Positions 1 through 45,023 of a stretch of DNA of 45,023 bases are shown piece by piece. Origin of the DNA: a bacterium (GTDB taxonomy: Bacteria > Pseudomonadota > Gammaproteobacteria > Nevskiales > OUC007); contig JAAFAL010000008.1 of NCBI GenBank assembly GCA_018222345.1, positions 1 to 45,023 on the forward strand, read 5' to 3'. How positions within the stretch are numbered: position 1 is the stretch's first letter; every line of letters starts with the position of its first letter. The notes below the pieces were generated by a model. The model did not search any database, was not told where the DNA came from, and saw only the letters and a list, made by a program, of their open reading frames with translations. A program made the translations under genes and the position numbers.

Positions 1-1
1 C

Positions 2-97
2 ACCAAGGGCCTGACCATGCCGTTCTTCCGCTCTGGCTGCCGAAGCCTGCTGCCCATGTGCGATGCGACGGGCTTGCTGCTTCGCGTAGATCGCTAA
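2..97 (+). CDS. ftsW: FtsW C-terminal end (partial)
   Basis: Last 31 codons of the SEDS-family septal peptidoglycan polymerase/lipid II-binding protein FtsW, cut by the left edge. The frame starting at base 2 reads TKGLTMPFF, then SLLPM and LLLRVDR before TAA, matching the conserved end of FtsW (TKGLTLPxxSYGGSSLL...LLRxD). It sits directly before murG, as in the dcw cluster. The usual SYGGSS turn reads RSGCRS here, which is unusual; it may be natural divergence or poor sequence near a contig end. Confidence 0.8.
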   Translation, partial: TKGLTMPFFRSGCRSLLPMCDATGLLLRVDR

Positions 98-147
98 ACC
101 CGCCTCGAGGCAGGCGCAGCTTGTACGCCAGACCGGGGGCGGCGCAA

Positions 148-1236
148 ATGACTGCGGCAACCCTCACGGTGGGCATTGCCGCCGGCGGCACGGGCGGGCA
201 TGTGTTCCCGGCATTGGCCGTGGCAGAAGCGCTGCGCGAACTGGGCCACCGCGTGGTCTGGTTTGGCACGCGCGCTGGTTTGGAGGCGCGTGTGGTGCCG
301 GCTGCCAAGTTTGAAATGGAATGGATTGCCATCGGCGGCTTGCGCGGTAAGGGCGTGTTGCCGTTGATTACGGCACCGTTCAAGTTGCTGCGCGCGTTGT
401 GGCAAGCGTTGCGGGCTAGCCGCCGGCAAGGTGTCGATGTGGTGCTGGGCATGGGTGGTTTTGTGTCCGGCCCGGTTGGCGTAGCCACTGCACTACGCCG
501 CCGGCCGTTGCTGGTGCATGAGCAAAATGCCACCGCCGGCCTGACCAATCGCCTGCTGGCCAAGTTGGCGCGGCAGGTGATGCAGGCCTTCCCCGGCACA
601 TTTATCGACACCCCGAAGTTGCTCACTGTGGGCAACCCGGTGCGCGCAGCCTTTGCTGCCGTGCCGCCGCCCGCAGCGCGTATGCAGCCAGGCCGGCAAC
701 CCCGCGTTTTGGTTGTGGGTGGCAGCCTCGGTGCGTTGGCGCTGAATACCTTAGTGCCCAAGGCCGTCGCATTGTTGCCCGCTGACGCGCGCCCGGTGCT
801 GTGGCATCAGGGCGGCCGCACGCTGGCACAAGCGCAGCAGGCTTATGCTGACACCGATGTGCAGGTCGAGTTGGTCGAATTTATCGACGATATGCCCGCG
901 GCCTACGCCTGGGCTGATTTGCTCGTTTGCCGCGCGGGTGCGCTAACGATTGCCGAACTCGCCGCAGCCGGCTGCGCTGCAGTGCTGGTGCCGTTTCCAT
1001 TCGCGGTGGATGACCACCAAACCGCCAACGCGCAGGTGTTGGTGCAGGCCGGCGCCGCAAAATTGATTCAAGAGCGCGAGCTGACGCCGCAGATCCTCGC
1101 CGACACGCTGGCTGAGTTGCTGGCCGACCACGGCCAGTTGCTGCGTATGGCGCAGGCCGCGCGCAAGCAGGCGCAGCCACAGGCCTGCAAGCAAATCGTC
1201 GACGCCTGCCTGGACGCAGCAGGGGTGGCGGCATGA
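148..1236 (+). CDS. murG: MurG, lipid II synthase
   Basis: UDP-GlcNAc:undecaprenyl-PP-MurNAc-pentapeptide GlcNAc transferase, which makes lipid II at the inner face of the membrane. It has 362 codons, close to the family norm. The N-terminal glycine-rich loop ([19 protein letters not shown]) and the C-terminal donor-site segment ([15 protein letters not shown]) are both present. An in-frame GTG at 58 would add 30 residues without family character and would overlap ftsW; the ATG at 148 has a GGGGGCGG ribosome site and places the glycine loop where MurG has it. The stop overlaps the murC start (ATGA), so the two are probably translationally coupled. Confidence 0.95.
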
Positions 1237-2672
1237 GCCCCGACATGCACAACGTCGAAATGCTCAAGCGGCCGATGCGCCGCGTGTCGCAGATTCATTT
1301 TGTTGGCATCGGCGGTGTCGGCATGGCCGGCATTGCCGAGGTACTGCTGAACCTGGGTTACGCGGTGTCGGGTAGTGATTTGCGCGAAGGGCCGGCGACC
1401 CTGCGCCTGGGCGAACTGGGCGCCAGTATTCATATCGGCCATGGCGAATCGAATATTGATGGCGCCGACGTTGTTGTGACCTCGACGGCTGTTGACAAGG
1501 CCAACCCGGAAGTCGTGGCTGCCCATGCTCAGCGGTTGCCGGTGGTGCGCCGAGCCGAAATGCTCGCTGAGTTGATGCGCTTCCGCTACGGCATTGCCAT
1601 TGCCGGTACCCACGGCAAGACAACCACCACCAGCTTGGTGGCCAGCGTGCTGGCCGAGGGCGAGTTGGACCCCACCTTCGTGGTCGGCGGCAAGGTGTTG
1701 TCGGCTGGCGCCAACGCCAAGTTGGGCGGTGGGCCGTATCTGGTGGCCGAGGCCGACGAGTCGGACGCGTCGTTCCTGCACCTCAATCCGATGATTGCGG
1801 TGGTCACGAATATCGATGCTGACCACCTGGAAACCTACGGCGGCGAGTTCTCCAAGCTGCAGGACACCTTCATCGAGTTCCTCCATCGCCTGCCGTTCTA
1901 CGGCCTGGCTGTGGTGTGTGTGGACGACCCGGTGATCGCCAGCTTGATCGACACGCTAGGCCGACCGGTGACTACCTACGGCATTCACGCAGACGCCGAT
2001 GTGCGCGCCGAAGACATCCGCATCGACGGCCGCGGCTCGCACTTTACCGTGCGGCTTGCCGGTGGCGAGTCGGCAGAAATTCACCTCAACTTACCGGGCA
2101 AGCACAACGTGCTCAATGCCTTGGCAGCGGTTGCCGTGGGCAGCGAATTGGGCGTGCCGCTAGACAAGATTGGCGCTGCGCTGACCGCCTTTGCCGGCAT
2201 CAGTCGCCGTTGCGAAGTTGTTGGCGAATTGCAGGCCGGAGACGGCACTGCACTACTGATTGATGACTATGGCCATCACCCCAGCGAACTGGAAGCCACG
2301 CTGGCGGCGATGCGCGATGCCTGGCCCGGCCGCCGGCTGGTGACCGTATTCCAGCCGCATCGCTACACCCGCACACGCGATCTGTTCGACGACTTTTGCA
2401 ATGTCTTGGCCGATACCGACCCGCTGATTCTCACCGAGGTGTATCCGGCAGGTGAGGCGCCGATCAGCAATGCCGACGGCCGTGCGCTGGCACGCGGTAT
2501 TCGCGCCCGCGGCAAGGCCAGCCCGGTGTTTGTCGAGGCGTTGGACGAACTGATTCCGACATTGGCCGATCTGTTGCAGCCCGGCGATGTGGTGCTCACC
2601 CTGGGCGCCGGAAACATCGGCAGCCTGCCGGCGCGGTTGATGAGTGCGATGGGCGCAGGAGGTGCGGCATGA
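1233..2672 (+). CDS. murC: MurC, UDP-MurNAc--L-alanine ligase
   Basis: Cytoplasmic ATP-dependent ligase that adds L-Ala to UDP-MurNAc, the first peptide-stem step. It has 479 residues, typical of MurC. Visible are the Rossmann-type start ([17 protein letters not shown], about 22-38), the ATP loop GTHGKTTTT at 125-133, the EADESDASF segment, the NIDADHLE motif, the [11 protein letters not shown] central motif and DDYGHHPSE in the C-terminal domain. Its ATG overlaps the murG stop and its own stop overlaps the murB start, both as ATGA. Confidence 0.96.
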
Positions 2673-3559
2673 GCCATGCCTTGCGGGGAGAACTACGCGT
2701 GTCGGAGCCGATGTCGCGCCACACCTCATGGCGTGTCGGCGGCCCCACCGACCGCTACTACAAGCCTGCCGATCATGCCGACCTGGGCGAGTTCATGCGC
2801 CGCCTGCCTGCGGGCGAAGACTTGCTGTGGCTTGGCCTGGGCAGCAACTTGCTCGTGCGCGATGCCGGATTCCGCGGCACCACAGTGTGCGTGCACGGCG
2901 TGCTGGACCACATCAAAGACCTCGGCGATGGCCGCGTTCAGGTCGAAGCCGGCGCGCATTGCGCGCGGTTGGCCAAGCGCACGGCAGCGCTGGGCTTGCA
3001 GGGTGGCGAGTTCTTTTCCGGCATCCCTGGCACGTTGGGCGGTGCGCTGGCGATGAACGCCGGTGCCTGGGGCGGCGAAACCTGGTCGGTGGTCGAAACG
3101 GTGCAGATCATCAGCCGTGATGGCACTGAGCGCGAGTTGCCCGCCGAGGCATTCAAGGCGGGTTATCGCAGCGTCGAGTTGCCGGAGCCGGGCTTGTGGT
3201 TTGTCAGCGCAATACTGCGTTTTGCGGCCGATGCCGACGGCCAGGCAGCCGAGCGCATCCGCAACATGATTGCCGAGCGCAAGGCCAGCCAGCCGGTCGG
3301 CAAGCCGTCCTGTGGCTCGGTGTTCCGCAACCCCAATGGCGACCACGCCGCGCGGCTGATCGAAGCCGCGGGGCTCAAGGGCACGCGCATCGGTGGCGCA
3401 GAAATTTCGATCAAGCATGCCAACTTTATTCTCAATGCTGGTGACGCCACAGCGGCTGATATTGAAGCGCTGATTGGCAAAGCGCAGCAGACCGTCGCGC
3501 AGCAATTCGGCGTGCAACTACAGCCTGAAGTGCGCGTCGTCGGGGAGGCGCGGGTATGA
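2669..3559 (+). CDS. murB: MurB, UDP-N-acetylenolpyruvoylglucosamine reductase
   Basis: FAD enzyme that reduces UDP-GlcNAc-enolpyruvate to UDP-MurNAc. It has 296 residues, the shorter MurB type, as opposed to the ~340-residue E. coli type. The FAD-domain signature [15 protein letters not shown] (56-70), the [19 protein letters not shown] segment (118-136) and the catalytic serine in CGSVFRNP (Ser217) are all visible. It lies inside the dcw cluster between murC and ddl with ATGA overlaps on both sides, as in Neisseria and Xanthomonas and unlike E. coli. Confidence 0.95.
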
Positions 3560-4515
3560 GCGCTGCTGAATTCGGCAAGGTGGCAGTGCTAATGGGCGGC
3601 TGGTCCAGCGAACGGCAAGTGTCGCTGGATTCCGGCGCCTGCGTGCTGGAAGGCCTGCTTGCCGCGGACATTGATGCGCACGCTGTCGATCCCGACCCCG
3701 AACAACTACTCGGACTGCGTAGCGCTGGCTACGCGCGCGTGTTCAACATTCTCCACGGCACGCCCGGCGAAGACGGCCTGTTACAAGCCGCCTGTGCGCT
3801 GCAGGGTTTGCCGGTGACCGGCAGCGGCGTGCAGGCCAGCGCCAACGCCATGGACAAAGCGGCCACCAAGGCCTTGTGGCGCCAGGCCGGCATTCCGGTG
3901 GCCGACGATGCCGTGCTGACCCACGCCGAAGCGGCCGAGGCTGACCTGGATGCGCTGGTTGAGCAGTTGGGCTTGCCAGTGTTTGTGAAGCCACCGCTGG
4001 AAGGTTCCAGTGTTGGTGTGGTCAAGGCCACTAGTGTGGCCGAACTGCGTGATGCCATTGCCGCGGCACGTGCCTGGGGCAGCCGGGTGATGATCGAAGC
4101 CGCAGTGACCGGCAAGGAGCTGACTGCCGGATTCGTCGGTGACGACAACCTGCCGCTGGTGGAGATTGTTAGCGCTGCCGAGTTTTATGACTACGACGCC
4201 AAATATGTCTCCGACCAGACTCAATACAAGGTGCCGTGCGGGCTGCCCGGTGAGCTCGAGCAAGCCCTGCAGGCGCAAGCGCGCGCGGCGTACGAGGCGA
4301 TTGGCTGCACTGGCTGGGGGCGTGTCGATTTCATGCTCACTGATGACGGCCGGGCGGTGTTTTTGGAGGTCAATACAACACCGGGGATGACCACCCATTC
4401 GCTGGTGCCCAAGGCCGCTGCAGCGCTGGGCTGGAACATGCCGACACTGGTCAAGCGAATTCTGGCGCAAACACTGGTTGGGAACGATCAAGCCGTGGCG
4501 GAGGTGGCAGCATGA
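3556..4515 (+). CDS. ddl: D-alanine--D-alanine ligase
   Basis: ATP-grasp ligase making D-Ala-D-Ala for the peptide stem. It has 319 residues, as for DdlB. Seen are the N-terminal MGGWSSERQVSLDSG motif with the catalytic Glu, HGTPGEDGLLQ, the ATP-grasp segment VFVKPPLEGSSVGVVKA, and the C-terminal metal-binding EVNTTPGMTTHS. The start ATG overlaps the murB stop and the gene ends in an ATGA overlap with ftsQ. The position between murB and ftsQ is the classic DdlB position. Confidence 0.95.
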   Translation: MSAAEFGKVAVLMGGWSSERQVSLDSGACVLEGLLAADIDAHAVDPDPEQLLGLRSAGYARVFNILHGTPGEDGLLQAACALQGLPVTGSGVQASANAMDKAATKALWRQAGIPVADDAVLTHAEAAEADLDALVEQLGLPVFVKPPLEGSSVGVVKATSVAELRDAIAAARAWGSRVMIEAAVTGKELTAGFVGDDNLPLVEIVSAAEFYDYDAKYVSDQTQYKVPCGLPGELEQALQAQARAAYEAIGCTGWGRVDFMLTDDGRAVFLEVNTTPGMTTHSLVPKAAAALGWNMPTLVKRILAQTLVGNDQAVAEVAA

Positions 4516-5267
4516 GCACCGCTGTATTGCCACGTGCTTCGGCTTTCCGTGCGGCCGCTGCCGAGCACCCGGCGCGCAAGCCGCTGGCAGCCGCGGCGAC
4601 CCTGGCCCTGCTGGCAGGTGGGCTGATGTTCGCCGCATTGGCGAACCAGGCTGGGCCGCCCAACCTGGAGGTTCGTGGCGCCAATGCGACGACCGCGCAA
4701 GCCATCAGCGATGCCATTGGCGCGCGGCTGCAGACCAGCTTGTTTGCCGTCGATCTGCAAGCTATCGAACACGCGCTTGCAAGCTTGCCATGGGTGGCCG
4801 AGGCCGATGTTTGGCGGCGCTTTCCCGGCACCGTGGTGGCCCGCGTAAGCGAGCACCGCGTAGTCGCACGCTGGCACGACTCGCGGCTGATCTCAGACCA
4901 GGGCGTGTTGTTTACACCGCCGGATATGGATGGCGTGCAGCGCTTGCCGGTGCTGTCGGGCCCGGATGAAACATCGGCCGACGTGCTCGGCCAATTCCTG
5001 GTGCTGGAGCCGGCATTTGCCGCGGTCAGCAATCCGCTGCGCGCCTTGGCCATTGATGCCCGCGGCAGTTGGACGGCGACGTTGGCTGACGGCGTGCAGG
5101 TGCACCTGGGCCGGCGCGACATCGCCGCCCGCGCGCAGCGCTTGGTACAGGTCGCGGTGCCGGCGCTGGATGCCGATTGGCAGCGTGTCGCCAGCATCGA
5201 CCTGCGTTATTCGAACGGATTTGCCGTGGCCTGGCGCCTGCCAGCCACAACAGTTGAGGAGCCTTAG
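4512..5267 (+). CDS. ftsQ: FtsQ, divisome protein
   Basis: Bitopic division protein that links FtsA/FtsW/FtsI with FtsBL. It has 251 residues: a short cytoplasmic arm, one membrane helix at about residues 27-47 (AAATLALLAGGLMFAALA), a POTRA domain starting at NLEVRGANATT, and the beta domain with the LPWVAEADVWRRFPGTVVARV stretch typical of FtsQ/DivIB. ATGA-coupled to ddl. It ends 3 bases before the ftsA ATG, and the ftsA ribosome site (TTGAGGAGCC) lies within the last ftsQ codons. Confidence 0.93.
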   Translation: MSTAVLPRASAFRAAAAEHPARKPLAAAATLALLAGGLMFAALANQAGPPNLEVRGANATTAQAISDAIGARLQTSLFAVDLQAIEHALASLPWVAEADVWRRFPGTVVARVSEHRVVARWHDSRLISDQGVLFTPPDMDGVQRLPVLSGPDETSADVLGQFLVLEPAFAAVSNPLRALAIDARGSWTATLADGVQVHLGRRDIAARAQRLVQVAVPALDADWQRVASIDLRYSNGFAVAWRLPATTVEEP

Positions 5268-5270
5268 GCC

Positions 5271-6503
5271 ATGTCCAGAAAACCCCAACGCGAAATGATC
5301 GTCGGGCTTGATATCGGTACATCGAAAGTGGCCGCCATCGTCGGTGAGATCAATGTTGATGGCGTCATGGAGGTCGTCGGCATTGGCAGCCACCCAGCAA
5401 CCGGCATGAAGAAGGGCGTGGTGGTGAATATCGAGGCCACCACCCAGTCGATCCGCCGTGCTGTGGAAGAAGCCGAGCTCATGGCCGGTTGCCGAATCCA
5501 GAGCGTTTACACCGGCATTTCGGGCAGCCATGTCAAAAGCCTGAATAGCCACGGCATTGTCGCCGTGCGCAGCAAAGAGGTGACACAGTCTGACGTTGAT
5601 CGCGTCATCGACGCGGCCTGCGCGGTGGCCATCCCGGCCGACCAGAAAGTGATGCACGTGCTGCCGCAGGAATTTGCGGTGGACGACCAGGACGGTATTT
5701 CCGAGCCGGTGGGCATGAGCGGTGTGCGGTTGGAAGCTCGCGTACACATGGTCACTGGCAGCGTGTCGGCGGCGCAAAACATCACCAAGTGCGTCAACCG
5801 GTGCGGGCTGGAAGTTGACCGGCTGATTCTGGAACAACTCGCCTCCAGCTACGCCGTGCTCACCGAGGACGAAAAAGACCTCGGCGTGTGCATGATCGAC
5901 ATCGGCGGTGGCACGTCGGATATTGCGGTGTTTCACAAGGGCGCGATCCGCCACACGGCGGTGATCCCCATTGCCGGTGACCAGGTCACCAACGATATCG
6001 CCGTGGCCTTGCGCACGCCGACGCAACACGCCGACCAAATCAAAATCAAGTACGGCCACGCACTGCCGGAGATGCTCGAGGGTGACGAAACCATCGAGGT
6101 GTCCAGCGTGGGTGACCGCCCGGCGCGGCGCCTGTCGCGCCATACGCTGGCCGAGGTGATCCGCCCGCGCTACGAAGAGTTGTTCACGCTGATCGCGCGC
6201 GAACTGCGCCGCAGCGGTTTTGACGAACTGTCCGCCGGCGGCATCGTGCTCACCGGCGGCAGCAGCAAGATGGCTGGCGTCTGCGAACTGGCCGAGGAGG
6301 TGTTCGACACCCCGGTGCGCTTGGGCATGCCACAAGTCATCGCCGGGCTGACAGACGTCGCCCACAACCCCATTCACGCCACCGGCGTGGGATTACTGGT
6401 GTTTGGCCAGAAGAACCTGCCGCAGTACAGCGGCGGCCCCGAGTCCAGCGGCTTTGCGTCCATTTGGGAACGTATGAAGAGCTGGTGGCAGGGCAATTTT
6501 TAG
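5271..6503 (+). CDS. ftsA: FtsA, actin-like divisome protein
   Basis: Actin/Hsp70-fold ATPase that anchors FtsZ to the membrane and recruits later division proteins. It has 410 residues. Phosphate-1 motif VGLDIGTSKVAAIVGEI is near the start, the phosphate-2/adenosine motifs MIDIGGGTSDIAVF and IVLTGGSSKMAGV follow, and the C-terminal amphipathic membrane-targeting helix is the ending IWERMKSWWQGNF. The preceding GAGGAG-type ribosome site supports the ATG at 5271. Confidence 0.95.
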   Translation: MSRKPQREMIVGLDIGTSKVAAIVGEINVDGVMEVVGIGSHPATGMKKGVVVNIEATTQSIRRAVEEAELMAGCRIQSVYTGISGSHVKSLNSHGIVAVRSKEVTQSDVDRVIDAACAVAIPADQKVMHVLPQEFAVDDQDGISEPVGMSGVRLEARVHMVTGSVSAAQNITKCVNRCGLEVDRLILEQLASSYAVLTEDEKDLGVCMIDIGGGTSDIAVFHKGAIRHTAVIPIAGDQVTNDIAVALRTPTQHADQIKIKYGHALPEMLEGDETIEVSSVGDRPARRLSRHTLAEVIRPRYEELFTLIARELRRSGFDELSAGGIVLTGGSSKMAGVCELAEEVFDTPVRLGMPQVIAGLTDVAHNPIHATGVGLLVFGQKNLPQYSGGPESSGFASIWERMKSWWQGNF

Positions 6504-6516
6504 CATGGAGATCGAC

Positions 6517-6699
6517 ATGGCAAACGACACGCGTAGCACCCCGAATTTGCGTGGGATCTGGACCGACAGGGCGCAGCAAACCGTGCGTCCGAAGGACAGC
6601 TTTATCAAATTGATCTTGGGAGGGCTGAAGCCCGCAGCACTCCGACGGATGACACCAAGCACGGGCACACACACACGACTGGAGAAGAGCAATGGCTGA
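6517..6699 (+). CDS. Candidate small ORF between ftsA and ftsZ
   Basis: A possible 60-residue protein filling the ftsA-ftsZ gap. The ATG at 6517 has a GGAG six bases upstream, and the stop TGA (6697-6699) overlaps the second and third codons of ftsZ, which would allow coupling. The product is basic and rather polar (it begins MANDTRSTPNLRG), has no signal peptide or membrane helix, and resembles no family I recognise. Codon choice (AGG, GGA, GGG) is less biased than in the neighbours, which argues against it. An upstream ATG at 6505 lacks a ribosome site. It may be only an open frame in the ftsZ leader, which also carries a short CA repeat (6666-6676). Confidence 0.2.
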   Translation: MANDTRSTPNLRGIWTDRAQQTVRPKDSFIKLILGGLKPAALRRMTPSTGTHTRLEKSNG

Positions 6700-7876
6700 A
6701 GTTTTTGAACTGCTCGATCGCCAACCCAATCGACCCGTCATCAAGGTGATGGGCGTGGGCGGCGGTGGCAGCAACACCGTTAACCAGATGGTCGAGGCCG
6801 GAATTCAAGGCGTCGAATTCATCTGCGCAAATACCGACGTTCAGCATTTGGAGGAATCCAATGCCGACACCATTTTACAACTGGGTGTAAACATCACCCG
6901 CGGCCTGGGCGCCGGCGCCGACCCCGAAGTGGGCCGCGCCTCGGCTATGGAAGACCGCGAGCGCATCCGCGAAGCGATTGAAGGCACCGACATGCTGTTC
7001 ATCACCGCCGGAATGGGCGGTGGAACCGGCACCGGCGCCGCGCCGATTGTTGCCGAGGTCGCCCGCGAACTGGAGATTCTCACTGTTGCGGTCGTCACCA
7101 AGCCGTTCCCCTTCGAGCGCAAAAAGCGCATGGAAGTGGCGATGAATGGCGTGGCGCAACTGGAAGACCTAGTCAACTCGCTAATCGTCATCCCCAACGA
7201 GAAGCTGATGACCGTGCTCGGCCGCGCCGTGACTGTGAAAAGCGCGTTCAAGGCGGCCAACGATGTGCTGCACAACGCGGTACAGGGCATTGCCGAACTG
7301 ATCACGGCCGGCGGCCTGATGAACGTCGATTTTGCCGACGTACGCAAGGTCATGAGCATCCCGGGTATGGCGATGATGGGTATTGGCCGCGCCTCCGGCG
7401 AAGAGCGTGCGCGCGAGGCCGCCGAGTCGGCCTTGGCCAGCCCGCTGCTGGATGAACTGACGCTGACCGGCGCCGAGGGCATCCTGGTGAACATCACTGC
7501 CAGCGAAGACCTGACCATGGCCGAGTTCACCACCGTCAACGAGGTGATCGGCGACATGGCATCAGACGGCGCCGAGGTCATTGTCGGTACGTCGCTGAGT
7601 GCCAATGTGGGTGACGAACTGCGGGTGACCGTGGTGGCCACCGGCCTGGGCGGCGGTGCCAAACCGGCCAGCCGAACGCGCGAGGAAGAGCTGCCCGAAA
7701 TCGTCACGCCCATCAACCGCGAGGTTGCCGGTGCTGGCAGCACCTACGGGACATATGACAAGCCGACCTACATCCGCCAGGGCGCTGCGGCCAAGAACCG
7801 CCGCCTGGATGATTTGTCGGACTTGGACATCGAGGTGCTCGACGTCCCGGCCTTCCTGCGCAACCAGGCCGACTAG
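6692..7876 (+). CDS. ftsZ: FtsZ, tubulin-like division GTPase
   Basis: Forms the Z ring at midcell. It has 394 residues. Glycine-rich loop GVGGGGSN lies at 21-28, the tubulin signature GGGTGTG at 109-115, the T7-loop region follows (LMNVDFADVRKVM), and after a short linker comes the conserved C-terminal peptide DVPAFLRNQAD that binds FtsA, ZipA and ZapD. ATG with GGAG nearby. Its partners ftsA (upstream) and zapD (minus strand, 16 kb away) are both in the window. Confidence 0.97.
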   Translation: MAEVFELLDRQPNRPVIKVMGVGGGGSNTVNQMVEAGIQGVEFICANTDVQHLEESNADTILQLGVNITRGLGAGADPEVGRASAMEDRERIREAIEGTDMLFITAGMGGGTGTGAAPIVAEVARELEILTVAVVTKPFPFERKKRMEVAMNGVAQLEDLVNSLIVIPNEKLMTVLGRAVTVKSAFKAANDVLHNAVQGIAELITAGGLMNVDFADVRKVMSIPGMAMMGIGRASGEERAREAAESALASPLLDELTLTGAEGILVNITASEDLTMAEFTTVNEVIGDMASDGAEVIVGTSLSANVGDELRVTVVATGLGGGAKPASRTREEELPEIVTPINREVAGAGSTYGTYDKPTYIRQGAAAKNRRLDDLSDLDIEVLDVPAFLRNQAD

Positions 7877-7906
7877 CCCGGTTTGCGCAGTAAATTCAGG
7901 GTCATG

Positions 7907-7915
7907 TGGTAATAT
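7907..7915 (+). promoter_or_regulatory. Candidate extended -10 promoter of lpxC
   Basis: TGGTAATAT: a TG dinucleotide one base before the hexamer TAATAT, in an otherwise GC-rich 155-base gap between ftsZ and lpxC. No good -35 at the usual spacing is seen (TTGCGC at 7883 is 21 bases away), which fits an extended -10 promoter. It would give lpxC its own transcript with a leader of about 110 bases. Confidence 0.4.
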
Positions 7916-7928
7916 GACGTTTTTGTGA

Positions 7929-7948
7929 AGCAGTGTTTAAGCACTGCT
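7929..7948 (+). other. Stem-loop in the lpxC leader
   Basis: Perfect 7-bp inverted repeat AGCAGTG / CACTGCT around the loop TTTAAG, between the candidate promoter and the lpxC start. It is not followed by a T run, so a leader structure or operator is as likely as a terminator of the ftsZ transcript. Confidence 0.4.
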
Positions 7949-8031
7949 CGCGGTCTCATATTGCCTGTCGGTTCTTTGAACTAGCGGGTTCGTCTGCGTG
8001 TCATAGACGGCCTGCAAGGTAGCCAGAAAAC

Positions 8032-8946
8032 ATGTTGAAGCAACGCACAATCTCTCATCCCATCCGGGCGACGGGCGTCGGCCTGCACTCGGGCAAGAAG
8101 GTGTTCATGGGCATCCGGCCAGCGCCGGTCGATCATGGCATCGTCTTTCGGCGGGTGGATTTGGACGGCGCGCAAGATGTGCCGGCGAAAGCTGAGCTGG
8201 TGACCGACACCACCCTGAACACCACGCTGGAGCAAGGCGGCACCAAGGTGTGCACCGTCGAACACCTGATGTCTGCGATGGCAGGCCTTGGCGTTGACAA
8301 TGCCCTGATCGAACTTTCCTCAGCCGAAGTTCCGATCATGGATGGCAGCGCCGGGCCGTTTGTCTTTTTGCTCCAGTCCGCTGGCCTGTCCGAGCAGGAC
8401 GCGCCGAAGAAGTTCGTGCGTATCAAGAAGCCTGTTCAAGTCGTCGAGGACGACAAATGGGCACGCTTTGACCCGCACGAAGGGTTCAAGGTCAGCTTCG
8501 GCATCGACTTCGAGCACCCGGTGTTCGACGAAGAGACGCAAAACACCGTGGTCGATTTTTCCACCACCTCGTATGTGAAAGAAGTCAGCCGCGCGCGCAC
8601 ATTCGGCTTCATGCGCGACGTGGAATACCTACGGTCGAACAACCTGGCGTTAGGCGCAAGCCTGGACAACGCCGTGGCGCTGGATGACTACCGTGTGCTT
8701 AATGCCGACGGTTTACGTTATGATAACGAGTTCGTCCGGCACAAAATTCTGGACGCCATCGGCGATTTGTCGTTGCTGGGCTACGGTTTGATCGGTGCAT
8801 TTACCGGCTACAAGTCGGGCCACGGCCTCAACAATCAGTTGGTGCGCGCCCTGAATCAGCAGCCGGACGCATGGGAGTTCGTCAGCTTTGATGATCCGGC
8901 CAAAGCGCCGGTGTCATACGCAACGGGCGCCTTGGCTGCCGCTTAG
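8032..8946 (+). CDS. lpxC: LpxC, UDP-3-O-acyl-GlcNAc deacetylase
   Basis: Zinc amidase catalysing the committed step of lipid A synthesis. It has 304 residues, matching E. coli LpxC. Zinc ligands are visible as His78 ([10 protein letters not shown]) and His237/Asp241 (HKILDAIGD); the catalytic His is His264 in SGHGLNNQ. The N-terminal [20 protein letters not shown] block is typical. Standard position after ftsZ. The stop TAG overlaps the stop of the convergent dciA-like gene by two bases (TTAG). Confidence 0.97.
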
Positions 8947-9416
8947 CGGCTCGCCACCGCCGCGAGGCGGCATAACGCTTCGGCCAAGGCCGGATCGTTG
9001 ACAGAATTGGACGCGGCACGGATTTGCTGCGTTGCTTGCACCGACAGCGATCGCTTTTTCGGCGGTCGTTGTCGCGTTACGGGGCCAGGCACAGGGATTG
9101 CCACCCGCAAGCGCAGCCCGGCACAGCTTGGGCTGATCTCGGCACGGATGCTGCTTAGGAGTTGTTGTTGTTGCTGCCGCGCACGGCTTAGCCATGCGGG
9201 GCTGTCGGCAAACAACACCGCAATGGGCGCGGCAGAGTCGCCGTCCATGCGAACGAATTTGACGTGCCCGCGCAACACTGGGGGCAGGGTCGCCTGAAAC
9301 ATGCGGGCGAGTTGCTGGTTGCGCAGGGCGTTGTGACAAGTACTGGACAGGGGTGATTGACGGTCGTGCAGAAATTCGCTGAGCGAATAGCGTGAACGTC
9401 TGAGGGTATCTTCCAT
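8943..9416 (-). CDS. dciA: DciA-like (DUF721) protein
   Basis: 157 residues with the DUF721 pattern: [10 protein letters not shown], an [11 protein letters not shown] strand, [15 protein letters not shown] and a following helix, then a basic Q/P-rich linker. DUF721 proteins were named DciA and act with the replicative helicase DnaB in bacteria without DnaC-type loaders. The place between lpxC and the LytM-type peptidase gene upstream of secA is the same as in Pseudomonas aeruginosa. Start: the ATG at 9416 is the first ATG; a TTG at 9437 would add seven residues. Neither has a clear ribosome site. The assignment rests on pattern and context; sequence divergence is high. Confidence 0.65.
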
Positions 9417-10356
9417 GGAATTGATTGTAATCGACAATCAGCGCGGCGAGACACGCCGCTTGAGCAAGCGTTTGCTGGTCGCAGGCTTGGCCGCGCCCGC
9501 AATATTGATTGCGCTGATTGCCACCGGCGCCGGCTACTTGCTGGGCAACTTGAACGCCGACGCCGAGGTGGCCGCGCTGCTGCCCGAGGACGTTACTGCG
9601 CAGTGGATGCAGGAAATCGAGCAAAACCGTCAGGACATTGCCGATGCCCGCACCAAGCTGACCGACGACACCCAAGCGCTGGCGCGTAAGTTGGCGTCAA
9701 TGCAAGCCAATATGCTGCGCGTCAACGCCGCTGGCCAGCGGCTGGTCGAAGTTGCGCAGCTGGATGAAGGCGAGTTCGCGTTTGATATCGAACCGGCCGT
9801 GGGCGGCCCGATTAGCGAATCGGATATGACCGGCGAACTACCCAGCATCTCCGAGTTGGACGCCGAACTGACCAGCTTGGGCAAACAGCTCGACGACCGC
9901 GAAAATCAGATGCAGGTGCTCACCGATCTGTTGATGGCCAGCAAGCTGCAGGATGAGGTCAAGCCATCAGGCCGGCCGATCACCAGTGGCTGGCTGTCGT
10001 CGTTGTTCGGCACCCGCACAGACCCCTTTACAGGCCGCAAGGCGCAGCACTACGGATTGGACTTTGCCGGACGCGAGGGCGCTGACGTTGTTGCAGTCGC
10101 CAGCGGCGTGGTCACTTGGTCATCCAAGCGCTATGGCTATGGTCAACTAGTGGAAATTAACCACGGCAACGGCTATGTGACCCGCTACGGCCACAACAAG
10201 ATCAACCTCGTCGCCGTCGGCGACCGCGTCACCAAAGGTGACGTCATAGCGCAAATGGGCAATTCCGGCCGTTCGACCGGCCCGCATGTGCACTTTGAAG
10301 TGCTCAGAGATGGCCGCGTGGTCAACCCCGCCAAGTACATCAAGACCGCTAAGTAG
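9415..10356 (+). CDS. LytM-type M23 metallopeptidase, membrane-anchored
   Basis: 313 residues. A membrane helix at about 22-44 is followed by a coiled-coil-prone region (65-115 and 145-180) and a C-terminal peptidase_M23 domain. Zinc ligands His212 and Asp216 (HYGLDF) and His293, with His260 and His291 as active-site histidines (HVHFEV), are intact, so it should be an active endopeptidase cutting peptidoglycan cross-links in the periplasm. GAGGG about 8 bases upstream supports the ATG at 9415. Its start codon shares CCATGG with the divergent dciA-like gene, and it precedes secA, as the homologous gene does in Pseudomonas. Confidence 0.9.
   Translation: MELIVIDNQRGETRRLSKRLLVAGLAAPAILIALIATGAGYLLGNLNADAEVAALLPEDVTAQWMQEIEQNRQDIADARTKLTDDTQALARKLASMQANMLRVNAAGQRLVEVAQLDEGEFAFDIEPAVGGPISESDMTGELPSISELDAELTSLGKQLDDRENQMQVLTDLLMASKLQDEVKPSGRPITSGWLSSLFGTRTDPFTGRKAQHYGLDFAGREGADVVAVASGVVTWSSKRYGYGQLVEINHGNGYVTRYGHNKINLVAVGDRVTKGDVIAQMGNSGRSTGPHVHFEVLRDGRVVNPAKYIKTAK
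9422..9440. promoter_or_regulatory. 19-bp palindrome at the dciA/lytM divergent start
   Basis: TGATTGT-AATCG-ACAATCA: perfect 7-bp arms around five bases, five bases inside the peptidase gene and just upstream of the dciA-like start. It is AT-rich against GC-rich surroundings and has operator-like geometry. The binding protein is unknown. Confidence 0.4.
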
Positions 10357-10375
10357 CCCGCCGTTGAAGCGGGCT
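10355..10375 (+). terminator. Terminator-like hairpin after the M23 gene
   Basis: Perfect 7-bp stem AGCCCGC / GCGGGCT with a seven-base loop, starting inside the TAG stop codon. No T tract follows, so it is at best a weak or Rho-assisted terminator. Confidence 0.35.
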
Positions 10376-10388
10376 GTGCGGTATCATC

Positions 10389-10417
10389 GCGCGCCCGAAC
10401 CTAGCTCGGCTTCGCGC
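10389..10417 (+). other. Hairpin in the secA leader
   Basis: GCGCG pairs with CGCGC and, inside it, CCGA pairs with TCGG around a seven-base loop, separated by an asymmetric internal loop. It lies 35 bases upstream of the secA ATG, in a leader with no visible Shine-Dalgarno sequence and no secM-like gene. Confidence 0.3.
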
Positions 10418-10451
10418 TTGATTTGTGCCGCGCAGCCCCAATCCTTCACGC

Positions 10452-13238
<2,787 letters not shown>

Positions 13239-13254
13239 AGCGAGCGGCCGGCTA

Positions 13255-14496
13255 ATGGCCGTGGGGCTGAAACCGCCGGTTGATTTGCTGCCTGTAGCAG
13301 GCGTGCGTTTGGGTGTGGCGGCGGCGGATATTCGCGGCAACGGTGCCAAGCGCAACGACGTCTGCGTGATCGTGCTGCCGGCGCGTGCCCGTAGCGCGGT
13401 GGTGTTGACCAATAATGTTTTTGCCGCCGCCCCAGTGCAGTTGATCCGCAAACATCGCGGCGAATGCGCGGCGCCGCGGGCACTGCTGATCAATAGTGGT
13501 AATGCCAATGCCGGCACCGGCGATGTCGGCTTGGCCGACGCCGCGCTGTGTTGCCAACAGTTGGCGGATCAGCTTGGCGTTGAAGCCCAGGCGGTCTGGC
13601 CGTTCTCGACGGGCGTCATCGGCCAGCGTTTGCCTGCACAGCGCCTGTGCGAGGCAATCCCGGGCGCCGTGGCCGCGGCCGCCGCCGACGGCTGGCAATC
13701 GGCGGCGCAGGCCATCATGACCACCGATACGGTGGCCAAGGGCTGCAGCGCAACCATGACGGTGGGCGGCCAGCAATACACCGTGTCCGGCATGACCAAG
13801 GGCGCGGGCATGATCCGCCCAGACATGGCGACGATGCTGGCGTTTGTGGCCACTGACGCGCCGCTGTCGCAAGCGGCGGTCGATAGCCTGCTCGAACACG
13901 CGGTCGATGCGTCATTTCATAACATCGTGGTCGATGGCGACACTTCGACCAATGACGCTTGCACCCTGACCGCAACTGGTGAAGCTGACGCGCTGATCGA
14001 GCCCGGCACCGCGGAATTTGCTGTGGTCGAGCAGGTGGTGACGCAGGTATTCGTTGACCTTGCACAGCGTATCGTCCGTGATGGCGAGGGCGCTACAAAG
14101 TTCGTCACCGTGCAGGTTGACGGTGCGCGGACAGCCGATGAGGCGCGCCAGGTTGCGATGACAGTGGCCGAGTCGCCGCTAGTCAAAACGGCCTGGTTTG
14201 CCAGTGACGCCAACTGGGGCCGGATGCTTGCGGCGGTAGGTCGTTCAGGCATTGATGGCCTGGCGCTTCGCGGCGTCATCTTGGGCTTGACGTCGGCCGA
14301 TGGCAGCCTACAAACAACCATGGTTGCCAGTGGCCAACCAGCAGATGGCTACGATGAATCGGTGGCCGACATCATCATGGCCTTGCCCGAATTCACGGTG
14401 CAGATCGGCCTGGGCCGCGGTGATGCCACGGCGAGAATTTGGACCTGCGACCTGGGCCACGACTACGTGCGCATCAACGCCGAATATCGTACCTGA
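13255..14496 (+). CDS. argJ: ArgJ, ornithine acetyltransferase
   Basis: Bifunctional glutamate N-acetyltransferase/ornithine acetyltransferase of the cyclic arginine pathway. It has 413 residues. The precursor cleaves itself before Thr193 within GMIRPDMATMLAF, giving two subunits with Thr193 as nucleophile; TKGAG and SDANWGR are also conserved. It starts 16 bases after secA and probably shares its transcript. The neighbours secA and mutT are the same in Pseudomonas. Confidence 0.95.
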   Translation: MAVGLKPPVDLLPVAGVRLGVAAADIRGNGAKRNDVCVIVLPARARSAVVLTNNVFAAAPVQLIRKHRGECAAPRALLINSGNANAGTGDVGLADAALCCQQLADQLGVEAQAVWPFSTGVIGQRLPAQRLCEAIPGAVAAAAADGWQSAAQAIMTTDTVAKGCSATMTVGGQQYTVSGMTKGAGMIRPDMATMLAFVATDAPLSQAAVDSLLEHAVDASFHNIVVDGDTSTNDACTLTATGEADALIEPGTAEFAVVEQVVTQVFVDLAQRIVRDGEGATKFVTVQVDGARTADEARQVAMTVAESPLVKTAWFASDANWGRMLAAVGRSGIDGLALRGVILGLTSADGSLQTTMVASGQPADGYDESVADIIMALPEFTVQIGLGRGDATARIWTCDLGHDYVRINAEYRT

Positions 14497-14498
14497 GC

Positions 14499-15419
14499 GT
14501 GCGCAAGTCGCTGCACATTGCTGTTGGTGTGCTGACAAACAGCGCCGGTGAGGTGCTGATCGCCCAGCGCCAGGCGGGCCAATCCGGCGCGGGGGAATGG
14601 GAATTCCCCGGCGGCAAGCGCCACCCTGGCGAATCGGTGCGCCAAGCACTGGCGCGCGAGCTCGACGAAGAGCTGGGTGTGACAGTGCGGCAATGCACGC
14701 CGCTGATTCGGATTCGCCACGCCTACCCAGACCGCAGCGTCCTGCTTGACACCTGGTGGGTCGATGACTACGCCGGTGTGCCGCGTGGAGTCGAAGGCCA
14801 AGCTACCGCATGGGTGCAAACCGAGGCGCTGCCACAAGCAGGTTTGCTGGCAGCCGATGCGCCGATTGCCAATGCCATTCGCTTGCCGGCCAAATATGCA
14901 ATCTGCCCGCCTGATGCGACTGACACAGCGTTGTTGGCTTGGCTGGCGGCGCCCAAGGCGCGGCTGCTGCGCGTGCGCCGGCCGGCGGTCGCAGACGCAG
15001 CCTATTGGCGGGCATGGCCAGCGCTGGCTGATGCTGCCTGTGCGTCCGGCACAATGTTGCTCGCCGATCGATTGCCCAGTGCGGGGCAGGCTGGCGAACT
15101 GTCCGTGCATATTTCGGCGGCGCGGGCCGCCGAATTGCAGCGCCGGCCTGGCGGCTTGGCGTGGTTTGGCGTCTCATGCCACACGCCGAGCGCTTTGCGC
15201 CACGCGGCGGCAATCGGCGCCGACTTTGCTGTGCTGGGGCAGGTGAAAACCACGCCTAGCCACCCGGGGCGCAAGCCGCTGGGTTGGGCGCATTGGCAGC
15301 GCTGGGTAGATGCGGCGCAATTGCCGGTTTATGCCATCGGCGGCCTGCGCGAAGACGATGTCGCGGTAGCACGCACCCATGGTGGCCAAGGTGTCGCGGC
15401 GATTCGCGACTTTTGGTGA
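14499..15419 (+). CDS. Nudix hydrolase fused to a ThiE-like domain (MutT-like)
   Basis: 306 residues. The N-terminal MutT-type Nudix domain has a complete Nudix box (G-x5-E-x7-RELDEELGV, about residues 36-58), so it should hydrolyse oxidised nucleoside triphosphates. The C-terminal half (from about 175) resembles thiamine-phosphate synthase (GVSCHTPSALRHAAAIGADF, VLGQVKTTPSHPG, YAIGGL). This fusion is common in gammaproteobacteria; the role of the ThiE-like half is unclear. GTG 14499 lies three bases after argJ; a TTG at 14439 would overlap argJ by 58 bases and is less likely. Confidence 0.88.
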   Translation: MRKSLHIAVGVLTNSAGEVLIAQRQAGQSGAGEWEFPGGKRHPGESVRQALARELDEELGVTVRQCTPLIRIRHAYPDRSVLLDTWWVDDYAGVPRGVEGQATAWVQTEALPQAGLLAADAPIANAIRLPAKYAICPPDATDTALLAWLAAPKARLLRVRRPAVADAAYWRAWPALADAACASGTMLLADRLPSAGQAGELSVHISAARAAELQRRPGGLAWFGVSCHTPSALRHAAAIGADFAVLGQVKTTPSHPGRKPLGWAHWQRWVDAAQLPVYAIGGLREDDVAVARTHGGQGVAAIRDFW

Positions 15420-15446
15420 CCAAGCTCGGAACTGGCGCCAGCCGGC

Positions 15447-15635
15447 TCAGTGATCTTCGTCAATGTGGCCCTCGGACTCTCCGGGTATGCGGTTGTCCTC
15501 TTCAAACCATTTGCCCAGGTCGATGAGCTTGCAGCGGCGGCTGCAGAATGGCCGTGCAGGGTTGTCCTTTGTGGCTTTGGCAGGCTGCCCGCATTGCGGA
15601 CAGCGCACGATGCGACTGACGACAGGCTCGCTCAT
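15447..15635 (-). CDS. yacG: YacG, zinc-binding DNA gyrase inhibitor
   Basis: 62 residues. The CPQCG and [14 protein letters not shown] zinc-finger halves (four cysteines) are diagnostic of YacG, a small protein that binds and inhibits gyrase in E. coli. The acidic tail is typical. The ATG at 15635 overlaps the zapD stop as ATGA; an upstream in-frame start at 15644 adds three residues and is less likely. Converges on the mutT-like gene 27 bases away. Confidence 0.93.
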
Positions 15636-16414
15636 GCGTGGCAAATGGCCAGGTCGAATGCGACATTGTCGCGCGACTGCTCACTGCGGTTGGTCAGGTC
15701 GGTGGACTGCATAAAGCGAATGGTGAAGCGGTGTTTGCCGGCGCTGATCTCGGGATAAACCGTGCCGCCACCGGGCAGGCGCACGCGCAACATGCGGGTT
15801 GGCCCACCCAGCGACTGCACATACACACCCCCTTCGGCACTGCGCGGTGCGAATTCGACACTTTCCCGAGTCAGGCTTAAATCGAAGCGAACCGCACGCT
15901 CGTAAGGCGCGAGGTCGGCTAGCCAGGCGTCGATATTGCGGCGTGTATCGGCTGCCGGGAGCGACAGCCAGCGGTGCAAATTGGGCAGATCAAACGCGCA
16001 GGTACCGCCGGGGATTGCACTGCGGTTGGCGACGCTGACAAGAAAGTCGTTGTCGCGCAGCACCGCGGATGCAAATTGTGTGGACATGCCGTGCATGGCA
16101 TTGAGCACATCATCCATTTCCGCCAGCACGGCGTCGAGGCGTTGCGTGTCAACACCCGGGCGGCGGTGCAAGGCTTCCAATTGCTGGCGTTGCGCGCCAA
16201 GCTCTTTGATGATGTCGGTCTTGATGTCGCTGCGGCCCAGTAGCAGCAAGATATCCAGCATCGAGGCAATGGCCGCGCGGCGGCCGAAGCCACTGGTGTC
16301 GCTGCGGTGATGTGCCAGCCGGTCAAACAGGAATTCCAGCCGCAGATACGTGCGCACTCGCTCATTCAGCGGTTGCTCGAACATCAAGGTGTTGTCAGGC
16401 GCGGTTGCGCTCAC
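15632..16414 (-). CDS. zapD: ZapD, FtsZ-associated protein
   Basis: 260 residues of the DUF1342/YacF family, which bundles FtsZ filaments by binding the FtsZ C-terminal peptide. Family blocks are clear: [60 protein letters not shown] and the ending HRFTIRFMQ. The start is taken as GTG 16414, three bases after coaE; an ATG at 16384 (ten codons later) is an alternative. In series with coaE and yacG, as in E. coli. Confidence 0.93.
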
Positions 16415-16417
16415 AGG

Positions 16418-17062
16418 CTAGGGCTTGGCACGGTCGTTGGCCGATTGTAGCGAATCGCTGCCAGCAGTGGCTTTGGCGGCCGCCGAAAGTGCCTGATGCA
16501 CGGCGTCGATCTGCGACGGCAGTGCCTCAATGTCGCCGCCGTTATCGATGACGTGATCGGCAACCGCCAGGCGCTGGTCACGCGTGGCCTGTGCGGCAAT
16601 CATCTGATCCGCCAGTGCGGCGTCGATATCATCGCGCGCCACCAAGCGCTGGCGCTGGATGGCTGGTGGTACATCGACCACGACAATTTTGCCAACGATT
16701 GCCGTCAGTTTTGATTCGACCAACAAGGGAATCATGAGCATGGCATAGGGCGTGGTTTGCGCCGCCAACCATTGCCCCATGGCTAGCCGAACGGCGGGGT
16801 GAATGATGGCTTCAAGGGCGCGCCGCGCATCGCTGTCGCCAAACACGCGCTTGCGCATCGCCGCGCGATCCAGGCCGCCGCTGGCATCGAGAATGTCCTC
16901 GCCGAATTGATCGACCACCGCCTGCAAACCCGGCGTGCCGGGGGCGACTACATCGCGCGCAGCAGCGTCGGCATCCAGTACAGGAACACCTCGGTTTTCG
17001 AAGCCATTGGCCACGGTCGATTTACCGCTGGCAATGCCCCCAGTCAGGCCCACAGCCAACAC
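16418..17062 (-). CDS. coaE: CoaE, dephospho-CoA kinase
   Basis: Last step of coenzyme A synthesis: phosphorylates dephospho-CoA. It has 214 residues. P-loop GLTGGIASGKST is at the start, followed by DADAAARDVVAPG and the LMIPLLVE / VVDVPPAIQRQRLVARD blocks. The GTG start directly follows the pilD stop with no gap. The pilBCD-coaE-zapD-yacG order is that of many gammaproteobacteria. Confidence 0.95.
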   Translation of the reverse strand: MLAVGLTGGIASGKSTVANGFENRGVPVLDADAAARDVVAPGTPGLQAVVDQFGEDILDASGGLDRAAMRKRVFGDSDARRALEAIIHPAVRLAMGQWLAAQTTPYAMLMIPLLVESKLTAIVGKIVVVDVPPAIQRQRLVARDDIDAALADQMIAAQATRDQRLAVADHVIDNGGDIEALPSQIDAVHQALSAAAKATAGSDSLQSANDRAKP

Positions 17063-17920
17063 TTAAAGCCCCGCGATTTGCAGGTAGCCGGCGACCAACT
17101 GTTCGCCCCACAACAACGCAATCCAGCCGGCGGCAGCAATAAATGGCCCGAACGGCATGGGTTTGCCACGCTCCAGCTTGCCTGTGGCCATCAAGGCGAT
17201 GCCAACAACCGCGCCGACCAGTGATGACAGCAAGATAACCAGCGGTAGCAGGCTCCAGCCCAGCCAGGCGCCAAAAACCGCCATCAGCTTGAAGTCGCCA
17301 TAGCCCATGCCTTCTTTGCCAGTGGCGAGCCGGAAACCGTGATAGACCAGCCACAGCGACAAATAGCCGGCCGCGGCGCCAATGACGGCGTCGGCGGGGG
17401 GCACCGGGCCGCCAAGCGCAGCGATGACCAGCCCCAGCCATAACATCGGCAACACAATGCTGTCGGGTAGCAATTGGTGGTCGAGGTCGATTCCCGACGC
17501 GGCAATGAGCGCCCAACTGAGCACAATGGCACCAACGCCGAACAGGGTGGGGCCAAATGCTGCCGCGACCAGCGCCGCAGCCAGCGCGGCGAGGATTTCC
17601 ACCGCCGGGTAGCGCAGGCTGATGGGTTTGCCACAGCCGGCACAGCGGCCTCGCAGCGCCAGGTAACTGGCCACCGGGATGTTTTCGTACCAGCGGATTG
17701 GGCGCGCGCAGGATGGGCAGCGCGACCGCGGCTGCGACAAGCTCAGCGGAGCCTCCTCCTGCGCTTCGAGTTCGAGCAAGCTGCGGCATTCTTGCCGCCA
17801 ACCGCGCTGCATGATCAGCGGCAAGCGGTGAATCACCACGTTCAAAAAGCTGCCAACCAGCAGGCCGAGCACCGCGCACAGCGCGACCCACGCCGCCGGC
17901 GTTTCAAGCAGGACTTGCAT
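17063..17920 (-). CDS. pilD: PilD, type IV prepilin peptidase/methylase
   Basis: Inner-membrane aspartyl protease that cuts prepilins and pseudopilins and methylates the new N-terminus. It has 285 residues with about eight membrane helices. The cytoplasmic zinc loop has Cys68, Cys71, Cys93 and Cys96. The catalytic aspartates are in GIDLDHQLLPD (about 145-147) and GYGDFKLM (Asp209). Start ATG 17920; a TTG at 17926 would add two residues. It follows pilC by a few bases. Confidence 0.95.
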   Translation of the reverse strand: MQVLLETPAAWVALCAVLGLLVGSFLNVVIHRLPLIMQRGWRQECRSLLELEAQEEAPLSLSQPRSRCPSCARPIRWYENIPVASYLALRGRCAGCGKPISLRYPAVEILAALAAALVAAAFGPTLFGVGAIVLSWALIAASGIDLDHQLLPDSIVLPMLWLGLVIAALGGPVPPADAVIGAAAGYLSLWLVYHGFRLATGKEGMGYGDFKLMAVFGAWLGWSLLPLVILLSSLVGAVVGIALMATGKLERGKPMPFGPFIAAAGWIALLWGEQLVAGYLQIAGL

Positions 17921-17928
17921 CGCCAAAC

Positions 17929-19146
17929 TTAGACGACAGAGCCGAGCTTGAAGATCGGCAGATACATGCCAACAACGAGGCCGCCAACCAGAATGCCGAG
18001 CACAGCCATGATCATCGGCTCCATCAAGCTCGACAGGTTATCGACCATGTTATCGACTTCGTCTTCGTAGAATTCAGCCACTTTGGCGCACATGCTGTCC
18101 AGCGATCCGGATTCTTCGCCAATGGCGACCATTTGCGTCGCCATACTGGGGAAAACACCGGCTTGCGCCATGGTCAGTTGCAACTGCTGGCCGGTGGAGA
18201 CTTGATCGCGCATTTGCAGGATGGCTTCCTCGTAAACAATGTTGCCAGCGGCTCCAGCGACCGACTCCAGCGCATCAACCAGCGGCACGCCAGCGGCAAA
18301 CATGGTCGATAGCGTGCGTGCGAAGCGCGCGATCGCTGACTTGGTGAGGATGTCGCCGATGATGGGCATGCGCAGCATGACGCGATCCTTAAGCCGCCGA
18401 TAGGCGGCCGAGCGAATCATCGCCTGACGATGCGCAAAGCCGGCCGCAACAATGCCGCCGACGACCATCCACCAATAACTTTGCACCCAGGCCGACAGGT
18501 TGATGATGAACTGGGTGAACGCCGGCAGGTCGGCGCCAAAGCCCTGGAACAAGTCCTGAAACTGCGGCACGACGAAGATCAAAAGGATGCCGGTGACAAT
18601 GAAGGCAACCACCAGCACGGCGGCCGGATAGGTCAAGGCTTTTTTGACCTTCTTCTTGATCGCTTCGGTTTTTTCCTTGTAGGTCGCGATCTTGTCCAGC
18701 AAGGTCTCCAGCGCGCCCGAGCGCTCGCCGGCATCAACCAGGTTGACGAACAAATCATCAAAGTGGGCCGGGTGCTTGCTCAGCGCCTCGGCAAATGTCG
18801 AGCCGCCCTCGATCTCGCTCTTGATGGCATTGATCAGCTCTGCCATCGACGGGTTCTCATGGCCCTTGGCAATGATCTCCAGCGACTGCACCAGCGGCAC
18901 ACCAGCCGTCATCATGGTGGACATCTGACGGCTGTAAATGGCGATTTCGGCCGACGTGATCGGTTTTTTGCGCTTGCCAAACAAGCTGGACTGCTTGCGC
19001 ACGGCGATGGGGTTGATGCCTTGCTTGCGCAACTGCGACTTGATCAGCAGTTCGCTGGGGCCTTCCATCTGGCCCTTGACCCGCTTGCCCTGTTTGTCTT
19101 TGCCTTCCCAAGAGAAGGTCGAAATTTTGACTGCCGCTTCTGCCAT
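17929..19146 (-). CDS. pilC: PilC, type IV pilus inner-membrane platform protein
   Basis: GspF/PilC family platform on which PilB acts. It has 405 residues with two T2SSF domains (about 70-190 and 275-395) and membrane helices at about 170-195, 220-240 and at the C-terminus. Typical motifs are SRQMSTMMTAGVPLVQSLE and its second-half counterpart RTLSTMFAAGVPLVDALE. Eight bases separate it from pilB. Confidence 0.95.
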   Translation of the reverse strand: MAEAAVKISTFSWEGKDKQGKRVKGQMEGPSELLIKSQLRKQGINPIAVRKQSSLFGKRKKPITSAEIAIYSRQMSTMMTAGVPLVQSLEIIAKGHENPSMAELINAIKSEIEGGSTFAEALSKHPAHFDDLFVNLVDAGERSGALETLLDKIATYKEKTEAIKKKVKKALTYPAAVLVVAFIVTGILLIFVVPQFQDLFQGFGADLPAFTQFIINLSAWVQSYWWMVVGGIVAAGFAHRQAMIRSAAYRRLKDRVMLRMPIIGDILTKSAIARFARTLSTMFAAGVPLVDALESVAGAAGNIVYEEAILQMRDQVSTGQQLQLTMAQAGVFPSMATQMVAIGEESGSLDSMCAKVAEFYEDEVDNMVDNLSSLMEPMIMAVLGILVGGLVVGMYLPIFKLGSVV

Positions 19147-19154
19147 GGTTCGTT

Positions 19155-20879
19155 TTACTCGACGGTAACGCGGTTGATTTCGGTGAGGCTGGTGAGGCCT
19201 TGCATGGTTTTGAGCAGGCCGGAGCGGCGCAGGTCGTTGATGCCTTTTTCTTCGGCAAGCTTGGCCAGTTCCAGCGAGTTCGCCCCCTCCATGATGGCGC
19301 GTCCCATGTCTTCGTCAACCGGCAGCACCTGATAGATGCCCACGCGGCCCTTGAATCCGGTGTCTGCACACGCGTCACAGCCGACGCCTTCGTACAGCGT
19401 CAAGCCTTCAAGGTCCGACTCCAGATAGCCTTCTTTGAGCAATTCTTCCTTCGGGATGTCCGCCGGCTTTTTGCAGCTTTTACAAAGCCGCCTGGCCAGG
19501 CGCTGGGCGATGATCAGCGACACCGACGAGGCGATGTTGAACGCAGGAACACCCATGTTGAGTAGCCGGGTGAGCGTTTGCGGCGCATCGTTGGTGTGCA
19601 ATGTGGACATCACCATGTGGCCGGTTTGCGCGGCCTTGATGGCGATCTCGGCGGTTTCCAGGTCGCGAATCTCACCCACCATGATGATGTCGGGATCCTG
19701 ACGCAGGAAGGCCTTGAGCGCGGCCGAGAAGGTCAGCCCGACCTTGGGGTTCACATTCACCTGGTTGACGCCGGGCAGGTTGATTTCGGCCGGGTCTTCG
19801 GCGGTGGAAATATTGCGATCGGCAGTGTTGAGAATGTTCAGGCCGGTATAAAGCGACACGGTTTTACCGCTGCCCGTAGGCCCGGTGACCAGAATCATGC
19901 CGTAAGGCTTGTGCAGGAACTTCATGTACAGGTCTTTCTGATCCTGCTCATAGCCCAGCGCGTCGATCCCCAGCGTGGCGCTGCTGGGGTCCAGAATCCG
20001 CAGTACGACCTTTTCGCCGAACAGTGTCGGGCAAGTGTTGACGCGGAAGTCGATGGACTTGTTTTTCGACAAGTTCAGCTTGATGCGGCCGTCCTGTGGC
20101 ACGCGCCGCTCGGCCAAATCCATGCGCGACATCACCTTCAAGCGCGCCGCCAGGCGCATGCCCAATTGCGCCGGCGGCGTTGCTGCCTCGTGCAGCATGC
20201 CGTCTTGGCGCAGGCGGATGCGGTAGGTTTTTTCGTAGGGCTCGAAGTGGATGTCCGAGGCGCCGCGGTTGATGGCGTCGAGCAACATCTTGTTGACGAA
20301 GCGCACCACCGGCGCATCTTCGGTGTCCGCCTTGGTGATGACCTCGCCTTCGTCTTCCTCGCCGTCAGTAATGTCGAGGTTGTCCAGATCAGCGTCACCC
20401 ATATCGAGCGATGCCGATTCGATGGCGCTGAGCACGCCCTCGATGGCCTTGGTCAGCTTGTCGTGCTCGACAATCACAGCCTCGGTTGCCAGGCCGGTGT
20501 TGAACTTGATCTCGTCCAGCGCCTGCAGGTTTGTCGGGTCGGATACCGCAACAAACAAGCGTTTGCCGCGTTTGTACAGCGGTAGTGCCTGGTGCTTGGA
20601 AATCAACTTTTCGCTGACTTCGCTGACCGGCGCGTGGTCCATGTTGACCGCCGCAAGGTCAACCAGCGGGCTGCCGAACTCGCGACTGGCCGCCGTGGCA
20701 ATGTCGATGGAACTGACCTTGCCAGCCCCGACCAGGTGGGCAACCATCGAAATCTTGTCTTTCTGCGCCGTTTCTTGTGCGGTGCGCGCCGTGTCTTCGG
20801 CCAGCAGCCCGTCCGCGATCAGGCGGCGTGCCAAACCGCCCATGAAGCCGGCGGATTTTGTTGGATTGCTGGTAGCCAC
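19155..20879 (-). CDS. pilB: PilB, type IV pilus extension ATPase
   Basis: GspE-superfamily hexameric ATPase that powers pilus assembly. It has 574 residues from GTG 20879, which has a strong GGGGAGA ribosome site; the 58 codons of open frame upstream lack family character. N-terminal GSPII_E_N domain lies at about 40-160, Walker A GPTGSGKT at 333-340, Walker B-containing DIIMVGEIRD at 397-406, His box MSTLHTNDA, and the zinc tetracysteine is Cys466, Cys469, Cys501 and Cys504. No pilin gene lies upstream, unlike Pseudomonas; the neighbour there is a divergent crotonase gene. Confidence 0.96.
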   Translation of the reverse strand: MATSNPTKSAGFMGGLARRLIADGLLAEDTARTAQETAQKDKISMVAHLVGAGKVSSIDIATAASREFGSPLVDLAAVNMDHAPVSEVSEKLISKHQALPLYKRGKRLFVAVSDPTNLQALDEIKFNTGLATEAVIVEHDKLTKAIEGVLSAIESASLDMGDADLDNLDITDGEEDEGEVITKADTEDAPVVRFVNKMLLDAINRGASDIHFEPYEKTYRIRLRQDGMLHEAATPPAQLGMRLAARLKVMSRMDLAERRVPQDGRIKLNLSKNKSIDFRVNTCPTLFGEKVVLRILDPSSATLGIDALGYEQDQKDLYMKFLHKPYGMILVTGPTGSGKTVSLYTGLNILNTADRNISTAEDPAEINLPGVNQVNVNPKVGLTFSAALKAFLRQDPDIIMVGEIRDLETAEIAIKAAQTGHMVMSTLHTNDAPQTLTRLLNMGVPAFNIASSVSLIIAQRLARRLCKSCKKPADIPKEELLKEGYLESDLEGLTLYEGVGCDACADTGFKGRVGIYQVLPVDEDMGRAIMEGANSLELAKLAEEKGINDLRRSGLLKTMQGLTSLTEINRVTVE

Positions 20880-20889
20880 GGTGTCTCCC

Positions 20890-20921
20890 CTGCGTGCGCC
20901 TGTCCCTGCGTAAGCCTGTCC
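20890..20921. repeat. Tandem 16-bp duplication upstream of pilB
   Basis: Two adjoining 16-mers, CTGCGTGCGCCTGTCC and CTGCGTAAGCCTGTCC, identical at 14 of 16 positions. They begin just upstream of the pilB ribosome site, within the 161-bp gap shared with the divergent crotonase gene. They could be a regulator site or a chance duplication. Confidence 0.5.
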
Positions 20922-21040
20922 GATAGTAGTGCATCGCGCCTGCCGGCGAAACACGGCTTGCAGCCCGCGCCCCGCTGGTCTGGCATGCCGGCGGCGCCCC
21001 GCGCTGGTAGTCTCAGCCGGGTAGCAATCATGGCAGCGCA

Positions 21041-21826
21041 ATGAACGACACAAGCAGTTCGCAATCAGTGTCCGTAGTGGTCGAAGACGGTGTATTGATC
21101 GTGGTCATTGATCGCCCGGCCAAGCGCAATTGCGTGGATGGCCCGACAGCGACCTTGCTGGCCGACGCATTTCGCCGCTTTGAAGCCGATGAGCGCTTGC
21201 ATTGCGCGGTGCTCACTGGTGCTGGCGAGCATTTCTGTGCCGGCGCCGACCTGGGCGCAGTGGCCGGTGGCGCAGGCGCTAACCGCATTGCGCCAGACGG
21301 CGATGGCCCGATGGGGCCAACGCGCATGCAATTGTCCAAACCCGTTATCGCTGCAGTGAGTGGATATTGCGTCGCTGGCGGTTTGGAACTGGCCGCTTGG
21401 TGCGACTTGCGTGTGGCCGATGAGACCGCGATTTTCGGGGTGTTCTGCCGCCGGTTTGGCGTGCCCCTGATCGACGGCGGCACTGTGCGTTTGCCCAGGC
21501 TGGTTGGCGCCAGCCATGCCATGGACATGATTTTGACCGGCCGGCCGGTGGATGCCGACGAGGCCAAGGCCATGGGCCTGGTCAACCGCTTGGTGCCGGC
21601 TGGCCAGGCCTTGCAGGCGGCAAAAACGCTGGCCGCGGAGCTGGGCAAGTTTCCGCAAACGTGCATGCGGGGTGATCGGGCCAGTGCGCGGCAGCAATGG
21701 GCGCTGTCGGAGGCTGATGCCATCGATATGGAATTCACCCACGGCATGCGCACCTTACAATCAGGCGAAACCGTCAGCGGCGCCGAGCGCTTCACGCGCG
21801 GGCAAGGCCGTCATGGCGAGTTTTGA
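21041..21826 (+). CDS. Crotonase / enoyl-CoA hydratase family protein
   Basis: 261 residues with the crotonase fold: oxyanion-hole segments HFCAGADLG (about 64-72) and VSGYCVAGGLELAAWCDLRV. The first catalytic glutamate is present (Glu116), but the position of the second glutamate of classic hydratases is Cys136 (IFGVFCRRFGVP), so it may not be a simple hydratase; isomerase, hydrolase or decarboxylase activity on an acyl-CoA is possible. It opens a same-strand run of acyl-CoA genes. Confidence 0.85.
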   Translation: MNDTSSSQSVSVVVEDGVLIVVIDRPAKRNCVDGPTATLLADAFRRFEADERLHCAVLTGAGEHFCAGADLGAVAGGAGANRIAPDGDGPMGPTRMQLSKPVIAAVSGYCVAGGLELAAWCDLRVADETAIFGVFCRRFGVPLIDGGTVRLPRLVGASHAMDMILTGRPVDADEAKAMGLVNRLVPAGQALQAAKTLAAELGKFPQTCMRGDRASARQQWALSEADAIDMEFTHGMRTLQSGETVSGAERFTRGQGRHGEF

Positions 21827-21873
21827 TGTGGCCCATTGAGGCGCATCGCCGTGACTCTCTGTAGGACCAGCAC

Positions 21874-23583
21874 ATGACAGATATCGAAACACCTCCCGGC
21901 GAGACCCACGCCGTCAACAATGTGGCCGACGAGCTCAATGGCTACAACGCGTTTGCTAGTGACCAAGCCTTGGTCGATGCGGTAACGCGGCACGGCGGCG
22001 GGTGGGGGCGCGATGAACTGCACGCCTTCGGCGCGCGATTAGGTGCCACCGAAACCTTGCGCGACGCCCACCTGGCCAATGCTTATCCACCCAAGCTCGA
22101 AACCCACGACCGTTTTGGCCGCCGCATCGACCTGATCGAGTATCACGAGGCCTATCACCGCTTGATGCGCACATCCATGGCCGCCGGCTTGCACGGCATG
22201 CCGTGGGAGCAAGTTAATAAACCCGGCGCGCATGTGGTGCGCGGCGCCATGACCAGCATGATGGCGCAGGTCGAGGCCGGCCACGGCTGTCCGATCACCA
22301 TGACCTTTGCATCCATCCCCAGCTTGCGCCACCGGCCGGAGCTTGCCACGCGCCTGGAGGCCAAGGTGCTGCATCGCGACTACGACCCCAGCAACCGGCC
22401 GATGGCCGACAAGGCCAGCATCACCGTTGGCATGGGCATGACCGAAAAGCAGGGCGGCTCGGATGTACGCGCCAACACCACGCAAGCGACGGCGCTACCA
22501 GGCAACGATGGCTTGTATGCGCTGACCGGGCACAAGTGGTTTTTGTCGGCACCGATGTGTGATCTGTTCCTGATGTTGGCGCAAACACCTGAGGGTCTGA
22601 GCTGCTTTGCGGTGCCGCGCTGGCGCGACGATGGCAGCAAAAACCCGCTGCAAATCATTCGGCTGAAAGACAAGATGGGCAACCGCTCGAATGCGTCCAG
22701 CGAGGTCGAGCTGCGCGATGCGCATGGCTGGATCATCGGCGAGCCCGGCCGCGGCGTGGCGACGATTATCGAGATGGTCAGCCTGACGCGCTTTGATTGC
22801 ATGGGTGGCTCGGCGGGCAACATGCGCGCCGGCGTGGCCAATGCGATTCACCACTGCAAACAGCGCAGCGCGTTTGGCGCATCGCTGATTCAGCAACCGC
22901 TGATGCGAAATGTGCTGGCCGACCTGGCATTGGAATATGAAGCCGCGATTGCTTTTCACGCCCGCATGGCAGCAGCGCTGGATGCGCGGGATCAGTCTGA
23001 CGACGACCGCGAGCTGGCACGTTTGTGTACGGCGCTGGGCAAATATTGGGTGTGCAAGCGTGCGCCGCGCCACGCCTACGAGGTGATGGAGTGCATCGGT
23101 GGCAGCGGCGTGATGGAAAATTCCATTTTCCCGCGCCTGTATCGCGAGGCGGTAATCAATCCCATCTGGGAAGGCAGCGGCAATGTGCAGTGCCTGGATG
23201 TGCTGCGGGCAATCAGCCGGCAACCGACGGTGATTGACGCCTACCTGGCGGCCTTGCAAAAAACCGCTGGTGGTCACGATGCGTTTGACCGCGGCGTGCA
23301 GGCGGTCAAGCAATCCCTGGGCGCGCTCGCAGGCGCCGACATGCAAACCCAGCAATTTGCTGCCCGGCGCCTGGTTGAGCAAATGGCAGTGCTGTTCCAG
23401 GCCAGCCTGCTGATCCAGCACGCGCCCCAAACAGTGGCCGACGCCTGGTGCGGCAGCCGCTTGGCAGGCGATGGCTTGAGCCAATATGGCACCTTGGCCG
23501 ACAACCATGCCGTCGAGACGCTGCTGCAGCGTGCCGACCCGGCCACTGAAGCCGACCTGCCGGCGCAAACCGCCGCAGCCTGA
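21874..23583 (+). CDS. AidB-like acyl-CoA dehydrogenase
   Basis: 569 residues. FAD/acyl-CoA dehydrogenase signature MTEKQGGSDVRANT lies in the middle domain, and the C-terminal helical domain has YEVMECIGGSGVMENS and WEGSGNVQCLDVLRA, the hallmark of the AidB subgroup (isovaleryl-CoA dehydrogenase-like, about 540 residues). E. coli AidB is linked to the alkylation response, but AidB-like proteins in lipid gene sets are usually called acyl-CoA dehydrogenases. The neighbours here favour lipid or branched acyl metabolism. It lies 47 bases after the crotonase gene, so probably one transcript. Confidence 0.88.
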   Translation: MTDIETPPGETHAVNNVADELNGYNAFASDQALVDAVTRHGGGWGRDELHAFGARLGATETLRDAHLANAYPPKLETHDRFGRRIDLIEYHEAYHRLMRTSMAAGLHGMPWEQVNKPGAHVVRGAMTSMMAQVEAGHGCPITMTFASIPSLRHRPELATRLEAKVLHRDYDPSNRPMADKASITVGMGMTEKQGGSDVRANTTQATALPGNDGLYALTGHKWFLSAPMCDLFLMLAQTPEGLSCFAVPRWRDDGSKNPLQIIRLKDKMGNRSNASSEVELRDAHGWIIGEPGRGVATIIEMVSLTRFDCMGGSAGNMRAGVANAIHHCKQRSAFGASLIQQPLMRNVLADLALEYEAAIAFHARMAAALDARDQSDDDRELARLCTALGKYWVCKRAPRHAYEVMECIGGSGVMENSIFPRLYREAVINPIWEGSGNVQCLDVLRAISRQPTVIDAYLAALQKTAGGHDAFDRGVQAVKQSLGALAGADMQTQQFAARRLVEQMAVLFQASLLIQHAPQTVADAWCGSRLAGDGLSQYGTLADNHAVETLLQRADPATEADLPAQTAAA

Positions 23584-23641
23584 ACCAACCACTGCGTGCG
23601 GACGGTCCGTGACCGGCGCGTGCATATCTGTTAATTTTAAT

Positions 23642-23655
23642 TGAACAATCGTTCA
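23642..23655. promoter_or_regulatory. TetR-type operator candidate upstream of the monooxygenase
   Basis: TGAAC-AATC-GTTCA: perfect 5-bp arms around four bases, 25 bases before the monooxygenase start and within an AT-rich patch (TTAATTTTAATTG). The shape resembles operators of TetR-family repressors of lipid genes. No regulator gene lies in the window. Confidence 0.45.
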
Positions 23656-23680
23656 TTGCGCGCGGGCGCAGGAGACACAC

Positions 23681-25141
23681 GTGAGCAGCGAGCACTTTGA
23701 CGTCATCGTTGTCGGCGCCGGCCTGTCGGGCATCGGCATGGCCTGCCACTTGGCGCGCGACTGCCCCGACAAGCGCGTGGGTATTCTTGAGCGCCGCGAG
23801 GCCATCGGCGGCACCTGGGACCTGTTCCGTTACCCGGGCATCCGCTCCGACTCCGACATGTTCAGTTTCGGTTACAACTTCCGTCCCTGGGGCGGCCTGC
23901 AAGTGCTCGCCGACGGCCCGTCGATCAAGCAATACGTGCAGGATACGGCGGCTGAGTACGGCGTCGAGAAGAACATTCGTTTCGGCCAGCACATCACCCG
24001 CGCCGACTGGTCGAGTGATGACGCGCGATGGACGCTGACTGCCACCGACGCGGCGGGCGAAAACGCCAGGCAGTTCACCAGCCAGTTCATCATTTTGTGC
24101 ACCGGCTACTACAACTACGACACTGGCCACCGCCCGCAATTTGACGGCGAGGCCGACTTTGGCGGGCAGATTATTCACCCTCAACATTGGCCCGACAAGC
24201 TGGACTACGCGGGCAAGCGGGTTGTGGTGATCGGTAGCGGTGCAACTGCGGTGACCGTGGTGCCGGCCATGGCCGAAAAAGCCGCGCATGTGACCATGCT
24301 GCAGCGCTCGCCCAGTTATATCTTCAGCGTGCCGGCCTTCGACACGCTGTCGAAAGTGCTCAACTGGTTCCTGCCATCGCGCTGGGTGCACGGCCTGGCG
24401 CGCTGGCGCAACATTTTGCTGCAGCGCTGGATTTACAAAGCGGCGCGGCGATGGCCGGACAAGGTGCGCAACATGTTGCTGAGCGGCGTGCGCAAGCGCC
24501 TGGACGACCCCGCGCAGATGCGCCATTTCAAGCCAGACTACAAACCCTGGGACGAGCGCTTGTGCGCGGTGCCGGACGGCAACCTGTTTGACGCCATCAA
24601 TGCTGGCACTGCCTCCGTGGTCACCGACCACATCGAGCGCTTTACGCCTGACGGCATTTTGCTCAAATCTGGTGAGCACATTGCCGCCGACATCATTGTC
24701 ACCGCCACAGGCCTCGACCTGCAGCTAATGGGCGGCATGGACATGGCTATCGACGGCGAGACGCGGCCGGTCAACTCGGTGATGACCTACAAGAGCGTGC
24801 TGATCCAGGACGTGCCCAACATGGGTTACGTGTTTGGCTACACCAACGCGCCATGGACGCTCAAGGTCGACATTGCGGCTGGCTACTTGTGCCGGCTGCT
24901 GAATCACATGGATCGCAAGGGCGTCGATGTGTTCGTGCCGCGCGACGACGGCGACAACGTGTCACCACATTCTGTAATGCAGACGCTGCAGTCGGGTTAT
25001 GTTCAGCGCGCCCAGGATCGCCTTCCGCGACAAGGCAAGGCCTTGCCATGGAAGGTGCTAGACCACTATGAGCAGGACAAGCAAATGCTGCTCAAGGCGC
25101 CGGTTGACGATGGTGTGCTGCAGTTCGAGCGCGCGGCATGA
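23681..25141 (+). CDS. Flavin-binding monooxygenase, Baeyer-Villiger type
   Basis: 486 residues. The N-terminal FAD Rossmann motif is GAGLSG (12-17) and the second, NADPH, Rossmann motif is GSGATA (185-190). Between them, 160-170 reads FGGQIIHPQHW, which fits the Baeyer-Villiger fingerprint FxGxxxHxxxW exactly. It resembles the EthA/AlmA-like group that oxidises ketones or long alkyl chains; the substrate is unknown. GTG start with GGAG seven bases upstream. It ends in an ATGA overlap with the di-iron gene. Confidence 0.9.
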   Translation: MSSEHFDVIVVGAGLSGIGMACHLARDCPDKRVGILERREAIGGTWDLFRYPGIRSDSDMFSFGYNFRPWGGLQVLADGPSIKQYVQDTAAEYGVEKNIRFGQHITRADWSSDDARWTLTATDAAGENARQFTSQFIILCTGYYNYDTGHRPQFDGEADFGGQIIHPQHWPDKLDYAGKRVVVIGSGATAVTVVPAMAEKAAHVTMLQRSPSYIFSVPAFDTLSKVLNWFLPSRWVHGLARWRNILLQRWIYKAARRWPDKVRNMLLSGVRKRLDDPAQMRHFKPDYKPWDERLCAVPDGNLFDAINAGTASVVTDHIERFTPDGILLKSGEHIAADIIVTATGLDLQLMGGMDMAIDGETRPVNSVMTYKSVLIQDVPNMGYVFGYTNAPWTLKVDIAAGYLCRLLNHMDRKGVDVFVPRDDGDNVSPHSVMQTLQSGYVQRAQDRLPRQGKALPWKVLDHYEQDKQMLLKAPVDDGVLQFERAA

Positions 25142-26031
25142 CGGCCGCTGACAACATCCAGCCGCAGCCCCGCCCGCGCCTGCCGCGTGGTGATCGGCTA
25201 TATGAAACGCCGCCGATTGCCTGGCCGACGATGGGTGTATTCATCGGCGCATTAATTCTGTGGAGCTTGGTCACTTGGGGTGCCGTCGCGCGGGGCTGGT
25301 CGGTGTGGTGGGTGGTCCCCGTCAATGCGTTTTGCATCTATGGCCTGTTCACGGTGCTGCACGACGGCGTACACCGCAGCGTGGCGCGCGGGTATCCACG
25401 GCTTAACGAGCTTGTTGCGACGATTGCCGGGCTTTGCCTGACGCCGGTCGGCACGGCGGCAGTATTCCGCTACGCGCATCTCAAGCACCACCGTACGACC
25501 AATGAGCCGGGCGTTGATCCCGACATGTGGAGCGGCATCGGTTCGCGTTGGAGCCTGCCACTGCAGTGGGCCACGGCTGATCTTGGTTACGCCGTGCACG
25601 TCTACAAGCACCGAGACGAGATTGATCGCAAGGTTGTGGCCGGCGCCGTGCTGAGCAGCATGGTGATTTTGGGCGCGTACACCGCAAGTTGGTGGGTTGG
25701 TGTCGGTGTCGAGGCCACGCTGTACTGGTTGTTGCCGTCGCGGCTGGCTATTTTCTGGTTGGCTTTTGCGTTTAATTTTTTGCCGCATCATCCACACACC
25801 GCGCTGCAGTCGCACAACCCCTATGCGGCAACCAACGTCAGGCTGGGCGGCGAGCCGCTGGCAACCGGATTGATGTTCTACCAGAACTACCACTTGGTGC
25901 ATCACCTGTTTCCGGGCTTGCCGTTCTACCGTTACGTGCGCATCTGGCGGCGTAATGCCAGCGATTGGGCAGCGCGCGGCGCGCCGGTGACGCGTTGGAC
26001 CGCCTTGGAAGCGCAGGACGCGCCGCGGTAG
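25138..26031 (+). CDS. Membrane di-iron fatty-acid desaturase/hydroxylase-like protein
   Basis: 297 residues with four to six membrane helices and the histidine boxes of the membrane di-iron superfamily: HDGVH (75-79), HLKHH (114-118), HHPHT (217-221) and HLVHH (252-256). The pattern fits the fatty-acid desaturase/CrtR-type carotene hydroxylase group; the exact reaction cannot be read from sequence. Translation is coupled to the monooxygenase by an ATGA overlap, suggesting that both act on the same hydrophobic substrate or as consecutive steps. Confidence 0.8.
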   Translation: MTAADNIQPQPRPRLPRGDRLYETPPIAWPTMGVFIGALILWSLVTWGAVARGWSVWWVVPVNAFCIYGLFTVLHDGVHRSVARGYPRLNELVATIAGLCLTPVGTAAVFRYAHLKHHRTTNEPGVDPDMWSGIGSRWSLPLQWATADLGYAVHVYKHRDEIDRKVVAGAVLSSMVILGAYTASWWVGVGVEATLYWLLPSRLAIFWLAFAFNFLPHHPHTALQSHNPYAATNVRLGGEPLATGLMFYQNYHLVHHLFPGLPFYRYVRIWRRNASDWAARGAPVTRWTALEAQDAPR

Positions 26032-26042
26032 CATGCGCCTCC

Positions 26043-26059
26043 GGCTCGGTCACCGAGCC
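26043..26059 (+). terminator. Terminator-like hairpin after the di-iron gene
   Basis: Perfect 7-bp stem GGCTCGG / CCGAGCC with loop TCA, 11 bases after the stop codon. No T tract. It probably closes the monooxygenase-di-iron transcript. Confidence 0.45.
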
Positions 26060-26106
26060 TCAGCACAACCAGTCAACAATATTTAATTTGCGTCGCAGGA
26101 GTCTCG

Positions 26107-27261
26107 ATGTCTGACACACCCACCGCCGGCTTCAAGGCCAAGAAATCTGTCGCCCTGAGTGGCGTCGCCGCGGGCAACACGGCGCTATGCACGGTTGGCC
26201 GCTCCGGCAATGATTTGCATTACCGCGGCTACAACATCCTCGACCTCGCCGAAACCTGCGAGTTCGAAGAAATCGCTTACCTGCTCGTCCACGGCAAGTT
26301 GCCCACACGGGCCGAACTGGATGGTTACAAAGCCAAGCTCAAGGCCCTGCGTGGCCTGCCAGCAGCAGTCAAGACCGCGTTGGAAGCAACGCCTGCTGCA
26401 GCCCACCCCATGGATGTGCTGCGCACGGGCGTGTCGGTGCTGGGCACCGTATTGCCGGAAAAAGAAGACCACAATGCACCCGGTGCGCGCGATATTGCCG
26501 ACCGGCTGCTGGCCTGCCAGGGCAGCATGTTGCTGTACTGGTACCACTACGCTGTCAACGGCAAGCGCATCGACGTGGAAACCGACGACGACAGCATTGG
26601 TGGCCACTTCCTGCATTTGCTACACGGGCAAACGCCCTGCGAAAGCTGGGTGCGCGCCATGCACACCAGCCTGATCCTGTATGCCGAGCATGAGTTCAAC
26701 GCCTCCACGTTCACGTCGCGCGTTGTTACCGGCACCGGGTCGGACGTTTACAGCGCCATGTGCGGCGCGATCGGTGCGCTGCGCGGCCCCAAGCACGGCG
26801 GCGCCAACGAAGTGGCGTTCGAGATTCAAAAACGCTACGACAGCCCCGACGAGGCCGAGGCCGACATCAAGGCCCGCGTCGAAGCCAAGGAAAAGATCAT
26901 CGGCTTCGGCCATCCGGTTTACACCACCGGCGATCCGCGCAACGACGTCATCAAAAAGGTCGCCAAACAGCTCAGCGAAGAGGCCGGCAGCACCAAGATG
27001 TATGACATCGCCGAACGCCTGGAAACGGTCATGTGGGACATCAAGAAGATGTTCCCCAACCTGGATTGGTTTAGCGCCGTCAGCTACCACATGATGGGCG
27101 TGCCGACGGCGATGTTCACGCCGCTGTTTGTCATCAGCCGGGCATCAGGCTGGGGTGCACACATCATCGAGCAGCGTATCGATGGCAAGATCATCCGACC
27201 GAGCGCCGAGTACACCGGGCCAGAGAATCAGGCTTTTGTGCCCATTGGCCAGCGCAGTTAG
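26107..27261 (+). CDS. prpC: 2-methylcitrate synthase (PrpC-like)
   Basis: Condenses propionyl-CoA with oxaloacetate in the methylcitrate cycle. It has 384 residues, the short citrate-synthase type. The catalytic triad is visible as His195 ([10 protein letters not shown]), His269 (GFGHPVY) and Asp322 (NLDWFSAV); [16 protein letters not shown] is typical of PrpC over GltA. GGAG upstream of the ATG. prpB, prpD/acnD and prpR are not next to it, so the rest of the cycle must be elsewhere or this enzyme serves the propionyl-CoA made by the neighbouring lipid genes. A minor citrate synthase role remains possible. Confidence 0.85.
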
Positions 27262-27271
27262 TGCTGGCTTG

Positions 27272-27299
27272 GCCCGCGGCCCATTTGACGGCCGCGGGC
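27272..27299 (+). terminator. Strong GC hairpin after prpC
   Basis: Perfect 10-bp stem GCCCGCGGCC / GGCCGCGGGC with an eight-base loop, 10 bases after the prpC stop. AAAA rather than T follows on this strand, so termination would not be of the classic intrinsic type. Confidence 0.45.
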
Positions 27300-27372
27300 A
27301 AAACGCCAACACTGGCGGCCCGCCGATGGCGGTAGTAAAACGATAACGATTCAAGGGAGACAGGAGCCTGCC

Positions 27373-29145
27373 ATGAGCAAGACCGTATTCGGTGTGTTTA
27401 ACGCCACCGTGGATAAACACCCAGACGCCATCGCACTCAACACAAAACGCGACGGTCAATGGCAGGGCGTGACTTGGCAGCAATACCGCGACACCGCCCG
27501 CAAGGCTGCCCGTGGGATGATGGCACTCGGGCTGCAGCCCAAGGAAGGCGTCGGCATCCTCGCAGGCAACAGCGAGGAGTGGCTGTTCAGCTACATGGCT
27601 AGTGTGGCTTGTGGCGCGGTACCCGCCGGCCTTTACACGACCTCGTCTGCCGACCAGGCTCACTACGTGCTGGAACACAGCGATTCGACTATTGCCATCG
27701 TCGATACCCAAGAACAACTCGACAAGGTGCTCGCAGTGCGCGACCGCCTGCCCAAGCTCAAGGCGATCGTCGCCACGCACACCACGTCGGACGCCGACGG
27801 TGTGCTGACCTGGGACGAATTGCTGGCCAAAGGGGATGCGGTTGACGACGCCGACCTGCAGGCGCGGATCGACGCCCAATCCACCGACGACATCGCCACG
27901 CTGATCTACACCAGCGGTACCACGGGCAATCCCAAGGGTGTGATGATGAGCCATCGCAACCTCACCTGGGTGGGTGTTGCGGCGGCCGACAGCTTTGACA
28001 TGGATGCTGGCAACGACCTGATCAGCTATTTGCCGCTGTGTCACATCGCCGAGCAGAACCTGTCCATTCACTGCGCCATTGGCATGGGCACGACCATTTG
28101 GTTTGCCGAGTCCATCGACAAACTCGGCGACAACCTCAAAGACGTGCGGCCGCACATCTTCCTTGCAGTGCCGCGCGTGTGGGAAAAGATTCAAGCAAAG
28201 ATTGCAGCCGGCATGGCCGACGCCACCGGCATCAAGAAAAAGCTGCTCGACTGGGCCACCGGCGTGGGCCGCCAGTACGCCGACAACCTGGAGGCGGGCA
28301 AGGGCAAGCCAGCGCTGTACGGCTTGGCCGACAAGCTGGTGTTTTCCAAAGCGCAGGCTGCACTTGGGCTGGATCGTTGCACCTATGCAGCCACCGGCGC
28401 AGCGCCGATTTCGCAGGGCACGCTCGACTTCTTCGCCGGGCTCGGCATCATCATCCACGAGCTGTATGGCCAGTCTGAAACTACTGGTGCCGGTACCATG
28501 ATGCAGCCCGGCAAGATTCGCCGCGGCACCATCGGCCAAGCCTATCCTGGCACCGAAGTACGCATTGCCGAGGACGGTGAGATCATGCTGCGCGGCGAGT
28601 ACGTGTCGCCCGGCTACCACAAGAACCCCGAGGCCACCGCCGACACCTTCACCAAAGATGGTTGGGTGCACACCGGTGATGTCGGCGAAATCGACGGCGA
28701 TGGCTTCGTCAAGATCACCGACCGAAAGAAGGAACTCATTATTACCGCGGGTGGCGAGAACATCAGCCCGTCGGCGCTAGAAGCCGAGTTGATGAGCATC
28801 CCCGGGGTTAGCCAGGTGGCTGCGATCGGCGACAAGCGCAAGTTCGTCAGCGCGCTGTTCACGCTAGACCCTGAAACCTTCCCGGCTGCCAAGAAGGCCT
28901 CCGGAACATCCGCCACCACGCCACGCGAGGCCGCCAAGGACGACACCTTCAATAAATGGTTTGAAGGTCAGATCGCCGAGGTCAACAAGCGCTTTGCCCG
29001 CGTCCAGACGATCAAGAAATTCACCATCCTGCCCGAGGACTTCTCGGTCGATGGCGGTGAATTGACGCCGACGATGAAGAAAAAGCGACGCGTGATTCAC
29101 GACAAGTACGAATCACAAATCGAGGATATGTACGCGGGCACGTGA
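27373..29145 (+). CDS. Long-chain acyl-CoA synthetase, bubblegum type
   Basis: Activates fatty acids to acyl-CoA through an acyl-AMP intermediate. It has 590 residues. P-loop-like AMP motif is IYTSGTTGNPKGVMMSH, then YGQSETTG, WVHTGDVGEIDGDGF, the hinge DRKKELIITAGGENISP and a C-terminal Lys-rich segment (LTPTMKKKRRVI) with the catalytic lysine. The long C-terminal insert and overall pattern fit the ACSBG subgroup rather than FadD. GGGAG upstream of the ATG at 27373. The neighbouring deacylase-like gene could supply its fatty acid. Confidence 0.9.
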   Translation: MSKTVFGVFNATVDKHPDAIALNTKRDGQWQGVTWQQYRDTARKAARGMMALGLQPKEGVGILAGNSEEWLFSYMASVACGAVPAGLYTTSSADQAHYVLEHSDSTIAIVDTQEQLDKVLAVRDRLPKLKAIVATHTTSDADGVLTWDELLAKGDAVDDADLQARIDAQSTDDIATLIYTSGTTGNPKGVMMSHRNLTWVGVAAADSFDMDAGNDLISYLPLCHIAEQNLSIHCAIGMGTTIWFAESIDKLGDNLKDVRPHIFLAVPRVWEKIQAKIAAGMADATGIKKKLLDWATGVGRQYADNLEAGKGKPALYGLADKLVFSKAQAALGLDRCTYAATGAAPISQGTLDFFAGLGIIIHELYGQSETTGAGTMMQPGKIRRGTIGQAYPGTEVRIAEDGEIMLRGEYVSPGYHKNPEATADTFTKDGWVHTGDVGEIDGDGFVKITDRKKELIITAGGENISPSALEAELMSIPGVSQVAAIGDKRKFVSALFTLDPETFPAAKKASGTSATTPREAAKDDTFNKWFEGQIAEVNKRFARVQTIKKFTILPEDFSVDGGELTPTMKKKRRVIHDKYESQIEDMYAGT

Positions 29146-29170
29146 GCCGTCGTAGCACGACCAGCCCAAA

Positions 29171-29260
29171 CTCCCCCTCACCCCGGCCCTCTCCCCAAAG
29201 GAGAGGGGGATAATCCCTTCTCCCAATGGGAGAAGGTGCCTGAAAGGCGGATGAGGGGAG
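29171..29260. repeat. Branched extragenic inverted repeat
   Basis: In the 329-base gap after the acyl-CoA synthetase gene. Outer arms CTCCCCCTCA / TGAGGGGAG (one bulge) enclose two hairpins: CCCTCTCC / GGAGAGGG (29187-29207, five-base loop) and CCTTCTCCC / GGGAGAAGG (29216-29236, three-base loop, perfect 9 bp). The C-rich/G-rich design is of a kind often seen between genes in proteobacteria. The rest of the gap holds a terminator at 29378-29407; I see nothing else in 29261-29377. Confidence 0.75.
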
Positions 29261-29377
29261 ATTTGGCGTCGCACGCCCGCCAGGGGTGGAGGGCCGGATC
29301 GCATATCAAGTGGTGAGCATTCAATGGACGCCATCGATGTGGAGTGGTCAGCGGGTATCGTCGCTAGGTTCTTGATG

Positions 29378-29407
29378 TGACCCACGGCCCGTTGTTGGGT
29401 CATTTTT
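29378..29407 (+). terminator. Rho-independent terminator
   Basis: Stem TGACCCA / TGGGTCA with an 11-base GC-rich loop, followed directly by TTTTT. It is the best intrinsic terminator in the window. It probably ends transcription from the acyl-CoA synthetase gene, 230 bases upstream, and insulates the amidohydrolase gene that starts 68 bases later. Confidence 0.7.
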
Positions 29408-29474
29408 ACGCTGGCGGCTGACGCTGCCGCTGAGTAATGTGCGTGAATACACCACCGTATTGCGGAGACAAATC

Positions 29475-31409
29475 ATGAGCCAGCCTACTTGGGACACCCT
29501 TATCACTGGCGCCACCGTCATTGACGGCACCGGCGACGTGCCCACTCTGGAAGACATTGCCATCGCCGACGGTAAAGTTGCTGCGCGCGGCCCACGGCTG
29601 GATCAAAGCCAAGCCAAGGACGTCGTCAACGCACAGGGCAAATGGCTGATGCCGGGCTTGCTCGACATTCACACCCATTTCGACCTTGAGGTTGAACTGG
29701 TTCCAGGTTTGCCCGAGGCGGTGCGCCATGGCACCACGACGGTGGTGTTCGGTAACTGCTCGCTAGGCTTGGTCTATGGCGCACAGCGCCGCAACGGCGA
29801 AGACCCCATTGTCGATTGCTTTGCGCGCGTCGAGAATATCCCTAAATCGGTGCTGGGGAAGGTCGCAGACGCCGTTGACTGGGACGACAGCAAGGCCTAC
29901 CTCGACCACTTCGACAAGCTGGCTTTGGGGCCCAACGTTGTGCCGATGATTCCGCACAGCATGCTGCGCGCCGAGGTCATGGGCCTGAAGGAATCGGTGT
30001 CTCGCCTGCCCAGCGATGCCGAGATCAAGCAGATGGAAAACTTGATCGAAAAAGGCATGGACGAGGGCTATGTGGGCTTCTCCACCGACGCCTTGCCATT
30101 CCACTATCTGGCCAACGACCCGCATCGAAAAACCAAGATCCCCAGCCAGTGGGGCAGCTTTGGCGAGCTGAAAACACTGACCAATGTGGTGCGCAAGCAC
30201 GACCGCGTGTGGCAAGCCACGCCGCCCAAGGACAGCCCGCCGCAGGTCGCGCGTAATTTCATGCTGACCAGTGGCCTGCTGTTCGGGAAAACGCTCAAGG
30301 TGACCGCCGTGGCGGCGATGGATCTGACGACCAACAAGGCGCTTTCGAAACTCGCCTTGGTGTTGTCGCGGGTGCTGAATTGGGGGCCGCTCAAGGGCCA
30401 TTTCCGGTTCCAGGCCCTGGCGGCGCCGTTCCGCACTTGGTGGGATGGCCCGATCAACCCGCTGGCCGAAGAGATTGACGAGCTACGCGCCTTGAACGAA
30501 CCAGACCTGGAAGAGCGCGATGCTCGCCAGGCGTTGCTGAACGATCCCGACTACGTCGAGCGCTTTCGCGCCATGTGGAACCACGGCAAGTCGGGCTTCA
30601 ATCTGGCCAATTTGCTGCGCATTCTGCGCCGCGAGCGCATGGCGTTTTCCCGTCAGCCTTCGGAGATGACCTTCGTCACGGTGCCCGGGCAGGACTGGGC
30701 GGGCGAATCCTTTGCCGACGTGTTGGCGAGGTTGCAGCAATGGCAACGCAGCGGCACAGGGCACAAGTCGGAGGCCGAAGCCGAACTGTTTGCCAGCTTT
30801 CCCACGGGCAGTGACGGCGTGATCCGCGATGATACCGACTTCATGCTGCACATGCTGCGCACCTTCGATATCGACTTTCGTTGGTCGCTGGTGTCGGCCA
30901 ACAAGGATCCGAAAATCACCCGCGAACTGTTGTTCAACCCGCGCGTGTTGCCGGGCTTCAATGATTCCGGCGCCCATCTGACCAACATGGCCTTCTACGA
31001 TGGCAATCTGCGTGGCCTGCAAATGGCCCAGGACGAGGGCATGGATCGTGTGGCTTGGCATGTGAAGCGGCTGACCCGCGATCCTGCCGATTTTTTCGGC
31101 ATCAATGCTGGGCGAATTGATGTGGGCTCACAGGCCGATATTATCTTGGTCGATCCCAAGGCCCTGGCCAGCTACGACTCGGATGCCAACACCAAGCCGG
31201 TGTTTCGTGATGCCTTTGGTCACGAGCAAATGGTCAATCGTTCGGATGGTGTTGTGACGCACACCTTTGTGGCAGGCAAGCTGGCCTGGGCCGGCAACGA
31301 CTTCGGGCCAGAACTTGGCAAAACACGTATGGGCCGCGTGCTGGTGCATCGCAGTAAGGATGTGGCCGCTAGCCGGCCCGCGGCTGCAGAGTTGCCGCAG
31401 GCCGCCTAG
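29475..31409 (+). CDS. N-acyl-D-amino-acid deacylase-like amidohydrolase
   Basis: 644 residues of the amidohydrolase superfamily. The N-terminal beta-sandwich (DTLITGATVIDGTG) is followed by the metal-binding HTHFD (66-70), the GNCSLG segment where D-aminoacylases carry a metal-bridging Cys, GFSTDALPF, NDSGAHLTNMAFYD with the catalytic Asp region, and the closing GSQADIILVDP. Homologues cleave N-acyl-D-amino acids or related amides; the substrate here is not proven. Start ATG 29475 has GGAG eight bases upstream; an in-frame start at 29439 adds 12 untypical residues. It could feed fatty acids to the acyl-CoA synthetase upstream. Confidence 0.8.
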   Translation: MSQPTWDTLITGATVIDGTGDVPTLEDIAIADGKVAARGPRLDQSQAKDVVNAQGKWLMPGLLDIHTHFDLEVELVPGLPEAVRHGTTTVVFGNCSLGLVYGAQRRNGEDPIVDCFARVENIPKSVLGKVADAVDWDDSKAYLDHFDKLALGPNVVPMIPHSMLRAEVMGLKESVSRLPSDAEIKQMENLIEKGMDEGYVGFSTDALPFHYLANDPHRKTKIPSQWGSFGELKTLTNVVRKHDRVWQATPPKDSPPQVARNFMLTSGLLFGKTLKVTAVAAMDLTTNKALSKLALVLSRVLNWGPLKGHFRFQALAAPFRTWWDGPINPLAEEIDELRALNEPDLEERDARQALLNDPDYVERFRAMWNHGKSGFNLANLLRILRRERMAFSRQPSEMTFVTVPGQDWAGESFADVLARLQQWQRSGTGHKSEAEAELFASFPTGSDGVIRDDTDFMLHMLRTFDIDFRWSLVSANKDPKITRELLFNPRVLPGFNDSGAHLTNMAFYDGNLRGLQMAQDEGMDRVAWHVKRLTRDPADFFGINAGRIDVGSQADIILVDPKALASYDSDANTKPVFRDAFGHEQMVNRSDGVVTHTFVAGKLAWAGNDFGPELGKTRMGRVLVHRSKDVAASRPAAAELPQAA

Positions 31410-31431
31410 GGCGAGCCATGTGAGCCGGGCG

Positions 31432-31764
31432 TTAGCCTTCCTGGCTGTCCGCGTAGCAGGCCAGCAATTCGTCGTGTGAAACGCCCTGATGGCCAAAGTG
31501 CGCCGTGTTTGATGCTTTGGCGATCGCACCCGCCAAGTTGACATCGCTGGTGCGATCCAGTGCGGCGCGCGTAATGATGCGTCCGCGCGGATAGCGTGCC
31601 GTGTGCATGTCGCGCGCTGAGCGCGGTTTCGGCCGTTCATCGCATTGAACGTTGGGTGCTGCTGTAGTTGCCGTGTCGCCAGTGGTATCGGCATCAGCGG
31701 CGTGAGCGGCTGGCGCGATTGCAAGTGCTAGCAGGCAGGGCGCGGCGAGGCTTTTGATTCGCAT
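31432..31764 (-). CDS. Small secreted protein of unknown function
   Basis: 110 residues. ATG 31764 has a perfect GGAGG five bases upstream. The N-terminus MRIKSLAAPCLLALAIAPAAHA is a clear Sec signal peptide with an AHA cleavage site; the mature part is about 88 residues, Thr/Ala-rich first, then basic (CDERPKPRSARDMHTARYPRG) and ending LLACYADSQEG. Two cysteines of the mature part could form a disulfide. No family recognised. It lies downstream of purH on the same strand with a 161-base gap, so it probably has its own promoter. Confidence 0.65.
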   Translation of the reverse strand: MRIKSLAAPCLLALAIAPAAHAADADTTGDTATTAAPNVQCDERPKPRSARDMHTARYPRGRIITRAALDRTSDVNLAGAIAKASNTAHFGHQGVSHDELLACYADSQEG

Positions 31765-31878
31765 TGTGGCCTCCATAGTGTGAGCCTGTGCCACCACACA
31801 CTGCCACGGAGCGCCCGCCCAGCCGTGGCGACACACCATTCAGCATACGCTTTTTGCGGTTTTTCGCCAGCCGATGTC

Positions 31879-31903
31879 AGCCCAGCCCAGCCCGGCCTAG
31901 CCC
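31879..31903. repeat. AGCCC pentamer repeat
   Basis: AGCCC three times in a row, then GGCCT, then AGCCC again, just downstream of purH. A minor low-complexity tract. Confidence 0.5.
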
Positions 31904-31925
31904 AGACCGGTAGTTGTGGCTGCGC

Positions 31926-33494
31926 TTAGTGCCGAAAGTGCCGCCGCCCGGTCAGCAGCATGGCAATGCCGTGCTCATCGGCTGCGGCAATCACCTCGTC
32001 ATCGCGGATGGAACCGCCCGGTTGGATGATCGCGCTGACGCCGGCCTCAGCAGCAAAATCGACTGAATCGCGAAACGGAAAAAAGGCGTCCGAGGCCATC
32101 ACCGAGCCGGCGATTTGCAAACCAGCGGCGCCGGCTTTGTCGATGCCCAACTTGGCGCTATCGACGCGGCTCATTTGACCAGCGCCGATGCCGACGGTCT
32201 GCGCCGCATGGGCATAAACGATGGCGTTGGACTTGACGAAGCGGGCAACGGTCCAGGCAAAGGCGAGATCGGCGCGTTGTGCGTCCGATGGCGCGTGCGC
32301 TCCAGCAACACGCCAATCTCCAGCGTTACCCGCACTGTCAGCGGTCTGGATTAGCAAACCGCCGGCGACGCGTTTGTAGTCCAAGGCTGTCGATGAACGG
32401 GCTGGCATGCCGGTTTGCAGCAGCCGCACATTCTTCTTGGTGGCGATGGCCGTGCGGGCCTCGTCGCTGATTGCGGGGGCGGCGATCACCTCGACAAACT
32501 GCCGTTCAACGATGGCCGCAGCGGTCTCACCATCCAATGGCATATTGAAGGCGATGATGCCTCCGAAGGCCGAGGTGCTGTCGGTTTCGAATGCGCGCTC
32601 GTACGCGGCCAGCGCAGTGTCGGCCACGGCCACGCCGCAAGGGTTGGCATGTTTGACGATCACGCAAGCCGGCGTCGTGCCGCCGAAGGCTTGCACACAA
32701 CTGATGGCGGCATCGGTGTCGGCAATGTTGTTGAACGACAACGCTTTGCCCTGCAACACCTTTGCAGCAGCAATACTGCCGGCAGGCGGGCTGGCTTCGG
32801 TGTAGAACGCGGCGTCTTGATGCGGGTTTTCGCCATAGCGCAGCACGCTGTGGCGCTGCATTTGCACGGTGACCGTGCCGGGCAGCGGGTCTTGCGCCTG
32901 CGTGCTCGACAGGTAGGCGGCAATCGCGCCGTCGTAGCGCGCAGTCAGCGCAAAGGCCTTGGTTGCCAGGCGTCGGCGCAGCGCAAGGTCGGTGCCGCCG
33001 TCGGCGATGGCATTGAGCACGGCGTCGTAGTCGGCGGGGTCGATCACTACGGCGACATCAGCATGGTTCTTGGCGGCCGCGCGCAGCATGGCCGGGCCGC
33101 CAATGTCGATGTTTTCGATGGCGTCGGCATCGGCCACGCCGGGTTTGGCGATGGTCTGCTCGAACGGATATAGGTTGAGTACAACCAAGTCGATACCGGT
33201 GATGCCATGCTCGGCCATGACGGCATCGTCGGTGCCACGGCGGCCGAGGATGCCGCCGTGAATGGCAGGGTGCAGCGTTTTGACGCGGCCAGCCATGATT
33301 TCGGGAAAACCAGTGACCTCGGCGACGTCGGTCACCGCCAAGCCGGCCTCGCGCAGTGCGCGAGCGGTGCCACCAGTGGAGAGGATTTCGACGCCGTGCC
33401 CGATCAGGCCGCGGGCCAGGTCAACAATGCCGGTTTTGTCGGAGACGCTAAGCAGCGCGCGGCGCACCGCACGTTGGGAGCTGGTGTCGCCCAT
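31926..33494 (-). CDS. purH: PurH, AICAR transformylase/IMP cyclohydrolase
   Basis: Bifunctional enzyme for the last two steps of IMP synthesis. It has 522 residues. The N-terminal MGS-like cyclohydrolase domain ([48 protein letters not shown]) is followed by the AICAR transformylase domain ([51 protein letters not shown]). It lies 21 bases after fis on the same strand; the fis-purH pair is common in gammaproteobacteria. Confidence 0.97.
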
Positions 33495-33515
33495 GAGAAA
33501 AGGTCCTGTGGTCGC

Positions 33516-33773
33516 TTATGGGGCAGCGATGCCGTGTGCTTTGAGTTTCTTGCGCAGTGTGCCGCGGTTGATGCCGAGAATTTCGGACGCGCGAGACTGG
33601 TTGCCACCGGTGTGTTCCATCACTGCGTTGAGCAGCGGCGCTTCCACCTGATCCATGACCATCTGGTAGAGATCGCATGGGCTGCTACCGTTGAGTTGGC
33701 CCAGATAATGCCCCAGGCTGTCAGCAACTTGCTCGTGCAAGGGGCGCAGTTTGGATGCTTTGGATGGGCTCAT
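33516..33773 (-). CDS. fis: Fis, nucleoid-associated regulator
   Basis: 85 residues. DNA-bending protein that controls rRNA and many growth-phase genes. The C-terminal helix-turn-helix (GGNQSRASEILGINRGTLRKKL) and the PLLNAVMEHTGGNQ segment are diagnostic. The dusB gene that precedes fis in enterics and pseudomonads is absent; a 198-base gap with a candidate promoter separates fis from prmA. Confidence 0.93.
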   Translation of the reverse strand: MSPSKASKLRPLHEQVADSLGHYLGQLNGSSPCDLYQMVMDQVEAPLLNAVMEHTGGNQSRASEILGINRGTLRKKLKAHGIAAP

Positions 33774-33868
33774 GCGTGACGGCAGTCGATCAGGTTCAGT
33801 GACTTCCCGCTAAAAACGTGCCAAACCGTCACGTTACGCAACAGGCTCAGCCGCGGGAGGGGCGAAGG

Positions 33869-33896
33869 ATCATAGCGCGGCGAGCGCAGCATGCAA
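33869..33896 (-). promoter_or_regulatory. Candidate fis promoter
   Basis: On the minus strand, TTGCAT (33891-33896) and TATGAT (33869-33874) are 16 bases apart, followed by a GC-rich discriminator (CCTTCGCCCCTCCCGCGG). GC-rich discriminators are a mark of stringently controlled promoters, as known for fis. Confidence 0.45.
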
Positions 33897-33971
33897 GCCC
33901 GAGCCGACAAGCGTGCATCCGAGCGGTAAATGCCGCCGAACCAGCGCCTTGGTATGGCGCGGATTCGTTGC

Positions 33972-34871
33972 TCAGCGCGCCGCCTTGCGCTGTCCGTCCA
34001 AGCGCACCCAATCGCCGTCCTGCGCGCCGGCGGTCAGGTCGATGTGCGCTGCATACGCGGTGCGCACCTCGGTGGTTTGGTCGGCCAATAAACCCGCGAG
34101 TACCAGTTGGCCATCGGCCGCCAACTGCGCCAGCAATTGTGGCGCCAATGCGCACAGCGGCCCGGCCAAAATGTTTGCCAGCACAATGTCGTAGGTCGCA
34201 GCTGGTAGCCCTGCAAGCGAGTGACAGTGCACGGCAACACCATTGCGCGCGGCGTTATCAGCGGTGGCAGTCAGCGCCTGCGGGTCAATGTCGGTGGCGG
34301 CCACATGTTCGGCGCCGAGCAAGGCCGCTGCGATCGCCAGGATGCCCGAGCCGCAGCCATAGTCGAGTACGCGCTTGCCGCGCAGGCTTTGGCCGTCCAG
34401 CCATTGCAGGCACATCGCGGTGGTGGGATGCGTGCCGGTGCCAAATGCCAGGCCAGGGTCCAGGCGCAACATCACCGCATCCAAACTGGCGTCATCCGCA
34501 GTCATGTCGGCTGGGCACACCCATAGGCGCTCGCCGAATTGCATGGGGCGAAAGTCATCCATCCAGGCGCGCACCCAATCTCGGTCTTCAAGTTGCGCGG
34601 CTTGAAGGCTGGCATGGGGGGCTAGCGCGCGCACAACGCGCATTGCCGCGTCGGCATCCGTTGTGGCTGTAAACAAGCCGACAACGACCGTATCGGGCCA
34701 GGTGGGGTGCGTGCCCAGGGCGGGCTCCAAGATCGGCGTATCCGCTGCGTCGGTCAGCGTGACTGCGACCGCGCCGGCCGCAAATAAGGCTTCGTCGATT
34801 GCATCCGGGTCAGCGCCGCGCGCGGAGATTTGCAGCCAATGGGCGCCGGTCGCTGCCGGCTCAGTGGGCAT
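33972..34871 (-). CDS. prmA: PrmA, ribosomal protein L11 methyltransferase
   Basis: SAM-dependent trimethylation of ribosomal protein L11. It has 299 residues. SAM motif I is [20 protein letters not shown]; the acceptor motif is [31 protein letters not shown] is a PrmA signature. The ATG at 34871 gives the usual length and overlaps the accC stop by 11 bases; longer upstream frames overlap accC deeply and are not family-like. Confidence 0.94.
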
Positions 34872-36210
34872 CGCTGGCCAGTAGCTTTTCCAGATGATGA
34901 ATGTTGGCGCCGCCCTTGGTGAAACCGGGGTCTTGCATGATGGTGTCGTGCAGCGCCAAGTTGGTATCCACGCCCTCGACAACCATTTCGGACAAGGCCG
35001 TGCGCGTGCGGGCAATAGCGCTGCGGCGGTCTTCGCCGTAGGCAATCAGCTTGCCGACCATGGAATCGTAGTTCGGCGGAATACGGTAGCCCGCGTAAAG
35101 GTGCGAGTCCATGCGGATGCCGGGGCCGCCCGGCGGGTGGAATTTTTTCACTACGCCGGGTGACGGGATGAAGGTGCGTGCATTTTCAGCGTTCACACGG
35201 CATTCGATGGCATGCCCGCGGATGGTGATGTCGTCCTGGTCAAAGCCCAGTGGTTCGCCACTGGCAATGCGCAGTTGTGCCTTGACCAAGTCGATGCCGG
35301 TAATCATTTCCGTCACCGGGTGTTCGACCTGAATGCGGGTGTTCATCTCGATGAAATAAAACGACCCGTCGTCGTACAGGAACTCAAACGTGCCCGCACC
35401 CCGATAGCCGATGCGCTTGCAGGCATCGACGCAAAGCTGGCCGATTTCGGCGCGTTGTTCGGGCGTGATGCCCGGTGCAGGCGCTTCTTCCACCACTTTC
35501 TGGTGGCGGCGCTGCATGGAGCAATCACGCTCGCCCAAATGCACAACATTGCCGTGCTGGTCGGCCAACACCTGGAACTCGATATGCCGCGGCGTCTCGA
35601 GGAATTTTTCCAAGAACACCGTGCCGTCGCCAAACGCCGCCTTGGCTTCGTTGCGCGCCACGCTGACGGCCGACAGCAATTCGCTTGCTTTGCGGATGAT
35701 GTGCATGCCGCGCCCACCGCCGCCGGCAGCGGCCTTGATGATGACGGGGTAGCCAACCCGCTCGGCAATCGCCAGGCAGTCGTCGCCGTCGTCGGGCAAG
35801 GCGCCATCGCTACCCGGCACGCAGGGCACGCCGGCGCGCTGCATTTCGGCAATGGCGGCGGTCTTGTCGCCCATTAGCCGGATGACGTCGGCAGTCGGCC
35901 CTACGAAGATGAAACCCGAGCGTTCGCAACTGTCGGCGAAATCTGCGTTCTCGCTCAGGAACCCATAGCCCGGGTGGATGGCGGTGCAGCGTGTGACTTC
36001 GGCGGCGCTCATCAGCGCGGCCATGTTCAGGTAGCTTTTGGCTGCCGGTGCGGGGCCAATGCAGACGGTCTCGTCGGCCAGCAATACATGCTTGAGGTCG
36101 CGGTCGGCGGATGAATAGGCGGCAACAGCTTGTACCCCGACCTCGCGGCAGGCGCGCAGGATGCGCAGGGCAATTTCGCCGCGGTTGGCAATAAGCAGCT
36201 TCTCGATCAT
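34861..36210 (-). CDS. accC: AccC, biotin carboxylase
   Basis: Biotin carboxylase subunit of acetyl-CoA carboxylase. It has 449 residues. [17 protein letters not shown] starts the N-domain; the ATP-grasp glycine loop [45 protein letters not shown] and [12 protein letters not shown] are all present. Its ATG overlaps the accB stop (ATGA), the usual accBC arrangement. It carboxylates the biotin carried by AccB. Confidence 0.97.
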
Positions 36211-36659
36211 TCGATCACAAACAATGGCTGGTCAAATTCCACCGGCTGCTCATTTTCAACCAGGATTTCGCGCACCACGCCGGCGCGGTCTGATTCGATC
36301 TGGTTCATCATCTTCATCGCTTCGATGATGCACAGGGTTTGGCCGACACTGACCGTTTGGCCCACCTCGACAAACGGGGCTGAGCCCGGCGATGACGACT
36401 CGTAGAAGGTGCCAACCATCGGCGCCTTGAGTTGTTTGCTGGAATCCGTAGATTTGCTGGACGGTGGTGCTGATTCACCCGCCGGCGTTTGTGCTTGTGC
36501 GGGCTGTGGCGGCGGTGCAGCTTGTGGCGCTGGTGCGTACTGGGCAGCAGCACCGTGCCGGCTGATGCGCACTGAATCCTCACCCTCGGTGATTTCCAGC
36601 TCGGCGAGGTTGGATTCCTCCAACAACTCGATCAGTTTCTTGACTTTGCGTATGTCCAT
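36207..36659 (-). CDS. accB: AccB, biotin carboxyl carrier protein
   Basis: 150 residues. N-terminal helix [22 protein letters not shown], a Pro/Ala/Gln-rich linker (about 37-75) and the biotinyl domain with the modified lysine Lys116 in EAMKM. The start was chosen because [13 protein letters not shown] is the standard AccB start; upstream frame overlaps aroQ. It lies seven bases after aroQ and is coupled to accC. Confidence 0.96.
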
Positions 36660-36666
36660 TGGGGCC

Positions 36667-37110
36667 TCAGGGGTTGGCCAGATGCTTGATCGCAGCGTCC
36701 AGAGCGTAGCCATAACCGGCGGCGCCGAGGCCGCAGATGACGCCGACGGCGATATCTGAAAAATAACTGTGGTGGCGGAACGCCTCGCGCGCATGCACGT
36801 TTGACAAGTGCACCTCGATCAGCGGCACGGCCGCAGCCAGTAGCGCATCACGCAGCGCGACGCTGGTATGGGTAAACGCCGCCGGGTTGATGATGACAAA
36901 CGCCGTACCGTCATCGCCGGCCGCGTGGATACGCTCGATGAGTTCGGCCTCGCTATTGCTTTGCAGGCAATCCAGCGCGTGGCCTGCGGCCTCGGCCTGC
37001 TTGCTCAAGCCTGCCTCGATGCCGGCCAGCGTTTGCGCGCCATAGGTGTCGGGCTCGCGGCTACCCAGGCGGTTGAGGTTGGGGCCGTTGATGAGCAGCA
37101 GTTTGGCCAC
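36667..37110 (-). CDS. aroQ: AroQ, type II 3-dehydroquinate dehydratase
   Basis: Third step of the shikimate pathway. It has 147 residues. [19 protein letters not shown] carries the catalytic Tyr23; [17 protein letters not shown] and [20 protein letters not shown] with the catalytic His are conserved. The start codon is GTG. aroQ-accB-accC is a widespread order in gammaproteobacteria. Confidence 0.95.
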
Positions 37111-37208
37111 TTAAAACCCGCGCGTTCGAAATCTGCTGCGATTGTGCCGGATGGCACCGCCAAAGTGAACCCATGGCGGCGATTTTTCGGGAATTACCTG
37201 AAATTGCC

Positions 37209-37225
37209 CGCGCAATGATTGCGCG
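37209..37225. other. Hairpin between tlpA-like gene and aroQ
   Basis: Perfect 7-bp stem CGCGCAA / TTGCGCG with loop TGA in the 125-base gap between the tlpA-like stop and the aroQ start. It could be a terminator-like structure on the minus strand, but no T run follows. Confidence 0.35.
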
Positions 37226-37235
37226 ATCGGCGAAA

Positions 37236-37790
37236 TTAGCCTGCTGGCTGTTGGCTCAAGTGGCGCGTCAAAACGGGTGCGAATTGCTCGCGTGTGAGCG
37301 CGCCTTCGTGGCGGAACACGATCTCGCCGGCGCCGTTAACCAGCACGTTGAACGGCAGGCCACCGACTTGCGCGCCGTAGGCATCCATGAGGTCAAACCC
37401 GGCCGCTGGCGGTGCGATGATGGCTGGGTAATTCATCTGCATTTGCTTGGCGTAGGCTGCCACTTTATCGGCTTGATCCAGCGCAATGCCGAGGATTTGC
37501 AAACCGCTTTCAGCATGCTCGGACTGGAGTTCGATCAGCAGCGGAATTTCTTCGCGGCAGGGTGGGCACCAGGTGGCCCAGAAATTCACCAGCACCAGTT
37601 TCCCGCTGTGCGCAGCCAATGACTGCGGCTGGCCATCGAGATCGGTGAGTGCAAAGTCGATTGCCGGCGTCGGGGCGCTGGCATCAGTGGCTTGGCGCTG
37701 CGCTGCCAGGTATTGCTGCAAATAAACACCGCCAGCCAGCGCAGCGATCGCGCAGGCCAACAACACCAGGGGTTTCCATAGACCTGCCAT
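37236..37790 (-). CDS. TlpA-family membrane-anchored thioredoxin-like protein
   Basis: 184 residues. An N-terminal membrane anchor (about 6-28) is followed by a periplasmic thioredoxin fold with WATWCPPC (Cys75, Cys78) and the cis-proline loop GLPFNV. ResA/TlpA/DsbE-type proteins reduce disulfides, often in cytochrome c maturation, and need electrons from DsbD or CcdA. It begins one base after the stop of the DsbD alpha-domain gene, so the two are co-transcribed and probably work together. Longer upstream frame overlaps that gene and is not family-like. Confidence 0.88.
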   Translation of the reverse strand: MAGLWKPLVLLACAIAALAGGVYLQQYLAAQRQATDASAPTPAIDFALTDLDGQPQSLAAHSGKLVLVNFWATWCPPCREEIPLLIELQSEHAESGLQILGIALDQADKVAAYAKQMQMNYPAIIAPPAAGFDLMDAYGAQVGGLPFNVLVNGAGEIVFRHEGALTREQFAPVLTRHLSQQPAG

Positions 37791-37791
37791 A

Positions 37792-38247
37792 TCAGCGTCC
37801 CAAATCGACGCGCAGCGTGCGCTCGGTGGGCGGATAGCACAGCCCCGCATCGGCACAGCCTTGGTAGCGCACGGTCAGTTCCAGGGTGTCGCCGTCAGCA
37901 ATTGCGGCGGCAGGCAGGGTGGCGAACACTTGATCGCGGTAGATCTCAACGTCGCCAAAGTATTCGTCAAACTTCGGCTCGCCAGCGGGGAAGTCCGCTG
38001 CCAGGTCTTCGCCATCAGCGCTCACGCCAAAGCCGTGGCGGTAAAGGTAATACCCCGGCGCCACTTGCCAGGCCAAGGTCACGCTGTCGCCCTCGGCCCA
38101 GGCGTCGGGAACAAAGGCTTCATCGGCTGGTAAAAATTGCTGTTGGCCCAGCGTGGCAGCCGCCGCTGGGCCGGCCAGGCAAGCCATGCACAGCGCGAGC
38201 AACGCATGGCTCAGGTGTTTGGCAGCTTGGTTTCGTCGATAATCCAT
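37792..38247 (-). CDS. Stand-alone DsbD alpha (N-terminal) domain
   Basis: 151 residues: a signal peptide (hydrophobic LLALCMACLAGPAAAA, cut near residue 30) and one immunoglobulin-like nDsbD domain with its redox pair Cys131 and Cys137 (GCADAGLCYPP). Full DsbD has this domain, eight membrane helices and a C-terminal thioredoxin; here the frame stops cleanly after the alpha domain and the next gene starts one base later. The membrane domain is missing, so electrons must arrive from another transporter such as CcdA. The start overlaps cutA by 37 bases. Domain loss, not a frameshift: no beta-domain remnant is seen. Confidence 0.85.
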   Translation of the reverse strand: MDYRRNQAAKHLSHALLALCMACLAGPAAAATLGQQQFLPADEAFVPDAWAEGDSVTLAWQVAPGYYLYRHGFGVSADGEDLAADFPAGEPKFDEYFGDVEIYRDQVFATLPAAAIADGDTLELTVRYQGCADAGLCYPPTERTLRVDLGR

Positions 38248-38564
38248 TGGGCGTAGTCAGGCAGGGCGCTGGTGCATGAGACCGCAATGATCTCGGGCAG
38301 TTCGTAGGGGTGCTTGGCCAGCACGGCATCGCGCAGGGCGGCGAAATGGTCATCGCTAGCAGGCAATTTGGCAAGTAATAGGCACTCGGAATCGATTTCG
38401 ATTTTGCCCTGCCAGCGGTAGATCGACTCGGCGCCCGCCAGCACGGTTACGCAGGCGGCAAGCCGTGTTTCAACCAAGTGCTTGCCAAGCTTGCGCGCGG
38501 TGTCGGCGTCCGGGCAACTCACGAAGGCCAATTGCGGCGGTGTGGTGGTGTTGTCGCTGCTCAT
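38211..38564 (-). CDS. cutA: CutA1, divalent-ion tolerance protein
   Basis: 117 residues. CutA1 is a trimeric, PII-like protein linked to metal tolerance, function not settled. Family blocks include FVSCPDADTARKLGKHLVETRLAACV, SIYRWQGKIEIDSECLLLAK and PEIIAVSCTSALPDYAQWI. First gene of the cutA-dsbD-tlpA set, which is found upstream of aroQ-accBC in Xanthomonas. Confidence 0.93.
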   Translation of the reverse strand: MSSDNTTTPPQLAFVSCPDADTARKLGKHLVETRLAACVTVLAGAESIYRWQGKIEIDSECLLLAKLPASDDHFAALRDAVLAKHPYELPEIIAVSCTSALPDYAQWIIDETKLPNT

Positions 38565-38680
38565 GCGCGGCAGTGTGCCACGGCCGGCTTGAACCCTGCG
38601 CCGCCGCCCCCATCCATCAACATTGAATCGGCCGCCGGCCCATCGTGGGCATCTGGCATACTACGCCGCCCTTGAAACCG

Positions 38681-38700
38681 GGGCCGCCAGCGCGCGGCCC
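38681..38700. other. Hairpin in the yajC leader
   Basis: Perfect 7-bp stem GGGCCGC / GCGGCCC with a six-base loop, ending 17 bases before the yajC ATG. It could limit ribosome access to yajC. Confidence 0.35.
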
Positions 38701-38717
38701 GCACAAACGGACGTTCC

Positions 38718-39047
38718 ATGGACTTTTTCATCTCCGCCGCCCATGCACAGCAGGCCGGCAGCCCGCCGCCAGGGGCAGGCTTCCAAATTTTCATGATCAT
38801 TGGCTTGATCGTGATGTTTTATTTCATGCTCATTCGCCCGCAGTCCAAGCGCAACAAAGAGCATCGGCAAATGGTCGAGAAGCTGGCCGCCGGTGACGAG
38901 GTTGTAACCAACGGCGGCGTTGCCGGCACCGTGACTGAAGTGGGCGAGACCTACATGAAAATCACAGTGGCCGAAGGCGTAGTAGTGACCGTGCAAAAAC
39001 AGGCCGTCGGCACCGTGTTGCCGAAAGGCTCACTCGAAAGCCTTTAA
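38718..39047 (+). CDS. yajC: YajC, Sec translocase accessory subunit
   Basis: 109 residues with one membrane helix (about 22-40, IFMIIGLIVMFYFMLIRPQ) followed by the conserved RPQxKRxKEHxxMxxxLxxGDEVVTxGG block, here RPQSKRNKEH and LAAGDEVVTNGG. It associates with SecDF. First gene of yajC-secD-secF; tgt and queA, frequent upstream neighbours, are not here. Confidence 0.95.
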   Translation: MDFFISAAHAQQAGSPPPGAGFQIFMIIGLIVMFYFMLIRPQSKRNKEHRQMVEKLAAGDEVVTNGGVAGTVTEVGETYMKITVAEGVVVTVQKQAVGTVLPKGSLESL

Positions 39048-39056
39048 GGACTGCCC

Positions 39057-40922
39057 GTGAATCGCAATACGCCAGCGCGTTTGGCGCTGCTGATCGCCAT
39101 TGTGGTGGTCGGCTTGATCTACGCCGCACCGAACCTGTTTGGCGACGACGCCGCAGTGCAAGTGTCGCTGACCGACGGTGACCCGGTGGCCGAGTCGCTG
39201 GCCGATCGCGCCCAGAGCACGCTGGCCGATGCCGACATCGCGGCCAAATCGGTCGAATCCAAGGATGGGCGCATATTGGTTCGGCTTGAGGACGGCAACG
39301 CGCAACTGAGCGCCGCGGACGCGCTGCGCCGTGAATTGGGTAACGACTACGTCGTCGCATTGACCCAAGCCACCCGCACACCGCAAACCTTGTTGGATGT
39401 GGGCGCCAAGCCCATGTCGCTGGGCTTGGATTTGCGCGGTGGTGTGCACTTCCTGCTCGAGGTCGATATCAATGCGGTGCAGGAAGAAGCCGTGCGCGAT
39501 TCACTGGACGAAATCCTGCTGTATCTGCGCGGCGAGCGCCTGCGTTACACCGGCTACGGCATTGAGTCGGGCGGCATCCGTCTCGATTTCCGTGACGCTG
39601 CCACAACCAGCCGCGCGCTGGCTGCGCTACAAGGCCGCGAGGACTATCGCGATCTGGTCATCGAAACCAACCCGCGCAATGCCACTCAGCTTACGGTGGT
39701 GCCCACCGACGAAGCCGCCAAGGAGCTGATCGACTTCGCAGTCAAGAAGAACCTCACAACGCTTCGCACACGGGTCAACCAATTGGGCGTGTCTGAGCCC
39801 ATCGTCCAGCGCCAGGGCCTGGATCGCATCCTGGTGCAATTGCCCGGCGTGCAAGACCCGGCACAGGTCAAAGGGATTCTCGAAACAACGGCGACGCTGG
39901 AATACCGCGCCGTGGCCGAAGAGCAAGACGCCGAGCGTGCTGACCGTACCGGCGTGGCGCCCATCGGCACCGAGTTGTATTACCGCCGTGATAGCGGCGC
40001 GCCCATACTGCTCAAGCGCAAGCGCATTGCTGGCGGCAACGACATCGTCAATGCCCGCGCCACCATCGACACCGAAACCGGTAGCCCGGCGGTTGCCGTC
40101 ACACTGTCGGGCAAGGCCTCGCGCGACATGTTCGAGTTCACCGAGAAGAACGTCGGCAAGCTGATGGCGGTGCTCTACCAGGAGACCGTTTACGTCACCG
40201 AGTACGACGGCGAAGGCAAGCCGGTGCGCAAGGCGGTGAAGAAGCAGGATGTGATCAACGCCGCCACTATTCGCGGCATCTTCGGCAAGAACTTCCAGAC
40301 CACCGGCCTGACCAGCAAAGAAGCGCAGAAGCTGGCCACGTTGTTGCGTGCCGGCGCGCTGGCCGCACCCGTGGCGATCATCGAAGAACGCACCATCGGC
40401 CCCAGCCTGGGCCAGGACAACATCGACAAAGGCCGCCTGGCCACCATCATCGGCTTTTTGCTGGTGGTCGTATTCATGGTCATCTACTACCGCGTGTTCG
40501 GCATCTTCGCCAACTTGGCGCTGTTCATGAACGTGGTGTTGATCATGGCCGTGCTGTCCATGCTGCAGGCCACACTCACCTTGCCGGGCATTGCCGGAAT
40601 CCTGCTCACCGTGGGTATGGCGGTGGATGCCAACGTGCTGATTTTTCAGCGCATTCGTGAAGAGCTTGCGGCCGGCGCCAAGGTGCAAGAGGCCATCAGT
40701 GGCGGTTACGACAAGGCGTTCTGGACCATTGCTGATGCCAACCTCACCACGCTGATTGCTGCAGTGGTGTTGTTCATGTTCGGCACTGGGCCGGTCAAGG
40801 GCTTTGCCGTGACGCTGTCCATTGGCATTGTCACGTCGATGTTCACAGCCATCATCGGCACCCGCATTCTGGTCAACGCGTTTTACGGCAAAGGCCGGCG
40901 CTTGGCTTCACTACCGATTTAG
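39057..40922 (+). CDS. secD: SecD, proton-driven Sec translocase subunit
   Basis: 621 residues. One N-terminal membrane helix, a large periplasmic region with DLRGGVHFLLEVD, and five C-terminal helices including GMAVDANVLIFQRIREEL, the RND-family proton path motif. GTG start with AAGGA six bases upstream, nine bases after yajC. With SecF it pulls translocating proteins into the periplasm using the proton gradient. Confidence 0.96.
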   Translation: MNRNTPARLALLIAIVVVGLIYAAPNLFGDDAAVQVSLTDGDPVAESLADRAQSTLADADIAAKSVESKDGRILVRLEDGNAQLSAADALRRELGNDYVVALTQATRTPQTLLDVGAKPMSLGLDLRGGVHFLLEVDINAVQEEAVRDSLDEILLYLRGERLRYTGYGIESGGIRLDFRDAATTSRALAALQGREDYRDLVIETNPRNATQLTVVPTDEAAKELIDFAVKKNLTTLRTRVNQLGVSEPIVQRQGLDRILVQLPGVQDPAQVKGILETTATLEYRAVAEEQDAERADRTGVAPIGTELYYRRDSGAPILLKRKRIAGGNDIVNARATIDTETGSPAVAVTLSGKASRDMFEFTEKNVGKLMAVLYQETVYVTEYDGEGKPVRKAVKKQDVINAATIRGIFGKNFQTTGLTSKEAQKLATLLRAGALAAPVAIIEERTIGPSLGQDNIDKGRLATIIGFLLVVVFMVIYYRVFGIFANLALFMNVVLIMAVLSMLQATLTLPGIAGILLTVGMAVDANVLIFQRIREELAAGAKVQEAISGGYDKAFWTIADANLTTLIAAVVLFMFGTGPVKGFAVTLSIGIVTSMFTAIIGTRILVNAFYGKGRRLASLPI

Positions 40923-40930
40923 AGTTTCGA

Positions 40931-41878
40931 ATGTCTCGTATCTCATTTTTCAAGAAGACACCGAGCTTCGATTTCCTTGGCAAGCGCAAGCTGTGGCTGG
41001 CGGTCTCGGCAGTAGTGATTGCTGTCAGCCTGGGCAGCCTGGCGACCAATTCGCTGAACTTTGGCATCGACTTCACCGGCGGTGTGCTGGTCGAAGTGGG
41101 CTACAACGGCCCCGCCGACCTCGACGCCGTGCGCAATGACCTGTCCGCCGGCGGCTTCGGCGAAGCAACGGTGCAAAACTTCGGCACTGCGCAAGACGTG
41201 CTCATCCGCATGGCGCCGCAGGATGGCAGCACCGACAAGGTGTCGAATGAAATCCTCGCAGCGCTGGCCGCCAACGGCAACGCACCCGACATGCGCCGGG
41301 TGGAATTTGTCGGCCCGCAAGTGGGCGAAGAGCTGACCATCAGCGGCGCTCTGGCCACCATGGTGGCGCTGGTACTGATTTTTGCTTACGTCTGGTTTCG
41401 CTTCCACTGGAAGTTTTCCGCAGGCGCCGTCGCGGCTTTGACGCACGACGTGATCATCACGCTGGGCGTGTTCTCAATCTTGCAACTGCCATTTGACCTC
41501 ACGGTGCTGGCGGCCCTGCTGGCGGTGATCGGTTATTCGCTCAACGACACCATCGTGGTGTTCGACCGCTGCCGCGAGAACTTCCGCCGCAGTTCGGTGG
41601 GTGGCTCGGTCGAGACCATCAACCGTGCCATCAACGAGAACCTGTCACGCACGCTCGTCACCAGCTTGACCACCTTGCTGGCGCTGCTGGCATTGCGCCT
41701 GTTCGGTGGCGAGGCTATGGCGGGCTTTTCGACTGCGCTGATCGTCGGCGTGATCATCGGAACGTATTCGTCGATCTATATCGCCAGCCCGGTGAGTTTG
41801 GCGCTGCGCATCGTCCGCGATGACGTCATGCCGCAGGCCGACGACAACCCGCGTGGCGACGACGGGGCTGTGGTGTAG
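40931..41878 (+). CDS. secF: SecF, proton-driven Sec translocase subunit
   Basis: 315 residues, six membrane helices. FGIDFTGGVLVEVGY near the start and the signature VIGYSLNDTIVVFDRCREN in helix 4 are visible. It starts eight bases after secD. The stop codon TAG (41876-41878) shares its last two bases with the left end of the large inverted-repeat element. Confidence 0.96.
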   Translation: MSRISFFKKTPSFDFLGKRKLWLAVSAVVIAVSLGSLATNSLNFGIDFTGGVLVEVGYNGPADLDAVRNDLSAGGFGEATVQNFGTAQDVLIRMAPQDGSTDKVSNEILAALAANGNAPDMRRVEFVGPQVGEELTISGALATMVALVLIFAYVWFRFHWKFSAGAVAALTHDVIITLGVFSILQLPFDLTVLAALLAVIGYSLNDTIVVFDRCRENFRRSSVGGSVETINRAINENLSRTLVTSLTTLLALLALRLFGGEAMAGFSTALIVGVIIGTYSSIYIASPVSLALRIVRDDVMPQADDNPRGDDGAVV

Positions 41879-42149
41879 GGAAGCTCTGCTCGAATCGCGC
41901 GGCCGCGCCGCAGACCTTTCTGGCTCGCTCGCAAGGCAAATGGAGTGAGATGTGGTCATTCCCCATGAACGACATTTAACGCCGCGAGCGGGCCAGAAAG
42001 GCCCGGCCCCGCAGGGGTTCGGCCTGAAATGCGCTGCTGACTGCGTTGCCTGGCTTGGCCTTGCAATAAGCAGGGCGCTGCGCCAAGCGCCTTGCATCAG
42101 CGCATTTCAGGACTCGAACGCGGTCGTGCGATTCGAGCAGAGCTTCCCT
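41877..42149. repeat. 273-bp branched inverted-repeat element (cloverleaf-like)
   Basis: The 309-base gap between secF and the esterase gene is almost wholly this element. Its ends are perfect 22-bp inverted repeats (41877-41898 and 42128-42149), extended inward by nine more pairs with two G-U, making a 31-bp stem. Inside are three hairpins in order: 41915-41932 with 41984-42001 (18 pairs, one G-U), 42003-42022 (CCCC/GGGG core, loop GCA) and 42023-42036 with 42098-42111 (perfect 14 bp). There is no coding frame of note and no evident target duplication. Either a MITE-like mobile repeat or a structured RNA. Confidence 0.85.
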
Positions 42150-42187
42150 GGCGCATCCAAGCGCAACCAGTGCGCGAACCGACTGAC

Positions 42188-43051
42188 ATGTTGATTCGCT
42201 TTTTTGCCGCCGCCAGCCTGCTTGTTGCCGGCTGCGCTTCGCACACCGCCCACGTTGGTGATCCGGCGCCCAAGCAGCGCGCCGAGTCGGTGCGCGAAAT
42301 CCCCAATATCACCTACACGCCGGCCAACTGGCCGCAGGCGCTGCAGGGTGATTTGTATCTGCCAACTGGCCTCGCGCAACCCAGGCCCGCGGTGTTGCTC
42401 GTCCACGGTGGCGGTTGGGAGCGCCGCACCCGCGCCGACATGGATGACATCGCGGCCAAGCTGGCCAAGCGCGGTTACGTGGTGTTCAACATCAGCCACC
42501 GCTTTGCCCCGCAGTATCAATTTCCGGCGCAGGTCAACGATCTCGCGCAAGCGGTGCGCTGGATGCGCCGCAATGCCGATCAGCACAATATTGACCCGGA
42601 TCGCATCGGCGGCTGGGGCTACAGCAGCGGCGCGCATCTGGTCGGTATGTTGGGCACGCTCAGCCCCGGCGATGCGCATTATCCCGGCGACGACACGCGC
42701 CTGAATGCTCTAGTGTTGGGCGGCACGCCGGCCGATTTGCGCAAGTTCGAGGGTGGGCGGCTGGTGCCGCAGTTCTTGGGCGCAACGCAGGCGCAAAATT
42801 TTGCGGTCTATGAGCAGGCTTCGCCAACGGCTCTCGTGTCAGGTGATGATCCACCAAGCTTTCTCTATCACGGCGGCATGGACCTGTTGGTCAGCGCCGA
42901 CCACGCCCGCGAGATGAAGGCGGCGCTGGACGCCGCGGACGTACCCGCCGAGCTGTACATCGCCCGCTTGCGCGAGCACGCCACCATGTTCGTGTTTGGT
43001 GGCGGGGCCGAGAAGGCTGGTATGGCGTTTCTGGACCGCGCGCTGCGTTAG
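42188..43051 (+). CDS. Alpha/beta hydrolase lipoprotein (esterase-like)
   Basis: 287 residues. The lipoprotein signal ends LLVAGC with the lipidated Cys16. The mature enzyme has HGGGW (73-77, oxyanion hole as in hormone-sensitive-lipase-type esterases), nucleophile Ser146 in GYSSG, and a likely Asp232 (GGMDLLV) and His264 (REHATMF). Probably a carboxylesterase anchored in a membrane; substrate unknown. Start ATG 42188: frame further upstream runs into the inverted-repeat element. The stop overlaps the suhB stop as TTAG. Confidence 0.85.
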   Translation: MLIRFFAAASLLVAGCASHTAHVGDPAPKQRAESVREIPNITYTPANWPQALQGDLYLPTGLAQPRPAVLLVHGGGWERRTRADMDDIAAKLAKRGYVVFNISHRFAPQYQFPAQVNDLAQAVRWMRRNADQHNIDPDRIGGWGYSSGAHLVGMLGTLSPGDAHYPGDDTRLNALVLGGTPADLRKFEGGRLVPQFLGATQAQNFAVYEQASPTALVSGDDPPSFLYHGGMDLLVSADHAREMKAALDAADVPAELYIARLREHATMFVFGGGAEKAGMAFLDRALR

Positions 43052-43836
43052 CTGGAACGCAGCGAACGCTGCAACACGCCGCCCAGTTCCACGCAAAGCT
43101 TGGGATTCCCCGCGACAATGTTGCCACTGTTCAGCGGGTTGCCTTTGCCGTGGATGTCGGCGCTCATGCCGCCAGCTTCTTTGACGATAACCATGCCGGC
43201 TGCGACGTCCCAGGGTGCCAGGTTGAACTCCCAGAACCCATCGAGGCGGCCAGCGGCGACGTAGGCCAAGTCTAGCGAGGCCGCGCCGGCGCGGCGGATG
43301 CCAGCGGCGAGCGGCATGATCTCGCCCAGCGCAGCCAAAATCTTCGGAAAGTCGTCGCCCTTGCGGTATGGAAAGCCCGTGCCGAGCAGCGCGCCTTCCG
43401 TGTGGGCGTGTTTGCTCACGCGTATTTTGCGGCCGTCCAGCGTGGCGCCTGCGCCCTTGCTGGCGGCAAACAATTCCTGGCTGAAGGGGTTATAGACCAC
43501 GCCATGGGCCAACTCGCCGCGCACCTCGGCGGCAATCGACACCGCAAAGTGCGGCAACTGGTGCAGGAAGTTGGTCGTGCCGTCCAGCGGGTCGATGATC
43601 CAGCGCACTTCGTGCTCGCCGTCGGCGCCGCCTTCCTCGGCCAGGATGGCGTGGTCGGGATACTTTTCGCGGATGACCTCGACGATCAGCGCTTCGGCGC
43701 GCTGATCGACTTCGCTGACGAAATCGTTGCGGCCCTTTTGCTTGACCTCTAGCTGATCCGCACGCTCGAAGTTGCGGATGATGTGGTTGCCGGCAGCGCG
43801 GGCAGCGGCGGTGGCGACATTGAGCAGCGGGTGCAT
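43048..43836 (-). CDS. suhB: SuhB, inositol-1-monophosphatase family
   Basis: 262 residues. Mg-dependent phosphatase; in E. coli SuhB also acts in rRNA antitermination and ribosome assembly. Start MHPLLNVATAAARAAGNHI matches SuhB; the extra frame up to 43911 overlaps trmJ. Metal sites are visible in ILAEEGG, IIDPLDGTTNFLHQLPHF and the C-terminal LAPWDVAAGMVIVKEAGG. Divergent from trmJ by 47 bases, as in Pseudomonas. Confidence 0.95.
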   Translation of the reverse strand: MHPLLNVATAAARAAGNHIIRNFERADQLEVKQKGRNDFVSEVDQRAEALIVEVIREKYPDHAILAEEGGADGEHEVRWIIDPLDGTTNFLHQLPHFAVSIAAEVRGELAHGVVYNPFSQELFAASKGAGATLDGRKIRVSKHAHTEGALLGTGFPYRKGDDFPKILAALGEIMPLAAGIRRAGAASLDLAYVAAGRLDGFWEFNLAPWDVAAGMVIVKEAGGMSADIHGKGNPLNSGNIVAGNPKLCVELGGVLQRSLRSS

Positions 43837-43883
43837 GGCGGAAAACGCGGCGAAATCGGCCGCGGAGGTTACCATGCGCGCCC

Positions 43884-44545
43884 ATGACGACTGCTGATTT
43901 GACTCACACACTGTCGCGCATCCGTGTGGTGCTGGTTGGTACCACCCATCCGGGCAATATCGGCTCGGCCGCGCGGGCGATGAAAACCATGGGCTTGCAA
44001 GACCTCGCGCTGGTCGGCCCGCGGCATTTCCCGCATGACGACGCTACGGCGATGTCGTCCGGCGCCGACGATTTGCTGGGCCGTGTTCGTGTGTTTGACT
44101 CGCTGCCCGTCGCGATCGCCGATTGCAGCCTGGCCATTGGCGCTAGCGCGCGGTTGCGCAGCACCGCGGTGCCGCCGCGCCCGCCGCGTGCCATTGCGGA
44201 AGACTTGCCGGCGATGCTGGCGGCGGATGACGACGCTCGCGTTGCCTTCGTGTTTGGCCGCGAGAAGTCCGGCCTGACCAATGCCGAGCTCGACCACTGC
44301 CGCTGGTTGCTGCACGTGCCCCGTCACCACCTGCGACGCAGGCCGCGGTCGAAAACCTGTTCACGCACCTTGAACAGACGCTGATCGACATCGAATTTCT
44401 TGATCCCGACAATCCGCGGCTGCTGATGCGCCGGCTGCGCCGGCTGTTGCACAGGGCCGAGCCGGATGCGGATGAGGTGAATATCCTGCGTGGGATCCTC
44501 ACTGCGGTGCAGAAGCGCGTCCGGCCGGAATCTGGCTCGCGCTAA
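43884..44545 (+). pseudogene. trmJ: trmJ, tRNA (Cm32/Um32) methyltransferase, internal deletion and frameshift
   Basis: The N-terminal SPOUT part is normal (RIRVVLVGTTHPGNIGSAARAMKTMGL ... AFVFGREKSGLTNAEL...LHVP, to about 44321). The expected NPxxSSLNLAxAVQ knot segment and about 40 following residues are absent. The conserved C-terminal region (VENLFTHLEQ, DPDNPRLLMRRLRRLL, NILRGILTAVQ) resumes in the +2 frame and stops at 44545. The in-frame protein therefore ends early at 44384 with 166 residues, against about 245-260 normally. The missing segment forms the SAM-binding knot, so activity is unlikely. A strain mutation or an assembly collapse could both explain it. Confidence 0.85.
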
Positions 44546-44657
44546 GTTCGCAAAGCTGCAAAGTGCTCCGGACTACCTCAAACCTCGTACCGGAACGAAC
44601 CCCTAGCGCCTTTGCGAACATCGCGTGAGCAAGCTACTCAGGGCACGCCAAGCACCG

Positions 44658-44663
44658 TATAAT
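44658..44663 (+). promoter_or_regulatory. -10 box upstream of cysE
   Basis: Perfect TATAAT, 34 bases before the cysE start, in the gap after trmJ. No good -35 at 16-18 bases (TACTCA or near), which suggests dependence on a regulator. Confidence 0.5.
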
Positions 44664-44666
44664 CAA

Positions 44667-44691
44667 ATCCCTAGTAAATCAGTCGGAATAT
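44667..44691 (+). promoter_or_regulatory. IscR-like operator candidate before cysE
   Basis: The stretch CCTAGTAAATCAGTCGGAAT just after the -10 box resembles IscR type-1 sites: the right half AGTCGG and the A/T centre fit the consensus, the left half does not. cysE precedes iscR in Pseudomonas and relatives, so an iron-sulfur regulator here is sensible. Confidence 0.4.
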
Positions 44692-44696
44692 CCGCC

Positions 44697-45004
44697 ATGT
44701 TCTCCCGTCTCCGCGAAGACATCCGCATTGTGTTCGACCGCGACCCCGCCGCGCGGCACACGCTGGAGGTCGTCACTGCCTACCCCGGTTTGCATGCCAT
44801 TTGGCTGCACCGCTGTGCGCACGGGCTGTGGAACATCGGCCTCAAATGGCTGGCGCGCATGGTGTCGCACATCAGCCGCTGGATCACCGGCATCGAGATT
44901 CATCCCGGCGCAAAGATCGGCCGGCGCTTTTTCATTGACCACGGCATGGGCGTGGTGATTGGAGAAACCGCCGAGGTGGGTGACGATTGCACGCTGTATC
45001 ACGG
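44697..45004 (+). CDS. cysE: CysE, serine O-acetyltransferase (partial)
   Basis: First 103 residues or so of a short-type CysE/EpsC, which makes O-acetylserine for cysteine. [20 protein letters not shown], the helix [12 protein letters not shown] and the left-handed beta-helix start ([38 protein letters not shown]) are typical. The family continues with GVTLGG, but the sequence changes into adapter at 45005. In relatives cysE is followed by iscR-iscS-iscU. Confidence 0.9.
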
Positions 45005-45023
45005 ATGTCTCGTATACACATCT
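45005..45023. other. Sequencing adapter remnant (Nextera-type) at contig end
   Basis: The final 19 bases, ATGTCTCGTATACACATCT, match the Nextera mosaic-end adapter CTGTCTCTTATACACATCT at 17 of 19 positions, and the cysE reading departs from its family exactly where they begin. Not genomic DNA. Confidence 0.85.

Follow-up and report, generated by a model that had tools for sequence, protein, structure and literature searches.

The 273-base element that lies directly downstream of secF is very probably a member of an ancient, widely distributed superfamily of MITE-like non-autonomous transposons, which insert at TA and whose ends would be used in trans by IS5-family transposases. It is located in the window, the whole stretch of 45,023 nucleotides analysed here, which is contig C64 of a 3.0-Mb genome that is 98% complete. 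Elements of this kind are repeated, occupy sites that are empty in relatives, duplicate a TA, share terminal sequence with IS5 elements of Azotobacter and Halomonas, are biased towards stop codons and carry a conserved core.

Anatomy and fold of the window copy

The element spans positions 41877-42149, with secF on one side and an esterase-like gene on the other, each encoded on the + strand. Its features are listed below, where R1 is a covariance model of the ~88-nt hairpin module.

40931..41878, + strand: secF, upstream, with its stop codon completed by the element (TIGR00966, E 9.9e-97; PF02355)
41876..41877, no strand: left target TA (duplicated target), comprising T and the A of the secF stop TAG; the TA duplication is seen at sister insertions
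41877..41907, + strand: left terminal inverted repeat and outer stem (22 bp perfect, 31 nt at 94%)
41915..42002, + strand: alpha arm, a hairpin module with a conserved CAAGG / ACGC internal loop (R1 match, 87.8 bits)
42007..42017, + strand: small central CCCC/GGGG hairpin, from sequence and fold
42023..42111, - strand: beta arm, an inverted second copy of the hairpin module (R1 match, 68.1 bits)
42119..42149, + strand: right terminal inverted repeat and outer stem, from paired-arm comparison
42149..42150, no strand: right target dinucleotide, which reads TG and is probably a decayed TA, judged by comparison with copies L002, L004, L007 and L010
42188..43051, + strand: alpha/beta-hydrolase (esterase-like) gene, downstream (PF20434, E 2.5e-41)

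A first-pass annotation of the sequence had described the 22-bp ends (41877-41898 and 42128-42149) as exact reverse complements, which they are, and the outer arms pair over 31 nt at 94%. The cloverleaf that it proposed for the RNA form is borne out by the inner arms, in which 41915-41932 pairs with 41984-42001 (18 nt, 94%) and 42023-42039 with 42095-42111 (17 nt, 94%), by the pairing of CCCC at 42007-42010 with GGGG at 42014-42017, and by a single-strand fold of -183 kcal/mol (z = -13.5), which none of 200 shuffles equalled. The left end also supplies the last two bases of the secF stop, as had been claimed; the gene ends at 41878 and its stop TAG occupies 41876-41878. Both large hairpins correspond to one ~88-nt module, present in inverted orientation to each other, and the overall layout of ~270 bp is terminal inverted repeat, alpha(+), mini-hairpin, beta(-), terminal inverted repeat.

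Copies in the same genome

The first-pass annotation could not tell the copy number and had called for a search. This search revealed 12 full-length members or relatives of the window's subfamily with 77-85% identity, plus fragments at contig ends, and 42 modules genome-wide with R1, including at least five elements with different ends. About half of the copies lie in the opposite orientation and align end to end after being turned. A second subfamily, ~95% identical internally, has the same layout and carries the end TAGGGCCTGTTCACACTATTTG instead of TAGGGAAGCTCTGATTGAATC. The two subfamilies in this one genome share a common layout and have distinct ends, and together they amount to ~20 elements, fragments included. 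Several copies, the window copy among them with its right-side TG, are missing a clean TA at one of their borders, and some have decayed or retain a single end.

Contigs C3, C83, C112, C120 and C213 terminate within element copies. The repeat probably breaks the assembly at these contig ends and the true copy number may be higher. Three solitary 20-bp ends with 0-2 mismatches and no second end were also found (L060:1501, L061:1501 and L062:2032, on C183, C1 and C170); they are possibly deletion remnants, and inspection by eye revealed no transposase beside them. Other variants of the family include single-arm versions of 173-199 bp (L136, L137, L103, L046 and L102), additional small palindromic inserts within the arms of L007, L013, L138 and L140, for example around AAATATTT or GGCCGGGCCGCGTTCGG, and an isolated arm module that lacks terminal repeats (L257, G000:C178:7398-7484) and sits directly downstream of an apparent tRNA-Val gene (anticodon by eye).

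Empty sites and IS5-type ends

Flanks were joined across the insertion and compared with sister species. In A. beijerinckii, an insertion that reads CCAGTC-TA-[element]-TA-CGCC is empty in two relatives, which have CCAGTCTAG, and in A. chroococcum the arrangement T-TA-[element]-TA-AGG corresponds to GTTAAGG in one relative with an empty site. The TA duplication is directly readable at these two insertions. Two more sites are empty in relatives that are too divergent for an exact reading. For the P. aeruginosa plasmid, the search found a relative for half of the locus only and no clean empty site.

The ends match those of IS5-family elements. A. chroococcum carries an IS5-family element of ~861 bp, TAGGGCCTGTTGACGTTTCG..CGTCAACAGACCCTA, whose protein is an NF033580 IS5 transposase, and the ~861-bp IS5 elements of A. 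chroococcum and Halomonas have 18-20 terminal bp in common with the cloverleaf elements of the same genus. A. vinelandii contains a related 843-bp IS with a less exact end match than in A. chroococcum; the Halomonas match is at genus level. No internal similarity was detected between the cloverleaf elements and the matching IS5 elements beyond the terminal 18-24 bp, which ruled out an internal-deletion derivative of an IS5 element. The TA target had first suggested an IS630-type MITE, an idea abandoned once the ends proved to match IS5.

A. vinelandii has both an IS copy and a cloverleaf copy at the same point past the 3' end of IS630 copies. One IS5 and two cloverleaf copies (L134, L139 and L148) have a common left flank, GTGTTGAGAYAC^TA, which in A. 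vinelandii lies at the 3' end of an IS630 transposase gene; in Azotobacter this flank is an insertion hotspot common to both kinds of element.

In the window's own genome, a protein search did not find an IS5 transposase related to those of Azotobacter, and an end-pattern search did not find an autonomous IS with the AGGGAAGCTCTG end; the terminal matches to autonomous IS come from the genomes named above. We infer the partner of the window's subfamily: a related IS5-type transposase, absent from view in the assembly, would have moved the window copy.

By the features examined, the element is MITE-like. It is ~270 bp long, has no transposase gene and is bounded by an outer stem of ~20-36 bp, and two insertions of the family display both target duplication and empty sites, with the window copy reading TG on its right side. 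A non-autonomous mobile repeat, the first of the options offered by the first-pass annotation, is supported by the copy number, the IS5-type ends, the presence on plasmids and the empty sites with their duplicated TA. The likely mechanism is that IS5-family transposases recognise the element ends in trans, with insertion at TA, mostly within YTAR, and duplication of the TA.

Insertion into stop codons

Of 68 elements, 30 have a target TA that belongs to the stop codon of an adjacent gene; 26 of these stop codons now read TAG, and the window copy at secF is one such case. Among 710 intergenic TA dinucleotides from the same flanks, 10.3% are in stop codons (p = 8e-13, with gene calls from a simple ORF scorer and incomplete independence among related copies). 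Because the element end starts with G, insertion into the TA of TAA or TAG would rebuild TAG and leave the upstream gene intact. This rebuilding, combined with purifying selection, would explain why many copies are located at operon-internal stop codons.

Distribution and conserved core

R1 matched 71 of the 85 genomes of the order, covering all 21 genera. Across the class, 369 genomes were sampled and 99 gave a match, ~83 of them with a best E < 1e-6 (the E-values are rough). Exact-pattern matches occur in Azotobacter, Solimonas, Nevskia, Steroidobacteraceae, Marinobacterium, Erythrobacter and Novosphingobium. Many Gammaproteobacteria and some Alphaproteobacteria harbour unannotated relatives that fold in the same way. 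Copies are also present on plasmids of A. chroococcum, P. aeruginosa PA83 and Halomonas, at places where no feature is annotated, the Halomonas record being barely annotated as a whole. An Rfam search, judged by gathering score and E-value threshold, gave no credible match, and the literature searched contained no description of this element family.

The order alpha(+), mini-hairpin, beta(-) is repeated in Azotobacter, which belongs to a different order of bacteria, and the ~270-bp size and single layout are constant across the class, with stem sequences that vary. A long outer stem is present in 17 of 18 class-wide loci, most with a TAGGG start; element ends mostly begin with TAGGG and some with TAGAG. 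When 47 modules from many genomes were aligned, CAAGG and ACGC-G proved nearly invariant and fell in internal loops, while the stems varied, and 15 of 17 consensus pairs have two-sided changes. A plain MITE needs its ends only, and a core conserved among distant bacteria is unexpected; the element is unusual in this nested, conserved, class-wide core.

Pairing of the arms and alternative readings

Covariation between the arms is very strong, but DNA-level pairing or arm-to-arm correction would account for it equally well. Standard pairs fill 94.8% of pair cells in the own-genome alignment, and two-sided changes affect 41 of 102 pairs, compared to 12.2 in shuffles (0 of 500 reached this value). 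RNA pairing tolerates G-T (as G-U) and does not tolerate A-C. Isolated stem mismatches across the 68 elements are nevertheless symmetric on the alpha strand (G-T 83 vs A-C 77) and, for the 48 co-directional insertions, on the mRNA-sense strand (60 vs 56), contrary to the tolerance of G-U on the transcribed strand that a functional RNA would show. The earlier suggestion that T-G and G-T changes within the arms signal selection for RNA structure is therefore not upheld. Since mismatches are symmetric and neither strand folds better (sense and antisense energies do not differ), single copies do not look maintained as RNA, although this test reads mostly changes after insertion and is compatible with RNA selection on active source copies. 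The paired changes look DNA-level.

These data bear on a quite improbable alternative, in which the element is a host-beneficial structured RNA or an mRNA processing or stability element, NEMIS- or ERIC-like, kept at operon junctions since its RNA fold controls the neighbours. The location of 48 of 68 copies between co-directional genes, the highly stable and strongly covarying fold and the conservation of unpaired arm bases would suit such a role; the equality of G-T and A-C, the occurrence of both orientations relative to transcription (28 and 17), insertion sites that vary among close species and the lack of an Rfam match speak against it. That the element is a chance or decayed repeat of no significance has a negligible probability, for while some copies are indeed degraded or one-ended, this reading is already refuted by copy number, range and covariation.

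Two further proposals address the core itself. Template switching within a quasipalindrome, a type of mutation known in E. coli (PMC7202029), may copy one arm onto the other with no selection for folding. We regard this as a serious possibility that falls somewhat short of probable; it concerns how the stems stay matched and is compatible with our main reading of an IS5-mobilised transposon. Private two-sided changes number 21 against ~0.5 expected from independent mutation, and among five copies that are ~95% identical, L225 alone has a T-A pair near its ends changed to G-C on both sides. Such private changes point to numerous source lineages or else to template switching between the arms. 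Copying leaves unexplained the conservation of unpaired loops between bacterial classes, as well as mobility. It is also possible, if on balance doubtful, that a protein recognises the hairpin core as single-stranded DNA or a cruciform, as in REP/RAYT systems, and that the IS5-like ends are only part of mobility. Invariant bases in internal loops of freely changing stems, a strand-symmetric pairing constraint, constant size across the class and the existence of single-arm versions fit such recognition, whereas the arms bear no similarity to the matching IS and the strand test reads mostly post-insertion mutations. Our main reading likewise supposes that the cloverleaf matters as folded DNA, single-stranded or cruciform, rather than as RNA. 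Combining these ideas, we put forward only tentatively, as a rather unlikely proposal, a class-wide selfish-DNA superfamily in which the folded two-hairpin core, and not the ends, is the conserved part, joined to IS5-type ends that vary by host (two in this genome), recognised as folded DNA and with arms matched by mutual correction.

Relation to known elements and significance

RUP of S. pneumoniae and similar IS630-type MITEs are likewise small, intergenic non-autonomous repeats with the ends of a resident IS and a TA target (PMC2229807), but RUP is 107 bp, confined to one species and paired with an IS630-type partner, whereas the cloverleaf element is ~270 bp with a nested two-arm core, IS5-type ends and many host genera. 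MITEAba12 resembles it in matching its coresident IS, ISAba12, at the ends only, in its constant length and in occupying chromosomes and plasmids, but is 113 bp, makes a 9-bp duplication and is found in one bacterial family, and the available part of its description mentions no cloverleaf core (PMC6382973). NEMIS/Correia and ERIC are also transcribed, folding inverted repeats at gene borders (PMC2229807); they are shorter, have different ends and have reported RNA effects, and an RNA-level constraint is unsupported for the cloverleaf element. REP/BIME sequences with RAYT transposases share inverted pairs of imperfect hairpins scattered between genes (PMC2817692, PMC3733652), but REPs measure 20-40 bp and carry GTAG or CGTC tags, in contrast to the long terminal inverted repeats and TA duplication here. 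The R200/R26 repeats of P. fluorescens are 320-352 bp long (PMC2718517). The NF033580 group of the IS5 family (ISPa67-like) shares the terminal 18-20 bp and the YTAR/TA target; the cloverleaf element differs in having no transposase gene and no similarity past the ends.

About a quarter of the sampled Gammaproteobacteria genomes thus carry a repeat without an Rfam name that is unannotated in the plasmid records checked, and its strong covariation alone is not proof of a functional RNA. The family provides natural replicates in which to ask why a parasite without genes would keep an elaborate fold, whether it is selection or copying that keeps the arms of a palindrome matched, and how the choice of target, here stop codons, renders insertions harmless.
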